DNA from: Deltaproteobacteria bacterium
Lineage (GTDB): Bacteria > Desulfobacterota > BSN033 > UBA1163
Direction of reading: 5' to 3'
NCBI GenBank assembly: GCA_020059605.1
Contig: JAGVBT010000162.1
Span: 1-47,450 of the forward strand
DNA length: 47,450 bases
Under the pieces are notes generated by a model. The model was not told where the DNA came from and did no database searches. It saw only the letters and a program-made list of their open reading frames with translations. Positions 1-47,450 of this stretch are shown here, piece by piece; the stretch's first letter is position 1, and each line of letters begins with the position of its first letter. A program made the position numbers and the translations under genes.

Positions 1-106
1 GGTTTCTTTGTTACTTTCCCTAACCCAAGAATATAGAGGCTCTCAGATGGTTAGTCCACTATTTTTCACCAATTCTAATCAACTGATGCAAAATTCAGGA
101 ATTTAC

Positions 107-135
107 TTGACATCTGGTGGAGGTTTAGGATATAA
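107..135 (+). promoter_or_regulatory. Sigma-70-type promoter for the RRM-rpsU genes
   Basis: TTGACA (107-112) is followed after 17 nt by ATATAA (130-135; TATAAG at 131-136 is an 18-nt alternative). This would start transcription near 142 and leave a leader of about 115 nt before the RRM gene. Nothing else in 1-240 looks coding. Confidence 0.55.
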
Positions 136-193
136 GGGTGGATGTCCAGTGCAAAATTGCCTTTTTTCTTCCGGACGTTTTAAAATGTTTTTG

Positions 194-233
194 AAAACCC
201 TCAGAAACTCCTTGGGAGGTCTTGGGGGTTTTT
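194..233 (+). promoter_or_regulatory. Leader hairpin upstream of the RRM gene
   Basis: AAAACCC (194-200) pairs with GGGTTTT (226-232). An inner CTCC/GGAG stem (208-211 with 215-218) lies between them. The 3' arm is U-rich, so this may be a weak attenuator or just a folded leader, 26 nt before the start codon. It parallels the clearer leader terminator of the cold-shock gene at 4.3 kb. Confidence 0.3.
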
Positions 234-258
234 AAATTTCATGAGGAGGGGACCCCCT

Positions 259-552
259 ATGAATTTAAAGCTTTATGTCGGAAATCTTCCCTTTGGGGCT
301 TCGGAGGAGGCGTTGAGCAACCTCTTCTCGGAAGCAGGAACGGTCCAGTCCGTAAAAATCGTCGTTGACTCCTATTCCGGACGGTCACGAGGTTTCGGAT
401 TTGTTGAGATGGCCTCGCAGGCCGAGGCCGAGCAGGCGATCTCCCTCCTCAACGGCAAGACCTTCATGGATCGCGCACTGGTGGTCAACGAAGCGAGGCC
501 TCAGAAGAAAAAGGGCGGAGAGTTCAAGGGAAGAAGGGACAGAAACCGATAA
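259..552 (+). CDS. RRM-domain RNA-binding protein
   Basis: A 97-residue single RNA-recognition-motif protein. RNP2 (LYVGNLPF, residues about 4-11) and RNP1 (SRGFGFVEM, about 42-50) are both clear, so the RNA-facing beta-sheet aromatics are present. The basic C-terminal tail (PQKKKGG, then GRRDRNR) resembles the short Gly/Arg tails of bacterial cold-inducible Rbp proteins. The ATG at 259 is chosen over the one at 241 because AGGAGGGG (244-251) sits 7 nt upstream of it. Likely role: RNA chaperone or post-transcriptional regulator. It probably shares a transcript with rpsU, whose start lies 30 nt downstream. Confidence 0.93.
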   Translation: MNLKLYVGNLPFGASEEALSNLFSEAGTVQSVKIVVDSYSGRSRGFGFVEMASQAEAEQAISLLNGKTFMDRALVVNEARPQKKKGGEFKGRRDRNR

Positions 553-581
553 CCGATCAACGACAGTTAAAGGGTCGAGCC

Positions 582-773
582 TTGGAAGTTAAAGTTCAAA
601 ACAATCAAATTGAAAATGCCATCAAGGCGCTGAAGCGTCAACTCGCCAGGGACGGGATTCTCAAAGAATTGAAGAAGAGAAGAGCTTACGAAAAACCTTC
701 CGTTAAGAAGAAGAGGAAGCAACAAGAGGCAAGGAGGAGAAGGCAGAAAGCCGCCCGCAGATTCTCAAGATAG
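582..773 (+). CDS. rpsU: 30S ribosomal protein S21
   Basis: A 63-residue, highly basic protein of normal S21 length. It has the family pattern: a short N-terminal beta segment (MEVKVQNNQIENAIKALKRQ), the central ILKELKKRRAYEKPS region and an Arg/Lys-rich C-terminus (ARRRRQKAARRFSR). S21 binds the 30S platform near the anti-Shine-Dalgarno and helps translation initiation. The start codon is TTG at 582 with only a weak purine-rich AGGGTCGAG upstream, so translation may be inefficient or coupled to the RRM gene. The next gene is convergent (ends at 819). Confidence 0.9.
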   Translation: MEVKVQNNQIENAIKALKRQLARDGILKELKKRRAYEKPSVKKKRKQQEARRRRQKAARRFSR

Positions 774-818
774 AGAAATCTCTTTAGCGCTTCCGATAGA
801 AGAGACGAAAAACCAGGG

Positions 819-1637
819 TTAATCAGGAGTGTCGGGTAAGCTGTAATAATTCTTTTTATAAGAGTCCCGCAACAGGGTGAGAGACTCTTTAACCTCGCCA
901 AAAGACCGCCTCAACGCTTCATATTTCCTTTCGATTTCCGTATTCTTCGCCAGGGCCTCTTCCAGCTGGGACTGGAGCTCCAGGTTTTCCTCATGGAAAT
1001 GGGAAGCCTCGCGCTCCTTCATTCTTCCTTTGATCTTGACCAGATCGTTCTGGTCCGCCTGAGATTCCAATTCCTGAATCCGGCTCAGCGCCTCATCCCT
1101 CTTTCCGGCCGCCCTGGTTAGGTTTTCCTTGATGCCCTTCAATTCCTGCTGCAACTCCTGTATCTTCTGGAACGCATCCTCGTTCTCCTCTTTCAGGTAG
1201 ACCGATTCGGAATGGGCTTCTCGAAATCTCTGGAGTTCTTTCTTCTCTATCTCCAGCTGGTTGCGCAGGTCCCTGTTGTCCTGGGTCAATTGATGGATCG
1301 TCTTCCGGTAGGAGGCCAGGTCCATCTCCAGGGTTTTCTTTGCCCGGCTTGAGACGAGAAGCTGGGTGTGGAGGTCCTCAATGAGGCGGAGCACATCGAG
1401 GTCCTGCCCTGACTCTGCTGTGGCTGCCCTGGGCGGCTCGAAGATGACCCTCTTTTCAGTCGGTTGCTCCGGAGCGCCTGTCTCCTGATGCACATCAGCA
1501 TGATCCTCTTCGAGAGGATGAAAGTCCTCTTCCAGTTCCTGGGGGAGGAGTTCTCCCGTCTTCTTCATCCTTGGCATTTTTTCCGCTACACTCCGGTCAA
1601 ACCCATCCGCTGTCAGGACCTGCGTCTTTGCCTTCAT
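819..1637 (-). CDS. Coiled-coil protein, last gene of the ParA/HEAT cluster
   Basis: A 272-residue protein without signal peptide or membrane segment. Residues 1-80 are acidic, Pro-rich and probably disordered. From about residue 80 to 255 it is a continuous heptad-rich coiled coil (for example the QIQELESQADQND and LQSQLEEALAKN segments). The ATG at 1637 is preferred over an ATG 48 nt further upstream because GGAGGAGG lies about 7 nt before it. The start of the coil (DLHTQLLVSSRAKKTLEMDL) resembles a segment of the 110-aa neighbour (SLYSELRSSLTVRSALEFDL). No family is recognised. Context suggests a scaffold or cargo adaptor for the ParA ATPase; this is inferred. Confidence 0.8.
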   Translation of the reverse strand: MKAKTQVLTADGFDRSVAEKMPRMKKTGELLPQELEEDFHPLEEDHADVHQETGAPEQPTEKRVIFEPPRAATAESGQDLDVLRLIEDLHTQLLVSSRAKKTLEMDLASYRKTIHQLTQDNRDLRNQLEIEKKELQRFREAHSESVYLKEENEDAFQKIQELQQELKGIKENLTRAAGKRDEALSRIQELESQADQNDLVKIKGRMKEREASHFHEENLELQSQLEEALAKNTEIERKYEALRRSFGEVKESLTLLRDSYKKNYYSLPDTPD

Positions 1638-1695
1638 CTGCTCGCCTCCTCCATATTCTTGCTTTCCCTTTTCCTCTTTTCCCAAGAGAAAGGGG

Positions 1696-2028
1696 TTATT
1701 TGAGCCGTTCCCTCATATAATCTTCCATCGCCCTTAGCATTTCGACGATCTTCTCCACCTCTGCCTTGATTTTATTGACCTCATCCAGAACGCGGTTCGC
1801 TCTCTTGAGATCGAACTCCAGAGCGGACCGAACGGTCAGGGAGGAACGAAGTTCCGAATAGAGCGAATGGATCCGGTCCGTAATCTCCTCCCTCTTGGGC
1901 TCTTCGGCCACTCTCTTGATCGGGGAGACCACTTTAGGCTCGGCGACGTCCCAGGGCTTCTCGATCGAATCCTTGCTCAAGGTGTTGGGAAATTTTTGTG
2001 CGACATTGTTGGTGAACTCATCCGTCAT
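1696..2028 (-). CDS. Short coiled-coil protein of the ParA cluster
   Basis: A 110-residue soluble protein. The N-terminal 45 residues look flexible. A helix or coiled coil runs from about residue 48 to 108 and ends KIVEMLRAMEDYMRERLK. Its ATG lies inside the end of the parA-like gene (11-bp overlap), so translation is probably coupled, and a weak AAAGGAAA precedes it. The SLYSELRSS..RSALEFDL segment matches the start of the coiled coil in the next gene, suggesting a shared partner or paralogous docking helix. Function unknown. Confidence 0.8.
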   Translation of the reverse strand: MTDEFTNNVAQKFPNTLSKDSIEKPWDVAEPKVVSPIKRVAEEPKREEITDRIHSLYSELRSSLTVRSALEFDLKRANRVLDEVNKIKAEVEKIVEMLRAMEDYMRERLK

Positions 2029-3028
2029 ATCCGTTTCCTTTCATTCCGAAGATTTCTCCGATTAGGTTCTGTATGTCCTCGGCTCCCTTGGAGGACTGGG
2101 CAAAGAGAAAGATAGGGGTTCCCTGGCTGGTCGCCTCGGCAATCTTCGTGTCCTGCCGTATGACCGTGTTCAGGAGGTATTTCTTATAATGGGTCTCCAG
2201 GGCCTTCTTCGAGCGCCTGCAGATGCGATGGGACTCGTTATAGCGGTTTAAAAAGATGAAGATGTTCTCAAAGACAAAAGAAAAATCCTCTTCAATGGTG
2301 GAAAGGGTTTCGAAGAGAATCTTGAGGCCATGGTAGGAGAGGAAATCGGCCAGGACAGGGATGAGGAGATCGTTGGAGGCAAGGATCGCATTGAGGTTTA
2401 AGAGCCCGATGCTCGGTGAGGCATCCATCACGATTACATCATAATTCTTCTCCATCGCACTGAGCAGCCGTTTCAACCGGAATTCCCTCGAGTTCATTGA
2501 AAAGAGCGAAAGCTCCACGGGGGAAAGGTTCAAGTTCGACGGAATGATATCGAGCGTGGGGAGATCCGTTTTGACGATGACCTTTTCCATCTCCTCCTTT
2601 TCAACCAGGGCATGATAGAGGGTCTTGGGATACTGGTCGTTGTTGAGGCCCAGGCACTGGGTGAGGTGCCCCTGGGGATCGAGGTCAATCAACAGGATTC
2701 GAAATCCCATCTGTGCGAGACGGAATCCGTAAGAAGCCGATAGACTGCTTTTTCCCGTTCCTCCCTTAAAGTTGAGGAAGAGCTGTTTCCGGACCGACAG
2801 GATGGGGGACGGAATGGAGAGATAGTTGCGATATTTAACCACATCCTCCGGTTTGTAATATCTTTCCCTGCGCTCATTCCTCTTGGCCGGCGGGAAGATT
2901 CCCTGGGACTCCTTTTCGAGAAGCTCCTGCTTTGAAATCCCGAGAAGCCTGGAAAAGGCCAGCGGGGAATAGACGCTGCCCCCCAAAATCTGGGCCCTAT
3001 GAACCAGCGGAAGAGATTGGGTTGCCAT
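2018..3028 (-). CDS. ParA/MinD-type ATPase with N-terminal MerR-like domain
   Basis: About 336 residues. An N-terminal winged-helix MerR-like segment (about 20-70: YSPLAFSRLLGISKQELLEK, then RRERYYKPEDVVKYRN) is followed by a ParA ATPase. The ATPase has the deviant Walker A KGGTGKSS with the signature lysine, switch I DLDPQGH and Walker B VIVMDASPSIG. Such ATPases dimerise on ATP, bind DNA non-specifically and position plasmids, chromosomes, chemoreceptor arrays or division proteins. The ATG at 3028 avoids the 79-nt overlap that an upstream start (3118) would create with the HEAT gene. The Shine-Dalgarno is weak, so coupling to the HEAT gene (stop 11 nt upstream) is likely. No parB or parS is seen nearby, which argues against ordinary chromosome segregation. 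Confidence 0.9.
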   Translation of the reverse strand: MATQSLPLVHRAQILGGSVYSPLAFSRLLGISKQELLEKESQGIFPPAKRNERRERYYKPEDVVKYRNYLSIPSPILSVRKQLFLNFKGGTGKSSLSASYGFRLAQMGFRILLIDLDPQGHLTQCLGLNNDQYPKTLYHALVEKEEMEKVIVKTDLPTLDIIPSNLNLSPVELSLFSMNSREFRLKRLLSAMEKNYDVIVMDASPSIGLLNLNAILASNDLLIPVLADFLSYHGLKILFETLSTIEEDFSFVFENIFIFLNRYNESHRICRRSKKALETHYKKYLLNTVIRQDTKIAEATSQGTPIFLFAQSSKGAEDIQNLIGEIFGMKGNGYDG

Positions 3029-3039
3029 CGTTTTTTGTC

Positions 3040-3792
3040 TCAACTTGACCCCGGAAGGAAATCGGATCTTTGAGTTGCCGGTCCGTCGATCCTTTTGTTC
3101 AATTGGTCTTTTGCCCACTTACGGATATCCGGGTCCGAATCGGTCATCGCCTCCATCAACCGTCTCTCACCCTCCTCGGGATAGAGGGTGACGAGAGAAA
3201 AAAGGGCCGCCCTTCTCACCCTTGAATCCCCATCCTTCGACATCTCCGTCAGGATGGGGAGCGCCCCCTCGATCTGATGCCACCCCAGAAGGGTCGCCGC
3301 CTTCCGTCTCACCCGGGGAGAATCATCACTTAGAAACTGCATCAGGAGGTTCAAATCCATCTTCTCCTTAAATCGAAACATCCCTTTGAGGGCGACCAGC
3401 CTGACCGAGGGGTCTGGATCCCTGAGATGCTTTTTCAGGAAGGGAGAAACAATGGGGTTCCCGAATGTGGTCAGGGAGGACAGGGCCTCGGCTCGGATGC
3501 CCGGATCGGGATCGGATAAAATTTCCTGGAGGAGGGGCATCGTGATGGAGAGATGGGATTTTTTGAGATAAAATTGAACAGCCGGCATCCTCACGTTAGG
3601 ATCGGGGTGTTTGAGATCGGCTTTCGCCTGCTTCAGAATCTCCTTGGTCGTGTAAGTTTCGGGAGCCTGGGTATCCTCGCAAGAGAAAGACCGGCTGGGT
3701 GACTCCACGTCAGGGGGGGGAAAAAATTGATCCGGAGGAATTTTCTCCGATCCCGTTGACTTCAGATAGATTAGTCGAAAGCGGTCTGTCAC
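3040..3792 (-). CDS. HEAT-repeat protein of the ParA cluster
   Basis: A 250-residue cytoplasmic protein. After a Pro-rich N-terminal 45 residues it has about five HEAT/PBS-lyase-type repeats, each with the DPDPxVRxxAxxxL pattern (HPDPNVRMPAVQFY, DPDPGIRAEALSSL, DPDPSVRLVALKGM, DDSPRVRRKAATLL, DGDSRVRRAALFSL, DSDPDIRKWAKDQL). HEAT solenoids are protein-interaction platforms. It lies between the ribbon-helix-helix gene (12 nt) and the parA-like gene (11 nt). In Myxococcus the PomY protein combines HEAT repeats with a ParA partner (PomZ), which is the closest functional analogy. Confidence 0.85.
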   Translation of the reverse strand: MTDRFRLIYLKSTGSEKIPPDQFFPPPDVESPSRSFSCEDTQAPETYTTKEILKQAKADLKHPDPNVRMPAVQFYLKKSHLSITMPLLQEILSDPDPGIRAEALSSLTTFGNPIVSPFLKKHLRDPDPSVRLVALKGMFRFKEKMDLNLLMQFLSDDSPRVRRKAATLLGWHQIEGALPILTEMSKDGDSRVRRAALFSLVTLYPEEGERRLMEAMTDSDPDIRKWAKDQLNKRIDGPATQRSDFLPGSS

Positions 3793-3804
3793 AATGATTT
3801 CCTT

Positions 3805-4014
3805 TTATAGGCCGAAATCCTTCCGAAGTTCTCTCTCTTTGAAGGAGTCCCTGGATTCAAATTTTAATTGTTCGGAGTATTTGTCCAGGAGCATATCCAG
3901 CGCCTCTCTCACATAGACGGCCTGTGGAACTTTGGTCTTATCGGACAATTTTTTCAGGGCCTCCACTTGACCGCTATTGATGTAGATTGTTCTTGCAACC
4001 TTTGTCTGGGACAA
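3805..4014 (-). CDS. Ribbon-helix-helix DNA-binding protein
   Basis: About 69 residues from a TTG start at 4014, chosen because GGGAGG lies 8 nt upstream; a GTG/ATG-like start at 4044 would lie upstream of that site. The fold pattern is a short beta strand (VARTIYINSGQVEAL), then two helices (LKKLSDKTKVPQAVYVREAL and a following amphipathic helix), as in CopG/Arc-type repressors. As first gene of the five-gene minus-strand cluster it is the obvious candidate autoregulator. Its promoter carries three tandem ACAAT units and a GTTTTAAAAC palindrome. Confidence 0.75.
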   Translation of the reverse strand: MSQTKVARTIYINSGQVEALKKLSDKTKVPQAVYVREALDMLLDKYSEQLKFESRDSFKERELRKDFGL

Positions 4015-4030
4015 GAAAACTTCCTCCCTT

Positions 4031-4069
4031 GTTTTAAAACACAATACAATACAATATATTTCTTGTCAA
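4031..4069 (-). promoter_or_regulatory. Promoter and possible operator of the ParA/HEAT cluster
   Basis: Read on the minus strand, TTGACA (4069-4064) and TATTGT (4046-4041) are 17 nt apart. Three tandem 5-bp units (acaat on the plus strand, 4041-4055) cover the -10 element. A perfect 10-bp palindrome gttttaaaac (4031-4040) lies at the expected start point. Both are plausible sites for the ribbon-helix-helix protein; that binding is inferred. Confidence 0.55.
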
Positions 4070-4265
4070 GAAAAAAAATGATTCAAAAACATTAAATTAT
4101 TTAATTATTACAATGGGTTAAACGCATTGTTTTTCCGAATCACCCTTTCCTAAGCAGTCCTCCCTCTTCCGGGCATACCCCGCTCCGAATTCCAGCCGTT
4201 GCGGCTTCAAACCGGGAGGGGGCAAGATTGCAAACGGGGTGAACCGAATCGGGCAAAATTAAAGC

Positions 4266-4294
4266 TTGACATTTAAAAAGGGATTGGCCATAAT
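4266..4294 (+). promoter_or_regulatory. Strong sigma-70-type promoter of the cold-shock gene
   Basis: TTGACA (4266-4271), 17-nt spacer, CATAAT (4289-4294). The expected start is A4301, giving a 142-nt leader before the GTG at 4443. Confidence 0.75.
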
Positions 4295-4303
4295 TTTTCC
4301 ACG

Positions 4304-4411
4304 GTAAGTTGTAAGGAGTATGTGGTTGGATCGAAAGAGAGGTCACAAAGTTTTTATAAAAAACTTCTGTGGCCTTTTTTTATTTAAGGACCAGAGGCTA
4401 TTACAACTTAC
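4304..4411 (+). promoter_or_regulatory. Structured cold-shock leader with long-range pairing
   Basis: The leader starts almost exactly with GTAAGTTGTAA (4304-4314). Its perfect 11-nt complement TTACAACTTAC (4401-4411) lies just downstream of an intrinsic terminator and 14 nt before the AGAGGAGG ribosome site. Pairing would close a stem around the terminator. Leaders of this length are known for cspA-type genes. Transcription attenuation is the simplest reading; this is an inference. Confidence 0.6.
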
Positions 4412-4436
4412 GCAGTTTAGAGAAGAGAGGAGGTGA
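4326..4436 (+). CDS. Possible leader peptide (uORF) of the cold-shock gene
   Basis: A 36-codon frame starts at TTG 4326, 7 nt after AAGGAG (4313-4318); an in-frame ATG at 4320 is only 1 nt from that site. It reads through the terminator hairpin and stops at TGA 4434-4436, on the ribosome-binding site of the cold-shock gene. The predicted peptide is basic with a short hydrophobic core (FCGLFLF) and matches no family. Ribosomes moving along it would disrupt the terminator. It could equally be chance. Confidence 0.3.
   Translation: MDRKRGHKVFIKNFCGLFLFKDQRLLQLTQFREERR
4341..4381 (+). terminator. Intrinsic terminator inside the cold-shock leader
   Basis: A stem from GGTCACA and AAGTTTTT (4341-4355) with AAAAACTT, a bulged C and TGTGGCC (4359-4374). 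It has a 3-nt loop and one G-U pair, and is followed directly by seven T residues (4375-4381). This is a textbook rho-independent terminator, but it lies between a strong promoter and the gene it serves. Confidence 0.75.
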
Positions 4437-4442
4437 GTGGTA

Positions 4443-4646
4443 GTGGCCAAAGGTCGAGTGAAATGGTTCAACGAGAAGAAGGGCTATGGGTTTATCTCCA
4501 GGGACGATGGTGGAGATGTCTTCGTTCATTTCTCCGCTATTAAAAAGGATGGTTTCAAGACCCTCTACGAAGGAGATGAAGTGGAGTTCGATATTTCCGA
4601 AGGGCCGAAGGGTCCCCAGGCAACCAATGTGACCCCGGTAGCTTAA
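4443..4646 (+). CDS. Cold-shock protein, CspA family
   Basis: A 67-residue single cold-shock domain, the usual family length. RNP1 (KGYGFISRD) and RNP2 (VFVHFSAI) are intact, with the expected KWFN start and the C-terminal [10 protein letters not shown]. It binds single-stranded RNA or DNA and melts secondary structure. The GTG at 4443 (reading [10 protein letters not shown]) is preferred over GTG 4437 because AGGAGGT (4428-4434) is then 8 nt away. The transcript is monocistronic: own promoter at 4266 and a clean terminator at 4671. Autoregulation through its leader terminator is plausible because CspA-type proteins act as antiterminators in E. coli. Confidence 0.95.
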
Positions 4647-4670
4647 AAGAGGGGTCCCTTTGAAGCAAAA

Positions 4671-4703
4671 GAAACCCCGGGATAAAATCCGGGGTTTCTT
4701 TTT
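4671..4703 (+). terminator. Terminator of the cold-shock gene
   Basis: A perfect 10-bp stem (GAAACCCCGG / CCGGGGTTTC) with an 8-nt loop, followed by five T residues, starts 24 nt after the stop codon. Confidence 0.9.
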
Positions 4704-4828
4704 GACCCATGCCGTCACCTCAGGCAGCAAACCCCGGCCTCGGTTGAACAAAAGGATCGTTGATGACAGGAATCAAATCCATATTAGAACTAGTGTAGTG
4801 TTTCAACAATGGCTTTACAATGTTGTCA

Positions 4829-4847
4829 TTCCGGACTTGATCCGGAA
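4829..4847. repeat. Palindromic intergenic repeat unit
   Basis: TTCCGGA and TCCGGAA with a 5-nt centre, within text resembling widespread small dispersed repeats. The space 4704-4929 holds nothing else recognisable. Confidence 0.45.
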
Positions 4848-4929
4848 TCCAGTGTTTTCAATCGAAAGATTAAAATGACCAACTCCATTTTGCAATAGGT
4901 CCAAAATTTATCCTGATCGGAGGTCTTTC

Positions 4930-5109
4930 ATGTCGGGGAAATGCGAACACAAATCAAAAAAAACGTTGGAAAAGAAAGTGATCAACCAGGAAGAATTACC
5001 CTGCGCCTACGCCGCAACCGTTACAACCACCACCTATGAAATCCGTTACGAATGCAAAGACTGCGGACAAAAGTGGACCGAAACCAAAGAAGAGACAAAA
5101 ATGGATTAA
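4930..5109 (+). CDS. 59-aa Cys-containing (zinc-binding-like) protein
   Basis: A short gene with a good GGAGG (4919-4923) 6 nt before its ATG. The protein has CEH near the N-terminus (Cys5, His7), a central Cys25 and a C-terminal CKDCGQKW (Cys42, Cys45), giving a possible zinc knuckle. It is charged and soluble, and no family is recognised. A 7-bp hairpin (CACTGCC/GGCAGTG, 5116-5134) follows the stop without a T tract. 5135-5318 contains nothing coding that can be supported. Confidence 0.6.
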   Translation: MSGKCEHKSKKTLEKKVINQEELPCAYAATVTTTTYEIRYECKDCGQKWTETKEETKMD

Positions 5110-5287
5110 AGCTCTCACTGCCATTTTGGCAGTGAATCCCCCCTGCACAGGACAATATTCTGCGCAGGCAGGGAAGGTAAGCCTTTGTTTCAGAACTTGC
5201 TGTCTTTTTCTCCGAACTCCTGACTGTATTTTTCATTGGACTTCATTCCGAAATCTTTATCACTAATTTAATGACTTTAATCTCCCT

Positions 5288-5321
5288 ATCTCCGTGTCTC
5301 CCCATCCCCCCATCTGCTTTA
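5288..5321. repeat. Direct repeat, left copy (pairs with 12411-12443)
   Basis: A 34-bp pyrimidine-rich segment beginning ATCTCCGTGTCTCC and ending ATCTGCTTTA. It recurs at 12411-12443 in the same orientation with one missing base. The left copy overlaps the last bases of the histidine-kinase gene. Confidence 0.7.
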
Positions 5322-8300
5322 CTTATCCAGCGCCTCCCTCACTTTCCTCGATAATCCCTCCACCGTAAATGGCTTCTGCAAAAACTGAATCCCCGGCTCC
5401 AATACCCCATGATGCAAGATCGCATTGTCCGTATACCCGGACATGTAGAGAACCTTCGCCTCAGGGTGTATCTCCTTCAGTCGCTCCGCTAACTTGCGGC
5501 CGCTCATCCCAGGCATCACCACATCGGTCAGAATGAGATGAATCGGCTCCTTATATTTCTCACAGAGCATAAAGGCCTTGCCCCCATCCTCTGCCTCCAA
5601 TACCTTATACCCCTGCCTCTTCAATATCCTCACCGCAAGCTTCCGAACCGTCTCCTCATCCTCCACCACCAAGACCGTCTCGCTCCCCCGGGGGATCTCC
5701 CGAATCTCCTCCTCCCTCAACTCCTCCAAAGGCTCATCCACCTGCGGCAAATAGACCTTAAACGTCGTCCCCTGACCCGGCTCACTATAAACCCAGATGT
5801 TTCCCCCGCTCTGCTTCACAATCCCATAAACCGTCGATAACCCCAACCCTGTTCCTTTGCCCATCTCCTTGGTCGTAAAGAAGGGCTCAAAGAGTCGTTC
5901 TTTTACCTCCGGTGTCATCCCCATCCCCGTATCACTCACCGACAGCATCACATATGAACCTGGCTTCACCGCTATGTGCCTCCTGGCATACTCCTCGTCC
6001 AACTCCACGTTGGCGGTCTCAATGGTCAGTTTGCCCCCCTCAGGCATCGCATCCCTCGCATTGACCGCCAGGTTCATCAACACCTGCTCTATCTGACCGG
6101 GATCGGCCTTTACTTTCCCAAGGAGCTCGGCAGGAATAACCTCCAGTGCAATATCCTCCCCGATGACCCGCCGAAGCATCTTATCCAGCTTCCCCAATAT
6201 CTGGTTCAAATCCAATACTTTCATCTCTAAAATCTGCTTTCGGCTGAAGGCCAAAAGCTGGCGCGTCAGGTCCGCCGCCCTGTCCGAAGCCCTCCGGATC
6301 TCTTCGAGATTCGTTTTCAAGGGATCTCCCTCCTGAAGATCAAGAAGCGAAAGTTGGGCGCTTCCCGAGATGATCGTCAACAGGTTGTTAAAGTCATGCG
6401 CAATCCCCCCGGCCAACTGCCCGATCGCCTCCATCTTCTGAGACTGCCGAAGCTGCTCCTGAAGGGCCGCCATCTCCTGCTCCGCAAGCTTGCGCTCGGT
6501 GATGTCAGAAGCAGTACCGCGATAACCGGAAACATCTCCGTCCTTATTGAACATGGGAATACCACTCACTTGTTGCCAGAATACCGTGCCGTCAGGACGT
6601 AATGTCTTATGTTCCAAATTACGAAACGGTTGTTTCCGGTGGGCAGATTCAGACATCAGCTTGCGAATCCGTCTTGCCTCTTCCGGCGGCATGAAATCAA
6701 AAGGCTTATGTCCCACGATATCAGCCAGGGGTCTGCCATAAATAGCCTCCATTCTCTCCGTAGCATAGCTGTATCTGGCCTGAGCATCGGTTTCCCAGAC
6801 ATATTCGGATGAGGCTTCGGCTATGTTGCGGAAACGTTCCTCACTCTTACGCAGCGCATCCTCCGTTTTTTTTCGTTCAATAAAAAGCTGGGCATTGGCA
6901 ATAGCGCCAGCAATCTGATGACTTACTCTTTCAGCCAGTTTGACATCCCTATCCCCATAGGCATAGGGTTTCATGGATCTAAAAAGTAGCCCTCCTATGA
7001 TTTGCCCCTTTGAGAATAAGGGGACATCCATGATCGATCGAAATCCAGCCTCAAAGGTAGACACCAGTTTAGGGAAATGGACTCTCACCTCGTTTGGGTC
7101 TTCTGTCTGTATAAGAAAGGTAGACGTATTACGTATCATCTCGGCTAAGGCAGTGCCTTCAAGTGGGTAAGGGATACCAACTTGACGATCCGGAACTTCC
7201 TTGCCCGTCATGTAGGTTGAAATTCCCGTCCCCTTCTCAAGATTAACAATACTAATCGAAATACGATCAAAGGGAATCAGTTTTTGCACCTCTTTGGCAA
7301 AAGTTTCATACACTTGATCAATATCAAGGGTTGAGCTGATAATCCGGCTAATCTCTGCCATGATGGCATTCTCCTGAACCAGCCTCTTGGTCTCTTCTTC
7401 ACTCTTACTGAGCTCCTCCTCGGCCCGCTTGCGCTCGGTAATATCCCTTACCCAGACCTGAATTCCCGGGTCATCTCCGAACATGATCCTTCGGGCCAGA
7501 ACTTCCCCATCAAAGGAAGAACCGTCTTTGCGTTGTAATTTGACCTGATATTGGGAGGGAACCGCTTCTCCCCGCATTCTCTCGTTTGCCCGTTCTCTTG
7601 TTAATTTCTGATAGTCAGGGTGGTAAACTAACCAGTGATCTTTCCCTTCCAACTCGCCCCGATTATAACCGAGCATCTCGGACAGAGGCCGATTGGCAAA
7701 AGTAATCTTAGACCCTTTTTGGATAAAGATCCCATCAAAGCTTTCTTCGACCAAAGTTCGATATCGTTCCTCACTTTCTTTCAGCGCCCGTTGTGCCGCG
7801 CGCTCCTCAGTTTGATCCCGGAAGACCAGCACCACGCCGGTGATTGTCCCCTGCTCATCGCGGATGGGGGCGCCACTGTCGCCAATGAAACGCTCTTTGC
7901 CATCTCTGGCAATGAGCAGGGTATGGTGATCCAGCCCGACTACGAGCCCTTCCCGCAAAACCCGCTCCACAGGATGATCACCCGTCTGTCGCGTCTCCTC
8001 GTTGATAATATGGAAGATCTCTTCAACGGGTTTACCCCGGGCCTCGTCCTGGGTCCATCCGGTGAGTGATTCGGCCACAGGGTTCATCTGTTTCACCCGG
8101 CCTTCGGAGTCTGTGGCAATCACAGCGTCACCAGCGCTCATCAACGTCACACGATGCTCCTCTTCGCTTGCCCGTAGGGCGGCTTCCGACTGGTATAAAG
8201 CCCGATAGTGGGCTTTCTGGTTCCGTTGATAGACGACAAAGCTGGCAGCGCCAACAAAAGCGACCAGGCCCAGAAGCAGTCCCAGGATGAGGACGGAGCG

Positions 8301-9209
8301 GAACCGCCACACGGCAAAGGCCTCTGCTTTGTCCTTCTTGGCAACCATGAACCAGGGCGAATCCGGGATGGCCTTCAAAACCGCCAGCACCTCCGCCCCG
8401 CGGTAATCCCTCCCCTGCACAACACCTTCTCTGCCCAGCGCGGCCATGACCGCCGGCACGTCGGTGCGGCTCAATGGAATGCGAAGTGCAAGCCCCGCAT
8501 CCGGCTGGTGGCGCAGGTTGTTCAGGAAGAGCACGTCTTCGCCGTCGCGTCGCACGATCAGGGTTTCGGCAGTCTCGCTGGCCGTCGGCCAGGACTCAAT
8601 CAGGGGATAGAGAAACTGCCGGGCGTCGCTAACCAGAATGACTGCGCCGATGGACCCTTGAGTCTGTCCCCTCACCAGGAGCGGAGCAACCACGTTGATA
8701 TGGGGAAATGGCTCGATTTTTTCGATATGCAGATCGGTGAGCAGGGGCTTGCGGTCACGCATCGCCGCAGTCAGCGTCGATAGGGTTTCGCCACCGACTG
8801 CGCCTCTGACGCCACTGAGGCTTAAGCGCACCTCCCCGTCAGGGGCCACAAGGAGGACGTCGGAATAACGATAGTGCTCATGTAAAGCCCTGAAGCGTGA
8901 AAGGATAGCGTCGGCATCCTCGGCCCTTGTGCCTGCCTGCTGATGCGACGGCGCAGGCTGGCTGGCCAGAAAGCGCGCCACGCCTTCGATCAGGAAGGGG
9001 CTGTGCATCAGTATGGCGCCGTCTGCCAGACGGTCGGCCCGCCACTGGACAATCTGGCTTGCCTTGAGCTCTGCGATGGCGAAAAGATCGTTTTCAACCT
9101 CTTGTCGAAGGTGCCGCTCCTGGGTGCGGTAGAACCACACACCACAGGCAAGCACAGCCAGAAATACCAGCGCCAGAACCGCCATCACCCAACGTGGAAA
9201 TGTTTTCAT
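5319..9209 (-). CDS. Hybrid sensor histidine kinase (PAS-PAS-GAF-PAS-HisKA-HATPase-REC)
   Basis: A 1296-residue inner-membrane sensor. TM1 is at about 8-27 and TM2 about 306-328, enclosing a periplasmic sensor domain of roughly 275 residues (Cache-like by size and placement). The cytoplasmic order is PAS (about 345-465), PAS (about 480-595, ending DITERKRAEEEL), GAF (about 620-775), PAS (about 785-905), HisKA with the phospho-His in GGIAHDFNNLL (about 940), a HATPase with N box NLAVNARDAM and G boxes SDTGMGM and GTGLGLS, then a C-terminal receiver with LTDVVMPGMSG and QKPF. All catalytic residues look present. GGAGGTCC lies 7 nt before the ATG. It may pass phosphate to a separate response regulator; none is adjacent. 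Confidence 0.93.
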   Translation of the reverse strand: MKTFPRWVMAVLALVFLAVLACGVWFYRTQERHLRQEVENDLFAIAELKASQIVQWRADRLADGAILMHSPFLIEGVARFLASQPAPSHQQAGTRAEDADAILSRFRALHEHYRYSDVLLVAPDGEVRLSLSGVRGAVGGETLSTLTAAMRDRKPLLTDLHIEKIEPFPHINVVAPLLVRGQTQGSIGAVILVSDARQFLYPLIESWPTASETAETLIVRRDGEDVLFLNNLRHQPDAGLALRIPLSRTDVPAVMAALGREGVVQGRDYRGAEVLAVLKAIPDSPWFMVAKKDKAEAFAVWRFRSVLILGLLLGLVAFVGAASFVVYQRNQKAHYRALYQSEAALRASEEEHRVTLMSAGDAVIATDSEGRVKQMNPVAESLTGWTQDEARGKPVEEIFHIINEETRQTGDHPVERVLREGLVVGLDHHTLLIARDGKERFIGDSGAPIRDEQGTITGVVLVFRDQTEERAAQRALKESEERYRTLVEESFDGIFIQKGSKITFANRPLSEMLGYNRGELEGKDHWLVYHPDYQKLTRERANERMRGEAVPSQYQVKLQRKDGSSFDGEVLARRIMFGDDPGIQVWVRDITERKRAEEELSKSEEETKRLVQENAIMAEISRIISSTLDIDQVYETFAKEVQKLIPFDRISISIVNLEKGTGISTYMTGKEVPDRQVGIPYPLEGTALAEMIRNTSTFLIQTEDPNEVRVHFPKLVSTFEAGFRSIMDVPLFSKGQIIGGLLFRSMKPYAYGDRDVKLAERVSHQIAGAIANAQLFIERKKTEDALRKSEERFRNIAEASSEYVWETDAQARYSYATERMEAIYGRPLADIVGHKPFDFMPPEEARRIRKLMSESAHRKQPFRNLEHKTLRPDGTVFWQQVSGIPMFNKDGDVSGYRGTASDITERKLAEQEMAALQEQLRQSQKMEAIGQLAGGIAHDFNNLLTIISGSAQLSLLDLQEGDPLKTNLEEIRRASDRAADLTRQLLAFSRKQILEMKVLDLNQILGKLDKMLRRVIGEDIALEVIPAELLGKVKADPGQIEQVLMNLAVNARDAMPEGGKLTIETANVELDEEYARRHIAVKPGSYVMLSVSDTGMGMTPEVKERLFEPFFTTKEMGKGTGLGLSTVYGIVKQSGGNIWVYSEPGQGTTFKVYLPQVDEPLEELREEEIREIPRGSETVLVVEDEETVRKLAVRILKRQGYKVLEAEDGGKAFMLCEKYKEPIHLILTDVVMPGMSGRKLAERLKEIHPEAKVLYMSGYTDNAILHHGVLEPGIQFLQKPFTVEGLSRKVREALDK

Positions 9210-9379
9210 AACAATGGACCTCCATTTATAAGGCGCTTGTCATTGTTCATTCTTCGGTTTATGGAAACTGTCCGTCAAGATTAACGTATCAATACTCTGC
9301 TAAATATTACAGAAGGCGGACCCACTCCTGGTGGGCGAGTCGCAACGACAGGAATCCAGAATCTTTTGAAATTACTGGA

Positions 9380-9397
9380 CTCCCGCCTTCGCGGGAG
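9380..9397. repeat. Palindromic repeat CTCCCGC-cttc-GCGGGAG
   Basis: A perfect 7-bp stem with a tetraloop in the 217-bp gap between the two sensor genes. The surrounding text (9310-9410) looks like a degraded dispersed repeat, and no gene is seen there. Confidence 0.5.
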
Positions 9398-9426
9398 TGA
9401 CGAACGGAGGATTATTGGAGGTTCCC

Positions 9427-11049
9427 TTAAATCTCACCCGGATAAAGCTTCTTAAAACACTCCGGGCAGATGCCGTGGGTGAATTCGGCTTCCGAATGGT
9501 CCCTTATGTAAGATTCGATTTGTCTCCAGTAACCCTTGTCGTCCCTGATCTTTTTACACGAGGCGCAGATGGGCAGCAACCCGCTCAGGGTTTTCACCTT
9601 CTCCAGGGCCTCTTTCATCTCGCCGATGAGCTTCTCCCGATCCTCCTCCGCCCGCTTCCGCTCGGTGATATCGAGCGAGGTTGAAAGCATGCACTTCTCT
9701 CCTGCAATCTCAATGATCTCTGCAGAAAATAGAATATCCAGAAGCTCCCCTGACTTTTTACGGCGTTTCACCTCTCTGTTTTTAACAAACCCTTTCTCCT
9801 GCAATTCAGAAATGATAAGCATACGGTCTTCGGGATTGGCCCAAATTTTCAATTCAAGGGCTGTTTTTCCAATAACCTCCTCCCGGGTAAACCCCACACT
9901 CTTGAGAAAAGCCTCGTTCACTTCAATATAACGTCCATCCTCATAGGAGCTGATCACCACCCAGGCAGGACTGGATTGAAAAGCCTTTGAAAACTTTTCC
10001 TCCGAGAGTCTAAGAGCCTCTTCCCCCCTCTTGCGGTCAATGACCCCGGTCATGATTCTGGCTGTGGCCTGGAGAAGAGCCACATCCTCCGTGGGCCATT
10101 GCCGGTGTCGCTGGCATTCATCAAAGCCAATGAAGCCATAGTAGCATCCGGCTACGAAGAGCGGAACGACCAGGAGGGAAAGGATGCCCTGCGGTCGCAG
10201 GATATCTTTGACTCCTTCGTCGGGAATATCCTCAACATCCGCATAGTTGATGACCCGGCCCTTCTTCAGCATATCCATCCACCAGGGGACATTCCCCGAT
10301 GGAACCCCTTGCAGATTCTCCTTCTGGGGAATTACTCCCAGAGCAGTCCACTCGAATGTGTTGTCCATGGTGTCCGTTTCGTGGCGATGCTCGAAGATGT
10401 AGACGCGGCTCATGCCCAGCGCCTCGCCTATCGCCTTCACACATTCGTTCTGGAAAACATCTACATTGTCCGTCTCCATCGTTAGCGCAGAAACGCGGGA
10501 GAGCAGTTGTTCGTAAGTCAGTCTCTTCCGGATTGTCTCCTCCGCCCGCTTGCGGTCGGTGATATCCTCAAGCGTCAAGACAGCGAAGCGGCTTCTATGG
10601 AATTCAATGGCATTGGCTGCAAATTTGACCCAAAAAGGAGCGCTTCGCCCTTCCACCATCAACATCGCCTCTCCCTGAACTCCGGGTACACCCTCCCTGA
10701 TGATCCCGGTCAGACCGGTGTAAATCGGACACTGCGGACAATCCCTGCCGTTTCCACACCCTCGTGGATCGTCATACCGGTTGACGCAATGGATAAAATT
10801 GCCACAGCGCTTCTCTCCCAGATCCTCAAGTTTAATCCCGCACAGCGCCTCGGCCGCTGGATTGGCATAAGCAATATTGAGGGCTCCATCGAAGACCAGC
10901 ATCCCCACGGATGTGGCATCCATGACCGCTTTCAGATTACGCTGCTCCTGCTGAAACGCCTCCTCCGGTCGCTTGCGCTCCGTCAATTTCTGCCGAACTT
11001 CTCGTGGATTTGAACCTCTAAGTGATTCTCCTTTTCTGTCACTTTTCAT
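9427..11049 (-). CDS. PAS-GAF-PAS sensor protein without kinase output
   Basis: 540 residues, soluble. PAS1 (about 30-165) carries a Cys-rich insert (C, HC, CG, DCPQCPI) that could bind a metal or cluster. GAF is at about 190-345 and PAS2 about 355-475 (ends DITERKRAEEDR). After a short helix the C-terminus has CASCKKIRD (C-x2-C) and GICPECFKK (C-x2-C), a zinc-ribbon-like module often found at the end of PAS proteins. No HisKA, HATPase, GGDEF or EAL is present, so output must be through protein contact. The ATG follows GGAAGG, which lies in a tandem 17-bp duplication. It probably works with the adjacent hybrid kinase; inferred from position. Confidence 0.85.
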   Translation of the reverse strand: MKSDRKGESLRGSNPREVRQKLTERKRPEEAFQQEQRNLKAVMDATSVGMLVFDGALNIAYANPAAEALCGIKLEDLGEKRCGNFIHCVNRYDDPRGCGNGRDCPQCPIYTGLTGIIREGVPGVQGEAMLMVEGRSAPFWVKFAANAIEFHRSRFAVLTLEDITDRKRAEETIRKRLTYEQLLSRVSALTMETDNVDVFQNECVKAIGEALGMSRVYIFEHRHETDTMDNTFEWTALGVIPQKENLQGVPSGNVPWWMDMLKKGRVINYADVEDIPDEGVKDILRPQGILSLLVVPLFVAGCYYGFIGFDECQRHRQWPTEDVALLQATARIMTGVIDRKRGEEALRLSEEKFSKAFQSSPAWVVISSYEDGRYIEVNEAFLKSVGFTREEVIGKTALELKIWANPEDRMLIISELQEKGFVKNREVKRRKKSGELLDILFSAEIIEIAGEKCMLSTSLDITERKRAEEDREKLIGEMKEALEKVKTLSGLLPICASCKKIRDDKGYWRQIESYIRDHSEAEFTHGICPECFKKLYPGEI

Positions 11050-11050
11050 C

Positions 11051-11084
11051 CGGAACCTTCCTTAAAACGGAACCTTCCTTAAAA
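11051..11084. repeat. Perfect 17-bp tandem duplication at a ribosome site
   Basis: Two exact copies of cggaaccttccttaaaa (11051-11067, 11068-11084). On the minus strand each contains AAGGAAGG, so the PAS-GAF-PAS gene has two Shine-Dalgarno-like sites. Confidence 0.9.
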
Positions 11085-11144
11085 TCACTATGATATCCAA
11101 CACGTCATCTGCGGTATTTTCTCTTTCAGACCGCTTCGACTCTT

Positions 11145-11286
11145 AACCCCGTTAGAGTGTCTCAGACGCTCCAAGGGGATGGCTCACCCCGTAAGACCTT
11201 CGGCCTCTTACGGGGCTCACATGGAGCAAGCCCCGATAGAAGCTAAGCTTCGCACGAGGCAAGCAGCGGGGCTTTCTAACGGGGTT
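11145..11286. repeat. 142-bp element bounded by 12-bp inverted repeats
   Basis: aaccccgttaga (11145-11156) and its exact complement tctaacggggtt (11275-11286) enclose an inner hairpin with arms CCCCGTAAGA / TCTTACGGGG (about 11187-11214). The right end abuts the stop codon of the AbiEii-like gene. The arm CTTTCTAACGGGG recurs at 43.07 kb. No coding sequence is inside, so it looks like a non-autonomous palindromic element. Confidence 0.7.
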
Positions 11287-11978
11287 TATACCTCATCCAC
11301 GCCAACGATCCGATCGAAGATCAGCATTGCGTATCTGACACAGGCGGTCTTGACCGTCTCCCAGTTCTGCCAGCGGAGATCAAGGTTCTTGTATTCGGTA
11401 AGCTGCAACTCTTCAAGATCATAGGGGAGTGGATTTGCAAGCTGTATCTGCAACTGCTGCAACGCCGATTCCTCATTGGGTTGTGGATAGAGACGATCGA
11501 AAACCCGCATTGCCTCTAACATTTTCTCGTCATCCATGTGATCAGCTAAAGCCACGAAATCGAGATAGTCGCGGGTCGCATTTCGCTTAAGGATTAACAC
11601 TCCCTTGATTCGCAATATCTCGGCTTGTGTCGGAATGGTTATCCTTTGGCCCAGGTACTCGATATGGGTGGTTTCCAGCGGTTCCTCCCGAATCAACTGC
11701 CTCACTCCGGTTTCGATACCGTCCAGACTTCCGAGAATCTGCACGGGACGCTTGATGCGTGCTGTTTTCCACCCCGCAACCGACTCCAACTCGGCAAGTA
11801 CTTGGTCGAAGCGCTGGTGGAGATCGGATAGGACATGATTGGCATCTGTGGACAACCGATGGTCAGCATACAAAGCAGCGGCCGTTCCACCTACAAGGAC
11901 GGCTTCCGGAAGAATTCGCTGCAGACGGGCGGCAGTGGAAAGAACTTGTTCCCAATCAGGTAAGGTGTTGTTCGACAT
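11286..11978 (-). CDS. AbiEii-type nucleotidyltransferase (putative toxin)
   Basis: About 230 residues. The N-terminal region has the family pattern VLVGGTAAALYADHR followed by LSTDANH, a helical middle, and a conserved-looking AEILRIKGVLILKRNATRDYLDFVAL segment typical of AbiEii/MenT-like nucleotidyltransferases. The usual D-x-D metal pair appears as D-A-N, so the second aspartate is Asn and catalysis may be altered. The ATG at 11978 is preferred (GGAAG just upstream); it overlaps the end of the small upstream gene by 23 bp, the arrangement expected of a toxin-antitoxin pair. Activity is not shown by sequence alone. Confidence 0.75.
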   Translation of the reverse strand: MSNNTLPDWEQVLSTAARLQRILPEAVLVGGTAAALYADHRLSTDANHVLSDLHQRFDQVLAELESVAGWKTARIKRPVQILGSLDGIETGVRQLIREEPLETTHIEYLGQRITIPTQAEILRIKGVLILKRNATRDYLDFVALADHMDDEKMLEAMRVFDRLYPQPNEESALQQLQIQLANPLPYDLEELQLTEYKNLDLRWQNWETVKTACVRYAMLIFDRIVGVDEV

Positions 11979-12177
11979 AATGCTTCCAAAAATGGTAGCG
12001 CTGGGCATAGGGGTCAGCGATGTGCGCCAGGCACACCCGCAGCACCTTTTCCAATAACGCCGGGGCCTGGAGGACCGCCCGACGCAACTCCGCCCAATCT
12101 CGGCGTTTGCCGCGAGCGATCACATCATCAATGGCGGCGAGAGTGAATTGTTGATGGGTAAGATGACGATGCAACAT
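11956..12177 (-). CDS. Small partner of the AbiEii-like protein (putative antitoxin)
   Basis: 73 residues, helical, with many Arg and Leu (ELRRAVLQAPALLEKVLRVCLAH). It precedes and overlaps the nucleotidyltransferase gene, as small partner genes of AbiEii-like proteins usually do. No DNA-binding motif is obvious. Its ATG coincides with the predicted transcription start, so the mRNA may be leaderless. Function is inferred from gene order. Confidence 0.65.
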   Translation of the reverse strand: MLHRHLTHQQFTLAAIDDVIARGKRRDWAELRRAVLQAPALLEKVLRVCLAHIADPYAQRYHFWKHYVEQHLT

Positions 12178-12183
12178 GGCAAT

Positions 12184-12212
12184 AGTATATCACGATTGCT
12201 CTGCACATTCAA
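12184..12212 (-). promoter_or_regulatory. Promoter of the AbiEii pair, probably leaderless
   Basis: On the minus strand, TTGAAT (12212-12207), 17 nt, TATACT (12189-12184). Counting 7 nt from the -10 element puts the start at 12177, the A of the ATG. Confidence 0.5.
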
Positions 12213-12219
12213 GAACGCT

Positions 12220-12243
12220 GCCAGAACGTTACCAACGTTTGGC
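12220..12243. promoter_or_regulatory. Palindrome upstream of the AbiEii-pair promoter
   Basis: gccagaacgtt / aacgtttggc is an inverted repeat with one extra base and a 3-nt centre, 8 bp upstream of the -35 element. It is a candidate operator. The rest of 12244-12571 (about 330 bp) holds the right copy of the 33-bp direct repeat at 12411 and no supported gene. Confidence 0.35.
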
Positions 12244-12410
12244 TTCTTACTTTAAAAAAAGAAATTCTTTTTCCTGCGATAAACGATACAAAGGTCCGAC
12301 CATATTTTTTCAGCTGTCTGCGCCAAGCACATTGGCTACCTCGATGTCAGAGGTATTCCCGCAAGGGACACACGATCACCACAGCGGAGGCGTGAAACCT
12401 TGCTCCACCC

Positions 12411-12443
12411 ATCTCCGTGTCTCCCCATCCCCCCTCTGCTTTA
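12411..12443. repeat. Direct repeat, right copy (pairs with 5288-5321)
   Basis: 33 bp identical to the left copy except for one missing base, in the same orientation, 7.1 kb away. Confidence 0.7.
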
Positions 12444-12571
12444 TTTTATAGAGAGCTCAGGCAAACCTCTTGTACGGTCTCCTGATGAAACAGATGGAAT
12501 TCAATTTGATGTTTCGACAGCCAATGGGTAAAATAAGGACGAAGAAACGGTTGCTTTCGGGGAGGTAACAC

Positions 12572-13198
12572 ATGGACCCTTCTGATCCCGTCTTTTCTGC
12601 CAATGAGACGTTACAGACCATTAAGAGGCGGCGCAGCATCCGGCTGTTTACCAAACAGGAGGTTCCGGATGATCTGATCCGCATTTTGCTTCAAGCGGCC
12701 AACGAAGCGCCTTCCGCCCATAACCAGCAATCATGGCGATTTATCGTCATGAGGGACCGGAAAAAACTGGGACTGGCGCATCTCACCACCATTCGGTCGG
12801 CGGAGTTTCCGCGCCCTGCCTCGACCTTGCTTCGCATGGCGGCCCGAAGCATTGCCGGGGCCCCGGCGGTCATTGCGGTAGCCAATACAGGGGACCTGAT
12901 TCGCCACGGGACGCAGCTTTTCAAAGTCGAAAAAGAAATGGCCCACGACTTTTTTCGCACAATGGAAATTCAGAGTTCCGCGGCCGCCGTTGAAAATTTG
13001 CTCCTGGCGGCCACCTCTCTCGGACTTGCCACCGTTTGGCTGGGAATTCTTTATTTAATCAAGGATGAGGTGCTCGAGTTTCTTGAAGAGCCGAAGGGAG
13101 AATTCATGGCGGTGGTTCCGGTCGGATATCCGTCAACTCCCGGACACAGGCCCCAGAAACAACCTCTGGGAATCAAAGTTCGCCATATCGATTATTAG
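12572..13198 (+). CDS. Nitroreductase-family FMN oxidoreductase
   Basis: 208 residues, normal length. The N-terminal KRRRSIRLFTKQEVPDDL and APSAHNQQSWRFIV segments are the FMN-phosphate and isoalloxazine-binding signatures; LGLATVWLG near residue 150 and the C-terminal VPVGYPS complete the family pattern. Such enzymes use NAD(P)H and FMN to reduce nitro groups, quinones or enones. GGGGAGGT lies a few nt before the ATG. Single gene; substrate unknown. Confidence 0.9.
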   Translation: MDPSDPVFSANETLQTIKRRRSIRLFTKQEVPDDLIRILLQAANEAPSAHNQQSWRFIVMRDRKKLGLAHLTTIRSAEFPRPASTLLRMAARSIAGAPAVIAVANTGDLIRHGTQLFKVEKEMAHDFFRTMEIQSSAAAVENLLLAATSLGLATVWLGILYLIKDEVLEFLEEPKGEFMAVVPVGYPSTPGHRPQKQPLGIKVRHIDY

Positions 13199-13231
13199 TG
13201 CGGCGTGAGATTCCAACCCTTAAAGGGCGTT

Positions 13232-14953
13232 TCAGGAACGGATGAGGAGGCCTTTCACAAAGCGGGGATCGACTTCTTCCGCCGGGGGAATTTTTCCAAA
13301 CGTCTCCTCGAAGAAATCGAGGCAGAAATCCTGGAAGGCAATGAGATGCTCCCGCCTCTGCGGGTCTTTCTCAATTGAACGAAGCCATTCTCTCAACCCA
13401 TTTCGGAGCTCCATCTTAATCACTCCTTTCCCCTGATCCTCTCTAAAAAAATGCGAAAAAAGGTCTCTCAATTGAATTTTTTGAATGGGTTCAAACCGAA
13501 ACGTCCCCAGGAGAACCTGGTTTGCCAGCGCCGTGAGAAAAAGTGTCGATAGGGTGATTCCCCTCCACTCTTCGGGATCGCAACCGCTCCAGTCCATTTC
13601 TTTTAAGGACTGGGGAGAAACCTTCAGGGTCTCTCCCAGAAAACGGACGATTCCTTCGATTGAATCCAGAAACCTCTCTGTCTCTTTCAAGTCCCGGAGG
13701 TCTTTGAAATCATCAAACGCTCCATCCCGGTAAAAGGCAGGCCTCTTCCTTAAAACCCCTTCCATTTTCTCAAAGTGAGGAGTGTCCAGGAGGACAAGAT
13801 GCTCCCGGTTTCTTCCAAACCAGGGTCCGTTCAAAATTGCGGATGCCTTTCCCCTTAAAAGAAGGGTCAGGCTCACCCCGCATTGAAAAACCTTCTGGAT
13901 CGGATGCATTTGAAGGGTCTTGAGTGCCCTGTCCTCTTCTTCGCCACTTAAATACTGAAGCCCCAGGTTGAGATAGTGATAGGCCTTCTTCACGGCCCTT
14001 TCCATCCCGGAGAGGTTGGAGAGATCGATCGCCTCTGCCACAATGGCTTTGTTGCAAAGAGAGGTGATCTCCTGCTTCAATCGGTCCAATTCCCCGGGGT
14101 CATCCATCATGGAGAGGACGGTGGAGAAAAAAGGGCCTTCGTTTTGAAAGGTGAGGTAGTAGATCGATCCTTCTCTTTTCAACGGTTCCGCATCCCTTGG
14201 CCCGGGTGCCTCCTCTCCCTTCAGCAGGGAGTCCGGCCGGATGAATTGATAAATTTCCAGGGCCTCTTCAAAATCCGGAAATCCGTAGTCATTCAACCGG
14301 CAGTTCCTCAAACGGTATCCTGTTTCCTCAAGCTCCGATTCCGGCTCGCAGATGAGCCCCTCCATCAGCCTCCGGTAGCCTTCGCTATCGATTCGATGCA
14401 GGACTTTTAAAAAAGGCTCGAAGACCTCCCTCGCCTCCACCCCTTTAAAATCGATGAAATAAAATTGGTCCAAGGTGTAGAGAGGGAGCCTGTCCATTGT
14501 CTCCGTATACTCTCCCTCCAACGTGGTGACACGGAGAAACCTTTTGAGGATGAGGGCAATGAATTCAGGATCGGAAGATTGGATGAACTGGGCCATCTTC
14601 TTCTCGCCCGATTCGAGAAGGATCTCCATCCAGTGGAGGACCTTCTTCGGATCGAGCTGATCTCTCTTCCAGAACTCGAGGTCAAGGAGGTATTGAAACT
14701 GCTCCGGCGTGGTCAGAGAGAAGAGCTCCAGGCAATCCTTTTCGCCGACTTCCTTGACGGTCAAAAAGATCTCCTGCTCCGGGAGGGATTGGATCAATGT
14801 TTCGGGATCATCCGAAAGAAAGAGAGCATGGAGCCGTTCTTTCCCTCGGCTTTTGAGAATGAACTCCAATTGGCTCTCAACAGGAAGGGAGTGGAACACC
14901 TGCCGGGCTTTCTCAGGGTCTTCGGGTAAGGTTAATAGAGAGGGATTGGTCAC
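13232..14953 (-). CDS. DUF6178-family protein
   Basis: 573 residues, soluble, rich in Glu, Leu and Phe, with no signal peptide or membrane segment. Segments such as FHSLPVESQLEFILKSRG and LNDYGFPDFEEALEIYQFI are typical of DUF6178, found mainly in deltaproteobacteria; the recognition is from memory of the family. The GTG start at 14953 has GAGGGATG upstream. No function is known. It lies downstream of groESL but is separated by a terminator. Confidence 0.7.
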   Translation of the reverse strand: MTNPSLLTLPEDPEKARQVFHSLPVESQLEFILKSRGKERLHALFLSDDPETLIQSLPEQEIFLTVKEVGEKDCLELFSLTTPEQFQYLLDLEFWKRDQLDPKKVLHWMEILLESGEKKMAQFIQSSDPEFIALILKRFLRVTTLEGEYTETMDRLPLYTLDQFYFIDFKGVEAREVFEPFLKVLHRIDSEGYRRLMEGLICEPESELEETGYRLRNCRLNDYGFPDFEEALEIYQFIRPDSLLKGEEAPGPRDAEPLKREGSIYYLTFQNEGPFFSTVLSMMDDPGELDRLKQEITSLCNKAIVAEAIDLSNLSGMERAVKKAYHYLNLGLQYLSGEEEDRALKTLQMHPIQKVFQCGVSLTLLLRGKASAILNGPWFGRNREHLVLLDTPHFEKMEGVLRKRPAFYRDGAFDDFKDLRDLKETERFLDSIEGIVRFLGETLKVSPQSLKEMDWSGCDPEEWRGITLSTLFLTALANQVLLGTFRFEPIQKIQLRDLFSHFFREDQGKGVIKMELRNGLREWLRSIEKDPQRREHLIAFQDFCLDFFEETFGKIPPAEEVDPRFVKGLLIRS

Positions 14954-14976
14954 TGGAACATCCCTCAGCGCATGAT

Positions 14977-15011
14977 AAAAGAGGGCGAGTTTAAAACCCG
15001 CCCCTCTTCTT
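14977..15011 (-). terminator. Terminator of groESL
   Basis: On the minus strand AAGAGGGGCGGG pairs with CGCCCTCTT across a short AT loop and is followed by a T run. It lies about 150 nt beyond the groEL stop. Confidence 0.6.
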
Positions 15012-15054
15012 TAAACTAATTTCATGGCCAAGAACGTAACCTTTTCTTTACGAT

Positions 15055-15130
15055 ACGCCTGCCTGCGCGAATCCCCGCCTCCAGAAGCCTTGCGGAGGGC
15101 AGGCGCTTCGGCGAAGGCAGGGGCCTCGTT
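15055..15130. repeat. GC-rich palindromic dispersed repeat
   Basis: GCCTGCC and GGCAGGC arms with GCGAA / TTCGGCG motifs form nested hairpins in the groEL-DUF6178 gap. Related text occurs near 28.48 and 35.93 kb. Confidence 0.5.
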
Positions 15131-15158
15131 ACCGTTACCGTGAAACGAAACCTAATTT

Positions 15159-16787
<1,629 letters not shown>

Positions 16788-16911
16788 TCATTCCTTTCAT
16801 TTTTTTCCATTTACCCCGTTCGAAATAATGGACCGCAGCTGTGTGCGTCGGGGTTATATTTCCGAATCATTCCGGCGGGATTTAATGAACCGCAAGAATC
16901 CCTAATGGGGC

Positions 16912-17202
16912 TCACTTCTCGATAACGGCAAAGACTTCATCCTCCCGCATCATGAGATACTCTTCTCCTTCGATCTTCACCTCCGAGCCCGCATATTTTG
17001 CAAAGAGGATCCTGTCCCCCTTCTTTACTTCCATGGGAATTTTTGTCCCATCCTTTTTTACCCTTCCTTCTCCGACAGCGATCACCTTCCCTTCGACCGG
17101 CTTCTCTTTTGCCGTATCAGGAATGATAATCCCTCCTTTCGTCTTCTCCTCCTCTTCCAGCCTCTGGACGATAAGACGATCATGTAGTGGTCTGATTTTC
17201 AT
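16912..17202 (-). CDS. groES: Co-chaperonin GroES
   Basis: 96 residues, standard length. It has the [21 protein letters not shown] start, the mobile loop [13 protein letters not shown] that docks on GroEL, and the roof and beta-barrel segment [24 protein letters not shown] split by normal family spacing. It forms the heptameric lid of the chaperonin. A GGGAGG site lies about 9 nt before the ATG. First gene of groESL. Confidence 0.99.
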
Positions 17203-17234
17203 AGAAAAAGACCTCCCTTCTAATATTTTCTGAA

Positions 17235-17263
17235 TGTATAATCATCGAATCCTGGTTTGTCAA
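17235..17263 (-). promoter_or_regulatory. Sigma-70-type promoter of groESL
   Basis: On the minus strand TTGACA (17263-17258), 17 nt, TATACA (17240-17235), with the start near 17228. No CIRCE inverted repeat (TTAGCACTC-N9-GAGTGCTAA) is found, so HrcA control is not supported here. Confidence 0.65.
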
Positions 17264-17372
17264 CCCTTCCGGTCTTCCAAGCCAACGGTTCGGTGCCATT
17301 TCAAAATCACCTTTTCTGCCTATAATCAATGAGTTACTCTTCTAAGGAGGGGATTGAACCTATAGAATTCCA

Positions 17373-17401
17373 TTGATTTTTGCATAAAAAAAGTTTATTG
17401 A
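17373..17401 (+). promoter_or_regulatory. Possible promoter of the MetE-like gene, leaderless
   Basis: TTGATT (17373-17378), 17 nt, TATTGA (17396-17401). The predicted start falls on A17408, the first base of the ATG, which fits the missing Shine-Dalgarno. Confidence 0.35.
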
Positions 17402-17407
17402 AACTAA

Positions 17408-18445
17408 ATGGAATTTATAGATTCTTTCATTGCCACCGGGATCGGTTCTTTTCCCCATAAGGAGGAAGAAGAGGCCATCACTCTTATCCTTCGGGATTTC
17501 CCCGATATCCCTTTCTGGCCCCAGTTACCGAAACGCTCCTTCCTCGAAGGGATGGTAGCCCAGTATTCCGAGGGTTTCCCATCCCTGAGAATGGACCAAA
17601 AAGAGCAGAAGTTCTGGGTAGACACCTCTTCCGGATATGAAAAGGAAGTGGAGAGATTCTATGAATCGGTTGAAAAAGAAGATCTCGAGTCCTTTCGCAT
17701 ATCGGAAGATCATGCCAGGGGTCTCCGCCTTCTCACCGATCTCTCGCAGCAGGAAGAAGTCCGAAAAAAGATCAAATACATCAAGGGCCAGGTCACAGGG
17801 CCCGTCACCTTCGGACTATCCTTAACCGATCAGGAAAAGAAACCGATCTTTTATAATCCCACATGGAAAGAGATTCTCATCCACCATCTCTCATTCAAAG
17901 CCCGGTGGATGGAGAAGAGATTCAACGACCTCTTTCCCGGGGTCCCGACGATCCTTTTTTTCGACGAACCCGGCCTCTCGGCCTTCGGATCCGCCTTTTC
18001 AGGCCTGAACCGGGACGATGTGATCCTCTCCTTGAACGAATGCTTCGGCGCCGTGAAAGGATTAAAGGGAGTCCACTGCTGTGGAAATACCGACTGGAGC
18101 CTGCTTCTTTCGGCGAAACTCGACATCCTCAGTTTCGATGCCTACGGTTATCTGGAGAACCTCTCCCTCTATCCAAGGGAGTTAAAAACCTTTTTGGAGC
18201 GAGGAGGAATCCTGGCCTGGGGTCTCATTCCGACCAGCGAGGATATTCAAAAAGAGGATGCTCAAAGTCTGGTAAAACGCTTCAGGACAGGGGTTGAGAT
18301 ACTTTCAAAAGAAGGGATCGACCCGGCGCTTTTAGAAAGAGCGATTCTCACCCCCAGTTGCGGCACGGCTTCTCTTCCCATCCCTCTGGCTGAAAGGGTC
18401 TGCCAACTCACGGCAGAAGTCTCCAAAAGACTGAGGGAAGAATAA
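17408..18445 (+). CDS. MetE-like (UROD/MetE superfamily) methyltransferase
   Basis: 345 residues, about the length of a lone MetE C-terminal barrel. The start IATGIGSFPHKEEEEA is typical of this group. HCCGNTDW (about residues 219-226) supplies the His-x-Cys zinc ligands and TPSCGTASL (about 318-326) the final Cys; ILFFDEPGLSAFGS is the acidic substrate loop. These are the thiol-activating zinc site of cobalamin-independent methionine synthase. Core MetE proteins of this size in anaerobes may use methyl-corrinoid rather than methyl-folate as donor. Monocistronic; substrate not determined by sequence. Confidence 0.75.
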   Translation: MEFIDSFIATGIGSFPHKEEEEAITLILRDFPDIPFWPQLPKRSFLEGMVAQYSEGFPSLRMDQKEQKFWVDTSSGYEKEVERFYESVEKEDLESFRISEDHARGLRLLTDLSQQEEVRKKIKYIKGQVTGPVTFGLSLTDQEKKPIFYNPTWKEILIHHLSFKARWMEKRFNDLFPGVPTILFFDEPGLSAFGSAFSGLNRDDVILSLNECFGAVKGLKGVHCCGNTDWSLLLSAKLDILSFDAYGYLENLSLYPRELKTFLERGGILAWGLIPTSEDIQKEDAQSLVKRFRTGVEILSKEGIDPALLERAILTPSCGTASLPIPLAERVCQLTAEVSKRLREE

Positions 18446-18645
18446 ATTCAAACTTCCAACACATGGATAACCGGCGTCAAAAATGCCGAACTGATCCCGG
18501 GTAAGCTCGATTCTTGTAAGTTTTCCTCGGATTAAGGGGGCAGGATTCATCTCTCCCCAGATAACATAGTCATAGGGAAAAACAGAAAAGTGGAATATTG
18601 GGGAAAAACCCAGTATTCCATTATTGCAATATTCCATCATTCCAA

Positions 18646-18837
18646 TCAGGAATCCATCTTTGAAAGCGGGACGCCTCCGTAACCGATATTCTCTTTTGGG
18701 ACTTCGTTGAGGATGATCCGGACCTTGTCGGCTGAAATCTGAAGCGCCTCGACGATCGCATCCGTCACTTTCTTAATCAGTTTTTCCTTCATCTCCGGTG
18801 TTCTTCCCTGAATCATGCTGATCTGAACAATGGGCAT
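18646..18837 (-). CDS. 4-oxalocrotonate tautomerase-like protein
   Basis: 63 residues from the ATG at 18837, so that Pro becomes residue 1 after Met removal (MPIVQISMIQGR). Pro1 is the catalytic base of the family; Arg12 (GRTPE) and Arg at about 41 (KVRIILNEV) fit the other active-site positions. AAAGGAG lies 6 nt upstream of this ATG, supporting it over a longer frame that starts at 18897. It forms small hexameric enolase/isomerase-like assemblies. Substrate unknown. Confidence 0.85.
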   Translation of the reverse strand: MPIVQISMIQGRTPEMKEKLIKKVTDAIVEALQISADKVRIILNEVPKENIGYGGVPLSKMDS

Positions 18838-18936
18838 TTTTTTCTCCTTTCTCTCAATAGGGGTCAAGGGTTCCGGTTTTTTTCTTAATAATTTCACTTG
18901 AACCCTTGTATCCTAGACCCCTTGAATCCTTTTCCA

Positions 18937-18996
18937 CGGGTGAAACACTTTCCACCATGGATTCCTTCCGCCACCGAATTTTTCCATGATCTCAAG
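18937..18996 (-). pseudogene. 3' remnant of a second B3/B4-domain gene
   Basis: Read on the minus strand this 60-bp piece encodes LEIMEKFGGG followed by RNPWWKVFHP. The intact B3/B4 gene at 23.3 kb ends LEILEKFGGG KYYWWKVFRP (15 of 20 identical). It lies directly downstream of the first dehydrogenase gene, the same relative place the intact gene has after the second dehydrogenase. The frame has no start of its own and runs on to a TAG at 18913-18915. It is a remnant of a duplicated dehydrogenase-B3/B4 unit. Confidence 0.75.
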
Positions 18997-19030
18997 TAAA
19001 GGGGTCGATCTTGGTGCGAAAATCAAGAAG

Positions 19031-20104
19031 CTATTCCGGTACATAGAGGCGCCTCATTTTATGAATCTCCCGGATGCGGGATTCGGCATAGCGATTTGCA
19101 GCTTCCAATGGCAGTATTCCTTCTTTCCTCGCCATCTCAAAGATGTGAAGGAGACGGCCATAGATTCGCTCTGTCTTCATCTTCACCCGCTCTGGATTGA
19201 AGCCCTGTTCTTCATCGATGGCCTGGATGACCCCTCCGGCATTGATGATGTAATCGGGCGCATAAAGGATGCCTCTTTCCTGGAGCATCCGGCTGTGGCG
19301 CTCTTCATCCTCGAGCTGATTGTTGGCGCAACCTGCCACCAGTTTGCATTTCAGCCTGGGTATGGTCTGATCATTTAAGATGCCTCCGACCGCACAAGGA
19401 CAAAAAACATCACACGCTACCTCAAAGATTGCCTCCGGCTTGACCGTTTGAAATTTATATTGAGCCTGAATGCGCTGAAGGATCTTTTCATTCATCTCGC
19501 TTGCGATGATTTCCATCCCCGCTTCTTTTAAATAGGGAAGCAACGGCTCGCCCACCGCTCCCAACCCCTGGACTGCAATCTTTTTACCTCGAAGATTTTC
19601 GTCACCCCAAAGGAATTTGGCGCATGCCTTAAGCCCGATGTAGAGTCCGTAGGCAGTGGTCACCCCGGAGCTACCCGTGCTTCCCTCTTCTTTGGGCCTT
19701 GCCAGAATGTATTGAGTCTCCCTCCCTATGATCGAACCATCCGTCAAATCGAGATTAAGATCGACCCCGGTGACGATGCGGCCTTTCAGCATCTCGATAA
19801 ATCTTCCAAAAGCCCTGAGATACGCTTCGCTTTTATCCTTTTCAGGATCGCCCCAGATGACTGCCTTAGACCCGCCTTTATCCTCATCGGCGGCGGCACA
19901 TTTATAGGTCATGGCCTTAGCCAGCCTCATGGCGTCTCGAAGGGCATCCTCCATCGAGCGATAATTAACCATCCTCACTCCTCCAAAGGTCCGGCCGAGC
20001 GTGGAGTCATGGATCGCGATGATGGCCTTCATCCCCGTTTCCTTATCAAAGTTAAATAGGATCTGCTCGTATCCATCCTTCTTCATCCGTTCAAAAATAT
20101 CCAT
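19031..20104 (-). CDS. Glu/Leu/Phe/Val dehydrogenase, copy 1
   Basis: 357 residues, leucine-dehydrogenase size. Catalytic-domain segments are MTYKCAAADEDKGGSKAVI (substrate and catalytic lysines) and VTGVDLNLD, where the family's catalytic Asp sits. The NAD-binding Rossmann motif is VQGLGAVGEPLL and the late segment YIINAGGVIQA is conserved. It catalyses reversible oxidative deamination of a branched-chain or related amino acid with NAD+. It is a close paralog of the gene at 24.1 kb, but has one residue fewer beside the catalytic Asp. Downstream member of the ABC-importer locus. Confidence 0.9.
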   Translation of the reverse strand: MDIFERMKKDGYEQILFNFDKETGMKAIIAIHDSTLGRTFGGVRMVNYRSMEDALRDAMRLAKAMTYKCAAADEDKGGSKAVIWGDPEKDKSEAYLRAFGRFIEMLKGRIVTGVDLNLDLTDGSIIGRETQYILARPKEEGSTGSSGVTTAYGLYIGLKACAKFLWGDENLRGKKIAVQGLGAVGEPLLPYLKEAGMEIIASEMNEKILQRIQAQYKFQTVKPEAIFEVACDVFCPCAVGGILNDQTIPRLKCKLVAGCANNQLEDEERHSRMLQERGILYAPDYIINAGGVIQAIDEEQGFNPERVKMKTERIYGRLLHIFEMARKEGILPLEAANRYAESRIREIHKMRRLYVPE

Positions 20105-20211
20105 GGTTCATCCCTCCATCGATTCATCCTTACAGTCACTTGTGACCCCAAAAACAGCAGTTTGAATATTGGTTATTGGAACTTATTTGATGATTGGTGC
20201 TTGGGTATTGG

Positions 20212-21027
20212 TTATTGCCTTGCTTGTCCCTCCACCGGTTTGCAAAGCAAGGTTTCGTCCTCTAATTTTTCACCGAAGCGTTTCACTACTTCTTCCACGG
20301 TCAGATGTTTCTTCTCCTCGCCCTTGATGTCAAACTGAATCTTCCCTTCGTGAAGCATGATCATTCGATCTCCAAAGTTAATCGCTTGTTTCATGTTGTG
20401 CGTGATCATAATCGTGGTCAGATCATTCTCCCTCACAATCCGGTCGGTCAGGTCGATGACTTTCTCGGCCGTTTTGGGATCGAGTGAAGCGGTGTGTTCG
20501 TCTAAGAGTAAAACCTTGGGAAGAGAGAGTGTGGCCATTAAAAGCGTGAGGCACTGGCGCTGGCCGCCGGAGAGGAGGCTGACCCGGTCTCGTAGGCGGT
20601 TCTCCAGGCCCAATTCAAGAGTTTTTAGAAGTTCCCGGAATCGCTTCCTTCCCTTCTTCGTCACCCCCCAGGAGAGTCCTCTTGGTCTTCCCCGGAGTTC
20701 GGCCATGGAAAGATTCTCTTCAATGGTCATGGAAGATGCCGTTCCCATCAATGGATTTTGAAAAATCCTTCCCAAATATTTTGCCCTTTGGTGCTCCGGG
20801 AGAAACGTCACCTCCCTGCCGTCGATGAAAATTTTCCCCTCATCGGGGAGACAGGTCCCCGCAATGAGATTGAGCAGCGTGGTTTTACCTGCTCCATTGG
20901 ATCCGATCACTGTAATGAACTCCCCCTTTTGCACTTCGAGTCCAATCCCATCGATCGCCACCTTCTCATCAATCGTATCTCGATTAAATACCTTCTTGAG
21001 GTTTTCGATGACCACCATCTTTTTCAT
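20212..21027 (-). CDS. ABC transporter ATPase, TrpXYZ-type importer
   Basis: About 271 residues. Walker A GSNGAGKTTLL, signature LSGGQRQ, Walker B VLLLDEHTASLDP and H-loop ITHNM are intact. The ATG at 21027 is used because the frame upstream to 21087 is TTG-started intergenic-type sequence. It is the ATPase that pairs with the permease and ABC_sub_bind protein just upstream, the gene set (COG1101/COG4120/COG2984 type) known for tryptophan or tyrosine uptake in Firmicutes. It energises amino-acid import at the inner membrane. Confidence 0.88.
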   Translation of the reverse strand: MKKMVVIENLKKVFNRDTIDEKVAIDGIGLEVQKGEFITVIGSNGAGKTTLLNLIAGTCLPDEGKIFIDGREVTFLPEHQRAKYLGRIFQNPLMGTASSMTIEENLSMAELRGRPRGLSWGVTKKGRKRFRELLKTLELGLENRLRDRVSLLSGGQRQCLTLLMATLSLPKVLLLDEHTASLDPKTAEKVIDLTDRIVRENDLTTIMITHNMKQAINFGDRMIMLHEGKIQFDIKGEEKKHLTVEEVVKRFGEKLEDETLLCKPVEGQARQ

Positions 21028-21106
21028 ACGGACTCGTTTGATGGACTTTGAATTTCCTATCTCAGATTTGGGTCTTTCAATCCGCAATCTGAAATCTGAA
21101 ATTCAG

Positions 21107-22000
21107 TTAGATCCCCCGGAGATGAAGTTTTTCTTCTTTTCCTTTCTTGAGAGCGGGGAAACCTAATGCAAGAATAACCATAGCGCCCGTAGCCATCTTT
21201 AGATCGGTGGGCGCCAGACCCAACCAGAGGCCTATGGTAATGATCAACCGGTAGAGAAAAGAGCCCAGGATGGCAGCAAAGGTCATCATCCCAACAGACT
21301 TCGCTCTTAGCAAGGTTTCCCCGATAATAATGGCGGCGAGTCCGGCCACGATCATACCGATACCCATTCCAATATCCGCAAATCCCTGGTGTTGAGCCAC
21401 CAGGGCGCCGGAGAGGGCGACGAAGGCATTGGACATACCCAGCCCCAAAACGGTTATATTTTCTGTGTTCACGCCCAGGGTTCGGATCATCTGCTCATTA
21501 TCGCCGGTCGCCCTCATGGCTAATCCGACCTGTGTGTGAAGAAAGAGATCCGTCAGGAATTTGACGGCGAAGACGATCAAAGAGAAAAATAAAACGATAG
21601 AAAACCATCTCATCTCCATCTGTTCAAATGGAGTGAAGACCGTGACATGGTTGAGTAGAGGGGTATTCGACCGACCCATCACCCTCAGATTAACCGAATA
21701 AAGGATCGTCATAATCAAGATTCCGGCAAGAAGGCTGTTGATTTTGAGCCGGGTATTGAGGAAGCCTGTGGCACAACCGGCGATAAACCCGATGAAGACT
21801 GCCAGAACGATTCCTATCGTAGGCGGATAGCCTAAAACGATCACCTTGGCCACAACCGCGCCACCCAGGACAAAACTACCATCCACGGTTAAATCGGGGA
21901 ATGCAAGAATTCGAAAGCTGACGACAATGCCCAAGGCGACTAATGCATAGGCTAATCCTTGTTCTAAAGAGATTTGGAATATACCGGAAAGAATGTCCAT
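21107..22000 (-). CDS. ABC transporter permease, TrpXYZ-type importer
   Basis: About 297 residues from ATG 22000 (MDILSGIFQISLEQGLAYAL); the longer frame to 22075 adds a polar stretch without membrane character. Eight or nine hydrophobic helices are visible (for example VALGIVVSFRILAFPDLTVDG and IGMIVAGLAAIIIGETLL), as in BPD_transp_2 permeases. It is cotranscribed with the binding protein and ATPase; spacing of 98 nt to the binding-protein gene and about 80 nt to the ATPase. Confidence 0.88.
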   Translation of the reverse strand: MDILSGIFQISLEQGLAYALVALGIVVSFRILAFPDLTVDGSFVLGGAVVAKVIVLGYPPTIGIVLAVFIGFIAGCATGFLNTRLKINSLLAGILIMTILYSVNLRVMGRSNTPLLNHVTVFTPFEQMEMRWFSIVLFFSLIVFAVKFLTDLFLHTQVGLAMRATGDNEQMIRTLGVNTENITVLGLGMSNAFVALSGALVAQHQGFADIGMGIGMIVAGLAAIIIGETLLRAKSVGMMTFAAILGSFLYRLIITIGLWLGLAPTDLKMATGAMVILALGFPALKKGKEEKLHLRGI

Positions 22001-22098
22001 GGGAAATAAGTTGATGTAAGGTATCCGGTCAGAGGCATAAGGCGAAAGGCATAATGATTTGGCCTTTAACCTCATACCTCCAACCTTAGACCTTTTTA

Positions 22099-23094
22099 TT
22101 ATTCTTTGACGACTTTATCTGCTTTTTTAAGAAGATCAGGGGGGATCTTTATTCCTTGCGTCTTTGCTGCTTTCTCGCTAACGACCAAACTAAATTGCTC
22201 TGCTGGTCCCCAAGGGATATTGCCGGGTTTTTCTCCCTTCAGGATACGGGCAGCCTTCTTGCCGGCAGACTCACCAATTAAAAAGTAATCCAACCCGTAG
22301 GCGGCGATGGCGCCTCTCGGGACGCTGTCCACATCACCTGCAAAGAGAGGAATCTTCTTTTCATTGCAAACCTTCACGATCGCCTCAAAAGCAGAGACAG
22401 CGGTATTGTCAGAGGTGATGTTAACCGCCTGGACTCCCTTTCCTGCAAGGGATTGGGCGGCCTGCATGGTCTCCGCGCTGGTCGAGATCGGAGCCTCAAT
22501 CAGTTCGACTCCCAATTTCTTTGCGGCCTCTCTCATCTCTTTGATGTGGACCATGGAATTCGCATCTCCGGCATTATAGATCGTCCCCCATTTTTTCGCT
22601 TTGGGAACAAATTTGGTATACATCTCAAATTGAAGAGAAACTGGCCAGCGGTCGCTGACGCCTGTGACATTCGTCCCCGAGTTTTTACCGGGAGCGCTAT
22701 CTTTGGGAACAAGTCCTGCATCTACAGGATCCGTGACAGAGGAAAAGACAACAGGAATATTTTTGATCACCTTTACGACAGCCTGGGAGGTGGGAGTGGC
22801 GATGCTATGAACCATATCCACTTTTGCATCGAGGAACTTCTGAGCGATTGTCTGCGCATTCGCCATATCGCCCTGAGCATTCTGACGATCATAAACGACG
22901 TTCACCCCTTCCTTGAATCCCGCATCAGCCAACGCTTTTTCAAATCCTTTCGCGTCCCCATCTAATGCCGGATGGGAAACAATCTGAGTGACGCCGATCC
23001 GAATCATTTTCTTGGCCTTTTTCTCCTGGGCAAATGAAAAAGAGACAGCGACAATAAGAATCAAGATTAAAATAGGACACCATTTTTTCAACAT
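22099..23094 (-). CDS. ABC substrate-binding protein (ABC_sub_bind family)
   Basis: 331 residues with a classic signal peptide (MLKKWCPILILILIVAVSFSFAQE, shown here only to mark Lys-Lys, a hydrophobic core and A-Q cleavage near residue 22). Mature-domain motifs fit the family: RIGVTQIVSHPALD, IPVVFSSVTDPVDAGLV and GLDYFLIGESAGKKAARILKG. Homologs in Gram-positives bind tryptophan or tyrosine. AAAGGAGGTCC precedes the ATG by 6 nt. It is periplasmic here, with no lipobox seen. Confidence 0.88.
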   Translation of the reverse strand: MLKKWCPILILILIVAVSFSFAQEKKAKKMIRIGVTQIVSHPALDGDAKGFEKALADAGFKEGVNVVYDRQNAQGDMANAQTIAQKFLDAKVDMVHSIATPTSQAVVKVIKNIPVVFSSVTDPVDAGLVPKDSAPGKNSGTNVTGVSDRWPVSLQFEMYTKFVPKAKKWGTIYNAGDANSMVHIKEMREAAKKLGVELIEAPISTSAETMQAAQSLAGKGVQAVNITSDNTAVSAFEAIVKVCNEKKIPLFAGDVDSVPRGAIAAYGLDYFLIGESAGKKAARILKGEKPGNIPWGPAEQFSLVVSEKAAKTQGIKIPPDLLKKADKVVKE

Positions 23095-23196
23095 ATTGGA
23101 CCTCCTTTCTCAATGATTTAAGTTTTTGCTCTGAATGATTTGACCCCCCCTTTCTTCTCAGGTTTTTTGAGCCTATTGCCCCGATGGATCAATGAA

Positions 23197-23225
23197 TAAA
23201 TACCACTATCAGGAAGCCATGTCAA
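23197..23225 (-). promoter_or_regulatory. Promoter of the ABC-importer genes
   Basis: On the minus strand TTGACA (23225-23220), 17 nt, TATTTA (23202-23197); start near 23190, leader about 95 nt. No known riboswitch fold is recognised. Confidence 0.5.
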
Positions 23226-23290
23226 TCTATCTGAAATCCCTTTTTCGATTGAATAAAAGCCTTACCCCTCCCGTATCTCTTCCTCCCTGA

Positions 23291-23956
23291 TTATGGCCTA
23301 AACACTTTCCACCAATAATATTTTCCACCCCCAAATTTTTCTAAAATCTCGAGAGCCAGTCGAATCCCGTTAGACACATGTTCTTCCACTATTCCGGGGG
23401 CGGCGAAGACATAAACGACGATATTCTGGCTGGACGATTCGATCCTGGTTTTGAAATCAGGCCCCTGGAAAAGAGAGCAGACGATTCCCTTCTCATCGCG
23501 AAGGACGATCTCGTCTTGCTTACAGGTGATCCTTTTGCCCGAAACCGCTTCGAAGGTCTCTCCGTCATCCGCAAGGTCGAGCCTCCATGGATCCTCGAAA
23601 CGGTCCAGGTCCTGAATGGCCATCAGGATGCCGTGACACATCTCTGCGATGATATGGGTGTCGATATAGAGGTTGACGATCGGAAAACCCATCTGGATCA
23701 CCTTTTTGAAATGGCCCGGGAGCGGACAGGCATATCCCCATTCCTGAAAAAACCGATCGTAGAGTTGGATCCGCTCTTCAATCTCGAGGAGAGTTGCCCT
23801 CCTTTTCATCTTTCGCAGGAGCTCCCTTTTATAAAGTTTGAAGGGCTCGCTCTTTTCAAAATAAGCACAGTCCCGGATCGTCCCGATTCCAAAACTCAGT
23901 TCGGGAAATCGTTGACGATAGACATCGGTGATGGTGAGTGAAACTTCTTTTTGCAT
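23291..23956 (-). CDS. B3/B4-domain protein (PheRS-beta editing-like)
   Basis: About 221 residues from the ATG at 23956; the frame upstream to 24088 reads through a palindromic repeat and is rejected. FPELSFGIGTIRDCAYF, the segment FPIVNLYIDTHIIAEM and the late KQDEIVLRDEKGIVCSLF pattern match solo B3/B4 domains (COG3382 type), related to the editing domain of phenylalanyl-tRNA synthetase beta. Proposed role: clearing mischarged tRNA or handling a non-canonical amino acid. Its place among amino-acid dehydrogenase and importer genes fits, but is not proof. A truncated second copy lies at 18.94 kb. Confidence 0.6.
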   Translation of the reverse strand: MQKEVSLTITDVYRQRFPELSFGIGTIRDCAYFEKSEPFKLYKRELLRKMKRRATLLEIEERIQLYDRFFQEWGYACPLPGHFKKVIQMGFPIVNLYIDTHIIAEMCHGILMAIQDLDRFEDPWRLDLADDGETFEAVSGKRITCKQDEIVLRDEKGIVCSLFQGPDFKTRIESSSQNIVVYVFAAPGIVEEHVSNGIRLALEILEKFGGGKYYWWKVFRP

Positions 23957-24060
23957 AGTAATCCATTGTGAGGGGTAAGAAAACCTGACCCCTGAAAATA
24001 ACCAGGCATTATCCTCCCCCTTGATGGGGGAGGATTGAGGTGGGGGTGGATAAGCTGTTT

Positions 24061-24102
24061 CCCCCTCACCCCCACCCTCTCCCACCAAGGGAGAGGGAGA
24101 TA
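24061..24102. repeat. Palindromic dispersed repeat (copy 1)
   Basis: CCCTCACCCCCACCCTCTCCC then GGGAGAGGGAGA. The same about 40-bp text recurs at 45481-45521, where it is translated as the tail of BioY. Arms CCCTCTCCC / GGGAGAGGG form a stem. Confidence 0.8.
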
Positions 24103-24123
24103 ACGGGGTTATTTTCTAATCAA

Positions 24124-25200
24124 CTACTCCGGCACATGGAGGCGTTTGACCTTATGGACCTCGCGGATCCGCATCTCCGCATAGCGGTTGGCCGCCTCCA
24201 GGGGAAGAATGCCCTCTTTTTTGGCGGTCTCAAAGATAAAAAGGAGGCGCTCATAGATTCTCTCTGTCCTCATCTTTACCCGTGCCGGATTGAAGCCTTG
24301 TTCCTCATCGATGGCCTGGATCACCCCCCCGGCATTGATGACATAGTCCGGCGCAAAGAGAATTCCGCGTTCATGGAGCATCCGGCCGTGCCGCTCTTCG
24401 TTTTCTAACTGATTATTGGCGCAACCCGCCACAACCCTGCACTTCAATTTTGGAATGGTCCGGTCATTCAGGATACCACCAATGGCGCTGGGGGAGAAGA
24501 TATCGCAATCGACCCCATAGATTTCTTCGGGTTTGACCGCCTGGTAGCCATATGTTGTCTGAAGAACCTGAAGCGCCTTTTCATTGATGTCCGTGGCAAT
24601 AATCTCCATGCCTCCTTCTTTTAAATATCCCAGCAGGGGTTCTCCCACCGCTCCCAGTCCCTGGACGGCAATCTTTTTACCACGAAGGTCTTCATTGCCC
24701 CAGATGAACTTTGCGCACGCCTTCAATCCCACAAAAACCCCATAGGCCGTAATCACCCCGGTGTTTCCGGAGCCTCCTTCCTCTTTGGGCCTTGCAAGAA
24801 TGTGGCGGCTTTCCTTGCCCATGATGGAACCGTCGGCCTCATTGAGGTTGAGGTCAGCCGCCCCTGTGACGAAACGCCCTTTCAACATCTCAATAAATCT
24901 CCCATAGGCTCTGAGGTAGGCTTCGGTTTTATCTTTCTTCGGATCGCCCCAGATCACTCCTTTCCCGCCTCCCTTGTCCTCGTCAGCCGCCGCACACTTG
25001 TAGGTCATGGCCTTTGAGAGCCTCATGGCATCCTTGAGCGCATCCTCCATCGAGGCATAGTCGACCATCCTCGTTCCGCCGCAAGCATGACCGAGCGTGG
25101 TGTCGTGGATGGCGATAATCGCTCTCAGGCCTGTCTCCTTGTCGAAGTTAAGGATGATCTGCTCGTGTCCTCCCTTTTCCATCAACTCGAAGATATCCAT
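24124..25200 (-). CDS. Glu/Leu/Phe/Val dehydrogenase, copy 2
   Basis: 358 residues, colinear with copy 1 at 19.0 kb from the first residue (MDIFELMEKGG against MDIFERMKKDG). KCAAADEDKGGGKGVIWGDP, VQGLGAVGEPLLGYLKEGG and YVINAGGVIQAIDEEQGFNP are conserved. The active-site loop reads TGAADLNLNEADG, one residue longer than copy 1 (TGVDLNLDLTDG), so substrate preference may differ. It is upstream of the B3/B4 gene on the same strand. Both genes probably arose from a local duplication that flanked the importer. Confidence 0.9.
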   Translation of the reverse strand: MDIFELMEKGGHEQIILNFDKETGLRAIIAIHDTTLGHACGGTRMVDYASMEDALKDAMRLSKAMTYKCAAADEDKGGGKGVIWGDPKKDKTEAYLRAYGRFIEMLKGRFVTGAADLNLNEADGSIMGKESRHILARPKEEGGSGNTGVITAYGVFVGLKACAKFIWGNEDLRGKKIAVQGLGAVGEPLLGYLKEGGMEIIATDINEKALQVLQTTYGYQAVKPEEIYGVDCDIFSPSAIGGILNDRTIPKLKCRVVAGCANNQLENEERHGRMLHERGILFAPDYVINAGGVIQAIDEEQGFNPARVKMRTERIYERLLFIFETAKKEGILPLEAANRYAEMRIREVHKVKRLHVPE

Positions 25201-25352
25201 TTGAATCCCCCCTTTGAATTAAATTCCAATTTTCTCAAATTCCAATAACCCAATAATACCCGATTACCAGACTTCAATCAATAAAAGATGTCGGAGGGTT
25301 TTGAATATTTTTTAACTTGAAGAGAATTCCGTATTGAGATAAGCTGTTTTGG

Positions 25353-26210
25353 ATGATTCGGCTCTATCTGTTTCTTCCCATCGGCATCGTTGCCATCTCC
25401 ACAGCGTCGATCTTCATCAAGCTCTGTGATGCGCCGGCGCTCATCATTGCCGCCTACCGGTTGACCCTTGCCTCTTTCTTCCTGCTCCCTTTTGCAGGTT
25501 ACCAAAAAATCTGGAAAGGATGGAGCAGGGCGGAATCAGGATGGCTGATGCTCTCCGGAGTCTTCCTCGCCCTTCACTTCGCGTTCTGGATTGCCTCTTT
25601 GAAATTCACCTCTGTGGCAAGCTCGGTCGTTCTCGTTTCCACCAATCCTCTCTTTGTGGGATTAGGGGCCTGGCTCTTCTTTAAAGAACCGGTTGGACGG
25701 AGTTTAATCCTGGGAATCATCCTTTCCGTGTTAGGGAGCGGACTGATCAGCGTTGGGGATATGAGGTTGGCGGAGAATGCCCTGTTAGGGGATGGGCTGG
25801 CAATGCTTGGAGCCATGGCCGCATCCGGCTATCTTCTGATAGGAAGGAAGATGAGAAAGGGGCAGGACCTGCTCTCCTATATCTTCCCGGTCTATTTTGC
25901 AGGAGCGGTCGTATTGATCCTAATTTCCCTCACTTTTCAAAAACCTTTCTTCGGATATTCCCCGTCCACCTATCTCTATTTCTTTCTTCTTGCGCTCATT
26001 CCCCAGTTGATCGGCCACACCACCTTCAACTGGGCCCTCAAATACCTTCCTGCCCCGATGGTAGCGATCGCCATCCTGGGCGAACCGGTGGGTTCGACGA
26101 TCTTAGCATTCTTCATCCTCGGAGAAGGCTTGACCCCTTTAAAGATCACCGGAGGAATCCTGATCTTTGCCGGAATCCTGATCGCCCTTAGAAAAGGGGG
26201 GAGTAGATGA
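25353..26210 (+). CDS. EamA/DMT-family permease
   Basis: 285 residues, ten predicted hydrophobic helices in two EamA halves (first half from IGIVAISTASIFIKL, second from LAMLGAMAASGYLLIGRKM). SKFTSVASSVVLVSTNPLF-like and YLPAPMVAIAILGEPVG segments are the repeated helix pairs typical of drug/metabolite exporters. Substrate unknown; many members export amino acids. Its stop overlaps the next gene's start (ATGA), so the two are cotranslated. Confidence 0.88.
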   Translation: MIRLYLFLPIGIVAISTASIFIKLCDAPALIIAAYRLTLASFFLLPFAGYQKIWKGWSRAESGWLMLSGVFLALHFAFWIASLKFTSVASSVVLVSTNPLFVGLGAWLFFKEPVGRSLILGIILSVLGSGLISVGDMRLAENALLGDGLAMLGAMAASGYLLIGRKMRKGQDLLSYIFPVYFAGAVVLILISLTFQKPFFGYSPSTYLYFFLLALIPQLIGHTTFNWALKYLPAPMVAIAILGEPVGSTILAFFILGEGLTPLKITGGILIFAGILIALRKGGSR

Positions 26211-26686
26211 AATTTATTGTCCATGAGCATCATGCCACTCGTCTCCATTACGATTTCCGGCTGGAGATCGGCGGCGTTTTAAAATCGTGGGCCGTTCCCA
26301 AGGGGCCTTCCATGAACCCTGCGGATAAGAGGCTTGCCGTGAGGGTGGAAGACCACGATCTTGAATACGGAAGTTTTGAAGGAATCATCCCAGAGGGCCT
26401 TTATGGGGCCGGCTCCGTTCTCATCTGGGACTCCGGGGAGTTCGAAGCAGAAGGAGACCCTGAGATCGCCTTAAGACAGGGCAAACTCCGTTTCACTCTA
26501 AACGGAAAGAAATTGAAGGGAGGTTTCTCCCTTGTTTTGATGAGAGGAAGGGGGACCGGAAAACAGTGGCTCCTCATCAAAACACAGGACTCCTTTGCCC
26601 AAAGAGATTGGGCCATCAAAGAGGAACTGACACCGGAAAAAAAGAAGAAGCTCATCGAGAAGATCCCGCCCTGCGAAACCTCATAA
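26207..26686 (+). CDS. Stand-alone LigD-type 3'-phosphoesterase
   Basis: 159 residues covering one phosphoesterase (PE) domain of LigD. FIVHEHHATRLHYDFRLE contains the metal and catalytic His/Arg/Asp set, and LKSWAVPKGPSMNP, EDHDLEYGSFEG and PEGLYGAGSVLIWDSG follow as in the family. In LigD this domain removes 3'-phosphate or ribonucleotides before end joining. No ligase, polymerase domain or Ku gene is in the window, so it is either a repair accessory or acts with LigD elsewhere. ATGA overlap with the DMT permease gene. Confidence 0.92.
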   Translation: MKFIVHEHHATRLHYDFRLEIGGVLKSWAVPKGPSMNPADKRLAVRVEDHDLEYGSFEGIIPEGLYGAGSVLIWDSGEFEAEGDPEIALRQGKLRFTLNGKKLKGGFSLVLMRGRGTGKQWLLIKTQDSFAQRDWAIKEELTPEKKKKLIEKIPPCETS

Positions 26687-26779
26687 CTTAGATCGCTGAT
26701 TGCAGAATACAAAGGATTGACATCGGAAGGCAGTTCGGTCATATTAACGCTGTTGTTTCATTCATATAGTCAGGCATTC

Positions 26780-28186
26780 ATGGAAGAAAAAGGGGCGAAA
26801 AGAATACTGGTCGTCGATGATGAGAGAGATACGGTGGAGATGATCACCGTGCTTCTCGAGCTGGAAGGCTATCGGGTCTTTACGGCTTTGTCCGGTTCCG
26901 AAGCGATGGCCTTTCTTGAGGCCGAACGGCGGAAGTCCCCGGAGGGAGAGGTGCCGGTCGATTTGATCCTCCTCGACGTGATGCTCGGCAACGAGGATGG
27001 AAGAAAGATCTGCCAGAACATTAAAGAGGACGAATTTCTGAAGTTCATTCCCGTCATCATCCTCACCGTCCGGGCCAGCCTCCAGGACAAGATCAATGGC
27101 CTCAATATCGGGGCGGATGACTATCTCACCAAACCCTTCATCAATGAGGAACTCCTGGCCAAGGTGAAGGTCATGCTCCGGATCAAAGACCTCCATGACG
27201 AGCTGAAAAAGGAAAGAAGCAAGAACATCCTTCTCGCTCAGGCCCTGGAGAAGCGATACAGTTTTGGAAATATCGTCGGGAAGAGTGACCGGATGCGGGA
27301 GATCTACGAATTGATCTCCGACATTTCCCATACCGATTCAACCGTCCTCATCCAGGGAGAGAGCGGCACGGGAAAGGAACTCATCGCACGGGCGATCCAC
27401 TATCACAGCCCGAGGAAGAACAAGCCCTTTATCGTCGCCAATTGCTCGGCCTATTCTCAGAATCTTCTCGAGAGCGAACTCTTCGGCCACGAGAAAGGAT
27501 CCTTCACCGGCGCCATCCGGAGAAAGACCGGCAGATTCGAACTCGCCCATGGAGGGACGATCTTTCTCGACGAGATCGGTGAAGTCTCCCCTCCCACCCA
27601 GATATTTCTCCTCAGGGTTCTTCAGGATCACCGGTTTGAGAGGGTTGGAGGAGAGGAGACGCTGGAGGTCGATGTAAGGGTGATTGCCGCCACTAACAAG
27701 AACCTGATGGAGGAGATGAAAAAAGGAAACTTCAGGGAGGACCTTTATTACCGCCTGAATGTCATCCCGATTTTAATCCCCCCATTACGGGAAAGAAAGG
27801 ATGATATTTCATTCCTGGCGTCTCATTTCCTTGATAAATTTAGCCGCGAAAAAGGGAAAAAAGTTGCTGACTTCTCCGCCGAAGTGATGAGAATCTTTCT
27901 GGCCCATTCCTGGCCTGGAAATGTCCGTGAACTGGAAAATGTGATCGAACACGCGGTTATTCTTGCCAAAAAGGAGGAGATCTCACCCAAAGACCTTCCA
28001 CATTACCTCCTTCAGAAATCTTTCCAGGCAGAGGAACTTGTCACCCTGCAGGATTTTGAAAAAGACCTGATCTTAAAAACCCTGAAAGAAACAAACTGGA
28101 ACAAACACCAGGCAGCCCAAAAACTGAAGATTAATCGCTCCACCCTCTATGGGAAAATGAAGCGTTACGGACTTTCAAAAGAATGA
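26780..28186 (+). CDS. Sigma-54-dependent response regulator (NtrC family)
   Basis: 468 residues from ATG 26780 ([17 protein letters not shown]). Receiver about 7-125, with phospho-Asp in [13 protein letters not shown] and lysine in TKPF. Sigma-54 AAA+ domain about 165-395, with Walker A GESGTGKE, the sigma-54 contact loop GSFTGA (GAFTGA-like with Ser for Ala), Walker [12 protein letters not shown] and the arginine-finger region. C-terminal Fis-type HTH ([22 protein letters not shown]). It activates -24/-12 promoters when phosphorylated. No cognate kinase is adjacent. A sigma-54 promoter lies 440 bp downstream. Confidence 0.95.
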
Positions 28187-28398
28187 TTTTAATACATTAT
28201 TGTCTAAAATTGGACACACTTACAACTTTTTGAAATTAAAGGATTTTCAATCATAAATAAAGCACATCTACATTTTTAATGTCTAAAAACATACAATTTT
28301 CTCCTTTCTCTTCCCTTTAAGTAGTCAGATTCTTTTATATTAATCCCAAGAACTTTCTTTTTAAAATTTTGTCTTTAATATGCAAATCCTCCCGCTGT

Positions 28399-28546
28399 GA
28401 CTGTGTCACAAGTCTGTTCATGGTTCGACAGGCTCACCACGAACGAACTACGGCACATTAAAAATCAATTATTTACCTGCCTGCCGGCAGGCAGGGCCGT
28501 TCGTCCTGAGCCCGTCGAAGGGCGAATGGCTAAGCGTAACACAGTC
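28399..28546. repeat. MITE-like palindromic element, copy 1
   Basis: 148 bp with terminal GACTGTGT / ACACAGTC inverted repeats. Inside are GTTCATGGTTCGACAGGCTC..CACGAACG and GTTCGTCCTGAG..GTCGAAGG arms, and a central CCTGCCGGCAGG palindrome. A homologous element lies at 32013-32164. The gap 28187-28667 otherwise holds AT-rich DNA with no gene. Confidence 0.7.
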
Positions 28547-28626
28547 CCATTGTGTAGAGGAATTAGCGCGGGAAGTATGAACTAAAACAGGCTCATTTAC
28601 CTTACCCTGCGGACTTAACTCTATTT

Positions 28627-28643
28627 TTGGTATGAAATTTGCT
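28627..28643 (+). promoter_or_regulatory. Sigma-54 (-24/-12) promoter
   Basis: TTGG (28627-28630) and TTGCT (28639-28643) give the diagnostic GG-N10-GC spacing (GG 28629-28630, GC 28641-28642). It starts transcription near 28654, just before the zinc-ribbon gene. A sigma-54 activator is encoded directly upstream. Confidence 0.65.
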
Positions 28644-28667
28644 TGATCTCTAATCAGGAGGTTTATT

Positions 28668-28814
28668 ATGAAGTGCTATCGATGCGGTGGAGTCATGGTT
28701 TACGAGAAGTTCTTTGGCATCTCCGAGGAATTCTTCGGCTGGAGGTGCATCTTCTGCGGCGAGATTGTTGATAGCGTTATTCTCGAAAACCGTCTCGAAC
28801 AGAGGAAACGTTAA
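28668..28814 (+). CDS. 48-aa zinc-ribbon protein
   Basis: A short gene with AGGAGG (28657-28662) 5 nt before the ATG. CYRCGG and CIFCGE provide two C-x2-C knuckles (Cys3, Cys6, Cys27, Cys30) 20 residues apart, a treble- or ribbon-like zinc site. The tail NRLEQRKR is basic. Family not recognised. It is the first gene after the sigma-54 promoter and likely cotranscribed with the receiver gene 52 nt downstream. Confidence 0.7.
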   Translation: MKCYRCGGVMVYEKFFGISEEFFGWRCIFCGEIVDSVILENRLEQRKR

Positions 28815-28866
28815 CTCCCTTCTTAGAGAACCATTTTATTAAAATGTCTCTACAGGGGGAGGAGCG

Positions 28867-29223
28867 GTGAAGGGAAGAATCTGTATTGTTGACCATGATT
28901 TAGCCAGCCGGGGTTTTTTAAGGGAATGCCTTGAAAAAGAGGGGCACGACGTTGTCATCTTGGACAGTGGTTTTCAGGTGAAACCTCTCCTGAATGGGGA
29001 GGGGTTTAATGTCTTTATCCTCAGCATTGACACTCCGGGAGTCCGCGAGAAAAACCTCCTTCTCCAATTAAAAAAAACATGGTCTTCACGAATCCTTTTA
29101 ATGGTTTCGGAAAGAGGAGATCCGTTTCTAAAGGAGGCCATCGATCTGGGTGTTTATGGTTTCATCTATAAGCCTTTTAATCCGGCTGAGATTTGCACCA
29201 TGGTCAGCCACTTGATTCGTTAA
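28867..29223 (+). CDS. Degenerate single-domain response-regulator receiver
   Basis: 118 residues, a lone receiver fold from GTG 28867 (GGGGGAGGAGCG just upstream). The acidic pair is VDHD, the Thr/Ser switch region LLMVSERG and the lysine YKPF are kept. At the phosphoacceptor the sequence is FILSIDTPG, so Ser occupies the Asp position, or Asp is displaced by two residues. It may be a pseudo-receiver that works by protein binding or by another ligand. Context: downstream of the sigma-54 promoter and zinc ribbon. Confidence 0.75.
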   Translation: MKGRICIVDHDLASRGFLRECLEKEGHDVVILDSGFQVKPLLNGEGFNVFILSIDTPGVREKNLLLQLKKTWSSRILLMVSERGDPFLKEAIDLGVYGFIYKPFNPAEICTMVSHLIR

Positions 29224-29243
29224 AAAGGAAGAGGTGTTGCTTG

Positions 29244-29350
29244 AAGGTTATGGTTACGAGGCCAGTTTCGGTTACAGGTAACGGTGACGCAAAAAAAATT
29301 AAAAAACAATAACCGTAGCCTTTTAATAACGATACGGGCATCGTTACCCT
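29244..29350. repeat. Dispersed intergenic repeat, copy A
   Basis: GGTTATGGTTACGAGGCCAG begins it and GATACGGGCATCGTTACCCT ends it. Related starts or ends occur at 32843-32935 and 36345-36447. It fills the 218-bp gap before the DUF2156 gene. Confidence 0.5.
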
Positions 29351-29441
29351 TCGACAGTGCTCTCGGCCTTGAGTTTATCGAAAGACCGTTGTCTTCAGAC
29401 GAAACCTTTATTTTTAAGGTGATGGAAGGAGCCAGTTCCGC

Positions 29442-30356
29442 ATGGAGGAATCATGGAAAAATCTGCCGGAGTTCCCTCGTTTTAAAGACCTCTCTCTCGA
29501 AGACAAGCCAATTCTCGATTTAGCCTTTACCCGCTTTCCCCCCACCATTTCGGAATTTACCTTCACCAACCTTTTCATCTGGCAGAAGTGCTATCAGACC
29601 GGGATCAGCCGCTTCCAAGACTTCATCTGTCTCTTTTCCGATAAAGGGAAAAATTCTTTTTTCTTCCCTCCCATCGGAGAGAGTAATATGATAGAATGTT
29701 ATCGAACTCTCTTGCATGATCTTCGCGAAAAGGGCATCCCCCCCAGAATCAACCGGGTCCCCGAAGAGGTGGTTTCCCTGATCGATTGGAAGTCAGAGGG
29801 GATCGTGGCTGAGCCTGATCGCGATCAAAGCGATTATATCTACCTGGTAAACGATTTAATCCAATTGCAGGGGAGAAAATATCACCGGAAGAGAAACCAC
29901 ATCAAAAAGTTCAAGGAGAAGTACGACTATCAATATGTCCCTCTCGCCCCCGAACAGATTTCGGAATGCCTTGAACTTCAAGCCGCATGGTGCGACCTGA
30001 GACATTGCGAGGCGGACCCGGGTTTGACGAATGAATTCACAGCGATCAAAGAGGCTTTCACCCATTTTGGCGCACTGGGAATAAAGGGAGGAGCCATCCT
30101 GATCCATGGGAAAGTAGAGGCATTTACCCTGGGAGAGCCACTCAATCAAGAAACGGTGGTGGTTCATATCGAAAAGGCCAATCCGGATTTCGAAGGACTA
30201 TATCCGGCGCTCAACCAGGCCTTTCTTCAAAGTCACTGGTCAGGATACACCTATGTCAATCGGGAGCAGGATTTAGGGGAGGAAGGGTTGAGGAAGGCCA
30301 AGGAATCCTATTTCCCTCATCATTTGGTCCAAAAATATCGGATGACCCTTCGATAA
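29442..30356 (+). CDS. DUF2156 (phosphatidylglycerol lysyltransferase C-term-like) protein
   Basis: 304 residues, soluble. It is the GNAT-type catalytic fold of DUF2156/COG4866: FTFTNLFIWQKCYQTGISR at the N-terminal side, LQGRKYHRKRNHIKKFKEKY in the middle, then HIEKANPDFEGLYPALNQAF and YVNREQDLGEEGLRKAKESY near the end. The MprF homologs have an added membrane half that is absent here. The acceptor is unknown; related proteins transfer amino-acyl groups from tRNA to lipids or proteins. AAGGAG lies about 10 nt before the ATG. Confidence 0.85.
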   Translation: MEESWKNLPEFPRFKDLSLEDKPILDLAFTRFPPTISEFTFTNLFIWQKCYQTGISRFQDFICLFSDKGKNSFFFPPIGESNMIECYRTLLHDLREKGIPPRINRVPEEVVSLIDWKSEGIVAEPDRDQSDYIYLVNDLIQLQGRKYHRKRNHIKKFKEKYDYQYVPLAPEQISECLELQAAWCDLRHCEADPGLTNEFTAIKEAFTHFGALGIKGGAILIHGKVEAFTLGEPLNQETVVVHIEKANPDFEGLYPALNQAFLQSHWSGYTYVNREQDLGEEGLRKAKESYFPHHLVQKYRMTLR

Positions 30357-30372
30357 GAAAGGAGGAGGAACC

Positions 30373-30585
30373 GTGACGGAGAGAAAAAGCATGAAGGTAA
30401 AGACATTTACAACGGAATTGAGGATTTTCAAAACCATTAAGGAGCTGAAAGGGCTGGATGAGGAGGTAAACCGATTTCTTAAAAAAACCGGAGTGAAGAG
30501 AATTATCTCGGTCAGCGATACCTCGACAACGGATGATACCGGAGCCACGATCGGTTTAATTCGCGTCCTGGCCTATGAAACATGA
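30373..30585 (+). CDS. Small conserved-type protein of unknown function
   Basis: 70 residues from GTG 30373 with a strong AGGAGGAGG just upstream, 16 nt after the DUF2156 stop. The sequence has a charged helix (RIFKTIKELKGLDEEVNRFLK) and a C-terminal beta-like ISVSDTSTTDDTGATIGLIRVL. No family recognised. Position suggests one operon from DUF2156 to the methyltransferase. Confidence 0.65.
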   Translation: MTERKSMKVKTFTTELRIFKTIKELKGLDEEVNRFLKKTGVKRIISVSDTSTTDDTGATIGLIRVLAYET

Positions 30586-30597
30586 AAGGGAAAGAGA

Positions 30598-30849
30598 ATG
30601 ATCCGGTGGAAATATGAAATTTCAATTCACAAACTTCCTCCGTCCCCACAGAAGGAAGAGAAGATCATCCGGTGTGATCAGGCGGGTCAATGTTTTGTCC
30701 ACGATGCATCCAGGGCGGGGACCGGATGGTTAGAAAACATCTTCAAGGAAAGGGGAGAAAAAGGATGGGAACTGGTCCAATCCGGTTACCATAATCAGGA
30801 ACTTCTTTGTATATGGAAACAGAGAGAGAAAGCCGGAGCGAAGCGCTGA
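30598..30849 (+). CDS. DUF4177-like small protein
   Basis: 83 residues. The pattern WKYEI..., a segment ending LENIFKERGEKGWELVQSG and a final beta strand ELLCIWKQR match the short DUF4177-type fold. AAGGGA precedes the ATG. Its 3' end overlaps the methyltransferase start by 37 bp, so they are translationally linked. Function unknown. Confidence 0.6.
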   Translation: MIRWKYEISIHKLPPSPQKEEKIIRCDQAGQCFVHDASRAGTGWLENIFKERGEKGWELVQSGYHNQELLCIWKQREKAGAKR

Positions 30850-32027
30850 AACGATGGATTCTCTCCCGGATTGAGAAAAAGGGACCCGTCCCTTTTTCTC
30901 AGTTTATGGAGTGGTGTCTTTATCACCCCCAGTATGGCTATTACTCATCGGGAGGGGTCAGGATTGGAAAAGAAGGCGACTATTATACGGGTCCCTGCGT
31001 CCATCCTCTTTTCGGCGCAATGGTCGCCAAACAACTCTCCCAGATGGCCGAGATTTTAGGAGAAGAGAATTTTGAGGTGGTCGAGATGGGAGGAGGCAGG
31101 GGATTTCTCTGCCAGGATATCCTAAACTGGGCAAACAGGAATGCGCCCCATTTCTTCAAGGGCCTCAGATATTTCCTTGTTGAAACGAGCCCCTCTTTTC
31201 TCAAAGAACAGAAAGAGAGGCTTCATTCATATGAAAAAGAAGGGAAGATCCGATGGATGGACCCCGCCGGCTTCGGGAAGGGAAAAAACCGAATCTCGGG
31301 TTGCATCCTTTCCAATGAGCTGGTTGACGCCTTTCCTGTTCACCTCGTGGTCCTTGACAGCGGTCAGTTAAAAGAGATTTATGTGACCCGGTATAACGAT
31401 CAACTGAGGGAGGTCGTAGGTGAACTGTCAGATCCAGGACTCCTCTCTTACTTTGAATCGATGTCCGTCACGCTCCAGGAAGGACAGAGGGCGGAAGTCA
31501 ATCTCAGGGCCATGGATTGGATGGGGAAGATGGGACTTTTCCTGAACAAGGGATTTGTCCTGACCATTGATTACGGGTATCTCGCCCAAGAGCTGTACCT
31601 TCCCCATCGTCGTCATGGAACGCTTCTCTGTTACCATCAACACCAGATCTCAGAAAATCCTTATGAACGGCTGGGAGAACAGGACATCACCTCCCATGTC
31701 AACTTCACGAGTTTGATAACCAAAGGGGAAGAGGTTGGACTTGGCTTTACGGGTCTTGTATCCCAGTACCGTTTTTTAATCGCCCTCGGCATCCTTCAAG
31801 AGATCGAGTCTTTGAATCAAGAGGGTTCTGATCTGGATGGGCTGAGATTAAGACTCTCCCTGATGCATCTGATCGAGCCGGAAACGGGAATGGGGGAAAT
31901 CTTCAAGGTAATGATTCAACACAAGGGAATCGACAAACCTCTGCTCGATGGATTGAGGGACCTCAACTCGATTCCCTGGCCAACCCGTTCTGCAACTATC
32001 CCTCCCCCCTTAGAGAGTGTATCGTAG
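30813..32027 (+). CDS. MidA/NDUFAF7-like SAM-dependent methyltransferase
   Basis: 404 residues (COG1565/DUF185). N-terminal PVPFSQFMEWCLYHPQYGYY and GDYYTGPCVHPLFG are signatures; the SAM site is VVEMGGGRGFLCQDIL, and LSNELVDAFPVH and LTIDYGY complete it. In mitochondria NDUFAF7 methylates an arginine of complex I subunit NDUFS2; bacterial substrates are unknown. The last codons (ESVS-stop) lie inside the left end of a MITE-like element, so the original C-terminus may have been changed by insertion. Confidence 0.88.
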   Translation: METERESRSEALKRWILSRIEKKGPVPFSQFMEWCLYHPQYGYYSSGGVRIGKEGDYYTGPCVHPLFGAMVAKQLSQMAEILGEENFEVVEMGGGRGFLCQDILNWANRNAPHFFKGLRYFLVETSPSFLKEQKERLHSYEKEGKIRWMDPAGFGKGKNRISGCILSNELVDAFPVHLVVLDSGQLKEIYVTRYNDQLREVVGELSDPGLLSYFESMSVTLQEGQRAEVNLRAMDWMGKMGLFLNKGFVLTIDYGYLAQELYLPHRRHGTLLCYHQHQISENPYERLGEQDITSHVNFTSLITKGEEVGLGFTGLVSQYRFLIALGILQEIESLNQEGSDLDGLRLRLSLMHLIEPETGMGEIFKVMIQHKGIDKPLLDGLRDLNSIPWPTRSATIPPPLESVS

Positions 32028-32164
32028 TCCGTTCGTGGTTCGAGAGCCTCACCACGAACGGGCTACGACATGTTAAACATCAATCCCTTAGCCGTTCGTC
32101 TCGGTTGCGAGTCGAAGCGATCTGAGTGTGTCGAAGGACGAATGGCTAAGTACGACACAGTCTC
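32013..32164. repeat. MITE-like palindromic element, copy 2
   Basis: 152 bp. The left end GAGAGTGTATCGTA and right end TACGACACAGTCTC are imperfect terminal inverted repeats. The interior shares GTTCGTGGTTCGA..CACCACGAACG and GTCGAAGGACGAATGGCTAAG with copy 1 at 28.4 kb. It supplies the stop codon of the methyltransferase gene. Confidence 0.7.
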
Positions 32165-32220
32165 TTAGGAGAGAATGAAGGGGAGGGAGTCATTGTATCA
32201 ATTCAACAAAGGAGCTGGAA

Positions 32221-32841
32221 ATGAAGGTTTTGGGAATCTTCGGTAGTCCTCGTAAAGATGGAAATACGGACCTTTTACTGGAAAAAGTACTAAAAGGCGC
32301 GGAAAAGGAAGGCGCAGAGACGGACCGCATCCACCTAACCGACTACTGCATCACTCCCTGCAAGGAATGCCATGGGTGTGATCAAACCGGTCAATGCATC
32401 ATCCTTGATGATATGCAGAAGATTTATCCGAAACTGTTAGAATCGGATATCATCGTTCTTGCTTCCCCCATCTTCTTTTACGGCGTTACCGCCTGGGCCA
32501 AGGCCCTGATCGATCGATCCCAGGCGCTCTGGGCAAAGAAGTACCTGTTAAAAGAGGCTACCCTTGGAAAAGAAGGAAGGAAGAGGAAGGGGTTTTTCAT
32601 CTCTATCGGGGCTACAAAAGGACAGAAAGTCTTTGAGGGAGCCATCCTTACGGCCAAATATTTTTTTGATACCTTCAACGCCGAATATGCAGGGGAATTG
32701 CTTTTCCGGGGAGTCGACGCAAAGGGCGATATCGTCAAGCACCCGGAGGCCCTTCAGCAGGCCTTTGAAGCCGGCAGAAAATTGATCTCAGAATGGCGAA
32801 ATGAAAATGGCCGTTGGGTTAAGGTAAGGAAGCCGGTTTAG
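32221..32841 (+). CDS. Iron-sulfur flavoprotein / NADPH-dependent FMN reductase
   Basis: 206 residues, flavodoxin-like. FMN-phosphate loop FGSPRKDGNTD (about 7-17) and the isoalloxazine loop SPIFFYGVTAWAKALIDR are clear. CKECHGCDQTGQC supplies C-x2-C-x2-C-x5-C, the compact cluster motif of iron-sulfur flavoproteins, which carry a 4Fe-4S cluster next to FMN and transfer electrons in anaerobes. AAAGGAG lies 7 nt before the ATG. It stands directly before the ferredoxin-oxidoreductase operon and may exchange electrons with its ferredoxin. Confidence 0.88.
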   Translation: MKVLGIFGSPRKDGNTDLLLEKVLKGAEKEGAETDRIHLTDYCITPCKECHGCDQTGQCIILDDMQKIYPKLLESDIIVLASPIFFYGVTAWAKALIDRSQALWAKKYLLKEATLGKEGRKRKGFFISIGATKGQKVFEGAILTAKYFFDTFNAEYAGELLFRGVDAKGDIVKHPEALQQAFEAGRKLISEWRNENGRWVKVRKPV

Positions 32842-32842
32842 G

Positions 32843-32935
32843 TTAGGTTGAGAGGTTAAGGTTAATGTTTTTTGACCAACGACCTAACCCCTCGACCAAA
32901 CGGGCGTCTTTAACCTTACCTTTAGACCAGAGACT
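32843..32935. repeat. Dispersed intergenic repeat, copy B
   Basis: GGTTAGGTTGAGAGGTTAAGG, then AAACGGGCGTCTTTAACCTT. Its 3' part matches copy C (36.4 kb) and, more loosely, copy A (29.3 kb). Confidence 0.45.
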
Positions 32936-32985
32936 TCTATTTTAGGAATTTGTTAATAGGGGTTTCGTCTGAGTCTGTATATATT

Positions 32986-33174
32986 ATGAAGCCGCGTATC
33001 AATGTGGTCTGGAATGAGATTTATTGCAAGCGGTGCATTCTCTGCGTGGAGGTCTGCCCGGTGGGGGTCCTCTCGCTCGAGATGGACGAGATCGTTGAGA
33101 AACCGGGGTGTATCCGGTGCTACCAGTGCGAGCGTTATTGCCCTGACATTGCCATCGAGGTGATGGACGGGTGA
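32986..33174 (+). CDS. korD: Ferredoxin-type delta subunit of 2-oxoacid oxidoreductase
   Basis: 62 residues from ATG 32986; the frame upstream of this is not coding-like. Two clusters, CKRCILCVEVCP and CIRCYQCERYCP, each have the C-x2-C-x2-C-x3-CP pattern for 4Fe-4S centres. It passes electrons from the catalytic subunits to external ferredoxin. korA, korB and korC follow on the same strand. Confidence 0.9.
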   Translation: MKPRINVVWNEIYCKRCILCVEVCPVGVLSLEMDEIVEKPGCIRCYQCERYCPDIAIEVMDG

Positions 33175-33185
33175 AGGATGGGTAG

Positions 33186-33206
33186 GGAACGGTTTCAAAC
33201 CGTTCC
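33186..33206. repeat. Perfect 21-bp palindrome between korD and korA
   Basis: ggaacggttt-c-aaaccgttcc, ten paired bases around one base. A T9 tract starts 14 nt further on (33221-33229), too far for a classic terminator. It might reduce read-through or bind a regulator; similar palindromes are common dispersed repeats. Confidence 0.6.
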
Positions 33207-33241
33207 GTACAGGAGTTCGGTTTTTTTTTGAAAGAAGAAAG

Positions 33242-34285
33242 ATGAAGCAAATTCTCTCAGGAAATGAAGCCATCTTTCGGGGAGCCATCCGGGCGGGAGC
33301 CACATACTTTGCCGGATATCCCATCAGCCCCACCTCGGAGATTTTACAGCAGGCCGCCCTTTATTCGGAGGAAGAGTCTCGATTTCGTTTTCTTCAGGCC
33401 GAGGATGAAATTGCCGCCGCCATTGCCACGATTTCGGCATCCCTGGCAGGCGTCAAATCCTTCACCGCCACTTCAGGGCCGGGCTTCACGCTCATGCAGG
33501 AGGCCCTCGGATGGGGCCATGTCGTTGAGGCTCCCTGCGTCTTCGTCAATTCGATGAGGGTGGGACCTTCGACAGGCATGCCCACCCAACCCGCCCAGTC
33601 AGACCTCCTCCAGGTCAAAGGAGGAAGTGCGGGCGATTACTATCCCATCGCCTTCTATCCCAATTCTGTCGAGGAATCTTTCCGCCTGACCGTGACGGCC
33701 TTCAATGCTGCAGAGGAGTCCCTCTCCCCCATCATCCTCCTTGCGGATGCTTTCCTCTCCCATCTCTATGAAATCGTCGATCTTGATGTCATTGAAACGG
33801 AGGTCATTCCGCGCACCAAAGAGTCCCTCGGCCGAGGGCGGAGACTCTTTACGGGGACAGCCCATGACAAATCAGGGAATGTGAAGACGAGCGATCCTGC
33901 GAATTACCGCGAATGGCTCCGGGAGTTAAAGGAACGCCATTTTCGGGTGGCCGAGAAGTACCCCTTGTATGAATATCTCCCCTGTAAGAACTCGGAGACC
34001 CTGCTCATTGTCTTTGGAATCACTTCAAGGATTGTCTCACCCTTGAAGGAGCGGTTCTCCGTCTTCCGGCCCATCCGGATTTATCCCGTTCTCGAGAGGG
34101 AAATGAAGGAGGTGGCCGCCTCCTACCGCCATATCATCGTCGTCGAAGGAAATGACGGGCAATATGCAAGCTGGACCGAATGGGCCATCGGCCGTAAGGT
34201 CTTGAAGGTCCCCTGCCTGGGAGGGGGATTTAAATTCCAGTGGATTCAAAGTCAGATCGAGGAGCGATTAAAGGAAGAAAGATGA
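33242..34285 (+). CDS. korA: 2-oxoacid:ferredoxin oxidoreductase alpha subunit
   Basis: 347 residues. The N-terminal ILSGNEAIFRGAIRAGATYF and GYPISPTSEI segments and the FLQAEDEIAAAIATISASLAG pattern are the pyruvate/2-oxoglutarate ferredoxin oxidoreductase alpha fold with its acidic catalytic residue (AEDE). GPGFTLMQEALG follows. The C-terminal domain has EGNDGQYASW. With KorB it decarboxylates 2-oxoacids to acyl-CoA and reduces ferredoxin. Substrate (2-oxoglutarate, branched-chain or aromatic 2-oxoacid) is not fixed by sequence. Confidence 0.93.
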   Translation: MKQILSGNEAIFRGAIRAGATYFAGYPISPTSEILQQAALYSEEESRFRFLQAEDEIAAAIATISASLAGVKSFTATSGPGFTLMQEALGWGHVVEAPCVFVNSMRVGPSTGMPTQPAQSDLLQVKGGSAGDYYPIAFYPNSVEESFRLTVTAFNAAEESLSPIILLADAFLSHLYEIVDLDVIETEVIPRTKESLGRGRRLFTGTAHDKSGNVKTSDPANYREWLRELKERHFRVAEKYPLYEYLPCKNSETLLIVFGITSRIVSPLKERFSVFRPIRIYPVLEREMKEVAASYRHIIVVEGNDGQYASWTEWAIGRKVLKVPCLGGGFKFQWIQSQIEERLKEER

Positions 34286-35328
34286 TCGACCGCTCTTACA
34301 AAGAACTGTTAAAGATGAGGCGTTTCCCCCACACCTGGTGTCCGGGATGCGGCATCGGCGCCGTTTTAAAGAATGTGGCGATGGGCCTGAAAGAACTCGG
34401 CCTGGATTATCAGAACACGGCAATCGTTTCAGGAATCGGATGCTCCGGCAGGATGGGCGGATATATGAATTTCGACGCCGTTCATACCCCGCATGGCCGA
34501 GCGCTGACCGCGGCCGGGGCGATCAAAACGGCCCGACCCGATTTGAAGGTGGTGGTTCTGTCCGGAGACGGCGACCTCGGGGCCATTGGCGGGAATCACC
34601 TCCTCCACACCTCGAGGAGAAATCCGGATATCACCGTCTTCTGCAATGACAATGAGATCTATGGTTTGACCGGGGGCCAGGCCGGACCGACCACCCCGAA
34701 GGGAACCAAAACGATCACATCGCCACGGGGTGAAATGTATCCACCCCTGCGCCTGGGCAAAATTCTAACCGCGCAGACGCCTTACTTCTTCGCACGCACG
34801 ACCGTCTACCACCTCAATCATTTCAAAGCTTGCATCCGGGAGGCCTTGCTTTACCAGGGGTTCAGCTTTGTAGATATCATCAGCGATTGCATCGAGTTGA
34901 ATGGAAGGCGGCAGGGATTCAAAACGGCCCATCAGATGTTTAAATGGTTTGATGAGCGGTTCCATGTGGTCGAAGGAGTGAGAGATCATCTTGAAGACGA
35001 TGAACTGGGAATTGCCAAAAAAGAGGCCGAGGTTGAGGTGAAGGCCGGGGCGAAGCCCGAGATGGAGGAAAAACCGGAGATCCTTGAAGAAGATCTTAAA
35101 CATTATACGATCGAGGAGCTAAGCCATGTTGATGGCTCAGAAGGCAGGCCCATCTTTATCGGTTATAAAGGAAAGATCTATGATCTCTCCTCAAGCCCTC
35201 TCTTCCAGGGAGAGAAAAGGATGCGATGCCACATCGCAGGAAAGAATCTGACCAAGGACATGGAAGCCGCCCCCCATGGGGAGGACCTTGTGCTAAAATT
35301 TCCGGTTGTGGGAAGGTTGAAAGAATAG
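34282..35328 (+). CDS. korB: 2-oxoacid:ferredoxin oxidoreductase beta subunit fused to a cytochrome b5-like domain
   Basis: 348 residues from ATG 34282 (ATGA overlap with korA). Residues 1-255 form the beta subunit: WCPGCGIGAVL cluster and TPP-site cysteines, the TPP-Mg motif GDGDLGAIGGNH and NDNEIYGLTGGQ. After an acidic linker of about 20-30 residues, residues about 272-348 are a cytochrome b5-like heme or steroid-binding domain (YTIEELSHVDG, YKGKIYDLSSSPLF, CHIAGKNLT and APHGED with two candidate heme His, FPVVGRL). The usual beta subunit ends before that domain, so this is a fusion. It could feed or tap electrons directly. Confidence 0.88.
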   Translation: MIDRSYKELLKMRRFPHTWCPGCGIGAVLKNVAMGLKELGLDYQNTAIVSGIGCSGRMGGYMNFDAVHTPHGRALTAAGAIKTARPDLKVVVLSGDGDLGAIGGNHLLHTSRRNPDITVFCNDNEIYGLTGGQAGPTTPKGTKTITSPRGEMYPPLRLGKILTAQTPYFFARTTVYHLNHFKACIREALLYQGFSFVDIISDCIELNGRRQGFKTAHQMFKWFDERFHVVEGVRDHLEDDELGIAKKEAEVEVKAGAKPEMEEKPEILEEDLKHYTIEELSHVDGSEGRPIFIGYKGKIYDLSSSPLFQGEKRMRCHIAGKNLTKDMEAAPHGEDLVLKFPVVGRLKE

Positions 35329-35349
35329 GATGTTGCGCGGAGAACAAGG

Positions 35350-35832
35350 ATGAAACGCATCGTCTTTACAGGAGTGGGCGGTCAATCGGTGAGGGTCGTC
35401 TCGCATGTTCTGGCCATGGCGTTGAAGGAGTTGGGCTATGAGGTCGCCCTTCTTTTCGATTACGATTCTTCCATCCGGAACCAGAAAATTACCGCCTATC
35501 TCACCTACGACCGGATGCCTATTGAAAATCCAATGATTGATGAAGCGGACATCCTGGTCCGGCTCCATCGGAAAGGGGATCAACTCATCGCCCAAAAGAC
35601 GATTTGTGACACCGGGCTTTGCACGGACGAGGAGGTTCCTTTCGGGATGATGGGGATTGAAAAGTTCGGCAAGGCAATTTTTGGAAACATGATCGCCCTG
35701 GGACGGCTTTTTCGATTGATCGACATCGATATCAGCCGCATGGAGCTGGAGAAAATGCTTCCCAGGTCCTATGCCAAAGAAAATGTAAGGGCCATCCAGA
35801 CCGGCTATGATTTGAATCTGTATGAAGATTAA
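35350..35832 (+). CDS. korC: 2-oxoacid:ferredoxin oxidoreductase gamma subunit
   Basis: 160 residues, shorter than many family members (about 180). The start RIVFTGVGGQSVRVVSHVLAMAL is the G-x-GGQ signature of the gamma domain, and the last third (FGNMIALGRLFRLIDIDISRMELEKML) is conserved helix. It caps the alpha-beta catalytic unit. It lies 21 nt after korB and is the last gene of korDABC; a repeat-rich 296-bp gap follows. Confidence 0.9.
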   Translation: MKRIVFTGVGGQSVRVVSHVLAMALKELGYEVALLFDYDSSIRNQKITAYLTYDRMPIENPMIDEADILVRLHRKGDQLIAQKTICDTGLCTDEEVPFGMMGIEKFGKAIFGNMIALGRLFRLIDIDISRMELEKMLPRSYAKENVRAIQTGYDLNLYED

Positions 35833-35914
35833 ATTCATTTCGGAATTCGGATTTCGGAATTAAAGAAATATTGTAACAATTTAGCTGTTTGAAAAAACTT
35901 GTAAAATCCCTCCC

Positions 35915-36040
35915 CCGCCTACGCCGAAGCGGCTTCGCGCAGGCAGGCCACCTCCCTTTGCCAAAGGGAGGTAAAAAGATTTCCCCCTTTTGACAAAGTC
36001 GCTTCGACTCGCAACCGAGGGGGATGAAGGGGGATTAGAT
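35915..36040. repeat. Palindromic repeat cluster after korC
   Basis: GCCTACGCCGAAGC / GCTTCGCGCAGGC arms, then CTCCCTTTGCCAAAGGGAG (a near-perfect hairpin) and CCCCCTTTTGAC..CGAGGGGGATGAAGGGGG. The gap 35833-36128 holds no gene. Confidence 0.6.
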
Positions 36041-36128
36041 ATTTTTTTAAAACCCCTAAAGTGATACGAAATATTTTTATTCCGTACTCCGCATTCTGCA
36101 CTCCGCATTTTCGAAGGGAGGTGATCTA

Positions 36129-36314
36129 ATGACGCAGTGGAAATGTTCGAATTGCAGTTATACCTTCGGAGCCGAGACCGTGCCAGACCAATGTCCATCC
36201 TGCAAACAGGCTTGCACCTTCAGCGATGTGACCTGTTATATTCCGGATTGCGGCGGACCAGGAAATATCGATCCCAGACTGATGGGAAAGAAGGACAAAC
36301 CCATCAATGAATAA
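36129..36314 (+). CDS. Rubredoxin-like zinc-ribbon protein
   Basis: 61 residues. CSNC (Cys6, Cys9) and CPSC (Cys22, Cys25) form the knuckles of a small rubredoxin-like or zinc ribbon. A second pattern CTFSDVTCYIPDC adds Cys29, Cys36 and Cys41. GAAGGGAGGTGA precedes the ATG. It is at the head of the rubrerythrin/PfpI/ATPase region. Whether it holds iron or zinc cannot be told from sequence. Confidence 0.75.
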   Translation: MTQWKCSNCSYTFGAETVPDQCPSCKQACTFSDVTCYIPDCGGPGNIDPRLMGKKDKPINE

Positions 36315-36344
36315 TGACAAAGTTTTTGTTTGGTAGTTGTTGGG

Positions 36345-36447
36345 TTATGGTTAGGAGGCCAGTTTTGATTAGAGTCGTTGGGTTAAGGTCAGAAGGCAAA
36401 CAACGTAACCCAAAAACGAAACGGGCGTCGTCACCCTAACCTTTAAA
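36345..36447. repeat. Dispersed intergenic repeat, copy C
   Basis: GGTTATGGTTAGGAGGCCAG at the start (one base from copy A over 20 nt) and AAACGGGCGTCGTCACCCTA at the end. Confidence 0.5.
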
Positions 36448-36479
36448 ACTTTTTATGTTTAAGAAAGGAGTAAAAACAG

Positions 36480-37001
36480 ATGCGGCTCAAAGGAAAAAGG
36501 GTGGTGATTCTGGTGGAAAATCTTTACCAGGATCATGAATTCTGGGTTCCCTATTATCGCTTAAAAGAAGAAGGGGCTGAGGTCACGATCGTAGGCACCG
36601 GAAGCGCTCGCTCCTATACCAGCAAGTACGGATATCCTGTCGAAGTGGATAAAGAGGCAAAAGAGATTGACATGTCCCAATACGATGGGGTCGTCATCCC
36701 CGGCGGCTATGCCCCGGATATGATGAGACGATACCCGGAAATGGTTAGGATGGTTAAGGAGTCTTATGAAAAGGGAAAGGTCGTTGCCGCCATCTGCCAT
36801 GCTGGCTGGATGCTCGCCTCTGCAGGAATTCTGAAAGGGAAGAAGGTGACGAGTTTTTTTGCAATCAAAGATGATCTCATCCATGCCGGAGCGAACTATG
36901 TCGATGCCGAAGTGGTCAGGGATGGAAACCTCATTACCTCGAGAAAGCCTGATGATCTTCCCGCTTTCTGCAGGGAGATCGTGGGGGCATTGGCTAAATA
37001 A
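36480..37001 (+). CDS. DJ-1/PfpI family protein
   Basis: 173 residues, typical PfpI size. The nucleophile elbow AAICHAGWML (Cys about 103), an acidic Glu early (ENLYQDHEF) and the VIPGGYAPDMMRR loop match intracellular protease/deglycase family proteins. Members have been reported as peptidases, deglycases or stress chaperones; activity is undecided here. AAGAAAGGAG lies 10 nt before the ATG, and the rubrerythrin-like gene follows after 24 nt. Confidence 0.9.
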   Translation: MRLKGKRVVILVENLYQDHEFWVPYYRLKEEGAEVTIVGTGSARSYTSKYGYPVEVDKEAKEIDMSQYDGVVIPGGYAPDMMRRYPEMVRMVKESYEKGKVVAAICHAGWMLASAGILKGKKVTSFFAIKDDLIHAGANYVDAEVVRDGNLITSRKPDDLPAFCREIVGALAK

Positions 37002-37025
37002 TATTTCAATGAAGAGGGGGATAAC

Positions 37026-37790
37026 ATGACTACAAAAGAGACCTATGCCTGTCATCATTGCGGGGCCGAAGCGGACATCACCCTGGAAGGATTTGACAAA
37101 GTGGAGGATGTCATCCGAAGAGAGAAAAGGGGAATTTGTAAGGCGTGCGGCAAGGAGGTCGAAATCGCCGAACATTCCCATGAAACCTTTGCATGCCGGA
37201 GTTGCGGCGCCGAGGCGGATATGACTCTCGAAGGATTTGAAAGCGTCGAGGATGTCATTAGGAGGGAAAAAGGTCTTCACTGTAAGGCCTGCGGGAAAGA
37301 GATGCCCTGGTCCGGCCGGGAGGATATGAAGGCGGTCAGGGTCGCCATGGAAGCGGAAAAGGACGCTTACCAGGCTTACTCCAAAGCCGCTAAGATGACG
37401 AAGAATCCGAGAGGGAAGGATATGTTTCAGCAGCTCTCCGAATTTGAGATGAACCACTATCAGAGGTTGAAGTCCCTTCTCAAATCGCTCGAGGAGAAAG
37501 GGGAGTGGATCCTTTACGAGGGAACGAGCCTGAAACACAAGAAGATCCCCTTGAAGCCGGGAAAACCGCAAGGCCAGGATCAGCTCACGGATCTTGACGC
37601 CCTCAAAATTGCCATCCGGGAGGAGAAGAAGGCCCAGAATTACTATCGCTCGATGGCGGAGCTGACCCGAGACCCCCGGGGCAAAGATATGTATAAACAG
37701 CTGGCCGGCGAAGAGGAACTCCACGAGAAGTTACTGAACGATCAGTACTACAGCCTTCACAATACAGGCTACTGGAGCTGGGGCGATTAA
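37026..37790 (+). CDS. Ferritin-like protein with two N-terminal zinc ribbons
   Basis: 254 residues. Residues about 8-45 and 55-90 are tandem copies of one ribbon (ACHHCGAEADITLEGF / CKACGKE, and ACRSCGAEADMTLEGF / CKACGKE), a clear internal duplication. Two ferritin-like helical pairs follow (AVRVAMEAEKDAYQAY, LSEFEMNHYQRL; then LKIAIREEKKAQNYY and AGEEELHEKLL) with the E...E-x2-H pattern of rubrerythrin-type diiron sites. The ribbons stand N-terminally rather than as the usual C-terminal rubredoxin. Probably a peroxide-reducing or iron-handling stress protein. Confidence 0.85.
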   Translation: MTTKETYACHHCGAEADITLEGFDKVEDVIRREKRGICKACGKEVEIAEHSHETFACRSCGAEADMTLEGFESVEDVIRREKGLHCKACGKEMPWSGREDMKAVRVAMEAEKDAYQAYSKAAKMTKNPRGKDMFQQLSEFEMNHYQRLKSLLKSLEEKGEWILYEGTSLKHKKIPLKPGKPQGQDQLTDLDALKIAIREEKKAQNYYRSMAELTRDPRGKDMYKQLAGEEELHEKLLNDQYYSLHNTGYWSWGD

Positions 37791-37887
37791 TACTATTTCC
37801 GATTTCGGAATGCGGATTGCGGATTAAAAAGATTTTTTCGCTATGCGCTCTGCGCTCTGTTCTATGTGCTTTGCGTTTTCTTGAAGA

Positions 37888-39990
37888 ATGATGGAAGAAA
37901 AGAAGTTCGAAGGCAAGTCCAAGGTTATCGTTCCGATCGACAGAATCCACTGTGCGGACTGCGCTCTCAATATTGAACGCTCGGTTGAACATCTTCCCGG
38001 AGTTCTCTCCGTGGAGGTGAGCTATGTCCTCTCCTCGGCCACGGTCCACTATGACCCCCACCGGGTGCAAGAGGAAGGGATCAAAAAAGCCATCACCAAG
38101 CCCGGTTACATCGTCAGGGAGGGTTTTGCCCAGAGGACGCGCACCTTCTGGAGAGGCATGAGACCCTCCTTTTTTATGGCAGCTTCCGGCATGATGCTGG
38201 CCCTGTCCTGGATTTCTCAATGGTTCCATTTGGGGCCAATGGGCCTCCCGACCTTTTTGGCCATCGCCTCTTTGGTCCTCGGAAGTTACCCCATTTTGAA
38301 GAGCGCCATCAAGGCCCTCCTCATCCCCGATTTAAATGTGGACACCCTGGTTTCCATTGCCGCCATCGCCGCAACTTCTGTCGGCGCCTATCAGGAGGCG
38401 GCAACGGTCGTCTTTATCATGCTTCTTGGCGAATTCCTCGAACATCTCACCGTTGGGAAGGCAAGAAAAGCGATCTCTTCTTTGATTCAGCTCTCTCCGA
38501 AGACAGCCTGGGTGAAAAGGGAGTCAGAGGAGATTCGGGTTCCCATCGAGGAGGTCAAGGCCAGGGAGATCGTGATCGTCAAGCCCGGAGAGAGGATCCC
38601 GGTGGATGGGAAAATTATCTCCGGATGCGGTTCGATCAACCAGTCCATGCTCACCGGAGAAACCCTTCCCGTTGAAAGAGGGGTTGGGGACAGGGTCTAC
38701 TGCGGAACCATTAACGAGTCCGGTTCTTGTGAAATCGAAACCACCCAGGTGGCCGAAGATACCAAGCTTGCCCAGATCAAGCGTCTCATCCTGGATGCCC
38801 AGGCTCAGAAGTCGCCGACACAGAGGCTGATGGACCGTTTTGCCCGGTATTTTATCCCGGCCATTCTTCTCATCGCCCTCGCAACGTTTCTCGTTACGGG
38901 AGATCCCATCCGGGCGATCACCATCCTGATTGTCGCTTGCCCCTGCGCCCTGATTCTGGGGACGCCTACCGCCGTGGTGGCGGCTATCGGAAATGCAGCC
39001 AGGCAGGGAATTCTAATCAAAGGAGGGGCCTACCTCGAACAGTTGGGAAGATTGGAGACCCTCCTGATGGATAAGACAGGGACCCTTACCCATGGAAGGC
39101 CCAAGGTGGCGGCGGTAAACGCCCTTGACGGATCGGATGAAAAAGAGGTCCTCTACTGTGCCGGAATTGCCGAGAAACGCTCCGAACATCCCCTGGCCAG
39201 AGCCATCATGGATAAAGCCGAAGAATGGGGTCTCGCCCTCCCCCATCCGGAGTCCTTCGAGAACTTTCGGGGTAAGGGTGTAAAGGTTCAATCGAATGCC
39301 GGTAACATCCTGGTGGGAAGCCCTTCGTTCCTCAAGGAGGAAGAAGTTGACGTTCCGGAATCCGTCAAAGAGAGGTTGAAATTGACGGAGTCGGAAGGCG
39401 CGACCACGCTGCTCGTCGCTCTGAACCATCGTATCATCGGAAGCGTCGCCATTGCGGACACCTTGAGGGAGAAGGCGAAGTCCGCCATCGACAGGATCAG
39501 GAAAGAGGGACTGTCTGAAATCTGGATGCTCACGGGCGACAGCGAAGCGGTCGCCAACCGGATTGGAAAAGAATTAGGGATCCGGTACGAGGCAAATCTT
39601 CTTCCCGAAGAGAAGGTGTTGAGGGTAAAGGAGTGGAAAAAACAGGGCCGGACAGTGGCCATGGTTGGTGACGGGGTCAATGATGCGCCTGCACTGGCCG
39701 CTGCGGATGTCGGCATCGCCATGGGTGCGGCAGGAACGGATGTTGCCATCGAGACAGCCGACATCGCATTGATGACGGATGAACTCGAAAAGATCCCCGC
39801 AGCGATCCGCCTCTCCCGCAAGGCCCTTCGGGTGATCAAACAAAATATCGCCTTTGCCCTTGTCTTTAACACCGTGCTGGTCTTTCTCTCAGCCCAGGGA
39901 TGGATGACCATGATCCTAGGAGCCGTGATGCACCAGGCCAGCTCCCTCCTGGTCATCCTCAATTCGATGAGGCTGTTGAGGAGAACATAG
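37888..39990 (+). CDS. Heavy-metal P1B-type ATPase
   Basis: 700 residues. N-terminal HMA-like domain with IHCADCALN, then about eight TM helices. CPC ([12 protein letters not shown]) is in the transport helix; the actuator loop ends [17 protein letters not shown] is the phosphorylation site; [18 protein letters not shown] follow. The last helices read FNTVLVFLS and [13 protein letters not shown]. They match neither the Cu motif (Y-N plus M-x2-SS) nor the Zn/Cd motif (K plus D-x-G) well; an HxxSS-type pattern as in CtpC-like exporters is closer. It pumps a transition metal outward; specificity is open. Confidence 0.92.
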
Positions 39991-40099
39991 TTCACAGTGA
40001 TTAGTTCGGAGTTCGGAGATAAAATATTTTAAAAATAATTTTTAACTGTGAAACAGTCCGAACACCGAACTCAAAACTCAAAACTGTAATAATTTTCCC

Positions 40100-40128
40100 T
40101 TGACCAAAGGAAGTTCATTTCATAAAAT
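40100..40128 (+). promoter_or_regulatory. Promoter of the 40.16-kb rubrerythrin-like gene
   Basis: TTGACC (40100-40105), 17 nt, TAAAAT (40123-40128). Predicted start about 25 nt before the ATG. Confidence 0.5.
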
Positions 40129-40160
40129 GAGATCAATTTCACGACCCGAAAGGAAATGTT

Positions 40161-40607
40161 ATGGAGGAGAAGAAGTTTAAGGAGATCATTCAGTTTGCCG
40201 TTGGTAAGGAGATTGAGGCTTTCAATTTTTACACTGAGGCCAGTCGGAATGCCAAATTTTCCGGAGGGAAAGAGCTGTTTTTGTCATTGGCCAAAGAGGA
40301 GGAGGGCCACCGAAGGGTGTTAGAGAAACTGAACATGGAGAAGATTGCTGGTGCGAGGATCGAAAAGATACCCGACCTTAAGATCAGTGACTACATGGTC
40401 GAGGTAGAAGTTAAACCTAATCTCTCCTATGCTGAAATGCTTCGGATCGCTATGAAGAGGGAAGAACATTCTGTCAAACTTTATGATGATCTAAAAGGAT
40501 CGAACCCTGATGAAGATTTAAAGAAGCTTTTCACCTTTCTGATTCAGGAGGAAGGCAAACACAAACTTAAACTGGAAAAAATCTACGACGACGAAATTTT
40601 AAAATAA
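40161..40607 (+). CDS. Rubrerythrin-like ferritin domain protein
   Basis: 148 residues, four-helix bundle. Helix-borne ligands are GKEIEAFNFYTEA, AKEEEGHRRVL, MKREEHSVKLY and IQEEGKHKLKL, giving the E-x-n-E-x2-H diiron pattern twice. No rubredoxin domain is attached, but a separate rubredoxin gene lies 109 bp downstream and could be its electron donor. Likely peroxide reductase or iron-binding protein of the oxygen-defence set. Confidence 0.85.
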   Translation: MEEKKFKEIIQFAVGKEIEAFNFYTEASRNAKFSGGKELFLSLAKEEEGHRRVLEKLNMEKIAGARIEKIPDLKISDYMVEVEVKPNLSYAEMLRIAMKREEHSVKLYDDLKGSNPDEDLKKLFTFLIQEEGKHKLKLEKIYDDEILK

Positions 40608-40715
40608 ACCACAGGGCTATTAGGAGCGACCTTCGGCCTTGAGGATCAAGGTTAAAACCCTCAAACGAAGTGCTCCTCAAATGAAATGCTCCTATTGCAT
40701 CATTCGGAGGTTGAA

Positions 40716-40874
40716 ATGGGAAAATACAAATGTACCATCTGCGGCTACATCTACGATCCGGAAAAGGGGGACCCGGACAATGGCATTCCCCCCAACACTC
40801 CTTTCGAGAAACTCCCAGACACCTGGGTCTGCCCGGCTTGCGGAGCAGACAAGGAGATGTTCGAAAAGGAATAA
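40716..40874 (+). CDS. Rubredoxin
   Basis: 52 residues, exact rubredoxin length, from ATG 40716 with GGAGG 6-7 nt upstream. [15 protein letters not shown] and [11 protein letters not shown] give the two C-x2-C-G knuckles for one iron, with the conserved Tyr, Pro and Trp (DTWVCPACG). It carries electrons to rubrerythrin or superoxide reductase type enzymes in anaerobes. Confidence 0.97.
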
Positions 40875-40892
40875 AGAAGAAAGGCTCCTTTT

Positions 40893-41414
40893 TTAAGTCG
40901 CCTGGCCGCTTGATTGGTAGAACTTTTTTAAATCCTGGTAATCCTGAAGGGTATCCCGGATCATCTTCAGGTCCTTATCCTGCAGCAAACGGATGGGTTT
41001 GGCCGGAGCGCCTAAGGCCAGGGTTTTCGGCGGGATGATCGTATCGGGCGTCACGATTGAACCTGCGCCGACAATCGATTCTTCACCGATCTCCGCGCCG
41101 TTTAACACGACTGCCCCTATGCCGATCAGCGAACCTCTTCCGATCTTGCATCCGTGGGCAACGACCCGGTGACCCAGAACGGCTTCATCCTCGATCGTTA
41201 GCGGATAGAACTCCTTATCGATATGCAGGATACAGCCGTCCTGGATATTGACCCCGGCCCCGATCCGGATAAAGTTCAGGTCACCCCGGATGACGCTGTA
41301 AAACCAGATGTTGCTCTCCGGCCCGATGTCGACCTCTCCGATAACCATGGCGTTCTCGGCAATGAATGCGGTCGGATGAATCTTCGGGCATTTTCCTTTG
41401 AATTCGAGAATCAT
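40893..41414 (-). CDS. Gamma-class carbonic anhydrase-like protein
   Basis: 173 residues of left-handed beta-helix hexapeptide repeats (VIGEVDIGPESNIW, SLIGIGAVVLNGAEIG and others). Three histidines fit the trimer-interface zinc site: ILHID, and GHRVVAH (two His). FVIRGDLNFIRIG-like Arg/Asp/Gln residues of the family are visible in SVIRGDLNFIRIG and NIQDGC. Cam/CaiE/PaaY type; carbonic anhydrase activity is likely but not certain. Convergent with the rubredoxin gene. Confidence 0.9.
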   Translation of the reverse strand: MILEFKGKCPKIHPTAFIAENAMVIGEVDIGPESNIWFYSVIRGDLNFIRIGAGVNIQDGCILHIDKEFYPLTIEDEAVLGHRVVAHGCKIGRGSLIGIGAVVLNGAEIGEESIVGAGSIVTPDTIIPPKTLALGAPAKPIRLLQDKDLKMIRDTLQDYQDLKKFYQSSGQAT

Positions 41415-41537
41415 TTTTAATCCTTCGATTTGGAGTGGATGGAAAATTAGCGGAAATCATTCCTTTTGTCAACTCCAATGATCATTCCATTCCAATGATC
41501 ATTGACGAATGAGGCAACTTCTTTTAATCTGAATGGC

Positions 41538-42791
41538 ATGGCAGAAAAAAATTCCCCTCCGAGACTCGTCCTGATCTTCTCCGTCCTCTCAGCCCTTTTT
41601 ATCCTCTCCCAATTTTATCGTGTCTCCAGCGCCGTCATCGCCCCCAATCTCATTCGCGACCTCGGGCTGAATGCGGAAATGTTTGGCATTCTCGGCGGGG
41701 CTTTCTTCTACGCCTTTACCCTGCTTCAAATCCCCATGGGTCCAATGCTGGACCGAATCGGTCCCCGCAAGATCATGTCCGTCTCCTGTCTCATCGGGGC
41801 CCTGGGAGCCTTTTTGTTCGCCTTCGGGAATTCTTTTCATGCCGTCCTTTTGGGAAGAATCCTGATCGGGGCTGGAATGGCTCCGATGCTGATGGGATCG
41901 TTCAAAACATTTACACTCCGGTATCCCCCGGAACAATTTGCCACCCTTGTGGGTATCATTTCCTCTGTGGGAACCATCGGGAACATCTTTGCCGCCTCTC
42001 CTCTTGCCTTTCTCGCCTCCACGGTAGGATGGAGGATGACTTTCTTAATAACCGGATGGATTGCCATCCTTCTCAGCTTTCTGGTCTTCTGGATCCTGAA
42101 GGGAGAAAAGATCGGGGGGGAGAGATTTTCTTCCATCCCTGGCGATAAACCGGAGATGGGGGTTTTACAATCGATTCGCCTGATTGTCGGTTCCCTTGCC
42201 TTCTGGCAGTTCGGGGCAGTGGCCTTTTTCAGGTATGGAATCTTCGTCAGCCTTCAGGGGCTATGGCTTGGGCCTTATCTGATTTATATCAAAGGATTTT
42301 CTCCTGTCCAGGCCGGAAATCTCCTGATCCTGTTGGCCGTCGGCGGCATTGTAGGAAGCCCCATTGGAGGTCATCTCTCCGACCGCTGTGCTCAATCCCG
42401 CAAAAGCGTTGCCTTGTTGGGATTAAGCCTTTATTGTTTCAGCCTTTTCCCTCTCATCGGTTTATGGAGGATGGAGCATTCTCTCCTTTTCGGCCTCATC
42501 TTCTTTCTGATCGGTTTTTTCCACGGCTTTGGAATGTCGCTCTATGCCCATGCCAAAGATTCCTTTCCCATGGCGATTTCGGGGACAGTGATGACTTACG
42601 TCAATTTCTTCACTATGGCCGGGGCAGGAATTTTCATGCCCCTCCTGGGAAAAGTAATCGAATCCTTCCCCCGGACAAACAACGACTACCCGGCCGAAGC
42701 CTACCACCTCTCCTTTCTCATCTGCTTTTTAGGAATGGCCGCCAGTTTGGTTTTCTATGCCTTCTCCCCCAAAAGTAAGATTGGGAGATAA
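41538..42791 (+). CDS. MFS transporter
   Basis: 417 residues from ATG 41538. Twelve hydrophobic helices; the loop 2-3 motif is GPMLDRIGPRKIM (major-facilitator G-x3-D-R-x-G-x-R), and its half-repeat GGHLSDRCAQSRK is in the second half. Substrate unknown; the layout resembles organic-acid or nitrate-like permeases of this superfamily. No strong Shine-Dalgarno. An earlier TTG at 41502 is in frame but unsupported. Confidence 0.88.
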   Translation: MAEKNSPPRLVLIFSVLSALFILSQFYRVSSAVIAPNLIRDLGLNAEMFGILGGAFFYAFTLLQIPMGPMLDRIGPRKIMSVSCLIGALGAFLFAFGNSFHAVLLGRILIGAGMAPMLMGSFKTFTLRYPPEQFATLVGIISSVGTIGNIFAASPLAFLASTVGWRMTFLITGWIAILLSFLVFWILKGEKIGGERFSSIPGDKPEMGVLQSIRLIVGSLAFWQFGAVAFFRYGIFVSLQGLWLGPYLIYIKGFSPVQAGNLLILLAVGGIVGSPIGGHLSDRCAQSRKSVALLGLSLYCFSLFPLIGLWRMEHSLLFGLIFFLIGFFHGFGMSLYAHAKDSFPMAISGTVMTYVNFFTMAGAGIFMPLLGKVIESFPRTNNDYPAEAYHLSFLICFLGMAASLVFYAFSPKSKIGR

Positions 42792-42851
42792 GGGAAAAAC
42801 CTTCCCTTGATTTAAGGGCATCGGGATGGTACTTTTAATGAGGAGGAAGCG

Positions 42852-43013
42852 ATGATTTTCAGGATTGTTTTAGGGTTGGTCATCGGCGGATTCGCCGGTT
42901 TTCTTTTAAGCTACCTCACCCGGGGTATCGGAAGCGCCTGAGCCCTTACCTGCAATCCCTATGTAAGCGTCCCGCTGGGCGCTCTTGTGGGGTTGATCGT
43001 GGCCTTAGGCTAA
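42852..43013 (+). CDS. Small membrane protein with in-frame UGA (candidate selenoprotein, DUF6132-like)
   Basis: ATG 42852 has a strong AGGAGG 5 nt upstream. Codons 1-29 give a hydrophobic helix (MIFRIVLGLVIGGFAGFLL) and GIGSA. Codon 30 is TGA (42939-42941). The frame continues ALTCNPYVSVPLGALVGLIVALG to TAA 43011-43013. The text across the TGA follows the DUF6132 pattern, where Cys-Pro-x-Thr-x-Asn-Pro is usual, so the UGA falls at the conserved Cys. A small stem-loop begins about 25 nt after the UGA. Two membrane helices total. The alternative is a nonsense mutation in a decayed gene, but coding character is kept on both sides. Confidence 0.6.
42966..42983 (+). promoter_or_regulatory. Candidate bacterial SECIS stem-loop
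   Basis: AGCG-u-CCC / GGG-CGCT, seven pairs with one bulged U and a GCU loop whose first base is G. The loop begins 33 nt after the UGA, inside the 16-37 nt range described for bacterial SECIS elements. SelB-binding is inferred. Confidence 0.4.
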
Positions 43014-43032
43014 GGCCGAATGGCAATCAGGA

Positions 43033-43102
43033 GCAATAAGCGGTATGAAACCCCCGTTAGAAAGTACCCAACTTTCTAACGGGGTAAAGCAAAACTTATT
43101 GC
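43033..43102. repeat. Palindromic element with CCCCGTTAGAAAGT arms
   Basis: A 14-bp perfect stem (43052-43065 with 43071-43084) and 5-nt loop, flanked by an outer 8-bp pair GCAATAAG / CTTATTGC. It shares CTTTCTAACGGGG with the 11.2-kb element. No T tract follows, so it is not a typical terminator. Confidence 0.75.
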
Positions 43103-43175
43103 CTAAGAAGCAAAGAAATGATATGAATGAAGTTATCCAGCCTATGGGTGTGAAAGAATGAAAGGAGGAGATTTT

Positions 43176-43463
43176 ATGGCAAACCCGGAAAAAGTCATTT
43201 TAAAGATTATTTCGGTCAAGGGAACCTGCGCCGCCGGACATTATGCCGGCCAGGAATTTGATTTGAGCCAGGATTTCATCCTGGGAACGTCGGGGAACCC
43301 GAAGGCCATCTGCCCTTCGGCATTTCATGCTGTTTTCCCTTCATGGCGTGTGCTTCGTCACGGAGGAGAATTCCCCTGGGAAGCGGACAAAGAAAAAACC
43401 ACGATCGCCTGTCCCGATCCAATCAATCCCGTGGTGATCGAACTGCAAAGAGTGAAAAAATAG
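43176..43463 (+). CDS. TIGR04076-family protein
   Basis: 95 residues from ATG 43176 (GGAGGAG 7 nt upstream; an ATG at 43158 lies before that site). KGTCAAGHYAGQEFDL, the CPSAFHAVFPSWRVLRHGG segment and the ending CPDPINPVVIELQRVKK are the family pattern, with three conserved-type Cys and a His. Function unknown; found widely in anaerobes. Confidence 0.8.
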   Translation: MANPEKVILKIISVKGTCAAGHYAGQEFDLSQDFILGTSGNPKAICPSAFHAVFPSWRVLRHGGEFPWEADKEKTTIACPDPINPVVIELQRVKK

Positions 43464-43535
43464 CAGATTTTCAGAAAAACTGGGCTTCTTGATAAATAGA
43501 AAAAACTGAGATAGTATAAAATAAGGAGATAAGAA

Positions 43536-43781
43536 ATGCTCAACCTGGAGGTCAGGACAAGACTGTCCCAGGAAGAAACCTCTCAACAACTGAAGAAATT
43601 TTTCGGCAAGGGAGGGATGGGGCTGGAGATAACGGAGGAGACCCCTCAATGCCTCACGTTCGAGGGGGGAGGCGGCTATGTGACAGCCTCCCTTTGTCCT
43701 GACGAAGGGAAGACTCGAGTGACTCTTGTGACTCAAGAATGGGATTATCAGGTGAAGAAATTTGCCTCCGGTCTTCCTTGA
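43536..43781 (+). CDS. Small protein of unknown function
   Basis: 81 residues, AAGGAGAT about 7 nt before the ATG. Alternating helix and beta (EVRTRLSQEETSQQLKKFFG, then beta-rich CLTFEGGGGYVTASL, VTLVTQEWDYQVKKF). The pattern recalls a minimal helix-grip or SRPBCC-like fold, but this is not established. It precedes a ferritin-like gene by 30 nt and is probably cotranscribed. Confidence 0.65.
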   Translation: MLNLEVRTRLSQEETSQQLKKFFGKGGMGLEITEETPQCLTFEGGGGYVTASLCPDEGKTRVTLVTQEWDYQVKKFASGLP

Positions 43782-43811
43782 AAAAAAGAGAGCCGAAAGG
43801 GAGGAATGAGG

Positions 43812-44336
43812 ATGAATGAAAAAGAACGTCTCAATGCCTTGGAAGTCGCCCTTAATAATGAGATGAGGGAAAGGGAATTCTATCTGAAAAACGCTGAGAG
43901 GACGAAGAACTCTCTCGGCAAAAAGATGTTTCAACAGATCGGGGATGATGAGCTGGAGCACTACGAACGACTCAAACAGCTCCATGAAAAGTGGACGAAG
44001 CAGGAGAAGTGGCCTGAGACCGTACCCCTGAAGGTTCAAGAAACCGTGGTAAAAGATATTTTGTTCGACTTTGTAAAAAAGGCGAATGAAAAGGCCAAAG
44101 GCGATTCGGATGATTTAGAGGCAGTCCGGATCGCCCTCGATTTCGAAGCAAAAGGGGCGAAGTTCTATGCGGACATCAGGGATGCCTCTATCGATCCCAA
44201 AGAGAAACAATTCTTCGACCTTCTCTCCAAAATGGAGAATGAGCATTTTCTTTCCCTCAAGGATACGGAAGAATATTTCATTGATCCTGTTTCCTGGTAT
44301 CGAAAGATGGAGCACCACACCCTGGATGGAGGGTAG
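43812..44336 (+). CDS. Ferritin-like (rubrerythrin-family) protein
   Basis: 174 residues from ATG 43812 (AGGGAGG 8 nt upstream; ATG 43806 is too close). Two helix pairs with E...E-x2-H ligands: NNEMREREFYLKNA and GDDELEHYERL, then DFEAKGAKFYADI and SKMENEHFLSL. The ending IDPVSWYRKMEHHTLDGG is typical of a rubrerythrin subgroup. Third ferritin-like gene within 7.3 kb. Confidence 0.82.
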   Translation: MNEKERLNALEVALNNEMREREFYLKNAERTKNSLGKKMFQQIGDDELEHYERLKQLHEKWTKQEKWPETVPLKVQETVVKDILFDFVKKANEKAKGDSDDLEAVRIALDFEAKGAKFYADIRDASIDPKEKQFFDLLSKMENEHFLSLKDTEEYFIDPVSWYRKMEHHTLDGG

Positions 44337-44385
44337 AGTAACCCTCCTTCATCCCCTCTTAATTTAAGGGGGGAATAGAGGGGAG

Positions 44386-44727
44386 TTAACGGGGAACAAA
44401 TCTGGATAAAATCCAGCTTACGATGCTGATGAGGATCGCCCCCAGCACCGCCCCCCAGAAACTACCGACATGAAATCCGCTCACCAGTAAAGAAACCAAC
44501 CAGAGCATCAGTCCATTGATGACCAGCAGAAAGAGCCCAAGGGTCAAGAGGGTCAGGGGAAGGGTGAAGAAGACCAGGATGGGCCGTATGACAGCATTGA
44601 CAATTCCCAGCAAAAAAGCGGTCACCAAAGCCGTCCAGAAACTATCCACCCGGATCAACCCGGGGAAAAGGTAGGCGATGATCAGGATGGCCACCATGTT
44701 GATGATCAGACGGACAATGAAAAACAT
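44386..44727 (-). CDS. Phage-holin IV-type membrane protein (PF04020)
   Basis: About 113 residues from ATG 44727 (AAGGGAGGG 3 nt upstream); a start at 44790 would be earlier but lacks a site. Four hydrophobic helices: MFFIVRLIINMVAILIIAYLF, the VTAFLLGIVNAVIRPILVFF pair, LTLGLFLLVINGLMLWLVSLL and a final GAVLGAILISIVSWILSRF. A common small bacterial membrane family of unknown function; not evidence of a prophage. Confidence 0.85.
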   Translation of the reverse strand: MFFIVRLIINMVAILIIAYLFPGLIRVDSFWTALVTAFLLGIVNAVIRPILVFFTLPLTLLTLGLFLLVINGLMLWLVSLLVSGFHVGSFWGAVLGAILISIVSWILSRFVPR

Positions 44728-44828
44728 AAACCCTCCCTTCAGCCCTTGCCGTTCTATCTTAGTATAGGGCAGCTTCCTTCTAAGAATCAACCTATTTTTT
44801 CATTCTCTCTTAAATTTTTTGATTTCCA

Positions 44829-44857
44829 TTGACAGGGGAAATGTTATTTGTTAACCT
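44829..44857 (+). promoter_or_regulatory. Promoter of bioY operon
   Basis: TTGACA (44829-44834), 17 nt, TAACCT (44852-44857). The -10 element lies inside the BirA-type operator, so binding would block RNA polymerase. Confidence 0.5.
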
Positions 44858-44879
44858 ATTTAATAATTTTGGTTGACAA
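44848..44879 (+). promoter_or_regulatory. BirA-type operator
   Basis: TTGTTAACC (44848-44856), 14-nt spacer, GGTTGACAA (44871-44879). This matches the known BirA consensus TTGTAAACC-N14/15-GGTTTACAA in all but one base on each arm. It lies 60 nt before bioY, so biotin-loaded BirA would repress uptake when biotin is sufficient. BirA itself is not in the window. Confidence 0.85.
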
Positions 44880-44938
44880 TCATTTCGATTGCGGAATGCG
44901 GATTGTGGAGTTTAGACAAATTCTAAGAGAGGTTGCTG

Positions 44939-45532
44939 ATGCCTGTTGAAAAGTTACGGATGGTCGTCCTGACATCCCTGATGGCCGCCTTGATGGCGGT
45001 AGGCTCTTATATCCATGTCCCTATCGGGCCTGTGCCTATTGTCCTGACCAACCTCTTCGTTATTCTTTCGGGTCTCCTCCTGGGAAGCCACTGGGGGATC
45101 GCCAGTGCGGGACTCTACCTTCTGGTCGGAGCGATCGGGATGCCCGTCTTTTATGGCGGCAAAGGGGGATTCGCCCACATTCTGGGTCCGACCGGTGGCT
45201 ACCTCTTCGGCTTTGTTCTCTGTGCATGGATCACGGGTTTTGCCTCCGAGCGATCTCCCCGTCGTCTCACAGTGGATGTTTTAGCCGTCATCATCGGATC
45301 ACTCATCATCTACGGTCTTGGAGTTCCCTGGCTGAAGGTGATCACCAACATGTCATGGTCAAAAGCCTGGCTGGTCGGGATGATCCCCTTTCTTCCCGGG
45401 GACGCCCTGAAAGCAGGAGTGGCCATTGTTCTGGCCCGTGCGGTCAGACCCATGTTGTATCGACAGATGCAAACCGTCTCCACCCTCACCCCCACCCTCT
45501 CCCATCAAAGGGAGAGGGAGAAAGAGCAATGA
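44939..45532 (+). CDS. bioY: Biotin transporter substrate-binding subunit BioY
   Basis: 197 residues. The core VGSYIHVPIGPVPIVLTN, the LLGSHWGIASAGLYLLVGAIGMPVF region and GPTGGYLFGFVLCAWITG are BioY signatures; six helices in all. ATG 44939 is preceded by GAGAGG. The C-terminal about 18 residues (LTPTLSHQREREKEQ) are encoded by a dispersed palindromic repeat (45481-45521) and are not typical of the family. Biotin is bound here and moved by the EcfA/EcfT module encoded next. The stop overlaps ecfA (ATGA). Confidence 0.95.
   Translation: MPVEKLRMVVLTSLMAALMAVGSYIHVPIGPVPIVLTNLFVILSGLLLGSHWGIASAGLYLLVGAIGMPVFYGGKGGFAHILGPTGGYLFGFVLCAWITGFASERSPRRLTVDVLAVIIGSLIIYGLGVPWLKVITNMSWSKAWLVGMIPFLPGDALKAGVAIVLARAVRPMLYRQMQTVSTLTPTLSHQREREKEQ
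45481..45521. repeat. Palindromic dispersed repeat (copy 2) inside bioY
   Basis: Matches 24061-24102 (CCCTCACCCCCACCCTCTCCC then GGGAGAGGGAGA). In bioY it is read as STLTPTLSHQRERE, extending the protein. Confidence 0.85.
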
Positions 45533-46272
45533 TCGAAATTAAAAACCTCCATCACCGCTATCCTGACGGGACGTATGCGTTAAAGGGAATTGATCTTGCG
45601 ATCTCCGGGGGGGAATTTCTCCTCATCTGCGGACCCAACGGAAGCGGTAAAACCACGCTCATTCGTCTCATCAGCGGTTTATTAAAACCCACTTCCGGCT
45701 CCGTTCATGTAAATGGATTCAACACGCTAAATGAATCAAAGCAAGTCCGTGGTCTGATGGGCATGGTCTTTCAGGACCCTGACAGCCAGATTGTCGGAGA
45801 AACAGTGAGAGAGGATATTACCTTTGGTCCTGAAAATCTCGGACTTTCAAAACAGGAGATCGATGAACGGGTGGATTGGGCGCTTCGGGCGATGGGGCTT
45901 GAAACCCTTTCCGAAAAACCCTGTTACCACCTTTCGGGAGGGGAAAAAAGACGTCTTGCCATTGCCGGAGTGCTTGCCATGAAATCCCGGGTGATTCTAT
46001 TCGATGAACCCTTTTCTTTTTTAGATTACCCCGGCATTCAAGAAGTCCTGAGATTTATGATCCAATTACATCGGGAAGGTCACACCTTAATCGTAACCAC
46101 TCACGATGTCGAAAAGGTGATTGCTCATGTGGATCGCATTGCCGTCATCCATGATGGAGAGCTAAAAATCTCAGGCTCGCCCGAGGGACTTCTGATGAAG
46201 CTTCCGGAATTTGGGATTCGGCCTCCCTGTTATGCCCTCCTGGGAAAGGAAAAATTTTCATGGCTCGAATAG
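45529..46272 (+). CDS. ecfA: ECF transporter ATPase (BioM/CbiO-like)
   Basis: 247 residues from ATG 45529, which overlaps the bioY stop. Walker A GPNGSGKTTL, Q-loop QDPDSQIVG, signature LSGGEKRRLAIAG, Walker B ILFDEPFS, H-loop TTHDVEK. It hydrolyses ATP to drive the ECF transporter. Only one ATPase gene is present, so it probably acts as a homodimer. Confidence 0.93.
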   Translation: MIEIKNLHHRYPDGTYALKGIDLAISGGEFLLICGPNGSGKTTLIRLISGLLKPTSGSVHVNGFNTLNESKQVRGLMGMVFQDPDSQIVGETVREDITFGPENLGLSKQEIDERVDWALRAMGLETLSEKPCYHLSGGEKRRLAIAGVLAMKSRVILFDEPFSFLDYPGIQEVLRFMIQLHREGHTLIVTTHDVEKVIAHVDRIAVIHDGELKISGSPEGLLMKLPEFGIRPPCYALLGKEKFSWLE

Positions 46273-47015
46273 CCCTTCACTACTTCCCAGGGGACTCCTC
46301 GCTTCACCGGTGGGATGCCCGGTGCAAATTTTTTGGACTCCTGATGATTACGGCTACCCTGGTTCAAACAAGAATCTCCTGGTTCATCTTCGATTCGATC
46401 CTTCTCGCCGGTCTCTTCTTCGTTTCGCGTTTTCCCTTCAAGCAACTCTTCCATGAGCTCAGATTCTGGGCTATCTTCCTCTCCATCCTATTTCTTTTTC
46501 AGTCTCTTTTTACACCGGGAACCCGCCTTCACTCCCTCCCATGGCTTCCCGTCAGCAAGGAAGGACTTCTGCTGGGAGGTCTGACCTGCTGGCGGTTGGG
46601 TTTGATTCTTGGTTATGCATTGCTATTTACGGCAGTGACTCGGCCCCGTGAGCTTCGAGATGGTTTGATCTGGCTCTTCAAACCCATCCCCTTTCTCCCC
46701 GGGCGGAGGATCGGATTGATGGTCTCGCTCACCTTAAGGTTTTTTTCGCGGATCCTGGATCATTCGGAAGAGGTCCGGCTGGCCCACCGGGCACGCATGG
46801 GAGATCGGAATAAAAACCCCTTTCGCAAAGCAAAATTTCTTGCCTTCCCTATCCTTGTCCGATCCATTTTAGAGGTCGAAGAGGTCACCTATGCCCTCGC
46901 CGCAAGAGGCTACCGGGAAGACCTGCCCATCCATCTTTCTAAAATCCCTCTTCCGCACCTGATTCCATTGCTCTTTCTTCTGGGATTCATCGCGATGATA
47001 GGATGGTTTCAATGA
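46260..47015 (+). CDS. ecfT: ECF transporter transmembrane subunit (BioN/EcfT-like)
   Basis: 251 residues, about five or six helices. The two coupling motifs are AHRARMGD (about 179-186) and AARGYRED (about 215-222), the Ala-Arg-X and Ala-Arg-Gly boxes that contact the ATPase. Its start overlaps the end of ecfA by 13 bp. It completes the bioYMN-type biotin importer. Confidence 0.92.
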   Translation: MARIALHYFPGDSSLHRWDARCKFFGLLMITATLVQTRISWFIFDSILLAGLFFVSRFPFKQLFHELRFWAIFLSILFLFQSLFTPGTRLHSLPWLPVSKEGLLLGGLTCWRLGLILGYALLFTAVTRPRELRDGLIWLFKPIPFLPGRRIGLMVSLTLRFFSRILDHSEEVRLAHRARMGDRNKNPFRKAKFLAFPILVRSILEVEEVTYALAARGYREDLPIHLSKIPLPHLIPLLFLLGFIAMIGWFQ

Positions 47016-47043
47016 GAAAAAAAAAGCCGCAAACCTCTGCGGC
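47016..47043 (-). terminator. Terminator of the last minus-strand gene
   Basis: On the minus strand GCCGCA / TGCGGC with a 6-nt loop, followed by a run of about nine T. It starts just beyond the ecfT stop on the opposite strand. Confidence 0.7.
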
Positions 47044-47078
47044 CATTTCCATCCCCCCGTTTAACCGTCTCTATTGCA

Positions 47079-47103
47079 AGGGTTTTTTCGACCCTCTTTT
47101 TTT
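47079..47103 (+). terminator. Terminator of the bioY-ecfA-ecfT operon
   Basis: AGGGT (47079-47083) / ACCCT (47091-47095) with a 7-nt loop, then C and a run of seven T. Short stem, so moderate strength. Confidence 0.5.
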
Positions 47104-47108
47104 CTCCT

Positions 47109-47450
47109 TTAAGCGGGCGCCAGTTTGGGGAGTAAGAAGGAGAAGAAACCTTCTTTGGGGTTTTCCCGTTCGATCTTCTCAAAGGCACACTCCACCGCCG
47201 AGCGAATCTCCTCCAGGTCCACCGGCTTCATCGCCTGGTAAAATATCCCCGCACCCCGAAGCCGCCTCACCAATCCCAACGACTCCTCCGACGAAATCAC
47301 AATCACCTGAACCCTCGAATTGATCTTCTTTAACAACGAAACAATATCACTGGCCTTCAACCCCTCAATCTCATCATCCAACAACAACACCTCAAAATGA
47401 TTTTTCTGCACCTTCCGAATCATCTCGCTCAACGCCCTGGCCGCCTCCAC
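47109..47450 (-). CDS. Response regulator receiver domain (partial at the window end)
   Basis: 113 residues are visible; the gene continues past 47450, so the N-terminal beta-strand with the acidic pair is missing. LLLDDEIEGLKASDIV carries the phospho-Asp region and QAMKPVDLEEI the conserved Lys. The C-terminal end EGFFSFLLPKLAPA is short, so it is a receiver-only protein. IVISSEESLGLVRRL is the Thr/Ser switch strand. Partner kinase unknown. Confidence 0.75.
   Translation of the reverse strand: MEAARALSEMIRKVQKNHFEVLLLDDEIEGLKASDIVSLLKKINSRVQVIVISSEESLGLVRRLRGAGIFYQAMKPVDLEEIRSAVECAFEKIERENPKEGFFSFLLPKLAPA

Follow-up and report, generated by a model that had tools for sequence, protein, structure and literature searches.

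A predicted 53-residue membrane selenoprotein, distantly related to DUF6132, in a deltaproteobacterial contig

We found that a short region of a contig from a Deltaproteobacteria bacterium (JAGVBT010000162.1 of assembly GCA_020059605.1; 47,450 nucleotides, termed the window) is a genuine gene, with a reading frame conserved far beyond chance, and that, on comparative evidence, its in-frame UGA codon very probably encodes selenocysteine (Sec). SelB, Sec-tRNA, and a hairpin downstream of the codon would insert Sec into the loop between two helices of a small membrane protein. The frame proposed by the first-pass annotation, with AGGAGG ahead of an ATG at 42852, a TGA at 42939 to 42941, and an open continuation to a TAA at 43011 to 43013 (53 residues), was confirmed in the sequence, as was the placement of the Sec (U30) four residues before a cysteine (C34). 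Under translation table 11, a gene caller would terminate the product after 29 residues, and gene finders would probably miss the protein. As a whole, we regard as likely an explanation in which the product is a Sec-containing membrane hairpin with a Sec/Cys redox pair, perhaps linked to thioredoxin. The features of the gene are as follows.

42841 to 42846, forward strand: Shine-Dalgarno sequence AGGAGG, read from the sequence.
42852 to 43013, forward strand: gene for the 53-aa predicted selenoprotein, with TGA read as Sec and TAA (43011 to 43013) as the stop (TGA conservation, dN/dS).
42855 to 42929, forward strand: predicted helix 1, residues 2 to 26, hydrophobic, with a glycine-zipper-like G8/G12/G16 spacing (AlphaFold2 model; glycine-zipper Pfam side hits of some relatives).
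42939 to 42941, forward strand: UGA codon, residue 30, predicted Sec (conserved TGA).
42951 to 42953, forward strand: TGC codon of the putative partner cysteine, residue 34, Sec+4 (sequence; partner-Cys pattern).
42957 to 43007, forward strand: predicted helix 2, residues 36 to 52 (AlphaFold2 model).
42966 to 42983, forward strand: candidate SECIS hairpin with a 7-bp stem and a CGCT loop, 25 to 42 nt after the UGA (folding tests, covariation).

Searches with the window protein recovered a full-length 53-residue protein with one TGA in 15 of the 17 genomes of the window's family (f1, which includes the window's own genome, G000), with no match in the other two (G003 and G004). Once each locus had been oriented, the TGA fell at the same column in all 15. 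The same query, run against 395 genomes of the phylum, returned 35 match rows in 32 genomes, 31 of them with one TGA and 4 with none, and more diverged relatives across the phylum retain the UGA. The four rows without a stop were dropped; three of them (G079, G210, and G161:C159) have E values of 0.0036 to 0.0057, and the fourth (G009:C52, at L032:99-173) is a decayed remnant of the 3' part of the gene, G009 carrying an intact copy as well.

Were the UGA an ordinary stop, a 29-residue peptide would be followed by untranslated or decaying sequence. Table 11 does read the codon in this way, and the fragment in G009 shows that the 3' part can decay in one genome, but both the conservation of the UGA across families and the selection downstream of it make this reading highly improbable. 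Among the 15 f1 sequences, dN/dS is 0.113 before the UGA and 0.190 after it, and pN/pS is 0.28 in frame versus 1.1 and 3.0 in the shifted frames. After the UGA, 32 of 69 columns are identical versus 0 of 36 beyond the true stop, and thus the conservation ends at the true stop. In another family, f21, the corresponding figures (six of seven sequences, L127 being left out) are dN/dS values of 0.293 before and 0.139 after the UGA, with 43/69 identical columns after the UGA and 4/36 after the stop. The decay of the frame after the TGA, which the first-pass annotation had named as the outcome contrary to its proposal, was therefore not seen in the homologs, where the downstream part is under purifying selection and alignment showed the UGA to be kept at its column.

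The Sec machinery of the window's genome is represented by selA, selB, and selD; of the four genes for which a check had been proposed, only selC (tRNA-Sec) was not found in the draft, where the best tRNA-Sec match is a tRNA-Ser and the tRNA-Sec gene of a relative used as the query gave no match. The selD gene itself has a TGA in the context AG-U-AAK, and a SelD motif UxxK is listed among selenoproteins in the available part of Table 1 of PMC13188914. This fit offers an internal sign that the genome decodes UGA as Sec. Across the family, tRNA-Sec scores at least 76 bits in 15 of 17 genomes, the exceptions being G000 and G004, and ARAGORN calls it in all six of these 15 that were submitted to it. 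Given that the G000 assembly is 93.7% complete, an assembly gap is the simplest reading of its missing tRNA-Sec. The selA gene exceeds the cut-off in all 17 family genomes and in 355 of the 395 phylum genomes, a frequency that renders a test of co-occurrence with selA uninformative; one genome carrying the gene, G108, yielded no selA. As a separate observation, tRNA-Cys(GCA) genes of 92 nt, scoring 51.7 to 56.7 bits against the tRNA-Sec family, occur at L067 (G011), L068 (G015), and L069 (G010), in genomes where a true tRNA-Sec is present as well; these are reminiscent of the tRNA-Sec-like tRNA-Cys genes of the literature. Taken together, the conserved TGA, the dN/dS after it, and the presence of selA, selB, and selD support the original proposal that the UGA encodes Sec.

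The first-pass annotation had also compared the product to DUF6132 (PF19628) proteins. The sequence comparisons indicate that the window protein is a distant relative of DUF6132 that falls short of the Pfam cut-off (13.0 versus 23.2 bits). A search with the window protein reaches, at E = 1.4e-6, a DUF6132-type Sec relative in G359 whose locus itself exceeds that cut-off. When the best 15 candidates per genome in the 395 phylum genomes were scored against DUF6132, a procedure that may miss weaker or Cys-bearing matches, at least 21 rows were recovered, at least 12 of them over the cut-off; among the rows listed, the 12 over the cut-off and one just below it all have a TGA at the column. Eight low-scoring rows with no TGA at the column were set aside. 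Inspection of the three frames on the match strand placed the L098 and L101 matches inside longer open reading frames of a different phase, and showed L100 to be partial and L106 to contain no full homolog; the remaining four (L097, L099, L102, and L103) were judged from translation alone. Of the 47 pattern matches from a scan of named genomes, based on an alignment of four DUF6132-type members, 18 were relatives, and each of these has a TGA at the column; among them are loci of Pelovirga terrestris M08fum and Trichlorobacter thiogenes ATCC BAA-34. The pattern left the Sec column free, so that Cys forms were not excluded by the scan. L163 and L164 encode almost the same protein, one coming from a Cloacimonadota bin and the other from a Geobacter bin; the Cloacimonadota locus may be contamination. 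Two DUF6132-type Sec copies each are present in G095 (L130 and L134) and G124 (L133 and L145), and in L134 and L145 a proline directly follows the Sec, as in the Cys-Pro of the Pfam profile.

To see which residues the DUF6132 profile favors, substituted copies of one member (L087) were scored against it. At the Sec column, Cys gave 48.0 bits and Ser, Ala, Thr, Lys, and Trp gave 41.3 to 43.4; at position -5, Cys gave 48.0 bits and Ser, Ala, and Gly gave 42.1 to 43.4. Cys is thus preferred over Ser by about 4.6 bits at both the UGA column and -5, and changing both Cys to Ser lowered the score to 38.8 bits. Introducing Cys at +4 reduced it to 46.9 bits. Elsewhere, the score was raised by Pro at +1 (54.1) and Ser at +4 (50.7), lowered by Ala for Thr at +3 (45.2) and Tyr for Trp at +7 (44.3), and left nearly unchanged by Asn for Ser at +5 (48.3) and Ala for the conserved Pro (47.6). 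These scores indicate that the profile carries the motif C-x4-C-P-x-T; the window protein departs from it in having Sec in place of the second Cys, in lacking the Cys at -5, and in having Ala at +1. The motif that the first-pass annotation gave for this place, Cys-Pro-x-Thr-x-Asn-Pro, is thus borne out in part and through the profile: the Cys, the Pro at +1, and the Thr at +3 are rewarded, Ser and Asn score about equally at +5, and Trp scores above Tyr at +7. This probing is the one source of support for Cys at the UGA column: searches for Cys-bearing homologs gave no match among plasmids or viruses, and a scan of named genomes restricted by its pattern to Cys at this column yielded no relative.

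The same probing bears on the reading of the UGA as some other amino acid through a code change or a suppressor. The open frame is the sole point in favor of that reading. Against it, the profile prefers Cys at the column to the five other residues tried, the selD of the same genome has a UGA in its Sec motif, and in a pooled set of 59 loci (the window, 40 others, and the 18 from named genomes, all chosen for carrying the TGA) the true stop of the gene is itself UGA in 21. We accordingly give a code change or suppressor next to no probability. An ordinary stop, a decayed gene, and a code change were thus all rejected on the conservation, the selection, and the Sec-type selD.

Returning to the Sec reading, the pooled loci encode 57 distinct proteins, which are related and so do not represent 57 independent events, and these divide into two types by the position of a nearby cysteine. 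Type A (29/57) has a Cys at -5 or -6 and none at +4, and type B, that of the window (28/57), has a Cys at +4 and none at -5 or -6. Not one has both partner cysteines or neither, and some have further Cys elsewhere. The U-A-L-T-C arrangement proposed as a pair at the outset is present in the window protein, but a Cys at +4 is confined to its subfamily; in the other Sec members the Cys lies at -5 or -6. From this pattern of one partner Cys we infer that Sec and Cys34 probably form a selenol-thiol/selenenylsulfide pair. The move of the partner from -5 to +4 amounts to a natural experiment on Sec/Cys pairing.

The candidate SECIS element was evaluated at several phyletic depths. Considered alone, the window hairpin is unremarkable: its z score is -0.99, 33 of 200 dinucleotide shuffles and 451 of 2,000 synonymous-codon nulls fold as well, and in a simple SECIS-like scan of the two strands of the window, 65 of the 1,795 TGA triplets equal or exceed its score. 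Across the 15 loci of the window's family, the advantage over synonymous nulls is mild, 14 of 400 folding as well (305/400 for a control region before the UGA); the count is again 14/400 for the window's genus (eight loci), 142/400 for seven loci of sister genera, and 90/400 for the seven f21 loci. A like-placed hairpin of 7 to 8 bp is present in seven of the eight genus loci and is weaker or absent in the sister genera. In the 15 family sequences, the paired fraction of the 7-pair stem (84.8% of cells) and its covariation score (0.268) were matched in none of 500 shuffles and exceeded those of every slid version; the stem had been defined on the window itself, a choice that favors it. Five cells differ at both paired positions, a number attained in 2/500 shuffles, and one slid version has six. 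RNAalifold picks five of the same pairs. The stem-loop claimed by the first-pass annotation hence stands as to its 7-bp stem and its position 25 to 42 nt after the UGA, but its loop, CGCT, has G as the second base, not the first. On these sequence comparisons, the window's putative SECIS is supported in the genus and unproven beyond it.

For type A, 28 of 31 loci were aligned (three near-duplicates were left out), giving 26 distinct rows. All 28 aligned rows have a 7-bp hairpin with a GGUC loop, which we take to be the bacterial SECIS loop type as in Escherichia coli fdhF. None of 500 shuffles attained the observed number of doubly changed cells (eight) or the covariation score, whereas the number of further pair types was ordinary (139/500). 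With the protein held fixed, none of 400 synonymous-codon nulls folds as well, the control before the UGA giving 93/400.

An AlphaFold2 model of the window protein (Cys in place of Sec, 17 sequences; mean pLDDT of 83.2, pTM of 0.58) has helices at residues 2 to 26 and 36 to 52, with Sec and Cys34 in the loop between them. Solved structures provided no sequence match (best E = 0.16) and no fold match (best E = 4.2). The mean charges of the 29 type A proteins are +2.4 at the N terminus and +0.55 in the loop, which suggests that the loop of the DUF6132 type lies outside the cytoplasm; for the window's type the charges (+1.1 and +0.7 for 27 of the 28 type B proteins) are ambiguous. An extracytoplasmic loop in the DUF6132 type would sit uneasily with a cytoplasmic thioredoxin partner. 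Glycine-zipper Pfam side hits were obtained for up to 5 of 26 relatives, and we see roughly an even chance that the glycine-zipper-like helices pack several copies of the hairpin together. The same hits would suit a small membrane protein with a purely structural role, its Sec acting neither in catalysis nor as a ligand, but the retention of a costly residue together with one partner Cys renders this reading quite improbable.

The neighbors of the gene vary between families. In f21, a thioredoxin gene lies directly upstream in all seven loci (Pfam was run on one of the seven), and a zinc-ribbon gene lies downstream in six of the seven; in the six loci that allow the measurement, 12 to 23 nt separate the thioredoxin stop from the start codon. 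In G100, a thioredoxin-reductase-like pyridine nucleotide-disulfide oxidoreductase is encoded downstream, followed by a zinc-ribbon gene. An Fe-superoxide dismutase is found downstream in five of the eight loci of the window's genus (by Pfam in one and phmmer in the rest), and an MFS transporter upstream in nine loci, the window included. Clustering of the 13 type A loci outside the named-genome scan yielded no neighbor family present in four or more loci; for the 18 named-genome loci, the comparison of neighbors was limited to ten query proteins, and the remaining neighbors were judged by eye from translation starts. No thioredoxin adjoins the window gene, which has these neighbors:

37888 to 39990: P-type ATPase with a heavy-metal-associated domain, about 3 kb upstream of the gene.
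40161 to 40607 and 43806 to 44336: rubrerythrin-like genes, one on either side of the gene.
40686 to 40874: rubredoxin.

These neighbors point loosely to redox or metal defense. In the mechanism that we propose, the gene product would be a two-helix membrane hairpin, Sec would be placed by SelB, Sec-tRNA, and the downstream hairpin at the UGA in the short interhelix loop, and Sec and the nearby Cys34 would act at the membrane surface as a redox site for the reduction of an oxidant (for example, a peroxide, a disulfide, or a reactive sulfur species), the oxidized pair being re-reduced by the thioredoxin system. The redox role and its link to thioredoxin, which draw on the gene neighbors in other families, are plausible but have, in our estimate, somewhat less than an even chance of being right. 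Alternatively, the pair might bind or carry a soft metal, a metalloid, or a sulfur species in the membrane with no shuttling of electrons. Two chalcogen ligands in a small membrane hairpin would be apt for this, MerT-like (PF02411) and YeeE/YedE (PF04143) transporters are among the Sec-containing families in the available part of PMC13188914, and a heavy-metal-type P-type ATPase lies within about 2 to 7 kb of the gene in 5 of the 59 loci, the window included. However, all five belong to the window's family, the ATPase is not directly adjacent, and the recurrent direct neighbors are instead thioredoxin, superoxide dismutase, zinc ribbon, and MFS transporter genes; we consider a ligand role rather unlikely. 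As for the redox reading in its broadest form, it is a tentative and rather doubtful proposal that these proteins are a new, widespread family of tiny membrane selenoproteins, whose resolving Cys moved from -5/-6 to +4 and which act as a thioredoxin-fed oligomeric redox relay carrying reducing power into or across the membrane.

The family may be a selenoprotein family hidden in plain sight that is absent from the lists checked. Table 1 of PMC13188914 (2026) gives 119 selenoprotein families, among which neither PF19628 nor a fitting motif was seen, rows with no motif being impossible to judge. Nor was the family seen in the available parts of deep-Sep (PMC12013277), PMC9312934, and PMC1914089; the open-access literature offered no description of it, and one may exist elsewhere. 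Among the NCBIfam matches of the 26 members searched, four of them type A, the best E value was 0.0049, and no selenoprotein model was among the families listed. For DUF6132, a domain whose function is unknown, the Sec members provide a functional handle, namely a pair of redox residues or chalcogen ligands whose position in the two-helix hairpin is fixed, and DUF6132-type Sec members occur in the isolates T. thiogenes and P. terrestris.

The window protein can finally be set against known systems. It resembles DUF6132 in its length of about 53 to 60 residues and its two hydrophobic helices, and its Sec column is that at which the profile rewards Cys; it differs in having Sec for this Cys and its partner Cys at +4 versus -5. 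The MerT-like and YeeE/YedE selenoproteins are, like the predicted product of the window gene, membrane proteins, but their motifs are different, and neither PF02411 nor PF04143 was among the Pfam matches of the window protein or its relatives. TsoA (NF045695), given with the motif LULAXC in the available part of the PMC13188914 table, has by that motif Sec four residues before Cys, as does the window protein, but the order of the motif differs (LULAxC versus UALTC), and NF045695 was absent from the NCBIfam matches of the 26 members at E values up to 1. With respect to the E. coli fdhF-type SECIS, the DUF6132-type Sec genes are alike in having a GGUC loop that starts about 20 nt after the UGA, whereas the window's subfamily departs from it in both the position of its candidate hairpin and its CGCT loop.
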